64,000 bases of DNA, from contig JANJTP010000028.1 in the NCBI GenBank assembly GCA_024711025.1, forward strand, positions 1 to 64,000, given 5' to 3'. The position numbers and the translations under genes are program-made. The stretch comes from Solirubrobacteraceae bacterium. GTDB taxonomy: Bacteria; Actinomycetota; Thermoleophilia; Solirubrobacterales; Solirubrobacteraceae. The notes under the pieces were generated by a model that made no database searches, was not told the DNA's origin, and worked only from the letters and a program-made list of their open reading frames with translations. The first letter of the stretch is position 1, and every line of letters starts with the position of its first letter. Shown here piece after piece: positions 1 to 64,000 of the stretch.

Positions 1-449
1 CGGACCGCTTCGACGATCCCGGCGTAGCCGGTGCAACGACAGATGTTCGAGGACAGCGCATCGCGAAGCTCCGCCTCGGTCGGATGCGGACTCTCCCGCA
101 GAAGCCCGGTCGCGAGCATCAGGAACCCCGGGGTGCAAAACCCGCATTGAAGCCCGTGGTGCTCGGAGAAAGCCTCCTGGAGCGCCGAAAGCTCGCCCGG
201 CGGGGCCAGCCCCTCGACGGTCTCGATCTCGCAGTCGTCCGCCTGCGGAGCGAGGACGAGACAGGAGCGCACCGGCACGCCGTCGAGCAGGACGGTGCAG
301 GCACCGCAGATGCCGTGCTCGCATCCGACGTGCGTTCCCGTGAGACCGAGGTCGTCGCGCAGGACGTCGGCAAGTGAGTGGCGAGCGTCTACAGCGAGCT
401 CGTGCGAGGCGCCGTTGACGATCATCCGAATCAGATGCGCGTCGCTCAT
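1..449 (-). CDS. (2Fe-2S)-binding subunit of xanthine dehydrogenase/CO dehydrogenase family (CoxS/XdhC type), 3' end runs off window
   Basis: Minus-strand reading MSDAHLIRMIVNGASHELAVDARHSLADVL...GCEHGICGACTVLLDG...QCGFCTPGFL...NICRCTGYAGI; both 2Fe-2S cysteine motifs visible; ATG at 449 overlaps the stop of the upstream gene. Confidence 0.93.
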   Translation of the reverse strand, partial: MSDAHLIRMIVNGASHELAVDARHSLADVLRDDLGLTGTHVGCEHGICGACTVLLDGVPVRSCLVLAPQADDCEIETVEGLAPPGELSALQEAFSEHHGLQCGFCTPGFLMLATGLLRESPHPTEAELRDALSSNICRCTGYAGIVEAV

Positions 450-1342
450 CTGCTGCTCCCTTCGACGGGTCGCGAATCGCCATCCGGTCCGCCGCCCACC
501 GCCCGACCGAGTGCGCGCCGCACGACGACGGCCGCGAGCTCGCGCCGGTGCTCGGCATCGGCGTGGATGTCTGACACGGGGCTGATCGCCGCGGAGGCAA
601 GGTCGCCGATCTCCTCGAACAGCGGGGTCGAGCAGACGGCACCGGTCAGCGCGCGCTCCGCCTCGAGCAGCCGCAGCGGGACTTCGTCCACGCCGCCCAG
701 CACGATCCGCGCGTCGCGACAGCGCCCGTCCTCAAGATCGAGCGCCACGGTCGCGGCGACTAATGCGAAGTCCCCCTTGCGCCGGGCGAACTCCTCAATC
801 GCGGCATGCTCCCAGACCCGCGGGAAACGCACCTCGATGATGAGCTCGTCCGGGGCCAGGACGGTCGTGAAGAAGCCCTGGAAGAGCTCGCCGGCGGGTA
901 TGTCGCGCTTGCCGCCCGGACCCTGTGCCGTCACCACCGCGTCGAGCGCCACCGCCAACATGCACCACTCCGACGCGGGATCGGCATGGGCGATGCTGCC
1001 GCCGAAGGTGCCTCGTGTCCGGATCGGATAGTGGCCCACCCAGCGCGCGGCCTCAGCCAGGATGCGGTGCCCATCCGCAAGGGACGAGCGCATCGTCTCG
1101 ACCGCGCGGTGGACTGTCAGCGCGCCGATGCGCAGCGCCTCGCCGTCACGACGCATGTAGCGCAGACCCTCGACCCTGGTGATGTCGACGAGCATGCGCG
1201 GCCGAGCCAGGCGGAAGCCCAGCAGCGGCACCAGGCTCTGCCCGCCCGCCAGTACCTTGGCCTCGTCGCCGACCTCGCTCAGGTGCTCGATCGCCTCATC
1301 CACGGTGGCGACGCGCCGGTACTCGAAACGTGCCGGCTTCAT
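446..1342 (-). CDS. FAD-binding subunit of molybdenum hydroxylase (CoxM/XdhB type)
   Basis: MKPARFEYRRVATVDEAIEHL...KVLAGGQSLVPLLGFRLARP...IRTRGTFGGSIAHADPASEW; typical FAD_binding_5 motifs. Start trimmed from the longer ORF. Confidence 0.93.
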   Translation of the reverse strand: MKPARFEYRRVATVDEAIEHLSEVGDEAKVLAGGQSLVPLLGFRLARPRMLVDITRVEGLRYMRRDGEALRIGALTVHRAVETMRSSLADGHRILAEAARWVGHYPIRTRGTFGGSIAHADPASEWCMLAVALDAVVTAQGPGGKRDIPAGELFQGFFTTVLAPDELIIEVRFPRVWEHAAIEEFARRKGDFALVAATVALDLEDGRCRDARIVLGGVDEVPLRLLEAERALTGAVCSTPLFEEIGDLASAAISPVSDIHADAEHRRELAAVVVRRALGRAVGGGPDGDSRPVEGSSR

Positions 1343-2028
1343 GCGGATGGCTCCCGGCGAGCCCTGAGGAGCCATAGGAGATAGCTGGAGCCGAAGGCGA
1401 GCACGACCGGGATCACGGCCCGCAGCGTGCGTCGACCGGTCGATCCGAGGACCAGACCCAGCGCATCGCGTGAAGGGGCCTGCGCCGCCGTCGCGTCGCC
1501 CCCTGCGCCGATCGCGAGCCACGATCGGCCGTCCGGCGCCGCGGGTGCGACTCGCGACGCGCTCCCGACCGGAGGAAGAGCACCCGGCTGCGCCATCTCG
1601 CGCTCCACGTTGCGAGCGAGCTCGTCGAACATGCGCTCGGCGATCCGCTCGAGACCGCCCCGGCCGAACTGCGCGACTCGTCCGCGGATCTGAAGATCGG
1701 TCTCGACCTCGAGGAGGCTGCCAGCGCCACCCTCGGTGATCCTCGTGACGATCGCGGCCTCCGCCGCGCCCTGGCCATCCGTGTCCTCGGCGGTCGCCCT
1801 CATCAGGGTGCGCCGCTGCTCGCGATCCAGCTCGACGAATCGCAGCCGGCCCTGGTAGTCGCCGGTGATCGGCCCCACCTTGACCTTCATCGAGCCCAGG
1901 TAGTCGTCGCCGTCGCGCCCGTCGACCCTCGCGCCCGGCAGGCACGCAGCCACTCGCTCGATGTCGCAGATAAAGTCGAAGAGCTGCGCCGGGGGAGCAG
2001 CCACGCTCGCACTGCTGGTGAGCTTCAC
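1339..2028 (-). CDS. CoxG/SRPBCC family protein
   Basis: MKLTSSASVAAPPAQLFDFICDIERVAACLPGARVDG...GSMKVKVGPITGDYQG matches CoxG; overlaps neighbours by 4 bp. Confidence 0.88.
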   Translation of the reverse strand: MKLTSSASVAAPPAQLFDFICDIERVAACLPGARVDGRDGDDYLGSMKVKVGPITGDYQGRLRFVELDREQRRTLMRATAEDTDGQGAAEAAIVTRITEGGAGSLLEVETDLQIRGRVAQFGRGGLERIAERMFDELARNVEREMAQPGALPPVGSASRVAPAAPDGRSWLAIGAGGDATAAQAPSRDALGLVLGSTGRRTLRAVIPVVLAFGSSYLLWLLRARREPSA

Positions 2029-4409
2029 ACCTGCGCTCCTTCGATCTCACACGCGTCGGGGGCGCAATCCATGGCTGACTCGCGGATCAGCCTTCGCACC
2101 GCGGACGGGCTCAGCGGCGTCGCCGTGACGTCGACGCCGCAGCCCGCCAGCGCACTGGAGACGGCGTTGGCGATCGCCGCCGCAGGCCCAATCGTGCCGC
2201 TCTCACCGGCGCCCTTGACCCCCAGCGGCGTTCCGGGCGCAGGTGACACGAGGTGCTCGACGACGATCTCGGGGATCTCGGCGCTCGTGGGGACCAAGTA
2301 GCCCATGAAGCTCGTTGCGAGCGGCTGGCCCTCGGGGCTGTGGCAGATCTCCTCGTAGAGCGCCCCGCCGATGGCCTGCGCCACGGCCCCGCGTATCTGG
2401 CCGGCGACGATCGGGGGATTGATCATCCGGCCGCAGTCGTGCACGACGGCGTAGCTGAGGACCTCTACGCGACCCGTCTCGACGTCGACCTCGACGACGG
2501 CGGCGTCGCTCCCATTCGTGTACGTCGCACAGGCGTTCATGCGCCCGTGCACGTCGGGCCGGTGGTCGATGCCCGGCGCGTCGTAGACGGCGGTCGCCTG
2601 CAGCCCCGGCTCGACGCCGTCCGGCAGATCGAGTGTCCGCACCCAGGCGAGCGTGGCGATCCGCGCCAGCGATACGGCCGCGCCGCCGCCCCTGACGCGC
2701 ACGCGCCCATCCACCAGCTCGAGGTCCTCGGCCGCCGCCTCGAGCAGGTGAGCGCCGATCGCGAGCGCCTTCTCGCGGATGACCGAGGCCGCGAGACCGA
2801 TGGCGCCGGACGCGACGATCGTGCTGCGGCTCCCCAGGCCGCCGATCCCGTAGGGGCAGCGGTCGGTGTCTCCCATGTCGACACGGACGCCGTCTCTCGA
2901 CACGCCGAGCGCCTCCGCGACCACGGTCGCGACCATCGTCGCCACGCCCTGCCCGGTCGTGGTCACGCCGACGGAGGCGACCACGCTCCCGTCGGGCTCG
3001 ACTCGAATCGTGCACATCTCGTGCGAGGTCCAGTTGCCCGTGGTGACGAAGTAGGAGGCACCAACGCCCTCGAGGTACGTGGCGAAGCCAACCCCGAGAC
3101 GGGTCGACCCGGACGACGGGCGCTCCGTGCGCGCCGTGCGCAGCGCGTCGAGGCCGAGCTCGACCGCTCGATCGAAGCACTCGCGGTGGCTGCCGGAGTC
3201 GACGACGGAGCCGGAGGGAAGCCTGTACGGCAGCGAATCGCGCTCGAGCAGCATCTCGCGGCGCAGCTCGATCGCGTCGCGACCGGTCTCGCGCGCGATG
3301 CGCTCCACCAGCCGCTCCATCGCGAACACCGCCTCGGGGGAGCCGAAGCCTCGATACGCCCCGCTGGGAGTCTTGTTCGTCACGACGCACGTCACGCCGA
3401 CCTCGGCATGCGGGATGCGGTAGGGCCCGGTGAGGACGCCGGCGGTCACGAAGCTGGAGGCGACGCCGGCCGGAAACACCTCGCCCGAGCCGATGTCGCA
3501 TGTGATCTGCGCGCGCAGGGCCAAGATCCGCCCGTCGCCGTCGATCGCGGCCTCCAGCTCGTGCAGCTGGTCGCGAGCGTGCACGGACGCCATGAAGTGC
3601 TCGGCGCGGTCCTCGATCCAGCGGATCGGCCGGCCGAGCCGCATCGCGAGCCACGCGACGAGGACGTCTTCCGGGTAGACGTGGGTCTTCGAGCCGAACG
3701 ACCCGCCGACGCTGTCGACGATCACGCGGATCGAGTGCTCCGGCAGCCCGAGTGCCGTGGCGAGGGTCGTCCGCACGATGTGCGGCGACTGCGCGCTCGT
3801 CCAGAAGGTCAGCCGGCCGGCGACGAATGACGCGACCGAGCCTCGCGTCTCGAGCGGAGTCGGCGCCTGCCGGTGCATGCGGTAGCTCGCACGTATCACG
3901 CGTGACGACGCGAGGATGGCCGCCACCTCGGGATCGCGGCGTGTCACGTCGACGGCCTTGTTGTCCGGCCAGTCCTCGTACAGGCGAGGCGCATCGTCGG
4001 CGAGCGCCCGCTCGAGCGACGCGACGGCATCGAGCGGCTCGTACTCCACTTCGATCGCCTCGATCGCGTCCTCCGCGCGGAAGCGGTCCTCGGCGACGAC
4101 CGCGGCGACGGGCGCGCCGACGTAGCGGACGCGATCGACGGCCAGCGGGAAGGTCCCGATCGGGCGCATCGCCTCGATGAAGTCCGGGAAGCCGCTCACG
4201 CCCACGAGGTCTCCGGCGCCGACCGCCGCGAGCACCCCGTCGAGCGAAAGCGCAGGCGCGCAGTCGAGCCTCGCCAGGCGACCATGCGCGACGCCGCTGC
4301 GCAGGACCGCCATCTCGACCATGCGAGGCAGGCGCACGTCGGCGACGAAGCTGCCGGCGCCCGTGATGAGCGCGAGGTCCTCGACACGCCCGAGCCGCGC
4401 GGACGCCAT
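2025..4409 (-). CDS. molybdopterin-dependent large subunit, xanthine dehydrogenase/CO dehydrogenase family (CoxL/CutL type)
   Basis: MASARLGRVEDLALITGAGSFVADVRLPRMVEMAVLRS...GAYRGFGSPEAVFAMERLVE...GVKGAGESGTIGPAAAIANAV; start trimmed to the ATG at 4409. Confidence 0.93.
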   Translation of the reverse strand: MASARLGRVEDLALITGAGSFVADVRLPRMVEMAVLRSGVAHGRLARLDCAPALSLDGVLAAVGAGDLVGVSGFPDFIEAMRPIGTFPLAVDRVRYVGAPVAAVVAEDRFRAEDAIEAIEVEYEPLDAVASLERALADDAPRLYEDWPDNKAVDVTRRDPEVAAILASSRVIRASYRMHRQAPTPLETRGSVASFVAGRLTFWTSAQSPHIVRTTLATALGLPEHSIRVIVDSVGGSFGSKTHVYPEDVLVAWLAMRLGRPIRWIEDRAEHFMASVHARDQLHELEAAIDGDGRILALRAQITCDIGSGEVFPAGVASSFVTAGVLTGPYRIPHAEVGVTCVVTNKTPSGAYRGFGSPEAVFAMERLVERIARETGRDAIELRREMLLERDSLPYRLPSGSVVDSGSHRECFDRAVELGLDALRTARTERPSSGSTRLGVGFATYLEGVGASYFVTTGNWTSHEMCTIRVEPDGSVVASVGVTTTGQGVATMVATVVAEALGVSRDGVRVDMGDTDRCPYGIGGLGSRSTIVASGAIGLAASVIREKALAIGAHLLEAAAEDLELVDGRVRVRGGGAAVSLARIATLAWVRTLDLPDGVEPGLQATAVYDAPGIDHRPDVHGRMNACATYTNGSDAAVVEVDVETGRVEVLSYAVVHDCGRMINPPIVAGQIRGAVAQAIGGALYEEICHSPEGQPLATSFMGYLVPTSAEIPEIVVEHLVSPAPGTPLGVKGAGESGTIGPAAAIANAVSSALAGCGVDVTATPLSPSAVRRLIRESAMDCAPDACEIEGAQV

Positions 4410-4413
4410 CACG

Positions 4414-6768
4414 TCACCGCCACGACAGCTCGCCGGACAGGCCGGCCAGATGCTCCGGGCGAGCCGGGACATGGGCCAGCTCCCTGCCGGTCGCAGCTCG
4501 CAGAGCGGCCATCACCGCGGGGCCGGAGGAGATCATCGGCGGCTCGCCGACGCCGTTGACGCCGTAGGGCGAGTCGGGCTGCGCGAGCTCGAGGATCTCG
4601 ACGCGCACCGGGGGCATGTCGACGATCGTCGGGATCAGGTAGTCCGTGAACGAGGGATTGAGGATCCGCCCGCCCTGCACGCGGATCTCCTCCATCAGCG
4701 CGAGTCCCATGCCCTGGGCTGTGCCGCCCTCGATCTGGCCCTCTACCGCGAGTGGGTTGAGAGCCTTGCCCACGTCCTGGACGGCGGTCAGCTCGACGAC
4801 CCGCACCAGGCCCAGCTCGACGTCGACGTCGACGACCGCCCGGTGGGCGGCGAAGGCGATCATCGCGTGGACGTCGCCCTGGCCGTTCTCGTCGAGCGGC
4901 AGCGTGGGGCGGGGCCGCCACTCACGCTCCTCCACGATCACCTGCTCGCCGAGCAGGTCGGCCAGCGGCATCAGCGGCCCGCGCGACCTGGAAGCCACGT
5001 AGCAGTCCTCGAGGATCAGGTCGTCAGCTTCGACGTCGCCATCGAGCCGCTCCCGGGCCAGCTCCAGGACCCGCTCCCGGACGGCCTCGCAGGCGGCCTT
5101 TACCGCGCCGCCCGTGATCACCGTCTGACGGGAGGCGGACGAGGACCCGGCATTGCCGACCGTGGTATCGGCCGGGCGCACGAGCGCTCGCCGCACCCCG
5201 AGCTCCGTCCGTGCGATCTGCGCGTGGATCGTGACGAGTCCCTGCCCGACCTCGCACGCGGCGGTGTGCACCTCGGCGATCGGCTCGCCGTGGCTCGCCC
5301 AGAGCCGGACACGAGCGGTCGAGTAGTCGTCGTAGCCCTCGCAGAAGCCGATGTTCTTGATGCTGACCGCGTACCCGACGCCGCGCCGCAGGCCCTCGCC
5401 GCGCGTGACGTTCGCGACGCCCCCGGGCAGCTCTCGCTGGTCGAGCCGCTCGCCGTCCCCGGGGAGCTGCTCCGGCATCGGCGTCTCCTGCAGGTGACGC
5501 AGGACCTCCTCGACCGGAGCCGGCCCGACGACCGGCTGGCCGGTGGGCATCAGGCCGCCGGTTCGCATCGCGTTGCGCCGGCGGATCTCGAGCGGATCGA
5601 GGCCGACGGCCGCCGCCAGCTTGTCCATCTGCGCCTCGTAGCCGAAGCACACCTGCACCGCGCCGAAGCCGCGCATCGCGCCGCACGGCGGGTTGTTCGT
5701 GTAGACCGCGTAGGCATCGATTTCCGCGTTCGGGCACTCGTAGGGGCCGACGGCGAACGTGCCGCTGACGAGGCAGACCGAGCGCGACGTGGATGCGTAG
5801 GCGCCTCCGTCCAGGACGAGCCGCGCCTTGACGTAGACCAGGCGGCCGTCGGTCGTGGCGCCGTGCTCGTAGCGCATCCGCGCCGGGTGCCTATGGACGT
5901 GGCCGAAGAACGACTCCTCGCGCGAGTAGGACATCTTCACCGCGCGATCGGTGTGCAGCGCCAGCAGGCAGGCGTGGATCTGCATCGAGAGGTCCTCGCG
6001 GCCACCGAAGGCGCCGCCGATGCCGGCCTGGGTCAGCCGCACCATGTCCTGCTCCAGCCCCAAGCTCGCCGCGACCTGGTTGAGGTCCTGGTGCAGCCAC
6101 TGGGTCGCGATGTAGAGGTGCACGCCGCCGTCGCCGTCGGGCACGGCGAGCCCGGACTCCGGACCGAGCATCGCCTGGTCCTGCATCCCGATCTCGTACT
6201 CGCCGCGCACGACCACGTCCGCGGTGCCGGCGTGCTCCTCGACCGAGCCGTGTCGGATCGACAGGTGGCGCACCACGTTGCCGGCGGGATGCAGCGCCCG
6301 GGCCGACGCGTCGAGGGCCTCATCGGGGTCGACCAGCGGCTCGAGCACCTCGTAGTCGACGACGATCCGCCGCGCGGCTTCGCGCGCGGTCGCGGGGTGG
6401 TCGGCGGCGACTATCGCGACGGGCTCGCCCTGGTAGCGCACCAGGTCCCACGCGAGCACCGGCTGGTCGGGCTCCTCGAGGCCGTACGTCTTGCGTCCCG
6501 GCACGTCCTCATGGGTCAGGACGGCTACGACGCCGGGAACAGCGCGGGCCGCGGACGTGTCGATCGAGCGGATGCGCGCCGATGGATGGGGGCTGCGGCA
6601 CGTCGCACCCCAGAGCATGTCCTCGGCCCACAGGTCAGAGGAGTAGGCGAACTCGCCGCTCACCTTGAGCGTTCCGTCGGGTCGCAGGGTCCGCTCGCCG
6701 ATGCCCTCGCGGGTCCTGGTCAGCTGGTCGCCCGCGAGCACGTTCGCCGATGCCATCGCTTGCCTCAT
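4414..6768 (-). CDS. xanthine dehydrogenase molybdopterin-binding subunit (second set, PucD-like)
   Basis: RTREGIGERTLRPDGTLKVSGEFAYSSDLWAEDMLWGATCRSPHPSARI...GAMRGFGAVQVCFGYEAQMDKLA...YGVNGVGEPPMISSGPAVMAALRAATGREL. Confidence 0.93.
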   Translation of the reverse strand: MRQAMASANVLAGDQLTRTREGIGERTLRPDGTLKVSGEFAYSSDLWAEDMLWGATCRSPHPSARIRSIDTSAARAVPGVVAVLTHEDVPGRKTYGLEEPDQPVLAWDLVRYQGEPVAIVAADHPATAREAARRIVVDYEVLEPLVDPDEALDASARALHPAGNVVRHLSIRHGSVEEHAGTADVVVRGEYEIGMQDQAMLGPESGLAVPDGDGGVHLYIATQWLHQDLNQVAASLGLEQDMVRLTQAGIGGAFGGREDLSMQIHACLLALHTDRAVKMSYSREESFFGHVHRHPARMRYEHGATTDGRLVYVKARLVLDGGAYASTSRSVCLVSGTFAVGPYECPNAEIDAYAVYTNNPPCGAMRGFGAVQVCFGYEAQMDKLAAAVGLDPLEIRRRNAMRTGGLMPTGQPVVGPAPVEEVLRHLQETPMPEQLPGDGERLDQRELPGGVANVTRGEGLRRGVGYAVSIKNIGFCEGYDDYSTARVRLWASHGEPIAEVHTAACEVGQGLVTIHAQIARTELGVRRALVRPADTTVGNAGSSSASRQTVITGGAVKAACEAVRERVLELARERLDGDVEADDLILEDCYVASRSRGPLMPLADLLGEQVIVEEREWRPRPTLPLDENGQGDVHAMIAFAAHRAVVDVDVELGLVRVVELTAVQDVGKALNPLAVEGQIEGGTAQGMGLALMEEIRVQGGRILNPSFTDYLIPTIVDMPPVRVEILELAQPDSPYGVNGVGEPPMISSGPAVMAALRAATGRELAHVPARPEHLAGLSGELSWR

Positions 6769-7232
6769 GTCGTCATGCGATCCGCCGCCACCCGGACGGC
6801 CTCGATGATCTTCGCGTACCCCGTGCAACGGCAGAGGTTCCCGGCCAGCGCCTCGCGGATCTCAGCGTCACTGGGGCTCGGCTGGCGCTGCAGGAGGTCG
6901 TGCGCGGCCAGGATGAAGCCCGGCGTGCAGAAGCCGCATTGCACAGCGCCCGTCTCGATGAACGCCTCCTGGAGCGGGCTCAGCGCGTCGCCGTCGGCGA
7001 GCCCCTCGATCGTCACGATCTCCGCCCCCTCGGCCTGGCCGGCGAGGACCAGGCACGAGCAGACGAGCTTGCCGTCGAGGAAGACCGAGCACGAGCCGCA
7101 CTCGCCCTGCTCGCAGGCGTTCTTGGCGCCGGGCAGCTTCATCCGCTCCCGCAGGACCTGGAGCAGGCTCTCGCTCTCGCGGACACCCGCGACGTCCCGA
7201 GGCTCACCGTTGACAACGCATTCCAGTCGCAT
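6765..7232 (-). CDS. (2Fe-2S)-binding subunit of xanthine dehydrogenase (second set)
   Basis: MRLECVVNGEPRDVAGVRESESLLQVLRERM...CEQGECGSCSVFLDGKLVCSCL...QCGFCTPGFILAAHDLL...GNLCRCTGYAKIIEAV. Confidence 0.94.
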   Translation of the reverse strand: MRLECVVNGEPRDVAGVRESESLLQVLRERMKLPGAKNACEQGECGSCSVFLDGKLVCSCLVLAGQAEGAEIVTIEGLADGDALSPLQEAFIETGAVQCGFCTPGFILAAHDLLQRQPSPSDAEIREALAGNLCRCTGYAKIIEAVRVAADRMTT

Positions 7233-7246
7233 CTCTGATGAGCCCC

Positions 7247-8119
7247 CTAGCCGATCAGCTCGTCTCGCGCTCCACGTGCCCAGCCGAGGGCCCGGCGGGC
7301 CAGCACGGCCAGCGCGTGGCGCCGGTAGTCGGCGGTTCCGCGCACATCGTCGATCGGGCGCGCCGCGGCGCTCACGAGCTCGCCGAAGCGGGCGGCCGCC
7401 GACTCGCCCAGCGGCGCGCCGGACTCCCATGCGTCGGCCTCGGTGAGAACCCCCTCGAGAAAGCGCCCTGCCTCCTCGGCGACGAGCGGCACCGGGCCCG
7501 CCGAGCCGATCCCAGTGCCGACGCGCCGCCGCGAGGGATCGATCGCAAGCGCGAAGGAGCAGACCGAGATGACCATCGCGTTGCGCGTGCCGATCTTCGA
7601 GAACTGCTGCGATCCGCTCGCCCGCGGCATGCGAACGCACTCGATGAGCTCGTCCGGCTCCAGCGTGGTGCGCTTGGGGCCGGCGAACAGCTCGCCGATC
7701 CCGATCCACCGCGCGCCGCGCGCCGAGGCCAGCTTGACCTGAGCGTCCGTCGCCAGCAGCGGCGGATGAGCGTCGCCTGCCGGGGAGGCGGTGCCCAGGT
7801 TGCCGCCGACCGTGCCGCGGTTGCGGATCTGCGGCGACCCGACCGTTCGGGCGGCCATCGCCAGGGCGGGAAGCTCACAGGAGAGCTCGTCGATCAGCTC
7901 GGTGAACGTCACGCCGGCGCCGAGGACGACGTGGCCGTCATCGAGCGACCACTCGGCGAGCTTCGCCACGCGGCCGAGGTCCAGGATCGTGGCCGGGAGC
8001 CGGTCGCCGGCGCCGAGCTCGATCATCAGGTCGGTGCCGCCGCGGATCGCGCGCGCGTCCGGGTACGCGGCCTTGGCCGCAAGCGCATCCTCCCAGCTGA
8101 TCGGCTGGATCAGCTCCAT
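7247..8119 (-). CDS. FAD-binding subunit of xanthine dehydrogenase (second set)
   Basis: MELIQPISWEDALAAKAAYPDARAIRGGTDLMIELGAGDRLPATILDLGRV...IRNRGTVGGNLGTASPAGDAHPPLLA. Confidence 0.92.
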   Translation of the reverse strand: MELIQPISWEDALAAKAAYPDARAIRGGTDLMIELGAGDRLPATILDLGRVAKLAEWSLDDGHVVLGAGVTFTELIDELSCELPALAMAARTVGSPQIRNRGTVGGNLGTASPAGDAHPPLLATDAQVKLASARGARWIGIGELFAGPKRTTLEPDELIECVRMPRASGSQQFSKIGTRNAMVISVCSFALAIDPSRRRVGTGIGSAGPVPLVAEEAGRFLEGVLTEADAWESGAPLGESAAARFGELVSAAARPIDDVRGTADYRRHALAVLARRALGWARGARDELIG

Positions 8120-8121
8120 CT

Positions 8122-9543
8122 TCAAGCCCTCCCGGGACGGTCGTCGGTACCCGGCCGAACCGCGATGCCGGCGCCCAGCGCGGCTCGCTGCCACTCGGTC
8201 GAGATGCGTCGATGGTCGCGCAACGCGTCAGTCAGCCCGTCGCCACGAAACCGCCCGTCGCGCACGACCGCGTTGCCGCCCACGACGGTGTGCCGAGCGC
8301 GGGCCGGCCCCGACCGCAGCCAAGCCGCGACCGCGTCGGTGTGCGCGCCGGCCAGGGCGACCTCGTCGATGTCCCACACCACGAGGTCCGCCGGCGCTCC
8401 GACGCGCAGGGCCCCGAGCTCCCCGTCCCTGCCGAGGCATCCGGCCGAGCCCACGGTCGCCATGTGCAGCGCATCGCGCGCCGACATTCCGGTCGGGCCG
8501 TGGCCGTGCCTCCCGAGCAGCATGGCCATTCGCGCCTCGAGCCACAGCGAGGCGTGGTCGCCGCCGCCCCCGTCGCATCCCAGGCCGACGGGCGAGCCGG
8601 CCTCCCGCAGAGCGCGTGCCGCGGCGGTCGCGCCGATCAGCAACATGTTCGACGTCGGGCAGTGTGCGACACCCGTGCCCCACGCGCCCAGCCGCTCGAT
8701 CTCCACCTCGCTGGGCCACACGCAATGAGCGATCCAGGCCCGGCTCGACCCCCAGCCGAGACGCTCGAAGTACTCGATCGGCCGACAGCCGAAGCGCTCG
8801 GCGCAGAAGTCGTCCTCGTCGCGGTCCTCGGCCAGGTGGGTGTGGAGGCGCACGTCGAGCCGCTCGGCGAGCAGCGCAGTGCGCTCCATCAGACGCCCGG
8901 TGACCGAGAAGGGCGAGCACGGCGCGAGCGCGATTTGAGTCATCGCGCCGGGAGATCGGTCGTGGTAGGCACCGACGAGACGCTCGCAGTCCGCGAGGAC
9001 CTCGTCCTCGTCCTCCCCCAGCTCGTCGGGCGGGAGCCCGCCGTCCTTCTGCGTGAGGCTCATCGAGCCCCGAGTCGGATGGAACCGCAGCCCGACCTCA
9101 CGCGCAGCGCGGATCTGCGCGTCGATCAGGCCGTTCGTCGGATGGATGTAGAGATGGTCCGTCGTCGTGGTGGTGCCGCCGAGGGCCAGCTCGACGAGGC
9201 CGACGTACGTCGATACGTACACCGCCTCCTCGTCGAGCCGAGCCCACAGCGGATACAGCGTCCGCAGCCAGTCGAAGAGCCCGCACCCCACCGCGGGCCC
9301 GTACGCGCGGGTGAGGTTCTGGAACATGTGATGGTGCGTGTTGATCAGGCCGGGGGTGACGAGCGCTCCGCGCGCGGACAGCCAGTCCGCGGCCTCGGGC
9401 TCGTCGCCCGCCGGTCCGATCGCCTGCACGCATCCGTTGGCGATCGCGACCCATCCGCCGGGAATCTCCTCGCCCGCCATGGTGACGACGAGGTCCGCGT
9501 CCCGGACCAGGAGGTCCGCCGACTGCCTGTTATTGAGATCCAC
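8122..9543 (-). CDS. amidohydrolase, guanine/8-oxoguanine deaminase-type
   Basis: MDLNNRQSADLLVRDADLVVTMAGEEIPGGWVAI...GLINTHHHMFQNLTRAYGP...HTHLAEDRDEDDFC...HCVWPSEVEIERLG; metal-binding HxH and HxHLAE motifs; purine-gene context. Confidence 0.88.
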   Translation of the reverse strand: MDLNNRQSADLLVRDADLVVTMAGEEIPGGWVAIANGCVQAIGPAGDEPEAADWLSARGALVTPGLINTHHHMFQNLTRAYGPAVGCGLFDWLRTLYPLWARLDEEAVYVSTYVGLVELALGGTTTTTDHLYIHPTNGLIDAQIRAAREVGLRFHPTRGSMSLTQKDGGLPPDELGEDEDEVLADCERLVGAYHDRSPGAMTQIALAPCSPFSVTGRLMERTALLAERLDVRLHTHLAEDRDEDDFCAERFGCRPIEYFERLGWGSSRAWIAHCVWPSEVEIERLGAWGTGVAHCPTSNMLLIGATAAARALREAGSPVGLGCDGGGGDHASLWLEARMAMLLGRHGHGPTGMSARDALHMATVGSAGCLGRDGELGALRVGAPADLVVWDIDEVALAGAHTDAVAAWLRSGPARARHTVVGGNAVVRDGRFRGDGLTDALRDHRRISTEWQRAALGAGIAVRPGTDDRPGRA

Positions 9544-9584
9544 TCTCGCTCCTCGCTGGCTGCGTTTGCCGAGCCGGCCGCCCG

Positions 9585-10754
9585 TCAGCCCTTCACACGG
9601 ACTCCCGTGATCCCCTGGACGACGAAGTTCATGCCCAGGAGTCCATCGAGATCCAGCGACTGGCCGTCCTCGACGGCGACCTTGCCGTCGACGTCCGTGA
9701 TCGGCCCGGTGAACACCTGCTTCTCACCGCTCTTGAACGCCTTCTCCATGTCGGCGATCTTCTGCTGGTCAGCCGCGCTGATCTTCTCCTTGAAGGCATC
9801 GCCCCAAGCCATGGTGACGCCGTCCTTCTGCATGTCCGCGTAGAGGAACTGCGATGTCCACTGGTCGTTGAGAATCGAGTCGATGAGCGTGGTCAGCACG
9901 CCGTCCCAATTCCACATCGGAGTCGCCAGGAACGTCTTCGGCGCCGTCTTGCGAGTGTCGGTGCCCGTCCCCACCCAATACACGCCCTTGCGCTGAGCGG
10001 CGGTGTCGATGGCGCGATCGTCGAGGAACCGGGCGACGACGTTGGCGCCCTTCGACATCACGGCCTGCGCCGCCTGCACGTCCTTGGAGGGGTCGAACCA
10101 CGAGTTCGTCAGCACGCCGCTCACCTTGATGCTCGGATCGATGCTCTGCGCTCCGAGCGCGAAGCCGTTGATCTCGCGTAGCACGAACGGGACCGCGAAC
10201 GGCACGACGGCACCGATCGTCTTCCCCTTGCTGGCTGCCGCGGCGGCCATGCCGGCGAGGTAGTAGCCCTGCTCGGGGGCAACGTCCACGCCGCTGAAGT
10301 TCGCGAGCCCCGGGCTCTTCCACTGCGACTGGATGAAGTAGACGTCCGGGTGCTTCTTGGCGGCCTTGAGCAGGGGCGGACCCTGGCCATAGGAGACACC
10401 GATGACGACGTCGGCGCCGTCCGCCACGACGCCGTCGACGATGTTGACGGTCTCCTCGGTGTCCGGGACCGAGACCTTGTAGCTCGTCTTCACCTTGCCG
10501 CCGAAGTGCTCCTCGATCTTGTTGCGAGCCCGTTCCCACGACTCGTTCCAGCCGCCGTCGTTCGGGGTCTCCGATTGGAAGAGGACGACGACGTTGAGTG
10601 GGTTGCTCGCGTCGTACTTCGCCGACGCCGGCTTGGCGCCCGTAGCCTCCTTCTCGGCCGTGGTGCTGGTCGTCCCGCATGCAGCGATCACCAGGGCGGC
10701 CGCAACGCCCACTGCGCCTACTGAGAGCCTTCGAAGGCTCCTTAAGTCTCTCAT
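9585..10754 (-). CDS. BMP family ABC transporter substrate-binding lipoprotein (nucleoside/purine uptake)
   Basis: MRDLRSLRRLSVGAVGVAAALVIAACGTT lipobox followed by a BMP/Med-type periplasmic domain; directly adjacent to two permeases and an ATPase. Confidence 0.9.
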   Translation of the reverse strand: MRDLRSLRRLSVGAVGVAAALVIAACGTTSTTAEKEATGAKPASAKYDASNPLNVVVLFQSETPNDGGWNESWERARNKIEEHFGGKVKTSYKVSVPDTEETVNIVDGVVADGADVVIGVSYGQGPPLLKAAKKHPDVYFIQSQWKSPGLANFSGVDVAPEQGYYLAGMAAAAASKGKTIGAVVPFAVPFVLREINGFALGAQSIDPSIKVSGVLTNSWFDPSKDVQAAQAVMSKGANVVARFLDDRAIDTAAQRKGVYWVGTGTDTRKTAPKTFLATPMWNWDGVLTTLIDSILNDQWTSQFLYADMQKDGVTMAWGDAFKEKISAADQQKIADMEKAFKSGEKQVFTGPITDVDGKVAVEDGQSLDLDGLLGMNFVVQGITGVRVKG

Positions 10755-10824
10755 AATGCTTCTCCTCCCTGCTGTTGGTTGTGTGCCACTGCCTCTCGCG
10801 GAGCGGCCGGCCGCTCCGTACGCC

Positions 10825-11781
10825 TCACTCACCGCGCATATACGCCGTGCCGAGCGCTGCCGGCGCATTCAGGCGGCCGCGCGCCCAGGCACTCGACACG
10901 AGCACGAGGACCACGATCGTCATCAGGTACGGCAGCGCCGAGAAGAGCTCGGGCGGAAGAGACACGTTGCGCGCCTGCAGATTGGGCCCCAGCGCAGCGA
11001 TGCCGCCGAACAGATACGCGCCGACGACGACCAGCTCAGGCCGCCAGAAGGCGAGCACCACCATCGCCAACGCGATCCATCCGGCCCCCGCGGTGATTCC
11101 GTTCGACCAGTTCCCGCTCAGCGCGAGCGTGTAGAAGGCTCCCGCGACTCCGGCGAAGACGCCGCCCGCAACCGTGTGCACGTACCGGTATCCCGTGACG
11201 CTGATGCCCATGGCGTCCGCCGCGGCGGGATCCTCGCCGACCGCCCGCAGGTGCAGGCCGGCCCGCGTGCGGTAGAGGTAGTAGGCGACGGCCGCGACGA
11301 GCACCCACGAGCCGTACACGAACAACGTGTGATGGAACAGGACTGGGCCGAGGATCGGCAGGTCGCTCAGCCCGAAGAGGTTGATCGCCTCGAACTGATG
11401 GCGCGCCGCCTGACCGGTGAGATGCTGAGAGTCGCCGATGTAGGACGAGAGCCCGATGGCGCCGCCGAAGATGGTGAGCGCCAGGCCGGAGACGATCTGG
11501 TTCGCGCGCAGCGTCACCGTCAGGAATGCGTGGATGAGACCCATTCCGCCGCCGACGACGCCGGCCGCGACGACCGCCACGAGCAGCGCCGTCCAGCCTG
11601 CGCCGCCGATCCGCTGGGAAACCAGGAAGCCGGAGACGGCGCCCACCAGCATCATTCCCTCGACTCCGAGATTGAGAATGCCCGACCGCTCCGCCAGGAG
11701 CTCCCCCAACGCGGCGATCAGCAGCGGCGTTCCGAAGAGCACCGCCGAAGCGAGCAGCTGGACGACAAGTCCGTCGTTCAC
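10825..11781 (-). CDS. ABC transporter permease (NupQ-like)
   Basis: GTG start VNDGLVVQLLASAVLFGTPLLIAALGELLAERSGILNLGVEGMMLVGAVSGF; classic BMP-type permease motif ERSGILNLGVEGMML. Confidence 0.9.
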   Translation of the reverse strand: MNDGLVVQLLASAVLFGTPLLIAALGELLAERSGILNLGVEGMMLVGAVSGFLVSQRIGGAGWTALLVAVVAAGVVGGGMGLIHAFLTVTLRANQIVSGLALTIFGGAIGLSSYIGDSQHLTGQAARHQFEAINLFGLSDLPILGPVLFHHTLFVYGSWVLVAAVAYYLYRTRAGLHLRAVGEDPAAADAMGISVTGYRYVHTVAGGVFAGVAGAFYTLALSGNWSNGITAGAGWIALAMVVLAFWRPELVVVGAYLFGGIAALGPNLQARNVSLPPELFSALPYLMTIVVLVLVSSAWARGRLNAPAALGTAYMRGE

Positions 11782-12998
11782 AGGATCCTCCCCGTACCCA
11801 TGTCCACTTCCGCGCCCCCTTGTCCGGCCCCCTCGCCGGCGATGCCGTCGACGCGCGGGGCGGGTGCCGTGGAATCGCTCGCGACGACGCTCGCGAGCGC
11901 GCGGCTGCCGCGGCCGACGCGAATCCGGTAGCGGCTGAGCACCTCTCCGCCGAGGGCACAGAAGAGGATGATCCCCTCGATCATCCCCACGAGTCCCTGC
12001 GGAAAGTCCGAGCCCGCCAGGCTCAGGCCCGCGTTGGCGAGCGCGCCCATGAAGAGGGCGGCGAGGATGACCCCGATCGGGTTGTAGCGGGCGAGCGCCG
12101 CGACGACGATCCCGGTGTAGCCATACGCGGCGCCCTGCAGACCCTTGGGATCCAGCTGGTGGGCGAAGTCGCCGACCTGGCTCACGCCGGCCAGGCCCGC
12201 AAGCGCGCCCGAGAGGACCATCACGAGCACGAACGCCCGCTTCGTGCGGATGCCGGCGTAGAGCGCCGCTCGCGGGGAGTCGGACACTACCCGCAGCCGG
12301 AACCCGAAACGCGTCGAGCGGATCGTGACGAACAGCCCCACGGCGCAGGCGATGCCCACCAGGAAGCCCAGCGGCAGAACGACGCCGGGTGCCAGAAAGC
12401 CCGGCCACCAGGAGGTCGCGGCGATCTCCTTGCCCTGGGGGAAGACCTGGGCGCCGGGGCTGGTGAGGTCGCGCCAGTAGCTTCCCGAGCCGAAGATCAG
12501 GTAGTACCCCAGCAGCGCCGCGACGTAGTTGAGCATCAGCGAGGTGAGGATCTCGTTGGTGTTCAGGTGGGCGCGCAGCAGCCCGGGGATCGCCGCCCAG
12601 AGGGCGCCGCCCGCCATGCCGGCCAGGCACATCGCCGGCAGCGCGACGGCCAGCCCCTGCCCCCCGACGACAAGGCCGGCCCCGGCGGCGGCGATGGCGC
12701 CGATGTAGAGCTGGCCCTCGCCGCCGATGTTCCACGCGCGCATGCGGAACGCGATCGCGGCGGCCAGCCCCGTCAGCAGGAGGGGCGTCGCCGTGATCAT
12801 CGTCGCGGACAGCGCTCCGTCGCGGGTGATGCTGGCCTGCGCCATCTGCCGGTAGGTGCTGATCGGATCGCGTCCCGTGGCGGCGAGGAAGATCGCTGCA
12901 AGCAGGAGCGCGACGACGCCGGCCGCGGCCGGCACCGCCAGCATGAGCCAGCGGGGCGTGGCGAGCCGGCGCTCGAGGCGGATCAGGTCGGCGGTCAT
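11778..12998 (-). CDS. ABC transporter permease (NupP-like)
   Basis: MTADLIRLERRLATPRWLMLAVPAAAGVVALLLAAIFLAATGRDPISTYRQM...FRMRAWNIGGEGQLYIGAIAAAG. Confidence 0.9.
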   Translation of the reverse strand: MTADLIRLERRLATPRWLMLAVPAAAGVVALLLAAIFLAATGRDPISTYRQMAQASITRDGALSATMITATPLLLTGLAAAIAFRMRAWNIGGEGQLYIGAIAAAGAGLVVGGQGLAVALPAMCLAGMAGGALWAAIPGLLRAHLNTNEILTSLMLNYVAALLGYYLIFGSGSYWRDLTSPGAQVFPQGKEIAATSWWPGFLAPGVVLPLGFLVGIACAVGLFVTIRSTRFGFRLRVVSDSPRAALYAGIRTKRAFVLVMVLSGALAGLAGVSQVGDFAHQLDPKGLQGAAYGYTGIVVAALARYNPIGVILAALFMGALANAGLSLAGSDFPQGLVGMIEGIILFCALGGEVLSRYRIRVGRGSRALASVVASDSTAPAPRVDGIAGEGAGQGGAEVDMGTGRIL

Positions 12999-14623
12999 GC
13001 CGTGACTCCGCCCATCAGGAGCCCGATCTCCTCGACGTCGGTGCTGCCGACGCTCACGACGCCGGTCACCCGACCGGCGCACATGACGGCAATCCGGTCG
13101 CAGAGGTCCATGAGCTCCTCCAAATCCTCGCTGATCAGCATCACGGCGACCCCGTGCTCGGCCGCCTCGATCAGGAAGGCGCGGACCGCGGCCATGGCCG
13201 CGACGTCCAGTCCCCGCGTCGGCGCCGCGATGACAAGCACCCTGGGGTCCGACGAGAGCTCGCGCGCGAGCAGGACCTTCTGCGCGTTGCCGCCCGACAG
13301 CTGGCGGACGAGCGTCCGCGGCTGGCCCCTGATGTCGAAGCTCTCCACGAGCGCCTCGGCGTGGGCGATGCCGTTCGACCTGCGAATGAACGGCCCGCGC
13401 CAGCACGCCCCCTTGCCGGCTCTGAGCAGGAGGTTCTCCCAGAGCTCCATGCCGGGCGCGAGCCCGACCCCCATCCGGTCCTCCGGCACGTAGGCGACGC
13501 CCCGCTTGGCGGCGTTCAGGGGCGAGCCGCTGGCGAGCTCGCGGCCATCGAGGGCGACGGTGCCGGCGCTGCGCGGGCGTACGCCGGTCACCACCTCGGC
13601 CAGCTCGCGCTGACCGTTGCCGGCGACCCCGGCTATTCCGAGGACCTCGCCGGGCAGAACCGCGAGCGAGACCTCCTTGACGGCGGGAGCCCCGTGGTCG
13701 CCATCGGCGCTCACGTCGATGAGACGCAGCAGCGGCTCGTCGCCGACGCGCCCGCGTCGCTCAGGGCGGCGACCGAGCTCGATCTCCCGACCGACCATCA
13801 TGCGCGCGAGCCCCTTCGCGTCGGTGACCCCGTCGCCGACGTCCACGGTGCCGATGTTGCGGCCCTGGCGGAGCACCGTGACGCGATCGCAGACCGCCAG
13901 GACCTCAGGCAGCTTGTGCGAGATGAAGACGACCGAGCCGCCGTGCTCGACCATGCGCCGCAGACTCTCGAAGAGCCGCTCGGCCTCCTGCGGCGTGAGC
14001 ACCGTCGTGGGCTCGTCGAGAATCAGCGTGTGCGCCCCCCGGTAGAGCGTCTTGAGGATCTCCACGCGCTGACGCTCGCCGACCGACAGCTGCCAGATCT
14101 GCGCGCGGGGGTGGACGAACATGTCGAAGCGCTCCGCCGCGGCCGCCACCTCGTCCTCGATCTGGGCGCGGCTCAGGCGCATGCGCCGGCCCGCCTTCCA
14201 GCCGAGGACGACGTTCTCGGCGACGGTCATGTTGTCGACCAGGCTGAAGTGCTGGTGGACCATGAAGACGCCGCTCGCGTGCGCATCTGCCGGCGAGTGC
14301 AGGCGAGCCTCGGCGCCGTCGAGGATCACGGACCCCTCGTCGGGTCGGTAGAGGCCCGTGAGGATCTTGCAGAGAGTCGTCTTGCCGGAGCCGTTCTCGC
14401 CGAGGAGCGCGTGGACTTCGCCTCGTCGGAGCGCAAAGTCGACCTGGTCGTTTGCGATGACGCCGGGAAACCGCTTCGTGACGCCGCTGGCGCCTAGCAC
14501 CACGCCGCTGTCCGCAGACTCGTGTTCTCCCCGCACGAATACCTCTCCCCCGGCTCGATGTGCGAGCGGGCCGGGCTCGTCGTCATCGCCTGGCTCGCCT
14601 TGCGCGGCGACCAGGCGCTCCAC
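12995..14623 (-). CDS. ABC transporter ATP-binding protein, double ATPase (NupO-like); true start probably near 14540
   Basis: GVTKRFPGVIANDQVDFALRRGEVHALLGENGSGKTTLCKILTGLYRPDEG (Walker A) with two ABC domains (second: LVRQLSGGNAQKVLLARELSSDPRVLVIAAPTRGLD). Confidence 0.92.
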   Translation of the reverse strand: MERLVAAQGEPGDDDEPGPLAHRAGGEVFVRGEHESADSGVVLGASGVTKRFPGVIANDQVDFALRRGEVHALLGENGSGKTTLCKILTGLYRPDEGSVILDGAEARLHSPADAHASGVFMVHQHFSLVDNMTVAENVVLGWKAGRRMRLSRAQIEDEVAAAAERFDMFVHPRAQIWQLSVGERQRVEILKTLYRGAHTLILDEPTTVLTPQEAERLFESLRRMVEHGGSVVFISHKLPEVLAVCDRVTVLRQGRNIGTVDVGDGVTDAKGLARMMVGREIELGRRPERRGRVGDEPLLRLIDVSADGDHGAPAVKEVSLAVLPGEVLGIAGVAGNGQRELAEVVTGVRPRSAGTVALDGRELASGSPLNAAKRGVAYVPEDRMGVGLAPGMELWENLLLRAGKGACWRGPFIRRSNGIAHAEALVESFDIRGQPRTLVRQLSGGNAQKVLLARELSSDPRVLVIAAPTRGLDVAAMAAVRAFLIEAAEHGVAVMLISEDLEELMDLCDRIAVMCAGRVTGVVSVGSTDVEEIGLLMGGVTA

Positions 14624-14665
14624 CTGAAGTCGCGAAAGGTAGCCGCCGGGCTACTTACCTGTCAA

Positions 14666-14690
14666 GACTTGGCTACTTGGCAGACAAGTC
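14666..14690. promoter_or_regulatory. candidate GntR operator: inverted repeat GACTTG-N13-CAAGTC in divergent intergenic region
   Basis: Arms at 14666-14671 and 14685-14690, between the minus-strand transporter/XDH cluster and the plus-strand GntR gene. Confidence 0.4.
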
Positions 14691-14696
14691 GATAGA

Positions 14697-15482
14697 GTGC
14701 GCGCCGTGAGCCCCAACCGACATGCCTCCGCCGCCCCGCGACCGGCTATGCGACGCCGCCTTCTGGTCGACGAGGTCCGCGACACGCTCGCGCGGGAGCT
14801 GATCCTGAGCGGAGCCGTGCCCGCCGGTGAGCTGCTGCCCAGCGAGAGCGAGCTGACGGCGCGCTACGGCGTCTCCCGGGTCACCTTGCGCCAGAGCATG
14901 CGCAGCCTGCAGGACGCGGGCCTCATCTCCAGTCGCCAGGGGGTGGGCTGGACGGTGCTGCCCGGCCCGGAGATCCTGCAGCCACGACTCGACGTTCTCG
15001 CCTCGCTCGAGAGCTTCGCCCGCGAGGCTGGGACGCAGGTCGAGAGCGCCGACGTCGAGTGGCTCGAGACGACTGCGCAGGCGGAAGAGAGTCGCCGCCT
15101 GCAGATCCCGGTCGGCCATCCGATCCTCGTCGTCCGTCGCGTCAAGGTGCTCTCGGGCACCCGCGTCGGGTGCCTCATCGACACGATCCCGGTCGGAGGC
15201 GTCGCATTCGACGTCCTGCGCGCGGAATTCGCCGGCTCCGTGCTCGACATCCTCATGGCGCACGAGGAGATCGGGCTGGAGTACTCCGACACCGAGATCC
15301 GAGCCGTCAACCTCTCCGAGGACATCGCCCGGCGGCTCAGCGTCCAAGCCGGCGGAGCCGCCCTCTACACCGACTCGCTCGCGCGCACCGCCGACGGGGC
15401 GATCATCGAGTGGGCGCAGGGCTGGCTGCTCCCCGAGCACTTCACGTTCCACATCCGCCGGCGCCGCCAGGTTGGCTACTGA
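14697..15482 (+). CDS. GntR family (UTRA domain) transcriptional regulator
   Basis: RRRLLVDEVRDTLARELILSGAVPAGELLPSESELTARYGVSRVTLRQSMRSLQDAGLISSRQGVGWTV. Confidence 0.92.
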   Translation: MRAVSPNRHASAAPRPAMRRRLLVDEVRDTLARELILSGAVPAGELLPSESELTARYGVSRVTLRQSMRSLQDAGLISSRQGVGWTVLPGPEILQPRLDVLASLESFAREAGTQVESADVEWLETTAQAEESRRLQIPVGHPILVVRRVKVLSGTRVGCLIDTIPVGGVAFDVLRAEFAGSVLDILMAHEEIGLEYSDTEIRAVNLSEDIARRLSVQAGGAALYTDSLARTADGAIIEWAQGWLLPEHFTFHIRRRRQVGY

Positions 15483-15513
15483 CGCCCAAACCCGAGTGCA
15501 AAGGAGCCGCGCC

Positions 15514-16677
15514 GTGACGGTATCGGAGGCACACGCCGCTGCTGGGGAGGTCGCCGGACTTCTCCAAGCACTCGTTTGCGCCCCGTCGCCCAATCCGCCC
15601 GGCGACGAGCGTGCCGCGATGACGGTCGTGCGGGACTACCTGGGTCGGGTCCCCGGGATCGAGATCGAAGATGTGGGAGTCACTCCTGAGCGACCGATGC
15701 TCGTCGCAACGCTGCACGGCGGCGCCGGACCCGGTCGCACGATCCTCTTCGGCGGCCACATCGACACGGTTCCGGCGGGAGACGGCTGGACGCGAGAGCC
15801 GTTCGGAGGCGAGATCTCTGCAGGGCGCCTCTTCGGCCGCGGGGCCAGCGACATGAAGGGCGGCATCGCCGGCTTCCTCGTGGCGCTGCGCCAGCTGGCC
15901 GCGCGGCGCAGCGAATGGTGCGGCACGATCGTCGCCCACGTCGTCCCCGACGAGGAGCCCGGCGGCCAGCTCGGAGCCGAGCTGCTGCTGAAGAGCGGGC
16001 GTATCACCGGCGATGCCGCGATCATCGCCGAGCCCAGCGGGCTGGCAGTCTTCCGCGCCCAGAAGGGCAATCTCTTCGCCACCGTCACCTTCGAGGGACG
16101 CTCGGCCCACGGCAGCACGCCCGAGCTCGGCGACAACGCCGTCAGCCACGCGGCACGCTTCGCGCTGGACGTCGAGCAGCGGCTCGCTCCGCTGCTCGCT
16201 CAGCGGCGGCACGAGCTGGTCGGTCGCGCCAGCATCAGCGTCGGCACGATCCGCGGAGGCGTGCGCACGAACGTGGTGCCGGACGAGTGCGTGCTGACCG
16301 TCGATCGCCGCGTCCTGCCGAGCGAGGATCTCGAGCAGGCGACCAGCGAGCTGTCGCGCTTCATCGACGGCCGCGGCGTCGTCACCTTCGATCACATCGG
16401 CGCGGCCTTCGAGACTCCGGCCGAACACTGGCTCGTCCAGGCCGCCGTCGACGTCGTCAACGAGGTTCGCGGCGGCGAGGTGCCGGTCGGCGGGCTCGTC
16501 GGATCGTCCGACGCCCGCTTCTATGCCGCGGGCGCGGGCATCCCGACGATCATCATCGGTCCGGGAACGATGGACCAGGCCCATGTGCCCGACGAGTCGG
16601 TCGACATCGATCTGCTGATCTCCAGCGTGGCGGTGTACCGCGAGCTCGCGCTGCGCCTGCTCGGCGCCGGCCGATGA
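15514..16677 (+). CDS. M20 family metallopeptidase/deacylase (ArgE/DapE type)
   Basis: VTVSEAHAAAGEVAGLLQALVCAPSPNPPGDE...ILFGGHIDTVPAGDGWTREPFGGEISAGRLFGRGASDMKGGIAGFL; GTG start preceded by AAGGAG. Confidence 0.88.
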   Translation: MTVSEAHAAAGEVAGLLQALVCAPSPNPPGDERAAMTVVRDYLGRVPGIEIEDVGVTPERPMLVATLHGGAGPGRTILFGGHIDTVPAGDGWTREPFGGEISAGRLFGRGASDMKGGIAGFLVALRQLAARRSEWCGTIVAHVVPDEEPGGQLGAELLLKSGRITGDAAIIAEPSGLAVFRAQKGNLFATVTFEGRSAHGSTPELGDNAVSHAARFALDVEQRLAPLLAQRRHELVGRASISVGTIRGGVRTNVVPDECVLTVDRRVLPSEDLEQATSELSRFIDGRGVVTFDHIGAAFETPAEHWLVQAAVDVVNEVRGGEVPVGGLVGSSDARFYAAGAGIPTIIIGPGTMDQAHVPDESVDIDLLISSVAVYRELALRLLGAGR

Positions 16678-18104
16678 GCTTCGACGTCGTCGTCAGCGGT
16701 GGCCTGGTCGTGCGCCGCGAGGGCGTCGACGAGGCCGACGTCGGGATCGCGGACGGGCGGGTCGCCGCGATCGAGCGCGACCTGGGCGCCGGCACGCGCG
16801 AGACGATCGACGCCCACGGGCTGGTCGTCCTCCCCGGAGTCGTCGATGCGCACGTCCACCTCAACGATCCCGGGCGGACGAGCTGGGAGGGCTTCGACAC
16901 CGGCACCAGGGCGCTCGCCGCCGGCGGCTCGACGACCGCGATCGACATGCCGCTCAACTCGATCCCGGCGACCGTCGACGCGGCGGGGGTGCTCGCCAAG
17001 CTCGGTGCCGCCCACGGCCGCGCCCATGTCGACTTCGCGCTCTGGGGCGGGCTCGTGCCGGGGAACCTCGACCGGCTCACGGATCTCGCCGAGCTCGGGG
17101 TGGTCGGCTTCAAGGCCTTCATGCCGACGACCGGGATCGACGACTTCCTGGCCTGCGACGACATCACGCTGTTCGAGGGAATGGCACGGGCCGCCGAGCT
17201 GGGGCTGCCGGTCGCCGTCCACGCCGAGTCGGATGCGATCACCTCGGCGCTGACCGCGCGAGCGCGCGCCCGCGGCGCCCGGGGCGTGGCCGACTTCCTC
17301 GCCTCGCGGCCGGTCGTCTCCGAGGCCGAGGCCGTGGCGCGGGCGGTGGCGCTCGCGGAGGCGAGCGGCTGCTCCCTCCACGTGGTGCACGTCTCGAGCG
17401 CGCGTGCGCTCGCGGAGGTGCTCGCTGGCAGCGCCCGCGGCGTCGACGTGACCTGCGAGACCTGCCCCCACTACCTCGTCTTCAGCGAGGAGGACCTCGA
17501 GCGCCTTGGCGCCCTCGTCAAGTGTACGCCGCCGCTGCGCACGGTCGCCGACGTCGACGCGCTGTGGTGCGCGCTCGCCGACGGGCGCCTCGAGATGGTC
17601 GCCTCGGACCACTCCCCCGCGCCGTTGGCCCTCAAGCAGGCCGAGGACTTCTTCGACGTGTGGGGCGGCATCTCGGGCTGCCAGCTGCTGCTGACGCTGA
17701 TGCTCGGTGAGGGTCATCACAAGCGGGGCCTGGCGCTCGAGCGGCTGGCGGAGGTGACGGCCCGCTTTCCGGCGCGCCGCTTCCGCCTGCCGAGCAAGGG
17801 CGAGATCGCGGTCGGTGCCGACGCCGACCTGGCGCTCGTCGATCTGGGTGCCGAGCGTCGCATCGCGCTCGACGAGCTTCTCGTCCGCCACCCGGACACC
17901 TGTCCGTATGTCGGGCGCGAGGCGCGTGGGCGGGTGGCTCGCACGATCCTCCGCGGCGTGACGATCGCCCGGGACGGCGTCGTGGTCGCCGAGGCCGCCG
18001 GGCGGCATGTACGGGCCCAGGCACCGCTCGGCACGGCCCGCCTGCAGCGGGCGCCGGCCGAGGCATCCGAGGAAACGATCCGAACGGAGGAGCCGGATGG
18101 CTGA
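16674..18104 (+). CDS. allB: allantoinase (cyclic amidohydrolase)
   Basis: MSFDVVVSGGLVVRREGVDEADVGIADGRVAAIERD...VVLPGVVDAHVHLNDPGRTSWEGFDTGTRALAAGGSTTAIDMPLNSIPATV; ATGA overlap with the preceding stop. Confidence 0.93.
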   Translation: MSFDVVVSGGLVVRREGVDEADVGIADGRVAAIERDLGAGTRETIDAHGLVVLPGVVDAHVHLNDPGRTSWEGFDTGTRALAAGGSTTAIDMPLNSIPATVDAAGVLAKLGAAHGRAHVDFALWGGLVPGNLDRLTDLAELGVVGFKAFMPTTGIDDFLACDDITLFEGMARAAELGLPVAVHAESDAITSALTARARARGARGVADFLASRPVVSEAEAVARAVALAEASGCSLHVVHVSSARALAEVLAGSARGVDVTCETCPHYLVFSEEDLERLGALVKCTPPLRTVADVDALWCALADGRLEMVASDHSPAPLALKQAEDFFDVWGGISGCQLLLTLMLGEGHHKRGLALERLAEVTARFPARRFRLPSKGEIAVGADADLALVDLGAERRIALDELLVRHPDTCPYVGREARGRVARTILRGVTIARDGVVVAEAAGRHVRAQAPLGTARLQRAPAEASEETIRTEEPDG

Positions 18105-18951
18105 CCGGATCTCGTTGCGCACACTCAGCGAGCTGGCGCGGGAGCCGTTCGTCGAGCTTCTGGGGCCCGTGTTCGAGCACAGCCCATGGATCGCCGAGCA
18201 GGCATTCGACGAGCGCCCCTTCGCGTCGCGGGCCGAGCTTCACTCCACTATGTGCCGGATCCTCGCCCAGGCGTCGCTGGAGCGGCGCGTGGCGATCATC
18301 GCTGCCCACCCCGATCTGGCGGTCGGACGGGACATGACCGAGGAATCGGTGTCGGAGCAGCAGTCCGCGGGGCTGGATCGCCTCGACGTCGAGTTGAAGC
18401 GCCGACTGGTGGGCGCCAATGAGGAGTACCGGTCGCGCTTCGGCTTCTCGTGCATCGTCTGCGTGCGCCGCGCGGGCACGCTCGATGCCATCTTGGCGGC
18501 GATCGAGCGTCGTACCGACAGCACGCGCGACGAGCAGATCGACGAGAACATCGGCGAGATATGCGCGATAGCCGGGCTGCGCCTGGCGGACCTGGTCGCG
18601 GCGGGATGGGTGACGACGCACGTCCTCGACACCGCTCGCGGGGAGCCGGGCGCCGGGATGGAGGTGACGATCGCCGCCATCGAGGACGGCGCGGCACGGA
18701 CCCTGAAGACGCTCGTCACCAACGCCGACGGCCGGACCGACGAGCCGCTGCTCTCGGAGGACGAGTTCGCGCCGGGCCGGTACGAGGTCCGCTTCCGGGT
18801 CGGCCCATACTTCGAGCGCCGCGGCGTGCCGACCTCCTCGCCGCCCTATCTCGACGAGGTGCCGATCCGCGTCCACCTCGCCGAGGACGCCCATTACCAC
18901 GTGCCGCTGATCGTCTCGCCCTGGGGCTACACGACCTACCGCGGGAGCTGA
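18097..18951 (+). CDS. bifunctional OHCU decarboxylase (N-term) / 5-hydroxyisourate hydrolase (C-term) fusion
   Basis: N-term: FEHSPWIAEQAFDERPF...AAHPDLA...EQQSAGLD...ANEEYRSRFGFSCIVCVR (UraD). C-term: VTTHVLDTARGEPGAGMEV...HYHVPLIVSPWGYTTYRGS (transthyretin-like HIUase signature YRGS). SD GGAGGAG. Confidence 0.95.
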   Translation: MADRISLRTLSELAREPFVELLGPVFEHSPWIAEQAFDERPFASRAELHSTMCRILAQASLERRVAIIAAHPDLAVGRDMTEESVSEQQSAGLDRLDVELKRRLVGANEEYRSRFGFSCIVCVRRAGTLDAILAAIERRTDSTRDEQIDENIGEICAIAGLRLADLVAAGWVTTHVLDTARGEPGAGMEVTIAAIEDGAARTLKTLVTNADGRTDEPLLSEDEFAPGRYEVRFRVGPYFERRGVPTSSPPYLDEVPIRVHLAEDAHYHVPLIVSPWGYTTYRGS

Positions 18952-19029
18952 TCGCGGAGCCTCGACGGGCCCATCGGACCGGATCCGCAGGAGCCCGCAC
19001 GCCGTATCGCGGGAGCTGATCGCCGAGCC
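18940..19029. repeat. direct repeat (about 22 bp, one mismatch, 68-bp period) duplicating the uraD-uraH stop region
   Basis: CGCGGGAGCTGATCGCGGAGCC at 18940 and CGCGGGAGCTGATCGCCGAGCC at 19008. Confidence 0.8.
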
Positions 19030-19103
19030 GGTCCACTGGCGGCCTCGGTGGCGGCCCTGCCCGGTCCGGGCGCCCGATCCGGGCCGGGCCGGCGGACGCC
19101 GCC

Positions 19104-19517
19104 TCAGGCGGCCTCGAAGCGGATCGGCTGCGCCCCCTCCCACAGGCAGCGTCGGCCGAGTGGCCGCAGGTGCTCGAGACCCTCCTCGACGGTCAGGAAG
19201 TGGTTGCCGGCGAGCTGCCCGACGATGCTCGCGAAGCACGTTCCACCGTAAGGGAAGAGGACCTCGGTCTCGCTGGGGCCGCCGGGATAGAGCAGCAGCT
19301 GCCCGGGCGCCGGGTGGCTGGTCGCGTTCTCGAAGTCGAGCCCGGTGTGCAGATCCCCGAGCGGGATCCACATCGACTCCCCGCTCCAGCGGACGTGGAT
19401 GATGCGGTTGTCCCACGGCAGCAGCGTCCGGAAGTAGGCGCAGGTGGCGGGCGCGAGGTCCTCTTCGAGTCGGGCGCTCAGCTCCAGGTCGCCAACGGTG
19501 ATGCGGATCTTGCTCAA
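19104..19517 (-). CDS. DUF3830 family protein (cyclophilin-like)
   Basis: MSKIRITVGDLELSARLEEDLAPATCAYFRTLLPWDNRIIHVRWSGESMWIPLGDL...ENATSHPAPGQLLLYPGG. Confidence 0.85.
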   Translation of the reverse strand: MSKIRITVGDLELSARLEEDLAPATCAYFRTLLPWDNRIIHVRWSGESMWIPLGDLHTGLDFENATSHPAPGQLLLYPGGPSETEVLFPYGGTCFASIVGQLAGNHFLTVEEGLEHLRPLGRRCLWEGAQPIRFEAA

Positions 19518-19604
19518 GACGGTCCTCCGGTCTGTCTGGTCAGGGGGTCGGGCGATGAGACGATCGTGGGCACGGCGTCGGCCGCGGCGACACGCAGCCT
19601 GGCG

Positions 19605-20864
19605 TCACGGAGCGCCCGCCGCGGACGCAACGTAGGCGGCGACCGCCCTGATCTCATCGTCGTCGAGGCGTCCCTTGAACGGCGGCATCGCGCCGCGGCC
19701 GTTGGCGACGACCTCCGCGACCAGGCTCGACGGCGGATGAAGCCGGCCGAGATCCGGGCCGGCCTTCCCCGTTGCACCGGCGGCCTCGAGCGTGTGGCAG
19801 CCGCTGCAGCCTGCCGACTGGAAGATCTTCGCGCCGCTCGCGACGTTCGTCGCGTCGGTCGTGCCGGCCGCCGGCTGGCCGCCGCCGGCACCGTCCGCCG
19901 CGGCAGCCGCCGTGGGCGCGGCACTATCGCCGCCGCTGCCGGCGGGCGCCAGCCACGCGACCAGTCCGATCACGGCCAGCGTCGCGACGACGGGCACGAG
20001 CTTCGGCACCGCGCCCTGTCGGTAGACGATGAAGCCGTGCCTGACCAGCGCCCCGATCGCCATCAGCGCGAGCAGCGCCAGCCATCCGTCCGAATGGCCG
20101 TAGATGAACGAGGCGTGGTTGCTTAGCATCGCCAGCAGCACGGGAAGCGTCAGGTAGGTGTTGTGGACGGAGCGCTGCTTCGCCCGCGCGCCGTCGACCG
20201 GATTCGGCACGGTCCCGGCGCGCCGCGCGGCGACCATCTTGCGATGCATCGGGACGATCACCGTCAGCACGTTGGCGGCCATGAACGTGCCCAGCATCGC
20301 CCCCACCTGGAGGAATGCGGCGCGCGGGCTGAACAGGCTTGTCGCGAGGAGCGCGGCACCGGCCGTCATCGCCACCACCGCCAGCGCGACGAGCCACTCC
20401 CAGCGCCCCAGCAGCCGGCAGGTCAGGTCGTACAGGAACCATCCGACGACAAGCAGCCCGGCGCTCAGCGCGATCGCGGTGCCGGGAGCGATGTCGGCGA
20501 CCGACGGATCGATCAGGTAGGTGCGGGCATTGGCGTAGTAGACGACGATGAGCAGGGCGAACCCCGTGAGCCAGGTCGAGTACGCCGGCCACGGCGTCGC
20601 GAAGTGCAGCGGCTCGGGCAGCGGCTCGGGTGGACGGCGGTACTTGGTCACGTGGTAGAAGCCGCCGCCATGCGCACCCCAGTGCTCGCCGACGGTCATC
20701 GACCCTGACTGCGAGTCGTCGCCGGCGACCGGATGGAGCGAGTTGTCGAGCCGGACGAAGTAGATCGAGGTTCCGAGCCACGTGACGCCGACGATGACGT
20801 GGAACCAGCGGAACAGGACGTCCAGCCAGTCCCCCAGGTAGCTCACCGCGAGGAGGATGCTCAT
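19605..20864 (-). CDS. puuD: PuuD-type membrane urate oxidase (urate hydroxylase) with C-terminal cytochrome c domain
   Basis: GDWLDVLFRWFHVIVGVTWLGTSIYFVRLDNSL...EHWGAHGGGFYHVTKYRR...HNTYLTLPVLLAMLSNHASFIYGH plus C-terminal CSGCH haem motif. Confidence 0.92.
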   Translation of the reverse strand: MSILLAVSYLGDWLDVLFRWFHVIVGVTWLGTSIYFVRLDNSLHPVAGDDSQSGSMTVGEHWGAHGGGFYHVTKYRRPPEPLPEPLHFATPWPAYSTWLTGFALLIVVYYANARTYLIDPSVADIAPGTAIALSAGLLVVGWFLYDLTCRLLGRWEWLVALAVVAMTAGAALLATSLFSPRAAFLQVGAMLGTFMAANVLTVIVPMHRKMVAARRAGTVPNPVDGARAKQRSVHNTYLTLPVLLAMLSNHASFIYGHSDGWLALLALMAIGALVRHGFIVYRQGAVPKLVPVVATLAVIGLVAWLAPAGSGGDSAAPTAAAAADGAGGGQPAAGTTDATNVASGAKIFQSAGCSGCHTLEAAGATGKAGPDLGRLHPPSSLVAEVVANGRGAMPPFKGRLDDDEIRAVAAYVASAAGAP

Positions 20865-20920
20865 CGGCAGCGACGGTAGTGCCGCGTCCGCGGCTCGGCA
20901 AAGTCCCGTTTCGGTGCCCG

Positions 20921-20937
20921 CATAGACAGCGCCTATG
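20921..20937. promoter_or_regulatory. LysR-type operator CATAG-N7-CTATG (contains T-N11-A)
   Basis: CATAGACAGCGCCTATG in the 95-bp divergent intergenic region between puuD and a LysR gene. Confidence 0.65.
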
Positions 20938-20959
20938 AGGTCGCCGTAGAGTCCGGTCG

Positions 20960-21919
20960 GTGAACCTCAGACAGCTGGCGTACTTCCTGGCAGTCGTCGA
21001 CACGGGCTCGTTCACACGCGCCGCCGCCGCGATGCACGTTGCGCAGCCGTCGCTCTCGCAGCAGATCAAGGCGCTGGAGGTCGAGCTGGGCGGGCCGTTG
21101 GTGGACCGCCTGCCGACCGGCATCCGGGTCACGCCGGCCGGACGGGCTTTCGCCGCACGCGCGCGAACTGCCGTGGTCGCCGCCGAAGGTGCCGCGGAGG
21201 CTGCGCGACGGGAGCTCAGGTTCCCGAGCGGCAACCTGGAGATCTGCACGCTGAGATCGCTCGCGGTGGCCCTGCTGCCGGCGGCGATCAAGTCCTGGCA
21301 CCAACACCATCCGGAGGTGGCGATCCGCCTGCGCGAGTTCGGCGACAACGGCACGCTCGTGCAGGCGGTCGCCCGCGGCGAGGGCGAGATCGCCGTCGGC
21401 CCCCCGCCGGCGGGCTGGAGCGGCCAGGCGCAGGAGCTCGGCTGGGACGAGCTGCACGTGGTCCTGCCGGCTACGGATCCGCTGATGCGATCGGACGGGC
21501 CCGTGAAGCTGGCCGCGCTGGCCGACCGCGACTGGATCCTGCTCGAGCCGCCGCACGGCATCGAGGCTCTCGCCGCCGAGGCCTGCCGCCGGGCGGGCTT
21601 CCAGCCCCGCGAGATCGTGCGGACCGCTCAGCTCGACGCGGCGGCACGACTCGCGGCCGCGGGGCTCGGACCGACGCTGCTGCCCGGCAACACGGTCGCG
21701 CGGGAACTCGCCGATCATGTGCGAAGACTCGACCCCGCGGTCATCTGGCGCGTCAGCGCCTACACCCGTGGAGATTGGTCGCCGTGGGCGCAGGTGTTCG
21801 CCGAAACGCTGGCCGACGGGCGGCTGTCCAGGCGGCGACCGCGCGATGCCTGGGTGCTCGATCCCGACGCGCTGCAGCCGCCGGGCTCACCCCCGATCGA
21901 CAGGCGCTCGCCCCTCTGA
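20960..21919 (+). CDS. LysR family transcriptional regulator
   Basis: MNLRQLAYFLAVVDTGSFTRAAAAMHVAQPSLSQQIKALEVELGGPLVDRLPTGIRVTPAGRAF. Confidence 0.95.
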   Translation: MNLRQLAYFLAVVDTGSFTRAAAAMHVAQPSLSQQIKALEVELGGPLVDRLPTGIRVTPAGRAFAARARTAVVAAEGAAEAARRELRFPSGNLEICTLRSLAVALLPAAIKSWHQHHPEVAIRLREFGDNGTLVQAVARGEGEIAVGPPPAGWSGQAQELGWDELHVVLPATDPLMRSDGPVKLAALADRDWILLEPPHGIEALAAEACRRAGFQPREIVRTAQLDAAARLAAAGLGPTLLPGNTVARELADHVRRLDPAVIWRVSAYTRGDWSPWAQVFAETLADGRLSRRRPRDAWVLDPDALQPPGSPPIDRRSPL

Positions 21920-21986
21920 CTTGCGCCGCGAGGGCGCCGGCCGGCACACCGCTCTCACGGCGTCGGTCGAGCCTCGCTCTCGCCCC

Positions 21987-22700
21987 TCAGCGCCCGTAGC
22001 GCTCGCTCGACATCACGAGCTGTGCGGGCAGCGCGGTGCGCGGCGGAGGCGACGGGTCGGCGGCGACGCTGACGGTCTCGGCGACGCTGCGCGTGAGCGC
22101 GACCCGCCGCCCGGCGGCCTCGACGACGACCCGCTCGCCGTCGCGCTCGGCGAGCGTTCCCTCGAGCCCGGGCTCCGCGCCGGCCTCCTTGAGGTATCGC
22201 AGCAGATCCTCGGCCTCGTTCTCGAAACGCAGGATCGTGACGCTCGCCCCGACCTCGACGTCGGCCAGCGGCACCGACACGAGCCGCTTGCCGACCTCGA
22301 TCGGGTGCCCGTGCGGGCAGGTCGAGGCGTCGCCGATCGCCGCGAGCATCCGCTGCTCGAGGACCGGGCTCATGGCGTGCTCGAGCCGCTCGGCCTCCTC
22401 GTGGACCTCGTCCCAGGGGATGCCGAGCACGTCGGTCAGGAAGCGCTCGATCAGCCGGTGGCGGCGGACGATCCCCTCGGCGTGCGCGCGCCCGCTGTCG
22501 GTGAAGGCGATCACCTTGTCGGCGCCGCGCGTGATGTAGCCGTCGCGCTCCAGCCGCCCGAGCATCTCGTGGACGGTCGGGGGCGAGAGCTGCATTGCCC
22601 GGGCGACGTTCGCCGCGGTCATCGGCAGGCCGGCCTCGTAGAGCCAGAAGATGATCTGGAGGTACTCCTCCTCGGCAACTGTGGCCTGCTCGGTCCGCAT
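21987..22700 (-). CDS. DtxR/MntR family metal-dependent transcriptional regulator
   Basis: MRTEQATVAEEEYLQIIFWLYEAGLPMTAANVARAMQLSPPTVHEMLGRLERDGYITRGADKVIAFTDSGRAHAEGIVRRHRLIERFLTDVLG. Confidence 0.93.
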   Translation of the reverse strand: MRTEQATVAEEEYLQIIFWLYEAGLPMTAANVARAMQLSPPTVHEMLGRLERDGYITRGADKVIAFTDSGRAHAEGIVRRHRLIERFLTDVLGIPWDEVHEEAERLEHAMSPVLEQRMLAAIGDASTCPHGHPIEVGKRLVSVPLADVEVGASVTILRFENEAEDLLRYLKEAGAEPGLEGTLAERDGERVVVEAAGRRVALTRSVAETVSVAADPSPPPRTALPAQLVMSSERYGR

Positions 22701-22786
22701 CGGCCGATCGTACAGGCCGGCCGGACGGGTGTCCTCTCGCCGACCCAGGCTCGCGCGGGTCACGGAAGGCGGACCGCGAACGCCGC

Positions 22787-23782
22787 TCAGGCGGCGGACG
22801 CCCGATCGGCGGGCGTGCGCCCGGCGGCGGCACCCCGCTCCTGCGACGGCGGGCGGCTGGTGGGCGTGCGCGCGATGTAGTCGGCGTTCGTGCGCAAGCG
22901 CTCCTCGAACATCGCGACCATCTCCTTCGCCGCCGGCGAGAGCGGGGCGCCGCGGCGGAACACGAAGGCCAGCGTCATCGTGATCGGCGGCTCGAACGGC
23001 ACGTAGCCGAGCTTGGCCGGCAGCCTGCGGCCGCGGGCGAGGAGCGATCCGCGCCAGCCGACGAAGCCTCCGACGCCGGCCGCCGCGAGCTCGAGCGCGG
23101 TCACGGTCGAGTCGAGCTCCACGACCGCGGAGATCGACACCCCGGCGCGCTGCGCGACCTCGTTGAGCCGCCTGCGCGTGGGGTCCTCGACGCCGTAGCT
23201 CGCCTCGGAGAGGATCAGGTCACAGCCGGCGAGCCGCTCGATCGTCATCGCCCGACGCAGGAGCGCTGGATCGACGCTCGTGAACAGCAGCTCGTCCTCC
23301 GCCACCGGCCTGACCTCGAGGCCCTCGTCGTCGACCGGCAGCGCGACGAGCGCCCACTCCAGGCGAGCCTCGCGCACGTTGTCGGCGGCCTCGGCGGAGT
23401 TGAGCGAGAGCATCCGCACGCGGACGGCGGGATGGCGCCGGCGGAAGCGGGCGACGAGGTCGGCGCCGAGGTACTGCCCCGCGGTCGCGAACGTGCCGAA
23501 GCTAGCCGTGCCGCCCCGAATCTCGCGTACCGCGAGAACCGACTCGCGCGCCACCTGCACGCCGTCGAGCACGCTCTCCGCGTGCGGACGCAGCGCGCGC
23601 CCGGCCTCCGTCAGCACCAGGCCGCGGCCGACCCGCTGGAACAGCGCCACCCCGAGCTCGTCCTCGAGTCGGCGAACCTGCTCGCTGACCGACGGCTGGG
23701 CGAGGTGGAGCGAGTCCGCCGCCGCGCTGAACGACCCGTGCTCGACGGCGGCAAGGAAGTAGCTGAGCTGCTGCAGGTTCAT
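22787..23782 (-). CDS. LysR family transcriptional regulator
   Basis: MNLQQLSYFLAAVEHGSFSAAADSLHLAQPSVSEQVRRLEDELGVALFQRVGRGLVLTEAG. Confidence 0.95.
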   Translation of the reverse strand: MNLQQLSYFLAAVEHGSFSAAADSLHLAQPSVSEQVRRLEDELGVALFQRVGRGLVLTEAGRALRPHAESVLDGVQVARESVLAVREIRGGTASFGTFATAGQYLGADLVARFRRRHPAVRVRMLSLNSAEAADNVREARLEWALVALPVDDEGLEVRPVAEDELLFTSVDPALLRRAMTIERLAGCDLILSEASYGVEDPTRRRLNEVAQRAGVSISAVVELDSTVTALELAAAGVGGFVGWRGSLLARGRRLPAKLGYVPFEPPITMTLAFVFRRGAPLSPAAKEMVAMFEERLRTNADYIARTPTSRPPSQERGAAAGRTPADRASAA

Positions 23783-23889
23783 CTCAAGGCTCTGCCTTTA
23801 TCCACCAGAGGAAAGAGACACTACCGCCTTGGGGACAATCGCGGGATCCTTCGGTCGTCGAAATATCCACGCACCTTGAAGGAGCCGTA

Positions 23890-23997
23890 ATGCCACTCGC
23901 GATCTTCTCGCTCGTCAATCTCGTCAACGCCCTGACCGCACCGGCCGCAGCCAGCCTGCACTGGACCGTCGGGACGCCCGAGGACGACCGCATCTGA
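23890..23997 (+). CDS. possible 35-aa small peptide/leader ORF
   Basis: MPLAIFSLVNLVNALTAPAAASLHWTVGTPEDDRI*, preceded by GAAGGAG, located between a LysR gene and an EamA transporter; terminated by tandem TGA TAG. Confidence 0.35.
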   Translation: MPLAIFSLVNLVNALTAPAAASLHWTVGTPEDDRI

Positions 23998-24029
23998 TAG
24001 GAACGGGCGGTCGTCGCCCGCGCCCGAGC

Positions 24030-24980
24030 TTGGTCGCCCGTTCCCACACCACCGGCGTCGCGCTGACGCTGACCTCCGCGGCCGGCTTCGGCGCCACCGG
24101 TGTTCTCGCCAAGGCCGCCTACGGCCTCGGAGCTGCAGCGCCCGCCGTGCTCGGCGGGCGCTTCGCGTTGGCGGCCCTGGCCCTGTGGGCCCTGGTCGCG
24201 CTGCGCCGCCCGACGATGCCGCCGGCGTCGCTGGCGATCGGGGCCGTCGCGTTGGGCGCGATCCTCTACGGCGGCGAGGCGACCCTCTACTTCGCCGCGC
24301 TGGAGCGAATCGACGTATCGCTCGTCGCGCTGATCGTCGCCGTCTACCCGGTGCTCGTCGTCGCCGCGGCGATCGCGATCGGCCGCGAGCAGCCCAGCCG
24401 TGCGCGCACGCTCACGCTGGTCGCCGCGCTGGCGGGCACCGCGCTCGTGCTCGGCGGCGCGCAGATCGGCGCGGTCAGCACGCTCGGCCTGCTGCTCGCC
24501 GCCCTGTCGGCCGTCGGCTACGCCGCATACGTCCTCGTCGCCGACCGTTTCGCGGGGCGCATGGACGGGACGCTGCTCGCCGCGCTCGTCATCACCGGCG
24601 CCACGGTCGGCGCGCTCGCCTACGGCGCGGCCGGCGAGGGCCTGCGCTTCACGATCGACGCTCGCGCGTGGCTGGCGATCGGCGCCCTCGCTGCGCTCTG
24701 CACGGTGATGCCGATCGCGACCTTCCTGATCGCCCTGCCGCGCGTCGGCCCGGGAACCGCGAGCATCCTCTCGACGTTCGAGCCGGTCGTAGCCGTCGCG
24801 CTCGCCGCGATCCTGCTCGGCGAGACGCTCGGGGCGACCCAGGCCGCCGGCGCCGCGCTCGTCGTCGGCTCGATCGTGGCGCTGCAGCTGAGGGCTCCGG
24901 GTAGGGTCGCGGTCGATGAGCCTGCCGCTGCAGCCGCCGCTGCTCCCACAGCTCGCACGCCCGCGCAGCAGCCTGCCTGA
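24030..24980 (+). CDS. EamA/DMT family transporter
   Basis: GVALTLTSAAGFGATGVLAKAAYGLGAAAPAVLGGRFALAALALWALVALRRP..., two EamA repeats; TTG start. Confidence 0.88.
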   Translation: MVARSHTTGVALTLTSAAGFGATGVLAKAAYGLGAAAPAVLGGRFALAALALWALVALRRPTMPPASLAIGAVALGAILYGGEATLYFAALERIDVSLVALIVAVYPVLVVAAAIAIGREQPSRARTLTLVAALAGTALVLGGAQIGAVSTLGLLLAALSAVGYAAYVLVADRFAGRMDGTLLAALVITGATVGALAYGAAGEGLRFTIDARAWLAIGALAALCTVMPIATFLIALPRVGPGTASILSTFEPVVAVALAAILLGETLGATQAAGAALVVGSIVALQLRAPGRVAVDEPAAAAAAAPTARTPAQQPA

Positions 24981-25860
24981 CGGCGAGGGCTGGGCCTACG
25001 AGCCCAAGTGGGACGGCTTCCGCGCGATCGCGTTCGTCGACGGCGATCGGGTCGAGCTGCGCTCGCGCAACGACCGGCCGCTGAGCCGCTACTTCCCCGA
25101 GCTGCGCTTCCCGGCCGGACGCTACGTGCTCGACGGCGAGATCGTCGTGCGCGATGCGCGCGGACGCGAGGACTTCGACGCCCTGAGTCAGCGGATCCAC
25201 CCGGCGGCCTCCCGCGTCGCCCTGCTCAGCGAGCGGACGCCGGCGCGATTCGTCGCCTTCGACCTGCTCGCGTCCGGCGACGACGCGTTGCTCGAAAGGC
25301 CCTACGGCGAGCGGCGCGCGGCTCTCGAGGCGCTCGCCCGAGAGCCGATCGAGCTCACGCCGGTCGTGCGCGAGACGACCGCGGCCGAGCGCTGGCTGCA
25401 CGAGGCCGAAGGCGTCGTCGCCAAGGAGGAGACGGCCCCCTACCGCCCGGGACAGCGCGCCGGGATGGTGAAGGTCAAGCGCCGGCGGACGATCGACGCG
25501 GTCGTCATGGGCTGGCGGCCGGGCAAGGAGCCGGGCACCGTCGGCGCGCTGATCCTCGGCCTGCACGGGCCGGACGGCGCGCTGCGCGAGGTCGGCCACA
25601 CATCGGGCTTCACCGCCCCGCAGAAGCGCTCGCTCGTCGAGCGCCTGCGTCCCTTCGAGACCGGCGAGCGCGGCGGCGGCGAGCCGAGCCGCTGGAGCGC
25701 GGGGCGCGACCTCGAGTGGGTCGCGCTGGGCCCCGAGCTGGTCGTCGAGGTGAGCTTCGACCACGTCTCCGGCGGGCGCATCCGCCACGGCGCGAAGCTC
25801 GAGCGCTGGCGCGAGGACCGCGAGGCGTCCTCCTGCCTGCTGGACCAGCTCGACGGATGA
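24916..25860 (+). CDS. ATP-dependent DNA ligase (LigC-like)
   Basis: EGWAYEPKWDGFRAIAFVDGDRVELRSRNDRPLSRYFPEL...YVLDGEIVVRD...EGVVAKEETAPYRPGQRAGMVKVKRRRTIDAVV; nucleotidyltransferase motifs present. Overlaps EamA by 65 bp. Confidence 0.9.
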   Translation: MSLPLQPPLLPQLARPRSSLPDGEGWAYEPKWDGFRAIAFVDGDRVELRSRNDRPLSRYFPELRFPAGRYVLDGEIVVRDARGREDFDALSQRIHPAASRVALLSERTPARFVAFDLLASGDDALLERPYGERRAALEALAREPIELTPVVRETTAAERWLHEAEGVVAKEETAPYRPGQRAGMVKVKRRRTIDAVVMGWRPGKEPGTVGALILGLHGPDGALREVGHTSGFTAPQKRSLVERLRPFETGERGGGEPSRWSAGRDLEWVALGPELVVEVSFDHVSGGRIRHGAKLERWREDREASSCLLDQLDG

Positions 25861-26354
25861 AGTCTCGCGCGGGGATGGGCTCGGCCCTGTTCTTCCTCGT
25901 CGGGCCGGGCGTCGAGGCGGGGCTCGCGCCGTGGCTGCTGACCGGCGGCTTCACCGACGCGGGGTCGCCCGCGCCGCTGCGCGTGCTCGGCGCGCTGCTC
26001 TGCCTCGGCGGCATCGCCGTCCTCGCCACGACGTTCGCGAGCTTCGCCGGCGAGGGCGCCGGCACGCCGTCGCCGGCGGCCCCGACCGGCCGGCTCGTCG
26101 TCGCCGGCGCCTACCGCCATGTGCGCAACCCGATGTACCTGGCGAGCGCCGCGATCATCGTCGGCGAGGGACTGCTGCTCGGCCAGTGGATCCTGCTCGC
26201 AGGCGCCGCCGCCTACCTCGCCGCGATGGCGGGGCTCGCCGCGCGAGTCGAGGAGCCGCGGCTGCGCCGGCGCTTCGGCGCCGACTACCGCGCGTACCGC
26301 GAAGCCGTTCCCGGCTGGCTGCCGAGTCGCCGCGCCCGGCGACCGGAGGGCTAG
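25857..26354 (+). CDS. isoprenylcysteine carboxyl methyltransferase/PEMT-family membrane protein
   Basis: GRLVVAGAYRHVRNPMYLASAAIIVGEGLLLGQWILLAGAAAYLAAMAGLAARVEEPRLRRRFGADYRAYREAVPGW. Confidence 0.85.
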   Translation: MKSRAGMGSALFFLVGPGVEAGLAPWLLTGGFTDAGSPAPLRVLGALLCLGGIAVLATTFASFAGEGAGTPSPAAPTGRLVVAGAYRHVRNPMYLASAAIIVGEGLLLGQWILLAGAAAYLAAMAGLAARVEEPRLRRRFGADYRAYREAVPGWLPSRRARRPEG

Positions 26355-27367
26355 TCGGGGCGCCGCGCCCGGCTCGGCTGCACGCGCCGCGGCTCGCCGC
26401 GCTGCTTGGCGAAGTGCGGCGGCCAGGGGGCGTCGCCGAGGCCCTGCTCCTCGTCGCGGCGGGCCAGCTCCAGCAGCGGGCCCAGATCGTGGTGGACGTC
26501 GTCGATCGCGGCCAGCGGGTCGCCCTGCGCCGCGAGCCGATCGCGCACCGTCCAGAACGTGAGGTCCGCCGGCTCGACGTCGGGCACCTCGTCCCAGCGC
26601 AGGCCGCAGGAGACGCGCGCATCGGGCACCGGACGCACGCTGTAGGCGCTGGCCACGGTGCGATCGCGGGCGTTCTGGTTGTAGTCGAGGAAGACGCCGA
26701 CGCGCTCCTCCTTCCACCACTTGGAGGTCGCGCGGCCGGGCATCCGGCGCTCGACCTCGCGCGCCAGCGCGAGCGCGGCGCGGCGCACCTCGGTGAACGA
26801 CCAGCGCGGCGCGATCCGCACGCTCACGTGGATCCCGCGCGAGCCGCTGGTCTTCGGGAAGCCGCGCAGCGCGTGCTCGTCGAGCACGGCGCGGACCGTC
26901 GTGGCGACCTCGCGAACCACCGGGAAGCCGACGCCGTCCGAGGGGTCCAGGTCGATCCGCAGCTCGTCCGGATGGTCGAGGTCCGCGCGCCTGACCGGCC
27001 ACGGGTTCCAGTCGATGTTGTTGAGGTTGGTCGCCCAGGCGAGGTGCGCCGCGTCGACCGGTGCCAGCTCCGTCGCGCTGCGCCCGCTCGGGAAGTGGAC
27101 GGTCGCGGTCTGCAGCCAGGGCGGCGGGGACTGCACGCGCTTGTTGAAGAAGAAGCCGCCGCCGATCCCGTCGTTCCAGCGCTTGAGCACCGTCGGGCGC
27201 TCGCGCACGCCGAGCAGCACCGGCTCGGCAAGATCGAGGTAGAGCTCGACGAGGTCGAGCTTCGTGATCGCCGGGCGGCCCGCGTGGGGTGGGAAGAGCT
27301 CCTTCGCGGGGCTCGTGATCCGCACGTCGCGGCCGGCCGCCCGAACCATGGTCTCCTCGCGCGCCAT
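26351..27367 (-). CDS. stand-alone LigD polymerase/primase domain protein (NHEJ)
   Basis: MAREETMVRAAGRDVRITSPAKELFPPHAGRPAITKLDLVELYLDLAEPVL...ELRIDLDPSDGVGFPVVREVA...GFPKTSGSRGIHVSVRI. Confidence 0.9.
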   Translation of the reverse strand: MAREETMVRAAGRDVRITSPAKELFPPHAGRPAITKLDLVELYLDLAEPVLLGVRERPTVLKRWNDGIGGGFFFNKRVQSPPPWLQTATVHFPSGRSATELAPVDAAHLAWATNLNNIDWNPWPVRRADLDHPDELRIDLDPSDGVGFPVVREVATTVRAVLDEHALRGFPKTSGSRGIHVSVRIAPRWSFTEVRRAALALAREVERRMPGRATSKWWKEERVGVFLDYNQNARDRTVASAYSVRPVPDARVSCGLRWDEVPDVEPADLTFWTVRDRLAAQGDPLAAIDDVHHDLGPLLELARRDEEQGLGDAPWPPHFAKQRGEPRRVQPSRARRPD

Positions 27368-27389
27368 CACTCTGCGAGGATGCCGCACC

Positions 27390-28412
27390 GTGACGCCGGC
27401 CGAAACCCCCGCTCGCAGGCCGCTCGACGCACGGCCGGTGCTCGTCGCCCCCGACTCGTTCAAGGGAACGCTCTCCGCGGGCGAGGTCGCCGCCGCCATC
27501 GGGCGCGGCATCGAGCGCGCCGGGGTCGCGGCGGACCTGATGCCGGTGGCGGACGGCGGCGAGGGGACGATGGAGGTGCTGCTCGCCGCACTGGGCGGCG
27601 AGACCCGCACGATCGAGGCGAGCGGCCCGCTCGGCGACCCCGTGGAGGCGGCCTTCGCGCTGCTCGACGACGGCTCGACGGCGATCGTCGAGCTTGCGCG
27701 GGCGAGCGGCCTGCCACTCGTCGACGAGCGGTCGCGCGACGCCGAGGCAGCGAGCAGCCGAGGGACGGGCGAGCTGGTCGCCGCGGCGATCGCCGCCGGC
27801 GCACGGCGAGTGCTGATCGCCGCCGGCGGCAGCGCGAGCACCGACGGGGGCGCCGGAGCGATCGATGCGATCGAGGAATCCGGCGGGCGGCGCGGCGCGC
27901 AGCTGGTGGTGCTGTGCGACGTGCGCACCGCGTTCGAGGACGCGCCGCGGATCTTCGGACCGCAGAAGGGCGCTGACGCGGCGGCCGTCGCGCGCCTCGA
28001 GCGGCGCCTCGACGAGCTCGCAGCGACCTGGCCGCGTGACCCGCGCGGCGTGCCGCTGACCGGCGCGGCCGGCGGCCTCGCCGGCGGGCTCTGGGCGGTG
28101 CTGGACGCGCAGCTCGAGCCGGGAGCCCAGTTCGTGCTGGCGGCGCTCGAGGCCGACCGGCGGATGCGCGCCGCCCGCGCCCTGATCGTCGGCGAGGGAC
28201 GGCTCGACGGCACGACGCTCCAGGGCAAGATCGCCGGCGAGCTGGCGACGCGAGCCCGGCAGGCCGGCGTCCCGTGCCACGCGATCTGCGGCCAGGTGGC
28301 GCTCGACCTCTTCGGGCGGCGGATCATCGACCTGCAGACGGCCCACGAGGCGGGCACGCGCGCAGAGCTCGAAGCCGCCGGCGAGCGGCTCGCGGCCTCG
28401 GGCGTGCTCTGA
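27390..28412 (+). CDS. glycerate kinase
   Basis: VLVAPDSFKGTLSAGEVAAAIGRGIERAGVAADLMPVADGGEGTMEVLLAALGG; GTG start at 27390. Confidence 0.93.
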   Translation: MTPAETPARRPLDARPVLVAPDSFKGTLSAGEVAAAIGRGIERAGVAADLMPVADGGEGTMEVLLAALGGETRTIEASGPLGDPVEAAFALLDDGSTAIVELARASGLPLVDERSRDAEAASSRGTGELVAAAIAAGARRVLIAAGGSASTDGGAGAIDAIEESGGRRGAQLVVLCDVRTAFEDAPRIFGPQKGADAAAVARLERRLDELAATWPRDPRGVPLTGAAGGLAGGLWAVLDAQLEPGAQFVLAALEADRRMRAARALIVGEGRLDGTTLQGKIAGELATRARQAGVPCHAICGQVALDLFGRRIIDLQTAHEAGTRAELEAAGERLAASGVL

Positions 28413-28504
28413 GCGCGGCGGTGGGCGCCGCGGACATCGTGCGAGACGAAGGCGGTCGTGGGGCTCGCTCGAAACCCCGGCACGGGCGGCGGGTAGTTCA
28501 CCCG

Positions 28505-29599
28505 ATGGCCGACCGCTCCCGCCCACCGTTCGCCCGACCCGGCGTCCGCCGCGCCGTCGTCGTCGGCGCCGGCTCGTTCGGCACGGCCGTCGCCGTGCTG
28601 CTCGCGCGCGGCGGGCTGCGCACGACGCTGCAGACGCGCACCGCCGAGCAGGCGGAGCGGCTGCGCATCGACCGCGAGAACCGCGCATACCTGCCCGAGG
28701 TGGCGCTTCCGCCGGAGCTGCGGATCGAGTCGACCGACGCCGGCTTGCAGCGCTTCGACCTCGTCTTCCTCGGCGTGCCGTGCGGCAGCCTGCACGAGGT
28801 CATCGCGGCACTGCCCGCGCGCGGCCTCGACCGGCGCGCCGCGGTCGTCTCGCTCGCCAAGGGCCTCGTACCGCCGGACGGGCGCGCGCCGTCGCGGCTG
28901 CTGCGCGAGCGGCTCGGCCCGGCGCGCGTGGCGGTCGTCGGCGGACCGGCCCACGCGCGCGAGACGGTGACGGAGGGAGCCGCCCTCGTCGCCGCCTCGG
29001 AGAGCGAGGAGCTCGCTCGCGCTCTCGCACGGACCTTCATCCGCGCGGGCGTCGTCTGCGAGGAGTCCAACGACGCCGTCGGCGTGGAGCTCGCGGGAGC
29101 CGCCAAGAACGCCGCCGCGCTCGCGAGCGGCGCGACCGAGGCCCAGGGGCTCAATGCCGCCGGCGCCGCGGCCGGCCACATCTTCGCCGAGGTCTGGCGC
29201 TTCGCCGAGGCGCAGGGCGCGCGCCCGGCCTCGATGATCGGCCTGGCCGGTACCGGCGACCTGGTCGCGACCGCGCTGGCGCCCGGCAGCCGCAACCGCC
29301 GCGCCGGGGAGCTGCTCGCCGCCGGCGTTCCCGCAAGCGAGATTCCACGGCGGATCGGCCAGGCGGTCGAGTCGCTGGACCTCGTGCCGCTGCTCTCACA
29401 CGCGCTCGGCCGCGCGGGCGTGGAGGCTCCTGTGACGAGCGGCCTGGCGCGGCTGATCTCGGGGGAGCTGCCGCTCGACGAGTGGGTCGCCCTGGTGCGT
29501 ACGACGGTCCCGCCGCGCGCCCGCTGGCGCCGACCGGTGCGGCCGGGGCTGTGGGCGCGCCTGCTCGCCCGCATGCAGGGGCAGGCGCTTCAGCTCTGA
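28505..29599 (+). CDS. gpsA: NAD(P)-dependent glycerol-3-phosphate dehydrogenase
   Basis: RRAVVVGAGSFGTAVAVLLARGG...GVELAGAAKNAAALASGATEAQGLN...GLAGTGDLVATALAPGSRNRRAGELLA. Confidence 0.93.
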   Translation: MADRSRPPFARPGVRRAVVVGAGSFGTAVAVLLARGGLRTTLQTRTAEQAERLRIDRENRAYLPEVALPPELRIESTDAGLQRFDLVFLGVPCGSLHEVIAALPARGLDRRAAVVSLAKGLVPPDGRAPSRLLRERLGPARVAVVGGPAHARETVTEGAALVAASESEELARALARTFIRAGVVCEESNDAVGVELAGAAKNAAALASGATEAQGLNAAGAAAGHIFAEVWRFAEAQGARPASMIGLAGTGDLVATALAPGSRNRRAGELLAAGVPASEIPRRIGQAVESLDLVPLLSHALGRAGVEAPVTSGLARLISGELPLDEWVALVRTTVPPRARWRRPVRPGLWARLLARMQGQALQL

Positions 29600-29603
29600 G
29601 GTG

Positions 29604-30227
29604 TCATGACCGGCTCCGGAGCCGGTGCACGGCGGCCTGAACGCCGGGGCCGATCAGCAGCGCGTAGGCCAGGGTGCCGAAGCCGGCGACGCCGCCGAGG
29701 GTGAAGCCGGCGAGCAGGGCGCCGCCCTCGAGGACGGTGCGCCAGAGCCGCAGCGAGTGGCCGGTGCGGCGGTGCAGGCCCGTCATGACGCCGTCGCGCG
29801 GGCCCGGCCCGAGGTCCGTCGTGAGGTAGCTGCCGCTGCCGACGGCGACGAGCGCGATGCCGACCAGGACCATCGCCGCTCGCCAACCGAGCGCGCCGGC
29901 CTGCGGCAGCAGCCGCAACGTGACGTCGATGGCGACGCCGACGAGGAGGACGTTGAGGACCGTGCCCAGGCCCGGTAGCTGACGCAGCGGCAGCCAGGCG
30001 GCGAGCACCAGGAGCGAGAGGACGATCGTGGCGCCGCCGACGCTCAGCGGGGTCTGCAGCGAGAGTCCCTGCGCCAGCACCGTCCACGGGCTGTTGCCGA
30101 GGTCGGCGTGCACGATCAGCGCCTCGCCCACGCCGAACAGCCACAGTCCGGCGACCAGCCGCGCAAGGCGACGAGGCGTCGGGCGCCACGGCGATCGGAC
30201 GGCAGGCGTCGTGGCGGCGGCCGTCAT
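29604..30227 (-). CDS. YczE/YitT-type membrane protein
   Basis: RLARLVAGLWLFGVGEALIVHADLGNSPWTVLAQGLSLQTPLSVGGATIVLSLLVLAAWLPLRQLPGLGTVLNVLLVG. Confidence 0.85.
   Translation of the reverse strand: MTAAATTPAVRSPWRPTPRRLARLVAGLWLFGVGEALIVHADLGNSPWTVLAQGLSLQTPLSVGGATIVLSLLVLAAWLPLRQLPGLGTVLNVLLVGVAIDVTLRLLPQAGALGWRAAMVLVGIALVAVGSGSYLTTDLGPGPRDGVMTGLHRRTGHSLRLWRTVLEGGALLAGFTLGGVAGFGTLAYALLIGPGVQAAVHRLRSRS
29609..29626. terminator. 18-bp perfect palindrome ACCGGCTCCGGAGCCGGT at convergent gene ends
   Basis: Lies 10 bp after the gpsA stop, inside the last codons of the convergent YczE gene; no T-tract. Confidence 0.45.
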
Positions 30228-30261
30228 CACCGTGAGCCCCGCGCGGCGGCCGCCCGGCCGC

Positions 30262-31074
30262 TCAGCCGCCCGCGGCCAGCGTCTCGACGATCGCCTCGTA
30301 GACGCCGGCGCCGTGCGAGCCCTCCGTGACCTGCACGTCGCGGTGGCAGCGCGCGATCTCGGCGAGCTTCGGGTCGCGCTCCAGCGCGTTGGCGACGAGG
30401 AAGAACCGGCCGACGCCGGCGGCGACCGCAAGGTCCTCGCGCGAGTCGCCGATCGCGATGCAGTCCTCGGGCCCGTAGCCGCGCATCCTCCGGTGAGCGG
30501 CGACGGCGTTCGCCTTCGAGACGCCGCGCGGGCGCAGGTGATAGGCGTGCACACGCTCCAGCGAGGCGAGCGCCGACGAGCGCCGGCGGACCGCGCCGTT
30601 GTCGGTCAGCTCGAGGCCCTCGTGACCGTGCTCGGCGAGCATCGCGTTGACCTCCTTCGGCTCGACCCAGCCCCGCAGCAGGTGCGAGACCTCGCGCCCG
30701 GTGTGCCACGGGCTGTGGACCTCCAGGCAGCCGCTGTACTCCTCGAGCAGCAGCCGGGGCGCGCCGGAGAGCTCGATCTGCTCGTGGATCGTGCGCTCGT
30801 CGGGCTGCCACGAGCCCGTAAGCCAGTGCGTCTCGCCCTCGAGCACGACGCCGGCGCCGATCTCGAAGATGCACGACCCCTGGCCCAGCAGGCGCGCGTC
30901 CTCGAAGGCGACGTCGCGGCGCCGGCCGGACATGACGACGACCTCGACGTCGGCACGCAGGCACGCCTCGATCGCTCGCGCACCGAGCAGCGAGACCTCG
31001 CCATCGGACCCGGCGAAGAGGCTGCCGCCCGGCCCGAGGAGCGTGCCGTCCATGTCGACGTACGCGCACCGCAC
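30262..31074 (-). CDS. HAD family hydrolase/phosphatase
   Basis: VRCAYVDMDGTLLGPGG...VVVMSGRRRDVAFEDARLLG...GVSKANAVAAHRRMRGYGPEDCIAIGDSREDLAVAAGVG; HAD motifs I, II and III/IV. Confidence 0.9.
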   Translation of the reverse strand: MRCAYVDMDGTLLGPGGSLFAGSDGEVSLLGARAIEACLRADVEVVVMSGRRRDVAFEDARLLGQGSCIFEIGAGVVLEGETHWLTGSWQPDERTIHEQIELSGAPRLLLEEYSGCLEVHSPWHTGREVSHLLRGWVEPKEVNAMLAEHGHEGLELTDNGAVRRRSSALASLERVHAYHLRPRGVSKANAVAAHRRMRGYGPEDCIAIGDSREDLAVAAGVGRFFLVANALERDPKLAEIARCHRDVQVTEGSHGAGVYEAIVETLAAGG

Positions 31075-31141
31075 GGGGGTCGAGGGTAGCCGTCCACCGG
31101 CGCCCCGCGGCCGCCACCCGGCGCGACTAGCATCGGTCGCC

Positions 31142-33427
31142 GTGGCCACGATCCGCACGCGAGAGCCCTGGACCGGCCTGCTCGACGATGGCCGGGCCGA
31201 CGGGCGGCTCGTGCGCGAGGCGTTCGAGGGCGCGCGCGAGGCGCGGCTCGCCGACGTTCCGCGCGATCTGCACCCGCGGCTGCACGAGGCGCTCGACGCG
31301 GCGGGGATCGAGCGGCTCTACGCCCACCAGGCCGCGGCGCTCGAGTCGGCCTGGGCGGCGACGACGATCGTCACGACCGGCACGGCGTCGGGCAAGTCGC
31401 TCTGCTTCCAGCTCCCGACGCTCGAGACGCTCCTCGCCGACCGCCGCGCCCGGGCGCTCTACCTCTACCCGACGAAGGCGCTGGCGCAGGACCAGGCCCG
31501 CTCGCTGCACCGCTTCGGGCTGCACCGCGAGATCCGCCCGGCGATCTACGACGGCGATACGCCGCGTGAGGAGCGCGCGCAGATCCGCCGGCGCGCGAAC
31601 CTCGTGCTGACCAACCCCGACATGCTGCACGTCGGAGTGCTGCCCCACCACGCGCGCTGGGCCGAGCTGTTCGCGAACCTGGCCCTCGTCGTCGTCGACG
31701 AGGCGCACGTGTACCGCGGCGTCTTCGGCTCGCACGTCGCGAACGTCCTGCGGCGCCTGCGCCGGATCGCCGGCGCCTACGGCACGACGCCGCGGCTGCT
31801 GCTGGCGAGCGCGACGATCGCGAACCCGGCGGAGCTCGCCGAGCGCCTGACCGGCCTCGACGACGTGCGGGTGATCGGCGAGGACGGCTCCCCGGGGTCG
31901 CGCCGGCAGATCGCGATGTGGAACCCGCCGGTCGAGGACGAGGCGCACCAGACGCGGCGCAGCGTGCTCGCCGAGGCCGCGGAGATGCTCGCCCGGCTCG
32001 TGCGCGAGGGCTCGCGGACGATCTGCTTCATGAAGTCGCGCAAGGGCGTCGAGCTCGTCGCGAAGCTGACCGTCGACGAGCTCGAGCGGACCGGGGAGCC
32101 GGGCCTCGCCGCGCGGGTCGCTCCGTACCGCGCCGGCTACACGCCGCAGCAGCGACGCGAGCTGGAGGCGCGACTGACGAGCGGCGAGCTGCTCGCCGTG
32201 GTGACGACCGACGCGCTGGAGCTCGGGATCGACATCGGCGCGCTCGACGCGGCGATCTGCGTGACGTTCCCCGGCACCGTCGCCTCGCTGCGCCAGATGT
32301 GGGGGCGCGCCGGGCGGCGCGGGCGCGGGCTGGCGGTCTACGTCGCCGGCGAGGACGCGCTCGACCAGTTCTTCTGCCGTCACCCGGACGAGTTCCTGGA
32401 CCGCGCGGTCGAGGCGGCGATCCTCGAGCACGAGAACGAGCAGATCCACCTGCCGCACCTGGTCTGCGCGGCGCACGAGGGACCGATCGACCCCGACGTC
32501 GACGCGGCGATCCTCGGTCCGCGGGTGCGCGCCCATTGCGAGGCGCTCGCCGCGCAGGGCACGCTCGTCGAGCGCCGGGGGCGCTTCACGCTGCGCGCGC
32601 CGGAGGACTTCCCGGCGGCGCGCGTGTCGCTGCGATCGGCCTCGCCGGAGTCGGTCGCCGTCGTCGACGTCAGCCAGGGCGAGGTGCTCGGCAGCGTCGA
32701 GCTGACGCGCGCCTGCTCGACCGTGCACGACGGTGCCGCCTACCTGCACCTCGGTCGCTCCTACGAGGTCCGCGAGCTGGACCTGCAGGCGCGCCGCGCG
32801 CTGGTCGAGCCGCTGCGCGACGACTGGTACACGCAGCCCAAGCGCGAGATCGACACCGAGATCGAGCGGCTGCTCGACCGCCGCACGCTCTGCGGCGTGG
32901 AGCTCAGCTTCGGCCTCGTGACCGTCAGCGAGCAGGTGCTCGCCTTCCAGCGCAAGCGGCTCGGCACGCGCGAGGTGCTCGACATGCAGGCGCTCGACCT
33001 GCCACGCACCGAGTTCACCACGCAGGCGCTGTGGTACGAGCTCGGCGACGACGTGCTCGGCGAGCTGCCGTTCGAGGTGCTGCTCGGCGCACTGCACGCC
33101 ACCGAGCACGCCCAGATCGCCGTGCTGCCGCTGCTGGCGATGTGCGACCGCTGGGACATCGGCGGCCTCTCGACGAACGCCCACCCGCAGACCGCTCGGC
33201 CGACGATCTTCATCTACGACGGCCACCCGGGCGGCGTCGGCATCACGCGCCAGGCGTTCCTGCGCTTCGACGAGCTGTGCGCCGACGCCCGCGCGCTGAT
33301 CGCCGAGTGCCGCTGCACCGGCGGCTGCCCGAGCTGCGTCCAGTCGCCCAAGTGCGGCAACCTCAACGAGCCGCTGTCGAAGGACGGGGCGCTGACGGTG
33401 CTGGAGGGGATGCTCGCGGCGACCTGA
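31142..33427 (+). CDS. DEAD/DEAH-box helicase with C-terminal DUF1998-type Cys motif (MrfA-like)
   Basis: AHQAAALESAWAATTIVTTGTASGKSLCFQLPTLETLL...VVVDEAHVYRGVFGSH...RLLLASATIANPAE...GRAGRRGRG...ECRCTGGCPSCVQSPKCGNLNEPLSK. Confidence 0.93.
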   Translation: MATIRTREPWTGLLDDGRADGRLVREAFEGAREARLADVPRDLHPRLHEALDAAGIERLYAHQAAALESAWAATTIVTTGTASGKSLCFQLPTLETLLADRRARALYLYPTKALAQDQARSLHRFGLHREIRPAIYDGDTPREERAQIRRRANLVLTNPDMLHVGVLPHHARWAELFANLALVVVDEAHVYRGVFGSHVANVLRRLRRIAGAYGTTPRLLLASATIANPAELAERLTGLDDVRVIGEDGSPGSRRQIAMWNPPVEDEAHQTRRSVLAEAAEMLARLVREGSRTICFMKSRKGVELVAKLTVDELERTGEPGLAARVAPYRAGYTPQQRRELEARLTSGELLAVVTTDALELGIDIGALDAAICVTFPGTVASLRQMWGRAGRRGRGLAVYVAGEDALDQFFCRHPDEFLDRAVEAAILEHENEQIHLPHLVCAAHEGPIDPDVDAAILGPRVRAHCEALAAQGTLVERRGRFTLRAPEDFPAARVSLRSASPESVAVVDVSQGEVLGSVELTRACSTVHDGAAYLHLGRSYEVRELDLQARRALVEPLRDDWYTQPKREIDTEIERLLDRRTLCGVELSFGLVTVSEQVLAFQRKRLGTREVLDMQALDLPRTEFTTQALWYELGDDVLGELPFEVLLGALHATEHAQIAVLPLLAMCDRWDIGGLSTNAHPQTARPTIFIYDGHPGGVGITRQAFLRFDELCADARALIAECRCTGGCPSCVQSPKCGNLNEPLSKDGALTVLEGMLAAT

Positions 33428-33495
33428 TCGGGCCTGTCGCCCCGCCCCACCCCGCCTCGGTTGCGCGGTGCGCGCGGTGCGCGCGGGCGCGCCGC

Positions 33496-34878
33496 TCAGT
33501 CGACCTCGAGCAGCCGGTGCGCCTCGACCGGCTCGGCCTTGCCCTTGACGCGCAGCGACCCGAGCGGCTCGGTCCGCGCGTGCGGCAGGCGCCGCAGCGT
33601 CTCCGGGCCGATCGCGACGCCGCCGACCGGCGCCTGCGCCTCGAGCCGCGCGGCGAGGTTCACGGCGTCGCCGATCATCGTGTGCGTGCGGCCCCCGGCC
33701 GCGCCCAGGACGCCCACGAGCACCTCGCCGCTGTTGACCCCGACGCGGAACCGCGGCCAGTCCGGGTGCGCGGCGCTCACCTCGCCCGTAGCCCGCTGGA
33801 TGTCGAGCGCCGCACGGGCGGCGCGCTCGGCGTGGTCGGGCTGATCGCCCCGCCTCCCCCAGACGGCCATCACCGCGTCGCCGATCAGGCGATCCACCTC
33901 GCCTCCATGGCGCTCGACGATCGGCGGGATCGCCCGCTCGAAGTACTCGTTGAGCATCTCCGAGACCTCGCGCGGGCGGTGGCGCTCGGAGAAGCTCGTG
34001 AACCCCTGCAGGTCGGCAAAGAGCACGGTGACCTCGCGCGTGCCGGCGGCCGTGTCGGGCAGGTAGAGAGCGCTCCAGCGCTCCTCGTGCCACTCGCGGT
34101 GCGCGCTCCAGGCGATCACCGCGAACGCCGCGAGCATCAGCAGGTGCCACTCCCACCAGGTGGCGTGCCAGTTGCGGCCGAACGCCACGGCGACCATCGC
34201 CTCGCCGAGCAGGGCGCAGCCGACGACCATGCCGAGCAGCACGTTCGACGGATGCGCGCGCGCCAGCCGCAGGAAGCGCACGACGGCGAACGCGTAGAGC
34301 GCGACACCCAGCGCGGCGGGCACGACGAGCGGCCCGGTCGCGCGCTCCGGCGGCGTCCCGGCGCCAAGCGGCGCGATCTCGCCGAGCGACATCGTCGCCC
34401 AGAGCGCCATGACGGCGACGAGGCCCCACTGGATCCACGCGGCGCGGCGGATGATCGCGCGGCCGCGCTCGCCCGACAGCGGCGCGCTCGCCGCCGCGGC
34501 GAACAGCGCGGCGCCGAACAGGCCGACCGGGGTGGCGATCGCGAAGCCGTGATTGCTGCCCGCGAGCAGCACCCCGGGCGTCGCCAGCGCGTGCAGGCCG
34601 AGGAAGCCGGCGGCGCACAGGAACGCCATCGAGACGAGGAACACCCGGGCATCGCCGCGGCGGCGCGCCGACGACCCCGTCGCGACGGCCAGCCCCGCGT
34701 TCAGCGCGGCGGCCGTGAGCACGAGCCAGAAATGCGAGGGGTGGTGCTCCCAGTGGACGTCCAGGCGCGGCTCGCCGAGCAGCAGCACGAGGCCCAGCAG
34801 CGGCAGTGCGAGCAGCACCGCGACGGCGCGCAGCCGCAGCGGCGTCGCGGCCGTGAGCGCCGGGGCCTCAGAGACCAC
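33496..34878 (-). CDS. membrane-anchored adenylate/guanylate cyclase (class III)
   Basis: EVTVLFADLQGFTSFSERHRPREVSEMLNEYFERAIPPIVERHGGEVDRLIGDAVMAVWG...GVNSGEVLVGVLGAAGGRTHTMIGDAVNLAARLEAQAP with N-terminal TM helices. Confidence 0.93.
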   Translation of the reverse strand: MVSEAPALTAATPLRLRAVAVLLALPLLGLVLLLGEPRLDVHWEHHPSHFWLVLTAAALNAGLAVATGSSARRRGDARVFLVSMAFLCAAGFLGLHALATPGVLLAGSNHGFAIATPVGLFGAALFAAAASAPLSGERGRAIIRRAAWIQWGLVAVMALWATMSLGEIAPLGAGTPPERATGPLVVPAALGVALYAFAVVRFLRLARAHPSNVLLGMVVGCALLGEAMVAVAFGRNWHATWWEWHLLMLAAFAVIAWSAHREWHEERWSALYLPDTAAGTREVTVLFADLQGFTSFSERHRPREVSEMLNEYFERAIPPIVERHGGEVDRLIGDAVMAVWGRRGDQPDHAERAARAALDIQRATGEVSAAHPDWPRFRVGVNSGEVLVGVLGAAGGRTHTMIGDAVNLAARLEAQAPVGGVAIGPETLRRLPHARTEPLGSLRVKGKAEPVEAHRLLEVD

Positions 34879-36817
34879 GGCTCGCGCCGGCGGTCGCGGG
34901 CCGCGGGGCGCTGTCGCTCAGGCCGTCGAAGACGCTCGGGATGACGACCGATCCCTCGCCGACCGCGGAGGCGACCCGCTTGATCGACCCGGAGCGCGCG
35001 TCGCCGACCGCGAACACGCCGGGCACGCTCGTCTCCAGTGCGCCCGGCCCGCGCCGCAGCGGCCAGCGCTCCAAGGCGAGGTCGCGGCCGGTCAGGACGT
35101 AACCCCCGCGGTCGCGCTCGACCTCGGCCGGCAGCCACCCGGTGCGGGGCTGGGCCCCGATCATCACCATGAGCGCGTCCGACCCGATCGTCTCGATCTC
35201 GCCGCCGGCGAGCTCGCGCAGCTCGATGCGCTCGAGCCGCCCCTCGCCGCCGCCGCCGACGACCTCCACCCCGAGCCGCACCGCCACGTTCGCCGTCGCG
35301 GCGATCGTCTCGCGCAGGTAGTGCGACATCGTCTGCGCCAGCGCGTCGCCGCGGACGAGCAGGGTGACCGATCGCGCGTACCGCGCGAGGTGCAGCGCCG
35401 CCTGACCGGCCGAGTTGCCGCCGCCGACGACGTGGACGTCGCGGCCGACGAGCGCCTGCGCCTCCGACATCGACGCCCCGTAGAAGACGCCCGAGCCGGT
35501 CAGCGCCTCGAGCCCCGGCACACCGAGGCGGCGATAGGCGGCGCCGGTCGCGAGCACGACGGCGCGAGCGGTCGCCTCGACCTTCGCGGCCGGCGGGCGG
35601 CCGGCGCCTGGGTTGCCGCTCGCTCCGGGGTGCGCCATGCCCCCCGCGCCGGGGCCCGCCATGCCGCCTGCGCCGGGCCTCGCCATGCCGTCTGCGCCGG
35701 GGCCCGCCATACGGTCTTCGGCGGCGGGCCTGCTGTCCGCGACGCCGCTCGCGACCCCGCTCGCGGAGCCCTCCGCCCCCTCGAGCGTCGTGAGGGACAC
35801 GACGAAGCGATCCCCCTCGCGCCGCAGCGACGAGACCTCCCGGGTCAGCACGAAGCGCGCCCCGAAAACCCACGCCTGCTGGTAGGCGCGCTGGGTCAGC
35901 TCGGCGCCGCTCAGCCCGCGCGAGAAGCCCAGGTAGTTGCGGATCAGCGAGCTCGACCCCGCCTGACCGCCGATCGAGTCGCACTCGACGACGAGCGTGC
36001 AGAGCCCCTCGGAGGCGCCGTACACCGCGGCCGCCAGGCCGCCGGGGCCTGCGCCGACGACGAGCACGTCGACGTCGCGGGTCGACTCGTCGACCGTCGT
36101 GGCCATCCCGTACGCGCTGACGAGCTCGGCGTTGGAGGGGTCGATCAGCACCCGCCCGTCGACCGTCAGCACGACCGGCGCTCGGTGCTCGACCGAGCCG
36201 TGCTCCATGCCGGGCGCTTCGCCGACGCCAACCTGGCCCAGCAGCGCCCGGGCGGCGTCGCTGCCCGCCTCGTGGAAGACGAACGGCACCCCGCTGCGGG
36301 TGAGCACGTCGCGTAGCTCGTGCCCCCGACGCGACCAGCGACCCGCGACGACGACGATCTCGCGCCGATCCGGGACCTGCAGCCGACTCCACTCGTGGAT
36401 CAGCTCGGCGACCGTGCGGCAGAACATCTCGTCCGGCGAGCGCCACGGCTCGATCAGGTAGTAGTCGATGTGGCCGAGCGCCATCGCGGTGCGGATCGCG
36501 TCGGCGGTCGCCCGGTCTCCCCAGGCGCCCCAGCCGATCAGCAGCGCCCGCTTCGCCTGGGGATGGAGGTCGCGAACGCGCGCGAGCAGCTCGGCGCCCG
36601 TGAGCGTGGGCAGCCACTGCTCGGCGGCCACGACCGCTACGGGGACGCCGGCGTTGCGCAGACGCTCCAGCGTCGCCAGCGCGCCTTCGCCCGACGCCTC
36701 CGCGAGGACGTCGTAGTCGCCGCCGAAGCGGCGCATCAGCTCGGCGCGCACGCGCGCCAATGCGTCGCGCTCGTGATGGACCGCGAGCAGGACCGGTCGA
36801 CTGGGTGACGTGCTCAC
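34868..36817 (-). CDS. fused response-regulator-like / thioredoxin-disulfide reductase FAD protein
   Basis: N-term RPVLLAVHHERDALARVRAELMRRFGGDYDVLAEASGEGALATLERL receiver-like; C-term DVLVVGAGPGGLAAAVYGASEGL...VHVVGGGNSAGQAALHLARYA...GVFAVGDARSGSIKRVASAVGEGSVVI. Confidence 0.9.
   Translation of the reverse strand: MSTSPSRPVLLAVHHERDALARVRAELMRRFGGDYDVLAEASGEGALATLERLRNAGVPVAVVAAEQWLPTLTGAELLARVRDLHPQAKRALLIGWGAWGDRATADAIRTAMALGHIDYYLIEPWRSPDEMFCRTVAELIHEWSRLQVPDRREIVVVAGRWSRRGHELRDVLTRSGVPFVFHEAGSDAARALLGQVGVGEAPGMEHGSVEHRAPVVLTVDGRVLIDPSNAELVSAYGMATTVDESTRDVDVLVVGAGPGGLAAAVYGASEGLCTLVVECDSIGGQAGSSSLIRNYLGFSRGLSGAELTQRAYQQAWVFGARFVLTREVSSLRREGDRFVVSLTTLEGAEGSASGVASGVADSRPAAEDRMAGPGADGMARPGAGGMAGPGAGGMAHPGASGNPGAGRPPAAKVEATARAVVLATGAAYRRLGVPGLEALTGSGVFYGASMSEAQALVGRDVHVVGGGNSAGQAALHLARYARSVTLLVRGDALAQTMSHYLRETIAATANVAVRLGVEVVGGGGEGRLERIELRELAGGEIETIGSDALMVMIGAQPRTGWLPAEVERDRGGYVLTGRDLALERWPLRRGPGALETSVPGVFAVGDARSGSIKRVASAVGEGSVVIPSVFDGLSDSAPRPATAGASRGL
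35616..35713. repeat. 24-bp in-frame tandem repeat (about 4 copies) inside the TrxR-like CDS
   Basis: GCCATG/GCCATA motif recurs with exact 24-bp spacing (35637, 35661, 35685, 35709); encodes 8-aa repeats (A-D/G-G-M-A-x-P-G). Confidence 0.9.
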
Positions 36818-36920
36818 CGCTGCTCCCCCGTCGACGGATGCTAGAGGCGCCGGCGGGCGCTGTCGACGCGCCGATGGGGTAGGGGCCTGGGCGTGGCGGG
36901 AGGTGAGGCGGCGCGCTCTT

Positions 36921-36960
36921 GTGCAGGTTTCTGCAGGTTCGCGCAGCTTGCTGCAGGTTT
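36921..36960. promoter_or_regulatory. four direct repeats with exact 10-bp period (NTGCAGGTTN) in divergent intergenic region
   Basis: gtgcaggttt ctgcaggttc gcgcagcttg ctgcaggttt, between the RR/TrxR gene (start 36817, minus) and M23 (start 37028/37031, plus). Confidence 0.55.
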
Positions 36961-37027
36961 CCGGGCGTAAGCCCGTGCATCCTCGCGGGCGCCCTCGGCG
37001 AGGCCCGGGCGCGGCCGATCGATCGTC

Positions 37028-38047
37028 GTGATGAAGCCGCGTACGGGCATCGTCGCACTCCCCCTCATCGGGGCTCTCCTCCTGAGCGCCCCGGCGCCCG
37101 GCGCATCCGCGTCGGGCGCCGGCGGCGTGGTTGCAGACTCGGGCTCGGTCCCATCCTCGACGCGCGGCGGCGCTCAGTACGGCGCCGTCGTGCGTCAGGC
37201 TCCGAGCCGGCCGAGCGTGCGGCTGGCGCGCCTGGCGAGCGCGACCGTCACCGCCGGGCAGCGCCCATCGCTGGAGGTCCGCGTGGCGCGCCGCGGCGCG
37301 TCGAGCGCGCGCGTGCGAGCGCTGGTCGCGCCGACGGGATCGACGCGCGGCAGGCCGGCGGCCACGGGGCTGCGCCGTGTCGCCGTGAACCAGACGGTCG
37401 CGATCGCCCTGCCGTCGACGCTCAGGCCCGGCCGGTACAGCGTGCGGCTCGAGGCAGTCGGCGCGGTCGGCGAGCTGCCGACCCGCTCGAAGGCGCTGCG
37501 GCTGGTCGTCAAGCGCAAGCCGAAGCCCGCGCCCGAGACGCCCTCGCCCCCGCCGCCGCCGCCACCGGGGTCGGGGTTGGGGTCGGGGCCGGGGAGCGTT
37601 CCGCCGCCGTTCGAGACGACGACCGCCGGCGTCTTCCCCGTCCAGGGCCCGTACAGCTTCGGCGGCGCGGACGGGCGCTTCGGCGCCGGACGCACCGGCC
37701 ACATCCACGAGGGCCAGGACATCACCGCCGCCGAGGGCGTCCCGGTCGTCGCCCCCCTTCCCGGCGAGGTGCTGTTCAACGACTACCAGGCGGGCGGCGC
37801 CGGCCGCTACGTCGTGCTCGCCGCCGACAACGGCTGGCACATGTTCTTCGCCCACTGCATGAAGGCCTCCGCCGACGTGCGCCCCGGCCAGCGCGTCACC
37901 GCGGGCGAGCGCCTATGCAACGTCGGCTCGACCGGCTACTCGACCGGCCCCCACCTGCACTTCGAGCTCTGGCCGCAGGGCTGGAGGCATCTGAAGGGGA
38001 CAAGGCCGGTCGATCCGCTCCCGCAGCTGCGGGTCTGGGCGGGGTAG
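37028..38047 (+). CDS. secreted M23 family metallopeptidase
   Basis: Signal peptide MMKPRTGIVALPLIGALLLSAPAPGASA; C-term GRTGHIHEGQDITAAEGVPVVAPLPGEVLFNDYQAGGAGRYVVLAAD...GSTGYSTGPHLHFELWPQGW. Confidence 0.92.
   Translation: MMKPRTGIVALPLIGALLLSAPAPGASASGAGGVVADSGSVPSSTRGGAQYGAVVRQAPSRPSVRLARLASATVTAGQRPSLEVRVARRGASSARVRALVAPTGSTRGRPAATGLRRVAVNQTVAIALPSTLRPGRYSVRLEAVGAVGELPTRSKALRLVVKRKPKPAPETPSPPPPPPPGSGLGSGPGSVPPPFETTTAGVFPVQGPYSFGGADGRFGAGRTGHIHEGQDITAAEGVPVVAPLPGEVLFNDYQAGGAGRYVVLAADNGWHMFFAHCMKASADVRPGQRVTAGERLCNVGSTGYSTGPHLHFELWPQGWRHLKGTRPVDPLPQLRVWAG
37567..37594 (+). other. potential G-quadruplex: five GGGG tracts with 2-nt loops
   Basis: GGGGTCGGGGTTGGGGTCGGGGCCGGGG inside the linker of the M23 peptidase CDS. 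Confidence 0.75.
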
Positions 38048-38427
38048 GACGACGACGAGAGCGGCGCCGTGGCGCTCCGCGTGGTGAGCGCGTGCGCAGG
38101 GTGGGCCGACGGCGCGGTGCAGTTCTCGTGGGCGGGATCTGCTGCGGGGGCACGGCGGCGCGAGGGCGCCGACGGCGGCCGAGAGCTCAGGCCCTAGTGG
38201 ACTGGATCCGTGACTGCGGGAGCGGCCGCGCGAGCCCTACCGCGAGCCCCCCGGACGTGGCTGCAGAAACCCCACGCATACCTGAGCTTCTGCAACCGCG
38301 AGCGCCGGGCCTGCCGCCGGACCTGCCCCCCGGGCCGACTGCCAGACCGTTCCCGGGCCCGCATCTCCTTGCCCCACCCCGCCGTCCCGCCCGCGAATGA
38401 GCCCTCCGCGCTACCCTGACGCCCCGC

Positions 38428-38500
38428 GGCGAGATAGCTCAGTTGGTAGAGCACACGACTGAAAATCGTGGTGTCCCCGGTTCGAGTCCGGGTCTCGCCA
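38428..38500 (+). tRNA. tRNA-Phe (GAA)
   Basis: GGCGAGATAGCTCAGTTGGTAGAGCACACGACTGAAAATCGTGGTGTCCCCGGTTCGAGTCCGGGTCTCGCCA; acceptor GGCGAGA/TCTCGCC; anticodon loop CTGAAAA; CCA not encoded. Confidence 0.96.
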
Positions 38501-38594
38501 TCCCCTCCGTCCAACGCAGGCTCGCCTAAAAGCCCTACAAAGGCTCATGTCTTGACGGCCGCGCGGCGATGTGCCTCGCCTTGCCCTCCTCGAC

Positions 38595-39587
38595 TCACCT
38601 TGGCTCACCTGCATCTCGCCTGCATGGAGAACCGGGGTCGAGCATCACGACGTCATCGGTGCCGAGGTCGCTGAAGCACGTCGACGCAGAGCGCATCTCG
38701 TCCGTGACCAGAACGAAGCGGCCGTACGCGCGAAGAGCGCTGATGAATGTGGCGCCACACTCTTCGGCTAGCAGTATGAGAATGGTCTGGGCAGGCGTGA
38801 GCTCCCGAGTCGCGATGAGCTCGGCGCTACGCGTCGACTTGAGAAGCTCGCCGCAGCCGGTGACATCGAGGCCTGCAGCAGCTAGATACACCTGCACGTT
38901 CTCAACGAAACGGCGCGGGTCCGCCGCACGCCGGGCCTCGGGCCACATGGACGGCCAAAGCCCGATTGCCTCGGCATCCGCGTCGGGCTCGATGCCAGCC
39001 GGAACCCCCAGCCTCTCCGCCGCGCCTTGAAGGTCGGCGAGGTCGCCCTCCGCCGACTCCAGTACGGCCCGGACGGATGCGGCTGCCCGGCGGAGGCGCC
39101 AGTCATCGGACCCCTTGTAGACCTGGTCGTGCGTTGCGCGCCACCAAGCCCACTGGAGACCAGTCCGCACCTGCACCTCAAACGCGCGCTGTTCAACTTC
39201 GGCCGGCTCCAGGTTTCCGCCGAGCGGCCCGAGACGCGCGATGACGTGCGCGTCGTCATAGATGAATGCCTCGGGGTCCCGTAGCCGGGGCGGCTTCCGG
39301 TCCGCTTCACCGAACGCCGCCATGACCTTCGTAACGGCATCCTCAAGCTCCGCGCGCGTGGGGACAACGACGGTCGTCGCGTAGAAGTCGTGCATGTCCT
39401 CAATGGACCGCAGTTCGCCCAGTTGCAGCTTCGCAAGCACGCTCTCGGCGGGCTTGATGCGACCCTCGAACAACCACCGGTTGTCGTCACAAAGCCGTCG
39501 CAGCCGCGGCTCGGCGCGCATCTGGACCCGCTTCACGATGGCCTCTTGTTCTCGGCAGCGGACGAGGAAGCTGGTCGGAATGACCAT
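38595..39587 (-). CDS. RelA/SpoT-like domain protein (degenerate synthetase fold) in defence island
   Basis: AFEVQVRTGLQWAWWRATHDQVYKGSDDW corresponds to the (p)ppGpp synthetase ExQxRT...H motif; upstream IEDMHDFYATTVVVPT and FIYDDAHVIARL occupy the positions of the D..G.R and GYxSxH motifs. Confidence 0.75.
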   Translation of the reverse strand: MVIPTSFLVRCREQEAIVKRVQMRAEPRLRRLCDDNRWLFEGRIKPAESVLAKLQLGELRSIEDMHDFYATTVVVPTRAELEDAVTKVMAAFGEADRKPPRLRDPEAFIYDDAHVIARLGPLGGNLEPAEVEQRAFEVQVRTGLQWAWWRATHDQVYKGSDDWRLRRAAASVRAVLESAEGDLADLQGAAERLGVPAGIEPDADAEAIGLWPSMWPEARRAADPRRFVENVQVYLAAAGLDVTGCGELLKSTRSAELIATRELTPAQTILILLAEECGATFISALRAYGRFVLVTDEMRSASTCFSDLGTDDVVMLDPGSPCRRDAGEPR

Positions 39588-39596
39588 GGCGTCCGC

Positions 39597-40595
39597 CTAC
39601 TCGGTCAGCAGGTCAACCAGGATGCGGGCGCGTGCCTCGCGGTTTGTGTCCTTGCTCGCCCCTGCCCGGACGGCGGTCGAGTACTCCTGCGCCACTGGGT
39701 CCGCTGGTGTTGCGACTCGCTCCGAGAACGCCGTCAGGCGCTCGACCGCGACGTCCTCATCAGGCAGTTCATCTTTCTTGTCATAGATGTCCAACAAAGC
39801 GCCCCAAAGACCGTAAATGTCCGCCAGGTTCCGCCAGCGGGTCTTGCGCCATTCGAGGTCCAGACTGGCGAGATAGGACAGGATGAGGTCGTACCGCTCG
39901 CGATGCTCGTCCTCGTCGGGGATGCCATCGTCGTACTCGGCGTAGTAGTCGTCGAGCACGTCTGCGTTGCCGTCCATGATGCCGTGCATGGTCAGGAGGA
40001 ACAGCTCGGAGACGAACTCGACGTCGCGCATGCGGCGGATGTTGGTCTTGCTATTGAGCGCGGTCTTCGACCAGAACGTCGCCTGCGAAAGGTCCTCCAT
40101 TCGCGTAATGAACTCGCCGCTGAAGCGAGCATTCCGCAGCTCCTGCCGGTTCAGCCGGGCGACGTTCCGGTTGAGGCGGTCAAAGACCTCCTCCAGCTCA
40201 AGTTCATTGGTGCCAGACAGGTTCTCGACGGTGAGGACATACGAGACGAACAGGTTCTGTAGGTCAGCCGGGAGCTGCGAGAAGAAGCTGCCGCTATGGC
40301 CGAGGTCCTCCATGTGGTCGCCGAGATGGAACTCGTCCCGCGAGTAGCCAATGAGGGCGCGCAGCCGCTGCTGACCATCTATTACGTGGTAGACCGTCGG
40401 CGAGCCGATTCGGGTTTCGACGTCGAGGTATATGGCCGGACACGGGTAGTCGCGCAGCACGCTGTCGATGAAGAACCGCCGGTACTCGTCGGACCAGACC
40501 GAGCGGCGCTGGTAGGCGGGCTGCAGGTCAAGCTGGCCGTTGGCCGCAAGCTCGAGGAAGAACTGGACCGTTTGGGTGTTCGGGCGACGCTCCAT
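39597..40595 (-). CDS. DUF262 (ParB/Srx-like, GmrSD-N type) domain protein
   Basis: FLELAANGQLDLQPAYQRRSVWSDEYRRFFIDSVLRDYPCPAIYLDVETRIGSPTVYHVIDGQQRLRALIGYSRDEF...FDRLNRNVARLNRQELRNARFSGEF; hallmark QR..VW and DGQQRL motifs. Confidence 0.9.
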   Translation of the reverse strand: MERRPNTQTVQFFLELAANGQLDLQPAYQRRSVWSDEYRRFFIDSVLRDYPCPAIYLDVETRIGSPTVYHVIDGQQRLRALIGYSRDEFHLGDHMEDLGHSGSFFSQLPADLQNLFVSYVLTVENLSGTNELELEEVFDRLNRNVARLNRQELRNARFSGEFITRMEDLSQATFWSKTALNSKTNIRRMRDVEFVSELFLLTMHGIMDGNADVLDDYYAEYDDGIPDEDEHRERYDLILSYLASLDLEWRKTRWRNLADIYGLWGALLDIYDKKDELPDEDVAVERLTAFSERVATPADPVAQEYSTAVRAGASKDTNREARARILVDLLTE

Positions 40596-40645
40596 CGGCC
40601 CCGTAGCCTATATCGCCCGGGCCACGCCAGAATGGTCGAGCCCAC

Positions 40646-41116
40646 ATGCCGAGCACTCGTGACGAACGCAGATCCTACGACACCCCGCCAACGCCGGGTC
40701 GCAGCCGGAACATGGCGGCCAACCGCCGCCGCGACACCGGCCCGGAGCGGGCTGTGCGTTCGCTCCTCCACGGCGCCGGTTTGCGGTATCGCGTCGACTA
40801 CCCCGTCGTCGTTGACGGCGTGCGCATCCGGCCTGACCTCGCGTTCACCGCGCGTCGCGTCGCCGTCTTTGTCGACGGATGCTTCTGGCACTGCTGTCCC
40901 GAGCACGGGTCACGGCCGGCGAGCAATGTTCGCTACTGGGGGCCGAAGCTCCAGGGCAACGTCGACCGGGACCGCCGCCACACGAAACTGCTCCAGGAAG
41001 CAGGGTGGACCGTGTTGCGGTTCTGGGAGCACGAGGCCCCCGAGCGAGTTGCGGCAGAGGTTCAGCGCGCGCTCACCAGGAACGCCGCCGCTGACGCTGC
41101 GACATCGTCGCGATAG
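40646..41116 (+). CDS. vsr: very short patch repair endonuclease
   Basis: NRRRDTGPERAVRSLLHGAGLRYRVDYPVVVDGVRIRPDLAFTARRVAVFVDGCFWHCCPEHGSRPASNVRYWGPKLQGNVDRDRRHTKLLQEAGWTVLRFWEHE. Confidence 0.95.
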   Translation: MPSTRDERRSYDTPPTPGRSRNMAANRRRDTGPERAVRSLLHGAGLRYRVDYPVVVDGVRIRPDLAFTARRVAVFVDGCFWHCCPEHGSRPASNVRYWGPKLQGNVDRDRRHTKLLQEAGWTVLRFWEHEAPERVAAEVQRALTRNAAADAATSSR

Positions 41117-41132
41117 TCCATACGGGCTCGCG

Positions 41133-42203
41133 CTAAAGCGTCTGTAGCCAATCCGACAGCGACAGAATGCGTCGCGACGCGATGAGGTCCGGCAGTTCCG
41201 CTGCCGCTCCACGAGCGGTGTCGCCGTAGGCCGCGATCAGAGCGTCGGGGCAAACGTGGACGACCGCATCGAACAAGGGGCGCGCGAGCGTGCGCCGTTG
41301 GCACGCTGACTTGAGCCGCGCCCCGTCGAACTCGTTGGTTACGAGAACGAAGTCGAAGGCGGCTCCGCTGGCTTCCATCCGGGCGTATGAGTCGAAGTCG
41401 ACGCCGAACTGTTCCTCGCGGTCCGCCCGAACAGACCACTTGGCGCTCACGAGCACCCTCCGGCGGCCGCCCGACGTGACGATGCCGAGGTCTACGCGAC
41501 GCGGCTTCTCACCGTACGGAGGCTCGCGAAAGCCCGGCAGCTCGTGAAGCAGCTTGCGTGACTCGACGACTTCGGGACTACCGCCAGGTAGCCGCCGCAT
41601 GACCTCTGCCAGCGCATCTTCAAATCCCTCCCCGAGCAGGTTCTTGCGCTTATTTTCGGCCGCAGCAAGAGCAGCCACGGCCTCGGTCGCAGCCAGCAAT
41701 GCGTGCTCGGGTGTGTCCCGGCCGCCTACAGCATCAACAAACTGTTGGAAAATGTCGCGCAGCTCCGGGTCGAAGCCAGGCTCGGGGAGCTCTACGCCGC
41801 CGAACTGGCTGCGCTGAATAGCTGCGGCGGCGGCTCGCTCGGCGCGCTGATGCTGCTCGCGGACGCTCAGCCTGAGGAGGGCTTGCCCGAACATCCAGTC
41901 GATGTGGTCGCCCAGCAAGCGCGGTGGCACGCCGAGCTGGTCAGCGACCCAGGCGTGGAATGCCATGGTTCGCGCGTACCACCGGCGACCTGGCTGGGAC
42001 TTGTCCGACTCGTAGCAGTGAGCCAGACCGGTGCTGCGGTCGGTCCAGAGCAAGAGTCTGTACAGGGCCTTCCAAGCATCGGCCGGGGCCACTTCGAGGT
42101 CGCCGAAGAACTCGGCGAGGAGCTCAGCGCGGCTCGCGGCGCCGAACGGGCGCTGCACCGCTTCGGCAGATAGGTCAGGCGGAATCTGAAAGAGACCTTC
42201 CAT
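41133..42203 (-). CDS. type II restriction endonuclease-like protein (PD-(D/E)xK, SxK variant)
   Basis: RVDLGIVTSGGRRRVLVSAKWSVRADREEQFGVDFDSYARM active-site-like segment; directly downstream of a C5 methyltransferase on the same strand. Confidence 0.75.
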   Translation of the reverse strand: MEGLFQIPPDLSAEAVQRPFGAASRAELLAEFFGDLEVAPADAWKALYRLLLWTDRSTGLAHCYESDKSQPGRRWYARTMAFHAWVADQLGVPPRLLGDHIDWMFGQALLRLSVREQHQRAERAAAAAIQRSQFGGVELPEPGFDPELRDIFQQFVDAVGGRDTPEHALLAATEAVAALAAAENKRKNLLGEGFEDALAEVMRRLPGGSPEVVESRKLLHELPGFREPPYGEKPRRVDLGIVTSGGRRRVLVSAKWSVRADREEQFGVDFDSYARMEASGAAFDFVLVTNEFDGARLKSACQRRTLARPLFDAVVHVCPDALIAAYGDTARGAAAELPDLIASRRILSLSDWLQTL

Positions 42204-42243
42204 CGTCGACCCAACCTAGACCGGCCGGCGAGAGCTGAATAAG

Positions 42244-43551
42244 TCAGGCCGCGGCACTTGCTGCCAGAGGCATCGAAGCCGGAAGGCCCGGGGCCGCGCG
42301 GAGCTGGACCGCGATTGCTCGTCCGAGGGCGATAGCCAGCGGCGGAGGAACAGCGTTGCCGACTTGTCGGTAGATGCTGTGACGAGCACCGCCCGACAAC
42401 TGACCCGGCGTTCCGCGCGGTGCGGTGATGATCTGAAACCGGTCGGGGAAGCCCTGGATACGCGCGGCCTCACGCATGGACAATCCCCGTGGTGCCGCGT
42501 AGTGGTAGGCGAAGTCGGCTTTGGTATTCGCCGTCCACGCCAGCCAGTCAGGGTGCAGGCGCCGGTACGCGTAGAAGTGCCGACGAGAGAGCAGCTTCCC
42601 GTTGCCGGCAGGACCCCATTTCGCATCGCCCAGATAGCGGCGCAGCAGGTCGTCGGGCAGGTCGTAGATGTTGCCGCCGGGCGGAATGGCGTCGAGTCGT
42701 CGGGCGGTGTCCTCTCGAATGCGCGAAGGTAGGTGGCCCTGTGGCGCCCGGCTACCTCGCCGCACCTGCTTCTGGAAGGCGGTCTGCGGCTCGCCGGTGT
42801 AGGCCGGGCCTGGCACAAGCAAGTCGGAGAGTGCCTGATGGGCGGTTACGGCGCGCGCGTCCTGGGGGTCCTGCAGCGTGCGCAAGAGCGCGGCCTGTCC
42901 CTCGACCTCGTAAAGCCGGCCAGCGCTCTCGCGACGCGCAAGTCTGAGCGCCGCGACGACACCGGTCCCGCGTGGCAGCTCCGGCTCGCCGAGGTCTGCT
43001 CGCAGACCGATAAAGACAAGCCTTTCGCGCGCCTGCGGTGTTCCGAAGTCACCCGCGTCGAGCACCCCCGACGTGATGATGTAGTCGCCGCGGAGCGATA
43101 GGTCCTCTTCTATCTGACGCCTGACGACCCCGCCCTGTAGCTGGTTCATTCCCGGCACGTTCTCCAGAAGCATGGCCCTCGGGCGCAGCTCATCAAGCAG
43201 GCAGACGAACTCGCGATAGAGGCGGTTGCGCGGGTCGTCGATAAGCCGGTCATGGTTCCGCATTTGTGAAAAGGCCTGGCACGGTGGCCCGCCGGCTAGA
43301 AGGTCAAGAGTGCCGCGAGTTCGCGCGGCCGCCGCGAGCCGCTCGTGGACGGCAGGCTGCGTCAGGTCGCCCTCTACTACCTCCGTCTCCGGGAAGTTCT
43401 GCCGGTATGTCGCGCAGGCGTCTGGGTCATGGTCGACAGAAACCACGAGGTCGAAGCCGGCCGCCCGCAACCCCTCGCTCAGACCTCCGGCGCCAGCAAA
43501 TAGGTCGGCCGCAACAAGGTTGCGGTGCGCTGGGTCGAGCTCGTCGGGCAC
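42244..43551 (-). CDS. DNA (cytosine-5-)-methyltransferase
   Basis: VAADLFAGAGGLSEGLRAAGFDLVVSVDHDPDACATYRQNFPETEVVEGDLT...GGPPCQAFSQ...LENVPGM...RIQGFPDRFQ...QVGNAVPPPLAIALGRAI; motifs I, IV, VI, IX, X. GTG start at 43551 chosen. Confidence 0.94.
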   Translation of the reverse strand: MPDELDPAHRNLVAADLFAGAGGLSEGLRAAGFDLVVSVDHDPDACATYRQNFPETEVVEGDLTQPAVHERLAAAARTRGTLDLLAGGPPCQAFSQMRNHDRLIDDPRNRLYREFVCLLDELRPRAMLLENVPGMNQLQGGVVRRQIEEDLSLRGDYIITSGVLDAGDFGTPQARERLVFIGLRADLGEPELPRGTGVVAALRLARRESAGRLYEVEGQAALLRTLQDPQDARAVTAHQALSDLLVPGPAYTGEPQTAFQKQVRRGSRAPQGHLPSRIREDTARRLDAIPPGGNIYDLPDDLLRRYLGDAKWGPAGNGKLLSRRHFYAYRRLHPDWLAWTANTKADFAYHYAAPRGLSMREAARIQGFPDRFQIITAPRGTPGQLSGGARHSIYRQVGNAVPPPLAIALGRAIAVQLRAAPGLPASMPLAASAAA

Positions 43552-43752
43552 GTTCGGGAGCCTAGGCGGCGAACCGGACCGAAGCGGTGCCGTCCGGGGC
43601 CGCGGCGGGCCACGCGGCACCGGCCGACGAGCGCAGCCACAATTCCACGCGAGCGATGCGGAGCCGCCCGTCCTCGGTGTCTGTGGGCGCGCAGGTACGC
43701 TTGGCTTGCGGGGGAGCGGGGGCGCCGGCCGCGTCCGTAGCATGCCCGGTTC

Positions 43753-44420
43753 ATGACCAGGTCGCCCGGCGCTAGCGACGTCACCGCCCCGGGCAGCGAG
43801 CGGCGCGAACGGTTGTGCGCCATCGACCTGTTCTGCGGGGCGGGAGGCCTGACAGAAGGACTGCGTCAGGCACGGTTTCGCGTCGTCGCCGCTGTCGACA
43901 ACGATGAGCTTGCGGTCGAGAGCTACAAGCTAAACCACAAGCGGACGAGGGTCTGGCGAGACGACGTGGCTCAACTCAACCCAGCCACGGTGATGCGCGC
44001 CCTTGGCCTGAGTCCGGGCGACCTCGATTTGCATGCCGGGTGCCCGCCCTGTCAGGGCTTCTCGTCGATGAGGACGCGGAACGGCAAGCTCGACATCACG
44101 GACGAGCAGAACGACCTCGTGTTCGAGTTCGTGCGATGGGCCCGCGCTTTCCAGCCCCGAGCGGTGATGCTGGAGAACTTCCCCGCTTTGCGCGACGACG
44201 CGCGGATGGTGCGGGTGAGGGCCGCGCTGCGAAAGCTGGGCTACCACCTGCTCCATGACGTGCTTAACGCGGCAAAGTACGGCGTCCCGCAGCGCCGTCG
44301 GCGCTTCATCCTTGTCGGCTTGCGCGACGGCAACCCCCGCTTCGCCCCCGAGGTGCGCCGTCGACGGACGGTCCGTGATGCCATCGGGGACCTGCCAGCG
44401 CCTGGCTCTGGGGACGACCT
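43753..44420 (+). pseudogene. second DNA (cytosine-5-)-methyltransferase, C-terminally truncated at junction
   Basis: ERLCAIDLFCGAGGLTEGLRQARFRVVAAVDNDELAVESYKLNH...DLHAGCPPCQGFSSMRTRNGK...VMLENFPALRDD...YGVPQRRRRFILVGLRDG...TVRDAIGDLPAPGSGDD, then homology stops; motifs IX/X and the TRD are missing. Confidence 0.9.
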
Positions 44421-44423
44421 AGG

Positions 44424-45223
44424 CCGTCGCCCTGTGCGACGAGAACACGATCGGGGCCGTCTCGATCCTCGGCTCCACGTTCGACGGCAGCTACGAGCCC
44501 GTCGAGGCCCTCAACGCCGCGCTCGACGACCTCCAGGAGGAGACCGGCCTCGACATCCCGATCCATGTTGACGGCGCCTCGGGAGCGATGGTCGCCCCGT
44601 TCCTGGACCCCGATCTGGAGTGGGACTTCCGCGTGCCGCGCGTGGCGTCCATCAACACCTCCGGTCACAAGTACGGCCGCGTGTACCCGGGCGTGGGGTG
44701 GATCGTCTGGGGCGACGCGGAGAAGCTGCCCGAGGAGCTCGTCTTCAAGGTCAACTACCTCGGCGGCGAGATGCCGACGTTCGCGCTGAACTTCTCGCGT
44801 CCCGGCGCGCAGGTGATCGGCCAGTACTACGAGTTCATCCGCCTCGGGCGTAACGGGTTCACCGCCGTCCAGCAGGCCGCGCGCGACGCGGCGATGCGCC
44901 TGTCGGCCGAGCTTGCGAGCCGGCCCGAGTTCCGCTGCATCACCGACGGCTCGGAGCTGCCGGTGTTCGCGTTCACGACCGCCGACGACGTCAAGGCCTT
45001 CGACGTCTACGACGTCTCGCGCCGACTGCGCGAGCGCGGCTGGCAGGTGCCGGCCTACTCGTTCCCCAAGAACCGCGAGGATCTCAGCGTTCTGCGGGTC
45101 GTCGTGCGGACCGGGAACGTCGATCTGCTCGAGCTGCTGCTCGACGACCTCGACCGGCTGCTCCCCGAGCTGCGCGCGCAGTCCGGTCCGCTCGACGCCC
45201 GCCACGACACCTTCCACCACTGA
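44424..45223 (+). pseudogene. glutamate decarboxylase (GadB-like), N-terminally truncated
   Basis: AVALCDENTIGAVSILGSTFDGSYEPVEALNAALDDLQEETGLDIPIHVDGASGAMVAPFLDPDLEWDFRVPRVASINTSGHKYGRVYPGVGWIVW...; PLP-Lys motif SGHKYG; N-terminal half absent, in-frame TAG at 44420. Confidence 0.92.
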
Positions 45224-45348
45224 CCTGCGCCTGCGGAGCAGCGGTCCTACAGGTACTTGCGGTACCAGCGGCCGCGCAGTGCGCTGTCGCCCCACATCGG
45301 AAAGAGCCGGCGAGCCGGGTTGTGCGGACGGCGTTCGTACGCGCCGAG

Positions 45349-45365
45349 TCATCCGTTCGGGGTGA
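45349..45365. promoter_or_regulatory. shared operator site A: TCATCCGTTCGGGGTGA
   Basis: 6-5-6 inverted repeat 61 bp upstream of the sulfatase start; differs by one base from site B at 59228. Confidence 0.65.
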
Positions 45366-45426
45366 TGTCCGGTGCGGCGACGGCGAGGACACTCGGCCGA
45401 CTGCGGCCGGTCTCGAGGAGCGCGTG

Positions 45427-47784
45427 ATGAGCAAGCGGTTCGGGGGCAAGATCAACGTCGACATCCGGGACTCGGTGCCGGATTGGTCGCCGTTCGAGCC
45501 GGCGAAGGCACCTGACGGAGCCCCGAGCGTGATCTACGCGGTGCTCGACGACGTCGGTTTCGCGGCGATAAGCTGCTACGGCGGGCCGATCGAGACGCCG
45601 AACATCGACCGCATCGCCGGCGAAGGCGTGCGCTACACGCAGTGGCACACGACGGCGCTGTGCTCCCCGACCCGTTCGTGCTTGCTGACCGGGCGCAACC
45701 ACACGCGCAACAGCATGGCGTGCATCACCGAGGCGGCGAGCGGGTTCCCGAACGCCAGCGGCGTGATCCCGCCGGAGAACGGCCAGATCCAGGAGATCCT
45801 CGCCGAGCGGGGCTGGAACACGTACATGGTCGGCAAGTGGCATCTGTGTCCGGAGGCCGAGATGAATCTCGCGTCGACGCGGCGCAACTGGCCGACCGGC
45901 CGTGGCTTTGAGCGCTTCTACGGGTTCTTGGGCGCCGAGACCAACCAGTGGTATCCCGAGCTCGTGTACGACGGCCATCCGGTCGAGCCGCCGCGCACGC
46001 CCAAGGAGGGCTACCACTTCAGCGTGGACATCACCGACAAGGCGCTCGAGTTCATCAAGGACGCCAAGGTCCTCGCGCCCGACAAGCCGTTCTTCCTCTA
46101 CTACGCGCCGGGCGCCTGTCACGCCCCGCACCACGCCCCCAAGGAATGGATCGACCGCTTCAAGGGCCGCTTCGACATGGGCTACGAGGCGATGCGCAAG
46201 CAGACACTGGCGCGCCAGAAGGAGATGGGCCTCGTCCCGCCCGACACGGAGCTACCGCCGCTGAACCCGATCGGCACGCCCGAGACGCGGACGGGACCGA
46301 ACGGCGAGCCGTTCCCCGCGCTCGACGTGACGCGCCCATGGGACTCGCTGTCGGTCGACGAGCGGCGCCTGTTCAGCCGGATGGCCGAGGTCTACGCGGG
46401 CTTCCTCGCGCATGTCGACGCGCAGATCGGGCGGCTGCTGGACTACCTCGAGGAGACCGGCCAGCGCGAGAACACGATGGTGATCCTGGTGTCCGACAAC
46501 GGCGCCAGCGGCGAGGGCGGCCCCGACGGATCGGTCAACGAGAACTTGTTCGCCAACGGGATCCCGGACAACATCGAGCAGAACCTGGCGATGCTCGACG
46601 AGCTCGGCGGCCCGAAGACCTATAACCACTACCCGAACGGCTGGGCGATGGCGTTCAACACGCCGTTCAAGATGTGGAAGCGCTACGAGTTCAACGGCGG
46701 CACGTCGGACCCGTGCATCATCTCGATGCCGAAGGAGATCGTCGCGGGCGGCGAGCTCCGCGAGCAGTACCACCACGCCATCGACCTCGTCCCGACCGTC
46801 CTCGACGTGCTCGGCGTGGAGCCTCCCGAGACCATCGCGGGCCACGTGCAGAGTCCCTTCGACGGCGTGAGCATGCGCTACAGCTTCGACGCCGCGGCGC
46901 TGCCCAGCGCCCGCGAGACGCAGTTCTACTCGATGCTCGGCTCGCGCAGCATCTGGCACGCCGGCTGGAAAGCCGTCTCCACCCACCCGACCCTGAGCGG
47001 CTGGAGCAACTTCGGCAAGGACACGTGGGAGCTCTACCACACCGAGGTCGACCGCTCGGAGATGCACGACCTCGCGGCCCAGGAACCCGACCGCCTGCGC
47101 GAGCTGATCATGCTCTGGTACGCGGAGGCCGGCGCCAACGGCGCGTTCCCGCTCGACGACCGCTCGGCGCTGGAGATCATCCTCACCCCGCGGCCGGTGC
47201 TCTCGGCGCCACGCGAACGCTACGTCTACTACCCCGACCTCGCCGACGTTCCCGAATCGCAGTCGGTCAACATCCGCAACCGCTCCTACGCCGTCGCTGC
47301 GCTGGTCGACATCCCCGAGGACGGGGCCGAGGGCGTGCTGTTCGCGCACGGCTCGCGCTTCGGCGGCCACGCCCTCTACGTCAAGGACAACCGGCTGCAC
47401 TACGTCAACAGCTTCGTCGGCAGCATCGAGCAGAAGATCGTCGCCGACCAGGAGCTGCCGACCGGCGACAAGCTGATCCTGTCCGCCGCCTTCGAGAAGG
47501 AGGGGGAGGACCCGCCGCACGTCGCGGTCGGCACGCTCTCGCTCTACCACGGCGACGTGAAGGTCGGCGAGGGTCGCATCCGCACGCAGCCCGGCAAGTA
47601 CTCGCTCGCCGGCGACGGGCTGTGCGTCGGGCGCGACAGCAGCGACCCCGTCACCGCCGACTACCCGGGCTCGGCTCCGTGGGCGTTCACCGGCGGCACC
47701 ATCAACCGCGTCGCCATCGACGTAAGCGGCGAGCCGTTCGTCGACCTCGAGCGCGAAGCCGTCGCCATGATGTCGCGCGAGTAG
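45427..47784 (+). CDS. arylsulfatase (Cys-type formylglycine sulfatase)
   Basis: MSKRFGGKINVDIRDSVPDWSPFEPAKAPDGAPSVIYAVLDDVGFAAISCYGGPIETPNIDRIAGEG...HTTALCSPTRSCLLTGRNHTRN; CxPxR FGly motif. Confidence 0.94.
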   Translation: MSKRFGGKINVDIRDSVPDWSPFEPAKAPDGAPSVIYAVLDDVGFAAISCYGGPIETPNIDRIAGEGVRYTQWHTTALCSPTRSCLLTGRNHTRNSMACITEAASGFPNASGVIPPENGQIQEILAERGWNTYMVGKWHLCPEAEMNLASTRRNWPTGRGFERFYGFLGAETNQWYPELVYDGHPVEPPRTPKEGYHFSVDITDKALEFIKDAKVLAPDKPFFLYYAPGACHAPHHAPKEWIDRFKGRFDMGYEAMRKQTLARQKEMGLVPPDTELPPLNPIGTPETRTGPNGEPFPALDVTRPWDSLSVDERRLFSRMAEVYAGFLAHVDAQIGRLLDYLEETGQRENTMVILVSDNGASGEGGPDGSVNENLFANGIPDNIEQNLAMLDELGGPKTYNHYPNGWAMAFNTPFKMWKRYEFNGGTSDPCIISMPKEIVAGGELREQYHHAIDLVPTVLDVLGVEPPETIAGHVQSPFDGVSMRYSFDAAALPSARETQFYSMLGSRSIWHAGWKAVSTHPTLSGWSNFGKDTWELYHTEVDRSEMHDLAAQEPDRLRELIMLWYAEAGANGAFPLDDRSALEIILTPRPVLSAPRERYVYYPDLADVPESQSVNIRNRSYAVAALVDIPEDGAEGVLFAHGSRFGGHALYVKDNRLHYVNSFVGSIEQKIVADQELPTGDKLILSAAFEKEGEDPPHVAVGTLSLYHGDVKVGEGRIRTQPGKYSLAGDGLCVGRDSSDPVTADYPGSAPWAFTGGTINRVAIDVSGEPFVDLEREAVAMMSRE

Positions 47785-47826
47785 GAGGCAGACTCGTGGC
47801 CACGACCGATAACGCCGTCGGCGGGC

Positions 47827-47850
47827 CGTGCCGCACCGATAGTCGGCACG
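47827..47850. promoter_or_regulatory. inverted repeat CGTGCCG-N10-CGGCACG upstream of GH15 gene
   Basis: CGTGCCGcaccgatagtCGGCACG between the sulfatase stop (47784) and GH15 start (47900). Confidence 0.35.
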
Positions 47851-47899
47851 TGGGTCTCGTCGGAGCCTGGTCTGGGTTTCGAGGGAAGGACGGCACCGA

Positions 47900-49684
47900 A
47901 TGCTGATCGAGGACTACGGCCTGATCGGCGACCTCCAGAGCGGCGCGCTCGTCGGTCGCAACGGCGCGATCGACTGGCTGTGCCTACCGCGCTTCGATTC
48001 GGCGTCCTGCTTCGCGGCGCTGCTCGGAGACCGAAGCCACGGCCGGTGGCTCGTGGCGCCCGCCGGTGAGATCCGCGCGATCGCGCGTCGCTATCGGCCA
48101 GGGACGCTGGTCCTCGAAACCGACTTCGACACGCCGGAGGGCGCTGTCCGGCTGATCGACTTCATGCCGCTGCGCGGTGATGGCCCGCCCCGCGTGATGA
48201 GGGTCGTCCAGGGTCTGCGTGGGCGAGTTCGGATGCGAATGGAGCTCGCGCTGCGCCCGGACTACGCGACGATCCACCCGTGGGTCGAGGGCGCGGCGGA
48301 CGGGGTGATCGCCACCGCCGGCCCGGATGCGTTCCGCCTGAGCACGCCGCTGGCGGTGGTCCTCGAAAACGGCACTGCACGGGCGGAGTTCGACGCGATC
48401 GAGGGTGCGCGTGAGCGGATGACGTTGACCTGGCACCTGTCTTATGAGGCCACACCGCCGGTGGAGGACGCCGACTCGGCGCTGGCCCGGACCGAGGCGT
48501 GGTGGCGAGAGTGGAGCGGCCGCTGTCGATACGAGGGTCCGTACCGCGACCAAGTGCTCACCTCGCTGATCGCGCTGAAGGCGATGACCTCGCAGACGAC
48601 GGGCGCGATCGTGGCGGCGCCGACGACCTCGTTGCCCGAGGAGATCGGCGGTGTGCGCAACTGGGACTACCGCTATTGCTGGCTGCGGGACTCCGTCCTG
48701 GCGCTCGAGGCGCTGCTCGACGCCGGCTACATCGAGGAGTCGCTCGCCTTCCGTGACTTCCTGCTGCGCGTCGGCACAGGCGATCCGAGAGCGGTCCAGA
48801 TCATGTACGGCATCGGCGGCGAGCGGCGCCTGACCGAGTTCGAGCTGCCGGAGCTGCCGGGCTACGAGGGCTCGGCGCCCGTCCGGGTCGGCAACGCGGC
48901 ATCCGAGCAGTTCCAGCTCGACGTCTACGGCGAAGTCGTCGCCGTGATGTTCCTCGGCGCCGAGCGACTCGGCCAGATCGACCCGGGCCTTTGGCCGCGC
49001 TGGAGGACGATCATCGAGCACGTCGAGACGATCTGGCGTCAGCCCGACGACGGGATCTGGGAGGCCCGCGGCCCACGGCGCCACTACACCTACTCGAAGG
49101 TCATGGCGTGGGTCGTCCTCGACCGCGCCGTGCGCCTCGCCGAGCGGTTCGACCTCGAGGCGCCGATCGACCGCTGGACTCGGACCCGCGACGAGATCCA
49201 CGCCGAAGTCTGCGAACGCGGCTATGACCCGGCACGCCGGACGTTCACGCAGTACTACGGCTCCAAGGAACTCGACGCGAGCGTCCTGAACCTCCCGATC
49301 GTGGGGTTCCTGCCCGGCGACGACGAGCGAATCACCGGGACGATCGACGCCGTCCGGCGCGAGCTCGGTCGCGACGGCTTCGTCTCACGCTACTCGACCG
49401 CCGAGACCGACGACGGACTGCCCGGAGACGAGGGCCAGTTCCTGGCCTGCTCGTTCTGGCTGGTCAACGCGCTCGCACGCAACAGCCGCGTCGAGGAGGC
49501 ACGCACATTGTTCGAGCGGCTGACCGGCGTGGCGAACGACCTCGGCCTGCTCGCCGAGGAGTACGACGTCACGCGCCGGCGCCAGGTCGGCAACTTCCCT
49601 CAGGCGTTCAGCCACCTCACACTCGTTCTCGCCGCGCGCCAGATCGCCCACGCCGAAGCGCACGCGCCCGTGGCGGCCCCCTGA
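47900..49684 (+). CDS. glycoside hydrolase family 15 protein (glucoamylase/trehalase type)
   Basis: MLIEDYGLIGDLQSGALVGRNGAIDWLCLPRFDSASCFAALLGDRSHGRWLVAP...GGVRNWDYRYCWLRDSVLALEALLDAGY. Confidence 0.95.
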   Translation: MLIEDYGLIGDLQSGALVGRNGAIDWLCLPRFDSASCFAALLGDRSHGRWLVAPAGEIRAIARRYRPGTLVLETDFDTPEGAVRLIDFMPLRGDGPPRVMRVVQGLRGRVRMRMELALRPDYATIHPWVEGAADGVIATAGPDAFRLSTPLAVVLENGTARAEFDAIEGARERMTLTWHLSYEATPPVEDADSALARTEAWWREWSGRCRYEGPYRDQVLTSLIALKAMTSQTTGAIVAAPTTSLPEEIGGVRNWDYRYCWLRDSVLALEALLDAGYIEESLAFRDFLLRVGTGDPRAVQIMYGIGGERRLTEFELPELPGYEGSAPVRVGNAASEQFQLDVYGEVVAVMFLGAERLGQIDPGLWPRWRTIIEHVETIWRQPDDGIWEARGPRRHYTYSKVMAWVVLDRAVRLAERFDLEAPIDRWTRTRDEIHAEVCERGYDPARRTFTQYYGSKELDASVLNLPIVGFLPGDDERITGTIDAVRRELGRDGFVSRYSTAETDDGLPGDEGQFLACSFWLVNALARNSRVEEARTLFERLTGVANDLGLLAEEYDVTRRRQVGNFPQAFSHLTLVLAARQIAHAEAHAPVAAP

Positions 49685-49695
49685 CTCGCAACGGC

Positions 49696-51159
49696 GTGAG
49701 CGCAAGACCCACAGACGCGTCGCCGGCTACCGCGAACTGGGTCGAGTCCCCGCGTGCGTTCCTGGCTCCGCTCGCGCTTGCGCAGTTCATCTGCAGCTTC
49801 GCGGGCTCGAACATGAACGTGATGATCAACGACATCAGCCACGACCTGCACACGGATGTGAAGGGCGTGCAGACCACGATCACGCTGTTCCTGCTGATCA
49901 TGGCGGTGTTGATGATCCCCTGCAGCAAGCTCACCGACCGCTGGGGGCGCAGGCGATGCTTGATCGGAGGCCTCTCGCTCTACGGCATCGGCACCGTGCT
50001 GAGCGCGATCGCTCCCGGGCTGGGTGTGCTGATCCTCGGCAACTCGATCTTCCAGGGCGTCGGCACCGCGTTCTTGATCCCGCCGGTCTACATCCTGACG
50101 ACGATGGCGTTCACCTCGGTCGAGTCGCGAGCCAAGGCGTTCGGGCTGATCAGCGGAATGGGGGGCGTCGGCGCCGCGGCCGGACCCCTGATCGGTGGCC
50201 TGATCACATCGGGGATCAGCTGGCGAGCCGCCTTTGTCTTCCAGGCCGCGGTGGTCGGCACGATCATCCTCCTCAGCCGGCGGGTCACCGATCCGGTGGC
50301 GCCCGACCCTGAGCGCCCCTTCGACGCGATCGGAGCGGCATTGTCGGGGGCCGGGATGTTCTTCGTGGTGTTCGGGATCCTCCAGGCCGGTCACGACGAC
50401 ACGCTGCTGGTGGTCTCGCTGGCGGTCGGCGTGTCGCTGCTCGCCGGCTTCTTCCTCTCGATCCGGTCGCGCGAGCACGCCGGGAAGGAGCCGCTGCTAT
50501 CCATGAGCCTGTTTCGCAACCGCGTCTCCAACCTCGGCCTCGCCACCCAGAACCTCCAATGGCTGCTGCTGATGGGTACGTCTTTTGTCGTCTCGGTCTT
50601 CCTCCAGACCGAACGCCATTACGACGCGATCAAGACCGGCGTGATCTTCACCGCAGCGACGCTCGGCATCCTGGCTTCCTCGCTTGCCGCGGAGAGACTC
50701 GCGAGCAAGTACATGCAGAAGAGCCTGATCGCAGCCGGCTTCACCGTCGCCGCGGTGGGGATCGGACTTCTGCTCGGCCTTGTCAAAGTCGCGTCGTCGA
50801 GCGCCTGGGCGTTCGCGCCCGGGCTGCTGCTGATCGGCCTCGGCCTCGGCGTCATGCTGACACCTTCGGTCAACCTCGTTCAGGGCGCCTTCCCGGAGGA
50901 GAAGCAGGGTGAGATCTCTGGGCTCTCGCGCAGCATCTCCAACCTCGGCTCGTCCTTCGGTACCGCGATCGCCGGCACGATCCTGGTCTCCGACCTCGCT
51001 TCGGGAAACGGCACCTATGTCGCCGCGATGATCGTCCTCGCCGCCGCCGCCCTCGTAGGCCTCGGCTTGTCGCTCCGGCTGCCTGCCGATCCTCTCCGCA
51101 CCGCCGATCCCGGCCATTCACCCCCGGCGCCGTCGGGGAGTGCGCTCGGCCCCGCCTGA
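49696..51159 (+). CDS. MFS transporter (DHA2-like)
   Basis: LAQFICSFAGSNMNVMINDISHDLHTDVKGVQTTITLFLLIMAVLMIPCSKLTDRWGRRRCLIGGLSLYGIGTVLSAIAPGL; about 14 TM helices. Confidence 0.93.
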   Translation: MSARPTDASPATANWVESPRAFLAPLALAQFICSFAGSNMNVMINDISHDLHTDVKGVQTTITLFLLIMAVLMIPCSKLTDRWGRRRCLIGGLSLYGIGTVLSAIAPGLGVLILGNSIFQGVGTAFLIPPVYILTTMAFTSVESRAKAFGLISGMGGVGAAAGPLIGGLITSGISWRAAFVFQAAVVGTIILLSRRVTDPVAPDPERPFDAIGAALSGAGMFFVVFGILQAGHDDTLLVVSLAVGVSLLAGFFLSIRSREHAGKEPLLSMSLFRNRVSNLGLATQNLQWLLLMGTSFVVSVFLQTERHYDAIKTGVIFTAATLGILASSLAAERLASKYMQKSLIAAGFTVAAVGIGLLLGLVKVASSSAWAFAPGLLLIGLGLGVMLTPSVNLVQGAFPEEKQGEISGLSRSISNLGSSFGTAIAGTILVSDLASGNGTYVAAMIVLAAAALVGLGLSLRLPADPLRTADPGHSPPAPSGSALGPA

Positions 51160-51251
51160 ACGCGCAGCAGAGGGCGCGGGCCGGGGCGCCTAACGCGACC
51201 GATCCCATCAGCCGGCCTGACCAGGTACGCCGTCGCGTATAACTGCCGGTC

Positions 51252-51656
51252 GTGACCGCTTCCGAGAACATCACGAAGAGGATCGATGAGCTGGGGGACT
51301 GGCGGGGCGAGACGCTCGCCTGGGTTCGCCGGCTCATCCACGAGGCGGATCCCGACATCCAGGAGGAATGGAAGTGGGCGAAGGCGTCCTCTCCCGGGAC
51401 TCCGGTCTGGTCGCACGACGGCATCGTCTGCACGGGCGAGTCGTACAAGCAGGTCGTGAAGCTCACCTTCGCCCGCGGCGCCTCCCTCCAGGACTCTCAG
51501 AGGCTGTTCAACTCCAGCCTCGAAGGGAACACGCGCCGAGCCATCGACATTCGCGAAGGCGAGAGGCTCGACGAGACCGCGTTCAAGGAGCTGATCCGGT
51601 CCGCGGTGGCCGCCAACTCCGCGGCCCGAGCGCGGCGCACAGCCCCGAAGAGGTAG
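51252..51656 (+). CDS. DUF1801 domain-containing protein
   Basis: RIDELGDWRGETLAWVRRLIHEADPDIQEEWKWAKASSPGTPVWSHDGIVCTGESYKQVVKLTFARGASLQD. Confidence 0.88.
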   Translation: MTASENITKRIDELGDWRGETLAWVRRLIHEADPDIQEEWKWAKASSPGTPVWSHDGIVCTGESYKQVVKLTFARGASLQDSQRLFNSSLEGNTRRAIDIREGERLDETAFKELIRSAVAANSAARARRTAPKR

Positions 51657-51889
51657 CGACGCCACTCGCGCTCTTCCCGCCGGCGGTCGCCGTAGGACCA
51701 ACGCTTATGGGGGTGACACAGACCGCAGCATGCGCGGTGGCAACCGAGGTACCGCTGCTCATCGTCGAGCCGGCCGCGGACGAGATCGGCGTCGTCCGCG
51801 CAACGGAGCAGGCGGACGATACGAAGCCGCTTCGCGATGATGCGGTCGGTGTGAAAGCGCCGGCGGGCGGCGCTGGGACGGGACGACAT
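51497..51889 (-). CDS. small Cys-rich (zinc-ribbon-like) hypothetical protein
   Basis: MSSRPSAARRRFHTDRIIAKRLRIVRLLRCADDADLVRGRLDDEQRYLGCHRACCGLCHPHKRWSYG...; strong SD GAAGGAG 5 nt before ATG. The 3' part overlaps DUF1801 antisense. Confidence 0.5.
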   Translation of the reverse strand: MSSRPSAARRRFHTDRIIAKRLRIVRLLRCADDADLVRGRLDDEQRYLGCHRACCGLCHPHKRWSYGDRRREEREWRRYLFGAVRRARAAELAATADRISSLNAVSSSLSPSRMSMARRVFPSRLELNSL

Positions 51890-51908
51890 GACGCTCCTTC
51901 ACGAGGAC

Positions 51909-51932
51909 GCCCACCGGCCCGAGCCGGTGGGC
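51909..51932 (-). other. 10-bp perfect hairpin (GCCCACCGGC-tcgg-GCCGGTGGGC) in 5' leader of the small Cys-rich ORF
   Basis: Perfect inverted repeat with 4-nt loop, 20 bp upstream of the ATG at 51889. Confidence 0.5.
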
Positions 51933-51945
51933 TACGTTGTGAATT

Positions 51946-51994
51946 CCGCGCCCGTTCGCATCACCGGCGACAGTAGCGTCCGCGCCCGTTCGCA
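51946..51994. repeat. 15-bp exact direct repeat CCGCGCCCGTTCGCA, 34-bp period
   Basis: Copies at 51946-51960 and 51980-51994 in the intergenic region. Confidence 0.7.
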
Positions 51995-52094
51995 GCTACC
52001 CGCGCGGGAGTCAGGCCACAAGCTCGCTTCAGGCGTCCCGTTGGCTCGCCGATGAGGAGATCGTGGTGCGCGCACGCAGCACCTCCACCCCGCT

Positions 52095-52655
52095 ATGCCG
52101 GTAAGTCGCCCCAAGCAGCTGTTGGGACTCGCGCTCATCGCGGTTGCGCTGTTGTGGCCAGTCGTGGGCGACCGCCTCCAGGCGGCGCTCACGCCAAACC
52201 GCGGAGGCTGCCCGCACAGCGGCGACCTCCCCGACCGATCCAAGGCCGCGCAGGCTCGCGCGGCGGTGCTGTGTCTGCTGAACCGCCGGCGCGCCGCCCA
52301 CGGACTGCCAGCGCTGGTCGAGGACGCGCGCCTGCAGGCGGCCGCGCAGGCACATGCCGAGGACATGGGAGCGCGCAGCTTCTACGCGCACCGCAGTCCC
52401 GATGGCGTGATACCCGACCGGCGCATCCGCGCCGCGGGCTACCACGGCCGTATGACGGGCGAGAACATCCACTGGGGCGTCGGCCTCAACGCCACGCCGG
52501 CGCGCATCGTTGATGACTGGATGAACAGCCCCGGCCACCGCGCGAACATCCTCCGCGCCGGCTTCACTCGGGTCGGCACCGGCATCGGCTACGACGCCCC
52601 CGAACCGCTGCGCCCCGGCCGCGCCGGCGTCTACGTCAACAACTTCGGGGGCTGA
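52095..52655 (+). CDS. CAP/SCP domain extracellular protein
   Basis: VLCLLNRRRAAHGLPALVEDARLQAAAQAHAEDMGARSFYAHRSPDGVIPDRRIRAAGYHGRMTGENIHWG...VDDWMNSPGHRANILRAGFTRVGTGIGYD. Confidence 0.92.
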   Translation: MPVSRPKQLLGLALIAVALLWPVVGDRLQAALTPNRGGCPHSGDLPDRSKAAQARAAVLCLLNRRRAAHGLPALVEDARLQAAAQAHAEDMGARSFYAHRSPDGVIPDRRIRAAGYHGRMTGENIHWGVGLNATPARIVDDWMNSPGHRANILRAGFTRVGTGIGYDAPEPLRPGRAGVYVNNFGG

Positions 52656-52662
52656 GGCAGGA

Positions 52663-52694
52663 GAGTACGGCTGTCGCACCCGGCAGCCGTACTC
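52663..52694 (+). terminator. strong hairpin terminator after CAP gene
   Basis: GAGTACGGCTG-N10-CAGCCGTACTC, perfect 11-bp stem starting 7 bp after the stop. Confidence 0.7.
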
Positions 52695-52878
52695 CCCCGA
52701 CGACCACATCACCGTCAGGACGCAACTCGCCCAGACTCCGCCGACCGCAAGCTCGCGCTCCACGAGCTGACCTTGCAGAAGTCCAAGTACGTCGATTCAT
52801 CGACGCGCCTGAGGCGCAACTTCGTACTGGTCGACATCGTCGTGCAGGGGCGCCTGCGCGCAGCCGGCGGCGCCCGCG

Positions 52879-53121
52879 CTACACGCTGGTGGTGATGGCG
52901 ACCGCATCGAGCAGGTCGGGCCCGATCTGCTCTTGCAGCCAGCTCAGATGTTTCACGTCCTTGTCGGTGGCCAGGGGACGGAGCTTGACCTCCATCGCGA
53001 CCACGCGTCCGTCACCACGCTCGACGATGAGGTCGATCTCATGCTCGCTGGCGAAGCTCGTCGTCGACGACGCGACGGTGGTAGCCGAGCACGGGCGGCA
53101 CACTCGACGCCTACAAGTCAT
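52879..53121 (-). pseudogene. remnant of DUF4143-type AAA ATPase C-terminus
   Basis: SEHEIDLIVERGDGRVVAMEVKLRPLATDKDVKHLSWLQEQIGPDLLDAVAITTS resembles the nuclease-like C-terminus of DUF4143 proteins; no intact upstream ATPase domain in any frame. Confidence 0.6.
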
Positions 53122-53366
53122 CAGCCCGCTGCGCTACAGATCCTCGGCCGACAGGACGACGGTTTCTCGGCCGTCAAGGTTACGTGCCCTCCATGCGGCC
53201 AGGAAGCCCGCAACGGATTAGGCCGCCCGCGGACGGCGCGTCAGGTCAGGCAGACCTCCTCGGCCTCGACCTCGGCGTCGGCGTCGACCTCGGCGTGAGC
53301 GTCTCGGAGCGGAATGACCCGCCGCGGCCCTTGCCCAACCCCGGCAGCCCTCTCGCCCGCACCCGG

Positions 53367-54053
53367 TCAGCCTGCCTCCCGGTCGTGCGTGGCCCGCGAG
53401 CGGACGTCGTCGTCCAACAGGCCCGTCTGGTAGGCGAGGACGACCGCCTGCACCCGATCGCGGAGGCCCAGCTTCTGCAGGATGTGCGTGATGTGGGTCT
53501 TGACGGTGGTGCCGCTGATGTAGAGCTCTCCGGCGATCTCCGCGTTGGACAGGCCCTGCGCGACGAGCCGCAGGATCTCCCGCTCCCGAGCGGTGAGCTC
53601 GCCCCACTCCTTGGGCGGTGCGGGGCGCGGAAGGCTCACGAACCGCTCGATCACCCGCTTGGTGATCGCGGGGGAGAGCAGCGCCTCGCCGGCGGCGACC
53701 GTTCGGACCGCCGCGATCAGCTGCTCCGCCGGGTCGTCCTTGAGCACGAAGCCGCTGGCGCCGGCGCGCAGTGCCTCGTAGACGTACTCGTCGAGGTCGA
53801 ACGTCGTGAGGATCAGGACGCGCGCAGCGTCACCGGCGGCGAGGATGCGCCGCGTCGCCTCCAGCCCGTCGAGCTCCGGCATGCGGATGTCCATCAGCAC
53901 GACCGTGGGGTGGAACCGCGCCGCCTGGCTCACCGCCTCGATCCCGTTGCTCGCCTCGGCGACCACCTCGATGCCCTGCTCGCCCGCCAACAGCATGCGA
54001 AAGCCGGCGCGGACCATCGACTGATCGTCGGCGACGAGGACGCGGATCGTCAT
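53367..54053 (-). CDS. NarL/LuxR-type response regulator
   Basis: MTIRVLVADDQSMVRAGFRMLLAGEQGIEVVAEASNGIEAV...ELTAREREILRLVAQGLSNAEIAGELYISGTTVKTHITHILQKLGLRDRVQAVVLAY. Confidence 0.95.
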   Translation of the reverse strand: MTIRVLVADDQSMVRAGFRMLLAGEQGIEVVAEASNGIEAVSQAARFHPTVVLMDIRMPELDGLEATRRILAAGDAARVLILTTFDLDEYVYEALRAGASGFVLKDDPAEQLIAAVRTVAAGEALLSPAITKRVIERFVSLPRPAPPKEWGELTAREREILRLVAQGLSNAEIAGELYISGTTVKTHITHILQKLGLRDRVQAVVLAYQTGLLDDDVRSRATHDREAG

Positions 54054-55216
54054 GGCCCCTCGCGCGCGAGCGGCAGGCGCGCGCTGAGCACGAACCCACC
54101 CTGGGCCGCGGCTCCCGCGGTCATCTCGCCGCCGTAGATCTTCACACGCTCGCGCACCCCGACGAGGCCGTGGCCGGCGCCGTTGCCGGCCCGGCCGCCA
54201 CTCCCGTCGTCGCGCACCTCGATCAGCAGCTCGTCCGGCCCGTAGCGCACCGTCACGTCGGCGCGACTCGCGCGGGCGTGCTTGAGCGCGTTCGTCAGGC
54301 CCTCCTGGACGATCCGGTAGGCCGAGAGGTCCATTGCCCGGGGCAGCGCAACCGCGGTGCCCTCGATGTGGATCCGCGCGGGCAGGCCGGCGTGGCCGAC
54401 CTCGTCCACCAGGGAGCGAAGGTCGTCGAGGCCCGGCTGGGGTGTCAGGTCGACGTCATCGCCGTCGCGACGCATCGCGCCGAGGAGCCTGCGCATCTCC
54501 GAGAGCGCCGTGCGACCGGCCCGCTCCACGCCCTCGAGCGCGGTGGCGTCCTGCGCGAGTGTCGCGGGAAGCCTGTGCCGAACGGCGCCCACTTGGAGCA
54601 CCATGACGCTCACCGCGTGGGCGACGACGTCGTGCAGCTCGCGCGCGATCCGAGCGCGCTCCTCGGCCACGGCGATGCGCGCCGCCGCCTCGCGCTCGCG
54701 CTCGGCGAGCGTCGCGCGCTCCTCCGCGGCCTCGGCCTGCGCGGCGCGCTCGGACAGCGCGAAGCCGGCGAGCCAGAGAATCGCGAACAGGATCGGGATG
54801 AAGACGACGTCGCCGAGCGCATGGCGCGGATCGTTGTAGACGATGATCGCCGCGCCGCCGAGCACGATGCCCAGCCCGATGCGCGCCTGAGCCCCGTCGC
54901 GGAGGTTGCCGAGCAGGAACGAGGCCGCCATCCCCGCCAAGAAGACGCTGACGGTGAAGACCGGCAGCCGCCCATCGACGAACGAGAGCACCGCGGCCAG
55001 CAGCCAGACCGCGACGGGCGCGGCGAAGGGGAAGCGCCGCCGCGCCAGCAGCGGCAGCACGACGAGGGCGACCGCGGGCGCCGCGAGCCACGCGGCCGTG
55101 CGGGGCTCGCGCGCGGGGTCGTGGCGCAGCGCGACCTCCAGCGCGGCTTCGACCGCCGCGATCACGATCAGAGCGTCGAGCCCGTGCCGACGCGCGAGCG
55201 GCCATGGCCATGTCAC
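54050..55216 (-). CDS. two-component sensor histidine kinase (HisKA_3)
   Basis: EERARIARELHDVVAHAVSVMVLQVGAVRHRLP...YRIVQEGLTNALKHARASRADVTVRYGPDELLIEVRDDGSGG...GHGLVGVRERV; 4-bp overlap with the response regulator. Confidence 0.94.
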   Translation of the reverse strand: MTWPWPLARRHGLDALIVIAAVEAALEVALRHDPAREPRTAAWLAAPAVALVVLPLLARRRFPFAAPVAVWLLAAVLSFVDGRLPVFTVSVFLAGMAASFLLGNLRDGAQARIGLGIVLGGAAIIVYNDPRHALGDVVFIPILFAILWLAGFALSERAAQAEAAEERATLAEREREAAARIAVAEERARIARELHDVVAHAVSVMVLQVGAVRHRLPATLAQDATALEGVERAGRTALSEMRRLLGAMRRDGDDVDLTPQPGLDDLRSLVDEVGHAGLPARIHIEGTAVALPRAMDLSAYRIVQEGLTNALKHARASRADVTVRYGPDELLIEVRDDGSGGRAGNGAGHGLVGVRERVKIYGGEMTAGAAAQGGFVLSARLPLAREGP

Positions 55217-55377
55217 AGGGGCGAACGTACCCCGCGCGCGCGGGCGGCGCCTCCTACCTGAGGAGGACCTCGGATCGTCGCCGGGCACGAGCCCTGATCG
55301 GGCTCGCCGACGACGACGCCGCGGGCCGGCGCTCATAGCGTCGCGGCATGGATAAAGGCGCACTCGTGGGAGGGGCC

Positions 55378-57591
55378 ATGCAGAGCAAGTGGAACATCGC
55401 CGCTCGGGCCGGGCGCTGGAGCGCCCGGCACCGTAGGACGGCCATCGTCGGATGGCTCGTCTTCGTCGTCGTCGCCTTCGCCGGCGGCAGCCTGATCGGC
55501 ACGAACCGACTGAACGACGGGCAGACGTCGCGGATCGGCGAGTCGGGGCGCGCGGACGCCGTGCTGCGCGACGCGTTCGAGCGCAACTACGCCGAGCAGG
55601 TGCTCGTCCAGGCCCGCGCGGGCGCGACCGCGGCAGACGTCCGCCGAGGCGTAGCCGACGTCATCCGGCGCATCAGGGCTACAGGCGATGCGGCGGCCAT
55701 CCGCTCACCGCTCGATGCCGCTGGCGCCGGCCAGCTCTCAGCCGACGGGCGCTCGGCGATCGTGGCATTCGAGGTAAAGGGCACGGCCGGCGACGGCAAG
55801 GGCGAGCGGATCGACAGGGTCGACCCGCTGCTCGCCGCGACCGCCGCAGCCGGCCGCGCGAACCCCTCGCTGCGCATCGAGCAGTTCGGCGACGCGAGCG
55901 TCCAGACGGCGATCGAGAAGTCGATCGCGGCCGACTTCGCCAAGGCGCAGAGACTGTCGCTCCCGATCACGCTCGCGATCCTGATCGTCGCGTTCGGCGC
56001 GCTCGCCGCCGCGGGCATCCCGGTGCTGCTGGCGCTGTCGGCGGTGATGGCGACCGTCGGCCTGGTCGCGATCCCCAGCAAGATCGCTCCGGTCGACCCC
56101 GCCATCTCCGAGGTGATCCTGCTGGTCGGGATGGCCGTCGGCGTCGACTACGCGCTGTTCTACCTGCGCCGCGAGCGCGAGGAGCGAGCCGCGGGCAGGG
56201 ACGCCCAGGCCGCGCTGGAGGCGGCGGCCGCGACGTCGGGCCGCTCGGTCCTCGTCTCGGGGCTGACCGTCATGACGGCGATGGCCGGGATGTACCTCAC
56301 GCGTGAGAGCACGTTCGAGTCGTTCGCCACGGGCGGGATCATCGTCGTCGCGATCGCCGTGCTCGGCTCGCTGACCGTGCTGCCCGCGATCCTCTCCAAG
56401 CTGGGCGACAAGGTCATGAAGGGCCGCGTGCCGATCATCGCCCGCCGGCGGGAGCAGGGCGGCGAGTCGCGCATCTGGTCCGCCGTGCTGGAACCGGTGC
56501 TGCGCCATCCCGCGATCGCGGCCGCGGCCGCCGCCGCCGTGCTCGTCGCCCTGTCGATTCCCGCGCTCGGGATGAAGACGGGCAGCTCGGGCATCGACGG
56601 TCTGCCGCAGAGCCTCGCGGTGACGAAGGCGCTGAAGCGCGCGCAGGCGGTGTTCCCGGGCAACGGGGTGCCGGCGCAGGTCGTGGTGCAGGCCCCACGG
56701 ATCGCGGACCCGGAGGTCCGGGGCGCGATCGGCCGGCTCGAGCGCAACGCGCGCGACAGCGGCCTCTTCGGCGAGCCGGCGCAGGTGGACGTCAACCCCG
56801 CCGGGACGGTGGCGGTTGTGTCGCTGCCGATCGCCGCCGGCGACGGGACCGACGACGCGTCGAACGCGGCGCTCACGACGCTGCGCGACCGGCTCGTGCC
56901 GCAGGCGCTCGGCAAGGTCGCCGGCGTGACGGCGAACGTGTCGGGGATGACGGCCCGGTCGAAGGACTTCAACGACCACATGCGCGCCCACGCTCCGCTG
57001 GTGGTCGCGTTCGTGCTGGCCGTCGCCTTCGTGCTGCTGCTCGTCACGTTCCGCTCGATCGTCATCCCGCTGAAGGCGATCGTCCTGAACATGCTGTCGG
57101 TCGGCGCCGCCTACGGCGTGCTCGTGCTCGTCTTCCAGCAGGGCCGGCTGGAGTCGCTGCTCGGCTTCGAGTCGACCGGCGTCGTCGAGCCGTGGCTGCC
57201 GCTCTTCCTGTTCGTGGTCCTCTTCGGAATCTCGATGGACTACCAGGTGTTCATCCTCAGCCGCATCCGTGAAGCGTTCGATCGCGGGATGAGGACGCAG
57301 GACGCGGTCGCGCACGGCATCCGCTCGACGGCGGGCGTCGTGACGAGCGCCGCGATCGTCATGGTCGCCGTGTTCGGCATCTTCGCCTCGCTCGGGATCC
57401 TGATGCTCAAGGAGATGGGGGTCGGCCTGGCGGTCGCCATCCTCGTCGACGCGACGATCGTCCGCGCGGTGCTGCTGCCGGCCACGATGAAGCTGCTCGG
57501 CGATTGGAACTGGTACCTGCCGAGGCGCCTGGCGTGGCTGCCGAAGGGCAGGCGCGACCACGAGACGGCGAGCGACCCGGTGCGGGCGTAG
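55378..57591 (+). CDS. MMPL/RND family transporter
   Basis: MQSKWNIAARAGRWSARHRRTAIVGWLVFVVVAFAGGSLIGTNRLNDGQTSRIGESGRADAVLRDAF...GMAVGVDYALFYLRREREERAAG...LFGISMDYQVFILSRIREAFDRG. Confidence 0.95.
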   Translation: MQSKWNIAARAGRWSARHRRTAIVGWLVFVVVAFAGGSLIGTNRLNDGQTSRIGESGRADAVLRDAFERNYAEQVLVQARAGATAADVRRGVADVIRRIRATGDAAAIRSPLDAAGAGQLSADGRSAIVAFEVKGTAGDGKGERIDRVDPLLAATAAAGRANPSLRIEQFGDASVQTAIEKSIAADFAKAQRLSLPITLAILIVAFGALAAAGIPVLLALSAVMATVGLVAIPSKIAPVDPAISEVILLVGMAVGVDYALFYLRREREERAAGRDAQAALEAAAATSGRSVLVSGLTVMTAMAGMYLTRESTFESFATGGIIVVAIAVLGSLTVLPAILSKLGDKVMKGRVPIIARRREQGGESRIWSAVLEPVLRHPAIAAAAAAAVLVALSIPALGMKTGSSGIDGLPQSLAVTKALKRAQAVFPGNGVPAQVVVQAPRIADPEVRGAIGRLERNARDSGLFGEPAQVDVNPAGTVAVVSLPIAAGDGTDDASNAALTTLRDRLVPQALGKVAGVTANVSGMTARSKDFNDHMRAHAPLVVAFVLAVAFVLLLVTFRSIVIPLKAIVLNMLSVGAAYGVLVLVFQQGRLESLLGFESTGVVEPWLPLFLFVVLFGISMDYQVFILSRIREAFDRGMRTQDAVAHGIRSTAGVVTSAAIVMVAVFGIFASLGILMLKEMGVGLAVAILVDATIVRAVLLPATMKLLGDWNWYLPRRLAWLPKGRRDHETASDPVRA

Positions 57592-57614
57592 GCGCACCGG
57601 GTCGGCGGGGTACT

Positions 57615-57644
57615 CCGGAGGGCCCGCCCGGGCGGGCCCTCCGG
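57615..57644. terminator. 30-bp perfect palindrome after MMPL gene
   Basis: CCGGAGGGCCCGCCCGGGCGGGCCCTCCGG; 15-bp arms, 23 bp after the MMPL stop. Confidence 0.7.
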
Positions 57645-57771
57645 CTCGGCCGGCGCCGGCCGGTCTACCGGGGCCCCGCGATCGCGGCGGGGTACCGGTA
57701 CGCCACAGGTGATGAAGGATCTCCCGCGACGTGCGACGATGGTCTTCCACCCGCCGGCGAGAGGAGCGACC

Positions 57772-58551
57772 ATGCCCGAGTACGCGCCCGGAACCCCCTC
57801 CTGGGTCGAGCTGTCAAGCCCCGACGCGGACGCGTCGGCGGCCTTCTACCGCGAGCTCATGGGCTGGCGCGCGACGGAGCCGGGACCGGTCGAGGAGACC
57901 GGCGGCTACCGGATGTTCCAGCAGGACGGCAAGAGCGTCGGCGGCCTGATGGGCCACATGCAGGAGGGCCAGCCGACCGCGTGGTCGACGTACATCAGCG
58001 TCGCCGACGCCGACGAGACCGCGGCGAAGGTGAGGGAGGCCGGCGGCGGCGTCGTGGTCGAGCCGATGGACGTGATGGACATCGGCCGGATGGCGTTCTT
58101 CTCCGACCCCACCGGCGCGGTGTTCGGCATCTGGCAGCCGAAGACGTTCGCCGGGGCCGACCTCGTGAACGAGCCGGGCTCGCTCTGCTGGAACGAGGTG
58201 CTCACCCGCGACGCGGAGGCCGACAAGGCCTTCTACCCGGCCGTCTTCGGCTGGACCGCGGGTCGCCCGACGTTCGAGGGCGCGCCGGAGAGCTACACGG
58301 TCTGGGAGCTCGGGGGCAGGCAGGTCGGCGGGATGATGCAGATGACCGACGAGTACTTCCCGCCCGACATCCCGCCGCACTGGGGCGTCTGCTTCGCGGT
58401 CGCCGACTGCGACGCGACCGTCGCCCGGGCCCGCGAGCTCGGCGCGACGATCACGATGGAGTCGATGGAAATGCCGATCGGCCGGTTCGCCGGCCTGATC
58501 GATCCGCAGGGAGCCTCGTTCACGGTGATGCAGCCGGCCCCGTCCGGGTGA
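57772..58551 (+). CDS. VOC family protein (two glyoxalase domains)
   Basis: MPEYAPGTPSWVELSSPDADASAAFYRELMGWRATEPGP...GMMQMTDEYFPPDIPPHWGVCFAVADCDATVARARELGATI; SD GAGGAG. Confidence 0.94.
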   Translation: MPEYAPGTPSWVELSSPDADASAAFYRELMGWRATEPGPVEETGGYRMFQQDGKSVGGLMGHMQEGQPTAWSTYISVADADETAAKVREAGGGVVVEPMDVMDIGRMAFFSDPTGAVFGIWQPKTFAGADLVNEPGSLCWNEVLTRDAEADKAFYPAVFGWTAGRPTFEGAPESYTVWELGGRQVGGMMQMTDEYFPPDIPPHWGVCFAVADCDATVARARELGATITMESMEMPIGRFAGLIDPQGASFTVMQPAPSG

Positions 58552-58648
58552 CCGCCCGCCGTGCCACCCGTGTCACCGATGAGACCGTAGCCCTCGAGTC
58601 CCCCTACCTCCCGGCGGGCCGGGTCGACCTCGCGGCGGCTCCCTGAGA

Positions 58649-59056
58649 TCAGTGGGCTGCGAGTGCCTTCGCCTTGATCGCGTCGAACTCGGCCTGGGTG
58701 ATGGCCCCCTTGTCGAGCAGCTGCCGGCCCTTCTCGATCTCGCTCGCGGGGCCCCCGCCCTCGCGCGCGGCGACCGCCTTGACGTGCTCGTCGAACTGCC
58801 GCTGCTGCGCCTGCGCCGTCTCCATGTTGCGCTGGGCCATCCCGTCGTGCTGGGCGATCAGATACGTCAGCACGCCGATGAACGGCAGGACGATCATGAA
58901 GACGCACCATGCCGCCTTGGACCATCCGCCGATGTCGCGCCGGCGGAAGACGTCGGTGAGGATGATGACGATCATCCAGATGTAGACGATCCAGGCGAAG
59001 AAGATGATCATCGTCCAGAGGACGTCGAGGAACGGGTAGTCGGCTGCGATCACCAT
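58649..59056 (-). CDS. PLDc_N + SHOCT domain membrane protein
   Basis: MVIAADYPFLDVLWTMIIFFAWIVYIWMIVIILTDVFRRRDIGGWSKAAWCVFMIVLPFIGVLTYLI...EIEKGRQLLDKGAITQAEFDAIKAKALA. Confidence 0.93.
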   Translation of the reverse strand: MVIAADYPFLDVLWTMIIFFAWIVYIWMIVIILTDVFRRRDIGGWSKAAWCVFMIVLPFIGVLTYLIAQHDGMAQRNMETAQAQQRQFDEHVKAVAAREGGGPASEIEKGRQLLDKGAITQAEFDAIKAKALAAH

Positions 59057-59227
59057 CGCTGCTGCTCCTTGTCTGCCCGTCCGCGACCGGACTCCGAGAG
59101 CTCCGGTGAACGGGCCTTGAGTGGCCTGACGACGGATCGACGGTGCCCGAGGCGTCGCTGAACGTGAAGGTCACGGTCCCCCGTCGACGACATGGGCGGA
59201 CCGTATGCCTCGATCCGGCCGCGCGAA

Positions 59228-59244
59228 TCATCCGTTCGGGATGA
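59228..59244. promoter_or_regulatory. shared operator site B: TCATCCGTTCGGGATGA
   Basis: Perfect 6-5-6 inverted repeat in the divergent SHOCT/radical-SAM intergenic region. Confidence 0.65.
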
Positions 59245-59292
59245 ATTGAGCGACCCGAGCACGTCCGCTCGCGCGTGGGCCCGCACGTCTCT

Positions 59293-59309
59293 TCGCCCGA
59301 ATGGGGTGA
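59293..59309. promoter_or_regulatory. shared operator site D: TCGCCCGAATGGGGTGA
   Basis: 6-5-6 inverted repeat with one mismatch, 38 bp upstream of the radical SAM start and 65 bp from site B. Confidence 0.55.
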
Positions 59310-59347
59310 TGTGCCGGCGCCGTCCCGGCGCCTACCGTCGGCGGGCC

Positions 59348-60700
59348 ATGACCGCCGGGCCGCCACTCGCTGCGCCGAGCATCCCCGGCGCGCCCGCCGC
59401 GTTCCACATGCTGGCCAAGCCGACCGGCGCGGTCTGCAACCTGGACTGCGCGTACTGCTTCTTCCTCTCGAAGGAGATGCTGTATCCCGGCAGCCGGTTT
59501 CGGATGGCCGACGAGATGCTGGAGACCTACGTGCGCCAGCTCGTCGAGGCCCATGCACGGGCGCCGGTGGTCGAGGTCGCCTGGCAGGGCGGTGAGCCGA
59601 CGCTGATGGGCCTGCCGTTCTTCCGCCGTGCGGTCGAGCTCGTCGACCGGTACCGCCGTCCGGACCAGGGCGCCGTTTACACGATCCAGACGAACGGCAC
59701 GAAGCTCGACGCCGAGTGGGCGGCGTTCTTCCGCGAGCACGACGTGCTCGTCGGGATCTCGATCGACGGCCCGCGCGAGATCCACGACGCCTTCCGGGTG
59801 ACCAAGGGCGGCCGCGGCAGCTTCGACCAGGTGATGCGCGGGCTCGGGCACCTGCGCGACGGCGACGTCGCCTACAACGTGCTGACCACCGTCCACGCCG
59901 CCAACGAGCGGCGCGGACGCGAGGTCTACCGCTTCCTGCGCGACGACTGCGGCGCACGCTTCCTGCAGCTCATCCCCATCGTCGAGCGCGTGAGCGACGC
60001 CGCGGATCCCCAGGCGCCGCGATCGTCATGGCGCGAGCGCCCCCTGTACGTACAGGAGGGCGACGGCGTCACGGCGCGGTCGGCCACCGCCGACGGCTAC
60101 GGCCGCTTCCTCGTCGACGTCTTCGAGGACTGGGTGCGCCGGGACGTCGCCGAGGTCTACGTCCAGATCTTCGACGCGACGCTGGCCAACTGGGTGGGCG
60201 AGCTGCCGAGCATGTGCGTGCACTGCGAGACCTGCGGCCTGGCGCTCGCGCTCGAGCACACCGGCGACGTCTACTCGTGCGACCACTTCGTCGAGCCTCG
60301 CCACCTGCTCGGCAACATCGCCGAGCGGCACATGCTCGAGCTCGTGTCCTCCGAGCGCCAGCGCGCGTTCGGCCGCGCGAAGGTCGACACGCTGCCGCGC
60401 TACTGCCGGGACTGCGACGTGCGCTTCGCCTGTCACGGCGGCTGCCCCAAGGATCGCTTCACCACGACGCCCGACGGGGAGCCCGGCCTCAACTACCTTT
60501 GCGCCGGCTACAAGCGCTTCTTCGGCCATGTCGCCGAGCCGATGCGGGAGATGGCGCAGCTGCTCGCCCGTGGGCGCGCTCCGGCCGAGATCATGCGCCG
60601 GTACGCCGCCGCGGACGCGCGTCGCGGCCGCAACGCGCCGTGCACCTGCGCGAGCGGGCGCAAGTGGAAGAGCTGTCACGGAGCCGAGCCGGCCCTATAG
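59348..60700 (+). CDS. radical SAM/SPASM anaerobic sulfatase-maturase-like enzyme with C-terminal SEC-C motif
   Basis: FHMLAKPTGAVCNLDCAYCFFLSKEMLYP (CxxxCxxC)...QGGEPTLMG...QTNGTKLD...CVHCETCGLALALEHTGDVYSCDHFVEP...CRDCDVRFACHGGCPKDRF; C-term GRNAPCTCASGRKWKSCHG. Confidence 0.93.
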   Translation: MTAGPPLAAPSIPGAPAAFHMLAKPTGAVCNLDCAYCFFLSKEMLYPGSRFRMADEMLETYVRQLVEAHARAPVVEVAWQGGEPTLMGLPFFRRAVELVDRYRRPDQGAVYTIQTNGTKLDAEWAAFFREHDVLVGISIDGPREIHDAFRVTKGGRGSFDQVMRGLGHLRDGDVAYNVLTTVHAANERRGREVYRFLRDDCGARFLQLIPIVERVSDAADPQAPRSSWRERPLYVQEGDGVTARSATADGYGRFLVDVFEDWVRRDVAEVYVQIFDATLANWVGELPSMCVHCETCGLALALEHTGDVYSCDHFVEPRHLLGNIAERHMLELVSSERQRAFGRAKVDTLPRYCRDCDVRFACHGGCPKDRFTTTPDGEPGLNYLCAGYKRFFGHVAEPMREMAQLLARGRAPAEIMRRYAAADARRGRNAPCTCASGRKWKSCHGAEPAL

Positions 60701-60757
60701 CGCCCCGCTCACGCGCCCGGAGCCGAGCCGGCCCTATAGCGCGCTGCTTACGCACCC
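60680..60757. repeat. 39-bp tandem direct repeat (2 copies) covering the convergent gene ends
   Basis: GGAGCCGAGCCGGCCCTATAGCGC... at 60680 and 60719; includes the radical SAM stop codon and the stop of the convergent gene. Confidence 0.8.
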
Positions 60758-61242
60758 GGAGCCGCGGAGCCGACGGCGGCTCGCAGCCGCGGGCCGGTCT
60801 GCGCGAGCATGCGGGCGTCGACCGGCTCGCCGACGATCGGCCGTCCGCCGCAGCGCGCGACCGCGTCCTCGAGAGCCGTCGCGGCGGTGCCCGTGTAGAG
60901 GATCGCGAAGATCGCGGCGCCGGCCTCGAGCGTCGCCGCGATCGCCTCGATCACCGGCCGCGGGACACCACCCGGGTGCTCGGCGAGCGTGCGCTCGGTG
61001 AGCGCTCGGCGCCTGCCGGGGTCGAGGCGGAAGTCCAGCAGGGACGCGAACGTGGCGTCCGCGCCGCCGGCGCGCAGGTCGATGGCGTCCATGCCGCCGG
61101 CGTCGTCGCGCATCACGAAGAGGGCATCGAGCAGCTTGGTGTCGCGACCGAGCTGCGTGCGCTCGATCGCGGCGAGCAGGCCGCCCTCGAACACGGCGCC
61201 GGGCTCGAAGCGATAGACGCCGAGATGGGCGAGCTCGCTCAC
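60748..61242 (-). CDS. hypothetical protein, possibly DUF1269/DUF6325-like, translationally coupled to sulfatase
   Basis: MSELAHLGVYRFEPGAVFEGGLLAAIERTQLGRDTKLLDALFVMRDDAGGMDAIDLRAGGADATFASLLDFRLDPGRR; 4-bp overlap with the upstream sulfatase stop. Family assignment tentative. Confidence 0.75.
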   Translation of the reverse strand: MSELAHLGVYRFEPGAVFEGGLLAAIERTQLGRDTKLLDALFVMRDDAGGMDAIDLRAGGADATFASLLDFRLDPGRRRALTERTLAEHPGGVPRPVIEAIAATLEAGAAIFAILYTGTAATALEDAVARCGGRPIVGEPVDARMLAQTGPRLRAAVGSAAPGA

Positions 61243-63587
61243 TGGCGCGCCATGTGGAGCTTGAGCTCCGCCTCCGGATCGCTGATCAGCTCGCCGCTGA
61301 CGTCGACCGTCACCTTGTGCACGGTCCCGCTGAAGCGGAACGGCGTCTCATAGTCGGTCGTGACGGTCGAGCCGGGGTCGGCGCCGCACGTCAGCGTCCC
61401 CGGGTTGATCACGAACGGCGTCGTGTACGGGACCTCGGTATCGCCGACGAGCCGGCCGTCGACGTAGAGCTGGAAGCGCCCCGGCGCCCCGTGGCCGTTC
61501 GCGGGATCCGGGGGCCCGGTCGGCTCGAACTCGTAGCGCAGCTCGTGCTCACCGGCGGTGACCTCCTCGTCCGAGGAGACCCGCATCAGCTCGCGGCCGA
61601 CCCAGTTGTGCACGTAGTGCAGGCGCCTGTCCTGGACGAAGAACGAGTAGCCGCCGGCCGCCGTGCCCTGGGCGAGCAGGACGCCCTCCGCGCCGTCCCG
61701 GATCTCGACGGACGCAGTGATGCTGTGCGGGCGGTTCAGGACCCGCGGCGCCGCGAAGAACGGAACCGACTGAGTGCCGGGGAAGTACGTCGCCGACTCC
61801 CGCGGCGCGGAGACCTGCGGCTTCTCGCCGGCGAAGCGCGCGAGGCCGCTGCCGTCGACCGGCATCACGTCGTACCTGCCGGCCTCCACGTACCAGGTGC
61901 CGATCAGCGCGATCAGCCGGTCGCGGTGCTCGGCGGACACGTCGTGGCACTCGGCGAAGTCCTCCGCCACGTGGTACAGCTCCCAGCCCTGCGCGTCGAG
62001 CCGCGTCAGCGTCTCCGCGGAGATCGGCTCGCCGAAGCCCTTTCCGGCCTCGGCGAACGACGGCCCCGGCCACGGGCACACCGCCCGCCAGCCGTCGTGG
62101 TAGATCGACCGGTGGCCCATCATCTCGAAGTACTGCGTCGTGCGCCTGCCGGCGGCCGCCGGGGCGTCGAAGGTGTGCGCGAAGCTCACCCCGTGCAGCG
62201 GCGACTGCGGGACGCCGCGAATCGTCGCCGGCGGCTCGATGCCGAGCGCGTCCAGCACGGTCGGGACCATGTCGATGATGTGCGCGTACTGCTCGCGCAC
62301 CTCACCGGTCGCCGGGACGCGCTTCGGCCAGCTGACGATGAACGGGTCCGACGTCCCGCCGCGGTATGTCTCACGCTTCCAGCGGCGAAACGGCGTGTTG
62401 CCGGCCCAGGTCCAGCCCCAGGGGTAGTGGTTGAAGTGCTTCGGGCCGCCGATCTCGTCGATCGCGGCGAGGCTGTCCTCGAACGCCTCGGGCGCGTTGT
62501 TGAAGAACTGCGCCTCGTTCGTCGTGCCCGAGGGGCCGCCCTCGGCGCTCGCGCCGTTGTCGGAGATCGCCATGATCAGCGTGTTCTCGAGCTCGCCGAT
62601 GCCTTCGAGGAAGTCGAGCAGCCGGCCGATGTGATGGTCGGTGTGGCTCAGGAAGCCGGCGAAGACCTCCATCATCCGCGCGTACAGGCGGCGCCGGTCG
62701 TCGCTGAGCGACTCCCACGCCGGCACGTCGGGGTCGTGCCGCGAGAGCTCCGCGTTCCGCGGGACGATGCCGAGCTCCTTCTGCCGCGCGAAGACCCTCT
62801 CCCGGTAGGCGTCCCAGCCGTCGTCGAAGGCGCCCTTGTAGCGGTCGGCCCACGCCTTGGGCACGTGGTGCGGCGCGTGCGTCGCACCGGTGCAGAAGTG
62901 CAGGTAGAACGGCTTGTCGGGATCGACCTGCTTGGCGTCGGCGATGAACTCGATCGCCCTGTCGGCCAGGTCCTCGGTCAGGTGGTAGCCCTCGTCGGGC
63001 GTCTTCGGCGGCTCGACCTGGTGGTTGTCGTAGACGAGGTCGGGATCCCACTGGCTGGTGTCGCCCCCCAGGAACCCGTAGAAGCGCTCGAAGCCGCGAC
63101 CCAGCGGCCAGCGGTCGTACGGGCCGGCCGCCGTCTCCTGGCTGCTGGGGATCAGATGCCACTTGCCCACCATGTAGGTGCTGTAGCCGTGCTCCCGCAG
63201 CATCTCGGACAGGAAGCCGTTCTCGAACGGGACCAGGCCGTTGTAGCCCGGGTAGCCGGTCGCCGCCTCCGTGATGCAGGCCATCGCGTTGCTGTGATGG
63301 TTGCGGCCGGTGATGACGCACGACCGGCTCGGCGAGCACAGCGCCGTCGTGTGCATGTTCCGATAGCGCAGCCCGCGCTCGGCCAGCCGGTCCAGGTTGG
63401 GCGTCGCGATCGGACTGCCGAAGCACCCGAGCTGACCGAAGCCCGTGTCGTCCAGCACGATGAACAGCACGTTGGGAGTGCCCTTCGGCGCGCGCACCGG
63501 GGCCGGCCAGGCGGGGGTCGACTCGTCGGCCGTCCTCCCGATGACGCCGGGGAAGGCCGTGCCTGAGGGGTACTCGTCGAGCGGCAT
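61239..63587 (-). CDS. arylsulfatase (Cys-type formylglycine sulfatase), second paralog
   Basis: MPLDEYPSGTAFPGVIGRTADESTPAWPAPVRAPKGTPNVLFIVLDDTGFGQLGCFGSPIATPNLDRLAERGLRYRNMHTTALCSPSRSCVITGRNHHSN. Confidence 0.95.
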   Translation of the reverse strand: MPLDEYPSGTAFPGVIGRTADESTPAWPAPVRAPKGTPNVLFIVLDDTGFGQLGCFGSPIATPNLDRLAERGLRYRNMHTTALCSPSRSCVITGRNHHSNAMACITEAATGYPGYNGLVPFENGFLSEMLREHGYSTYMVGKWHLIPSSQETAAGPYDRWPLGRGFERFYGFLGGDTSQWDPDLVYDNHQVEPPKTPDEGYHLTEDLADRAIEFIADAKQVDPDKPFYLHFCTGATHAPHHVPKAWADRYKGAFDDGWDAYRERVFARQKELGIVPRNAELSRHDPDVPAWESLSDDRRRLYARMMEVFAGFLSHTDHHIGRLLDFLEGIGELENTLIMAISDNGASAEGGPSGTTNEAQFFNNAPEAFEDSLAAIDEIGGPKHFNHYPWGWTWAGNTPFRRWKRETYRGGTSDPFIVSWPKRVPATGEVREQYAHIIDMVPTVLDALGIEPPATIRGVPQSPLHGVSFAHTFDAPAAAGRRTTQYFEMMGHRSIYHDGWRAVCPWPGPSFAEAGKGFGEPISAETLTRLDAQGWELYHVAEDFAECHDVSAEHRDRLIALIGTWYVEAGRYDVMPVDGSGLARFAGEKPQVSAPRESATYFPGTQSVPFFAAPRVLNRPHSITASVEIRDGAEGVLLAQGTAAGGYSFFVQDRRLHYVHNWVGRELMRVSSDEEVTAGEHELRYEFEPTGPPDPANGHGAPGRFQLYVDGRLVGDTEVPYTTPFVINPGTLTCGADPGSTVTTDYETPFRFSGTVHKVTVDVSGELISDPEAELKLHMARQ

Positions 63588-63653
63588 CGCGGCGGACGCT
63601 CCTGGTTCTCGGGATCGGAGCGGTGATCGTCCCGTCGCCGAGCCGCCGGCGAA

Positions 63654-63670
63654 TCACCCGAAAGGTGTGA
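63654..63670. promoter_or_regulatory. shared operator site C: TCACCCGAAAGGTGTGA
   Basis: 6-5-6 inverted repeat with one mismatch between the divergent sulfatase 2 (start 63587) and DUF1269-like gene (start 63772). Confidence 0.6.
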
Positions 63671-63771
63671 TTGGCCGCGGGGGCGCCGCGGTACGGTCGC
63701 CCTGTCCCTCGGTGGTGCGGTCGAGGCCGCCGTGTGGGTCGACCAGGTTCCCCGACCGGAAGCGAGGCGAC

Positions 63772-64000
63772 ATGAGCAGCAACCCGGTTCAGGTGTTCGT
63801 CGCGGCCTACCAGACGGAAGACGGTGCCGACGCGGCCCTGAAGGACTTCCGCGCGATGCATCGCGAAGGCTCGATCGACCTGATCGACGCGGCCGTCGCC
63901 GTGCACCGGGCCGACGGCAAGGTCAAGATCGAGGAGACCGCCGACCCGAGCGGCAAGACGTGGGGCAAGCGCGGCGCGATCGCCGGCGGCGTCGTCGGCC
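63772..64000 (+). CDS. DUF1269-like protein, truncated by window end
   Basis: MSSNPVQVFVAAYQTEDGADAALKDFRAMHREGSIDLIDAAVAVHRADGKVKIEETADPSGKTWGKRGAIAGGVVG. Confidence 0.8.
   Translation, partial: MSSNPVQVFVAAYQTEDGADAALKDFRAMHREGSIDLIDAAVAVHRADGKVKIEETADPSGKTWGKRGAIAGGVVG

Follow-up and report, generated by a model that had tools for sequence, protein, structure and literature searches.

The window, a stretch of 64,000 nt from a Solirubrobacteraceae bacterium (contig JANJTP010000028.1), carries two adjacent genes on the reverse strand. The upstream gene (39597-40595, - strand) encodes a stand-alone DUF262/GmrSD_N protein of 332 aa, with the ParB/Srx-type NTPase fold and the QR, DGQQR and FxxxN motifs. 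PF03235 was its only Pfam match (72.8 bits, cut-off 33.2, E = 5e-20), and no DUF1524 (PF07510) or other nuclease domain was found in it. Directly 3', on the same strand, lies the gene for a divergent RelA/SpoT-fold (RSH) protein of 330 aa (38595-39587, - strand; PF04607, 31.1 bits, cut-off 27, E = 3e-7), one relative of which scored 38.9 bits. Both ORFs are intact. The 9-nt gap between them (39588-39596, - strand) runs from the DUF262 stop codon TAG (39599-39597) through GCGGACGCC to the RSH ATG (39587), and translational coupling across it is likely. The DUF262 protein is proposed as sensor/regulator and the RSH protein as an ATP pyrophosphotransferase effector. The sequence-only reading of this DNA had described a same-strand pair with a 9-nt gap and a DUF262 protein bearing QRRSVW and DGQQRL motifs; its coordinates, strand and frames were all correct, and both motifs are present. 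In the PADLOC 2023 library, the DUF262 protein matched the NsnA and PD-T4-2_A models, and the RSH protein weakly matched the single-gene candidate PDC-S33. The NsnA model is presumably the DUF262 gene of Menshen. A fast single-family screen of the same genome listed the housekeeping Rel and missed the window RSH, a sensitivity limit of the screen.

On one side of the pair is tRNA-Phe(GAA) (38428-38500, + strand, ARAGORN), the left edge of the island. On the other are a Vsr mismatch endonuclease (40646-41116, + strand; TIGR00632, E = 4.7e-41), a 356-aa ORF (41133-42203, - strand) and a Dcm-type C5-cytosine DNA methyltransferase (42244-43743, - strand; PF00145, E = 3e-55), as the sequence-only reading had placed them. 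GC content falls from 0.74-0.77 left of tRNA-Phe to 0.62-0.66 across the pair. For the 356-aa ORF, nothing above cut-off was found in Pfam, PADLOC or NCBIfam. Homologues of Dcm (66%), the ORF (45% identity) and Vsr (69%) occur in the same order in a genome of the same family (L148). Because of this conserved order and a PD-(D/S)xK-like motif (DLGI...SAKWS), the ORF is probably the cognate endonuclease, an unclassified one of type II. On the far side of Vsr in that genome, a complete GmrSD (DUF262 + DUF1524) stands where the window has DUF262 + RSH. Three same-family genomes, that one among them, kept the order M23 peptidase-tRNA-Phe at another locus (L149-L151), and none of the cassette genes was found there in the fetched stretches. 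No direct repeats of the tRNA-Phe end of 16 nt or more were found as att sites. At 43753-45223 (+ strand), a truncated second C5-methylase, with similarity stopping near 44330, runs into a start-less glutamate-decarboxylase-like gene; this probably marks where the island ends on the right, or else is a scar of recombination.

To place the pair among other genomes, the RSH core was scanned against approximately 85,000 GTDB species genomes, and the 80 loci listed were analyzed. Thirteen stood clearly apart at the top (E = 1e-23 to 9e-18; next match, 6e-11), from Microvirga, an Acetobacteraceae MAG, Pseudomonas, Filimonas, Modestobacter, Breznakibacter, two Acidobacteria, Winogradskyella, Myroides, Chryseobacterium and two Bacteroidota/Flavobacterium MAG contigs. 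The pair proteins of the last two contigs scored identically and were counted once, giving at least 12 independent loci. Among the matches listed, DUF262 was directly upstream in 12/12 loci of this RSH subfamily and in 0/67 other RSH loci (Fisher P = 2e-14). The pair spans several phyla, and the synteny on which the sequence-only reading had staked its proposal extends beyond the source strain. DUF262 comes first in every pair, with a gap of -1 to 10 nt (11 genome-scan pairs measured). Pairs are also carried on Rhizobium plasmids, intact in Rhizobium sp. 007 with an 11-nt overlap. Identity matrices of the two proteins were correlated (Mantel r = 0.90, permutation P = 1e-4), indicating co-divergence. 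In one close pair, dN was 0.10 and 0.18 and dS was saturated (>2), with dN/dS of approximately 0.04 and 0.07, which in this comparison indicates purifying selection on both genes. In the Rhizobium pTi plasmids examined (L005-L007), an IS5 element splits RSH and leaves DUF262 intact, as though the effector had been disabled.

The family is rare in the genomes sampled. Of 324 genomes sampled in the Chryseobacterium family and 198 in that of Pseudomonas, only the seed genome carried the pair in each case; two further matches near 76 bits in this sampling were without DUF262. When 298 genomes of the phylum were searched with a single sequence, only remote RSH proteins turned up, and a two-sequence profile run on 398 genomes returned 18 remote RSH proteins, none with DUF262 within approximately 5 kb or the contig end. 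No copies of the pair were found in E. coli. A phage-borne origin was considered and rejected, as no close homologue was found in phage records and no homologue in one search of viral contigs. Near the pair of an Acidobacteria MAG, a second short RSH-like ORF was observed (L064, 7743-8357, - strand), and in Myroides indicus a TOTE conflict-system primase-helicase gene lies directly 3' of the pair (L062, 6879-9842).

The sequence-only reading had linked the pair to defence genes, and this link proved to be a specific one. Among the matches listed, a type II restriction-modification (R-M) gene lies immediately upstream on the same strand, 4-57 nt away, in 10/12 loci. It encodes a methylase of the N6-adenine type (Eco57I/N6_Mtase), an endonuclease of the BsuBI/PstI type, or both fused in one protein, with R-M classes that vary from locus to locus. 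The pTi plasmids have the gene order N6-methylase, BsuBI/PstI endonuclease, DUF262, RSH. The window conforms with variation, having a C5-methylase-type R-M system with Vsr inserted on the opposite strand. The remaining 2/12 loci, L053 and L063, are without an R-M gene directly upstream and were counted against a role as an R-M guard; at L053 the upstream gene is unassigned, with no recognizable R-M identity. At L004, the methylase is convergent with the pair and not co-operonic. As a control, methylase and endonuclease models were built from the family loci, and among the matches listed these matched 1/67 other RSH loci, weakly. Because the models derive from the family itself, upstream genes of 60 control loci were also scanned with Pfam; among the 25 most frequent of 76 matched families, one type I enzyme was the sole restriction entry. 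In Chryseobacterium sp. ISL-6, a BsuBI/PstI N-domain fused to an AAA ATPase (L063, 7-2113) lies two genes upstream of the pair, with a 231-aa unassigned gene also upstream, possibly a hybrid restriction/OLD-like system.

The RelA/SpoT call itself was sound. The RSH family profile reached CapRel (E = 1.4e-4) and also small alarmone synthetases, and a model of the window protein of fair quality (pLDDT 71) had CapRel, the nearest solved fold, as its top Foldseek match (E = 9e-5), followed by small alarmone synthetases. Together with the Pfam score above cut-off, these profile and fold matches ruled out that the call was not significant. The signature ExQxRT...H, which the sequence-only reading said was kept, is found as E137-VQ-VRT...H153. 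That reading had also called the protein degenerate, with GYxSxH and D..G.R replaced, and here it stood in part. IYDDAH and D67-FYATT are indeed present; the aromatic residue and His of GYxSxH are, however, retained in register, and of DxxGxR the Gly (A70) and Arg (T72) are lost and the metal-binding Asp (D67) is kept. The acceptor and adenine-stacking half is altered, whereas the ATP-triphosphate/Mg half is invariant.

In the 13 RSH sequences, an alignment of modest depth, R43, K45, S49, K53, D67, E137 and Q139 are invariant. By motif spacing and profile alignment to CapRel and SAS enzymes, these appear equivalent to FaRel2 R64, K66, S70, K74, D90, E145 and Q147, which hold the ATP triphosphate and metal, with the Glu and Gln contacting adenine (PMC11782079). 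The second adenine-contacting Arg (FaRel2 R95, CapRel R116) is Thr in 12/13. The canonical (p)ppGpp synthetase signature, GYxSxH with DxxGxR, is absent; the acceptor G-loop is rebuilt as xFDDxR, with both Asp invariant, and DFxAxT takes the place of DxxGxR. Only the window copy departs from this G-loop, having Tyr110 and His114 where the other 12/13 have Phe and Arg. At the acceptor Tyr of toxSAS and CapRel, a Tyr to Phe change compromises FaRel2 (PMC11782079). The Phe at this position in 12/13 and the Arg to Thr change mean that RSH activity could be altered or lost.

The DUF262 model (pLDDT 81.5) was closest to ParB-CDP, SspE and BrxU (E = 0.004-0.007). Its intact QR, DGxQR and FxxxN motifs are required in GrwAB (PMC12137116). 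DGQQR is found in the window copy only; other RSH-paired DUF262 proteins carry DGKQR. RSH-paired DUF262 proteins are a separate group, scoring at least 394 bits on the group model, against a maximum of 222 among the other DUF262 proteins; those of Rhizobium, left out of model building, scored 422-474. Residues 218-221 (Y218-A-x-Y221), kept in 12/13 RSH-paired proteins, resemble the YXXY of toxSAS antitoxins. Kinase-paired DUF262 proteins also have YxxY there, so the motif was not counted, and its use as proof of toxSAS-type neutralization was dropped.

No description of a DUF262 and RelA/SpoT pair was found in the open-access literature, and the statement of the sequence-only reading that it knew of no named system agrees with this. 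Several known systems are partly alike. CapRel, a tRNA-pyrophosphorylating phage-defence toxin, is a precedent for RSH-fold phage defence (PMC9712102), and with the toxSAS enzymes (FaRel2, PhRel, CapRel-SJ46) it shares the synthetase fold, donor and metal residues, small size and defence context. Unlike them, the present family has xFDDxR in place of GYxSxH, Thr in place of the Arg and no evident pseudo-zinc-finger, and its partner is DUF262 rather than an ATfaRel2- or PanA-type antitoxin. Systems in which DUF262 and its effector are encoded separately are well established: PD-T4-2 (DUF262 + HEPN), Menshen (DUF262 + OLD-type nuclease) and Dazbog (PMC10952713), and PtuXYZ (DUF262 + ATPase + BECR RNase; PMC11980606). 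PD-T4-2, Menshen and PtuXYZ likewise have a short DUF262 without DUF1524; the effector here is instead of RelA/SpoT fold, the DUF262 group is distinct and the link to type II R-M is dedicated. The window RSH had no HEPN match in Pfam or PADLOC, so the partner differs from that of PD-T4-2, and no OLD-type nuclease gene of Menshen was present among the window neighbors scanned, although the DUF262 protein does match NsnA. The type IV enzymes GmrSD, BrxU and SspE share the DUF262 NTPase domain and its three motifs, but the present protein has no nuclease domain, such as the DUF1524 HNH nuclease of GmrSD, and the family has DGKQR except in the window. Two side observations concern related pairs. 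In Asticcacaulis and Pseudanabaena plasmids (L008, L009, L011), DUF262 with a protein kinase follows the same plan with another effector, adjoining genes for PAPS reductase or cysteine desulfurase, an arrangement known from DNA phosphorothioation loci. In Rhizobium sp. 11515TR (L015, 3944-5670), the gene after DUF262 encodes a 210-aa protein that matches HEPN faintly, possibly a distant PD-T4-2 relative.

The tie to type II R-M operons was absent from the sequence-only reading, and the mechanism was reshaped by it. We tentatively favor, at a probability not far short of even, that these two genes make up a horizontally mobile defence module standing guard behind type II R-M. DUF262 would be an NTP-binding sensor and regulator that pairs with RSH and holds it off. 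On failure or inhibition of restriction, or in the presence of foreign DNA that is modified or lacks methylation, DUF262 would release or activate RSH through its NTPase cycle. RSH would then use ATP to pyrophosphorylate an acceptor that is not GDP/GTP, most probably the tRNA 3' end as in CapRel, and growth would stop as abortive infection, presumably against phage. This is favored by the strict pairing, co-divergence, upstream R-M genes and pTi gene order, by the invariant donor and metal residues, CapRel as nearest solved relative and the intact DUF262 motifs, and by GmrSD beside a homologous Dcm-endonuclease-Vsr set in a same-family genome. A further argument is the precedent of PrrC: its linked type I R-M enzyme keeps it silent, and a phage anti-restriction factor turns it on (PMC2610378). 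PrrC/EcoprrI is alike in encoding a translation-arrest-type effector with R-M, as a works-like analogy only; it combines type I R-M with an anticodon nuclease, in contrast to type II and an RSH fold here, where any silencing by the R-M enzyme is hypothetical.

Other readings were weighed against the same evidence. DUF262 might neutralize the RSH toxin in a stand-alone, toxin-antitoxin-like abortive-infection module and sense a phage product directly, the R-M genes being travelling companions in defence islands. PD-T4-2 (PMC10952713) and the kinase pairs show that DUF262-effector pairs exist without R-M, and L053 and L004 fit this reading, but same-strand R-M genes of differing classes at such short distance are a far tighter link than island clustering, and we consider it possible but unlikely. 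The pair could alternatively be a signaling one, in which RSH makes an unusual phosphorylated nucleotide bound by DUF262, with DUF262 or the linked endonuclease as effector. The NTP-binding fold of DUF262, its first place in every pair and the intact donor site with a new acceptor loop agree with this; the window DUF262 has no nuclease domain, however, and in other systems the downstream partner (kinase, HEPN) and not DUF262 bears the effector domain, which makes such signaling improbable. Much the same low probability is given to RSH as a pseudo-enzyme that binds nucleotide and serves DUF262 or the endonuclease as a regulatory subunit. The acceptor Phe and the Thr for Arg (each in 12/13) speak for it, and against it are the seven donor and metal residues and the new Asp-Asp pair, invariant across phyla beyond simple nucleotide-binding needs, and the window copy, which keeps Tyr and His at the G-loop. 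Chance neighbors or an annotation artefact have a negligible probability given the co-divergence and the pairing of 12/12 versus 0/67 among the matches listed, the latter ruling out chance adjacency.

Returning to the R-M-linked guard, a stronger form of it would be a kind of guard immunity, so far undescribed, that belongs to type II R-M: the DUF262 NTPase would watch over R-M function or the modification state of DNA and trigger an RSH enzyme whose new acceptor, neither GDP/GTP nor a known toxSAS substrate, is recognized by the FDDxR G-loop; this form is regarded as doubtful. The classical R-M-linked guard, PrrC/EcoprrI, belongs to type I R-M, and the type II tie here contrasts with it. The small two-gene size makes the module easily testable, and the rebuilt acceptor loop is a good place to seek new RSH chemistry. 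If the guard function is true, RelA/SpoT enzymes would join the effectors used by DUF262 sensors, and restriction systems would commonly come with a backup defence, as a mobile pair on unrelated type II operons in several phyla.
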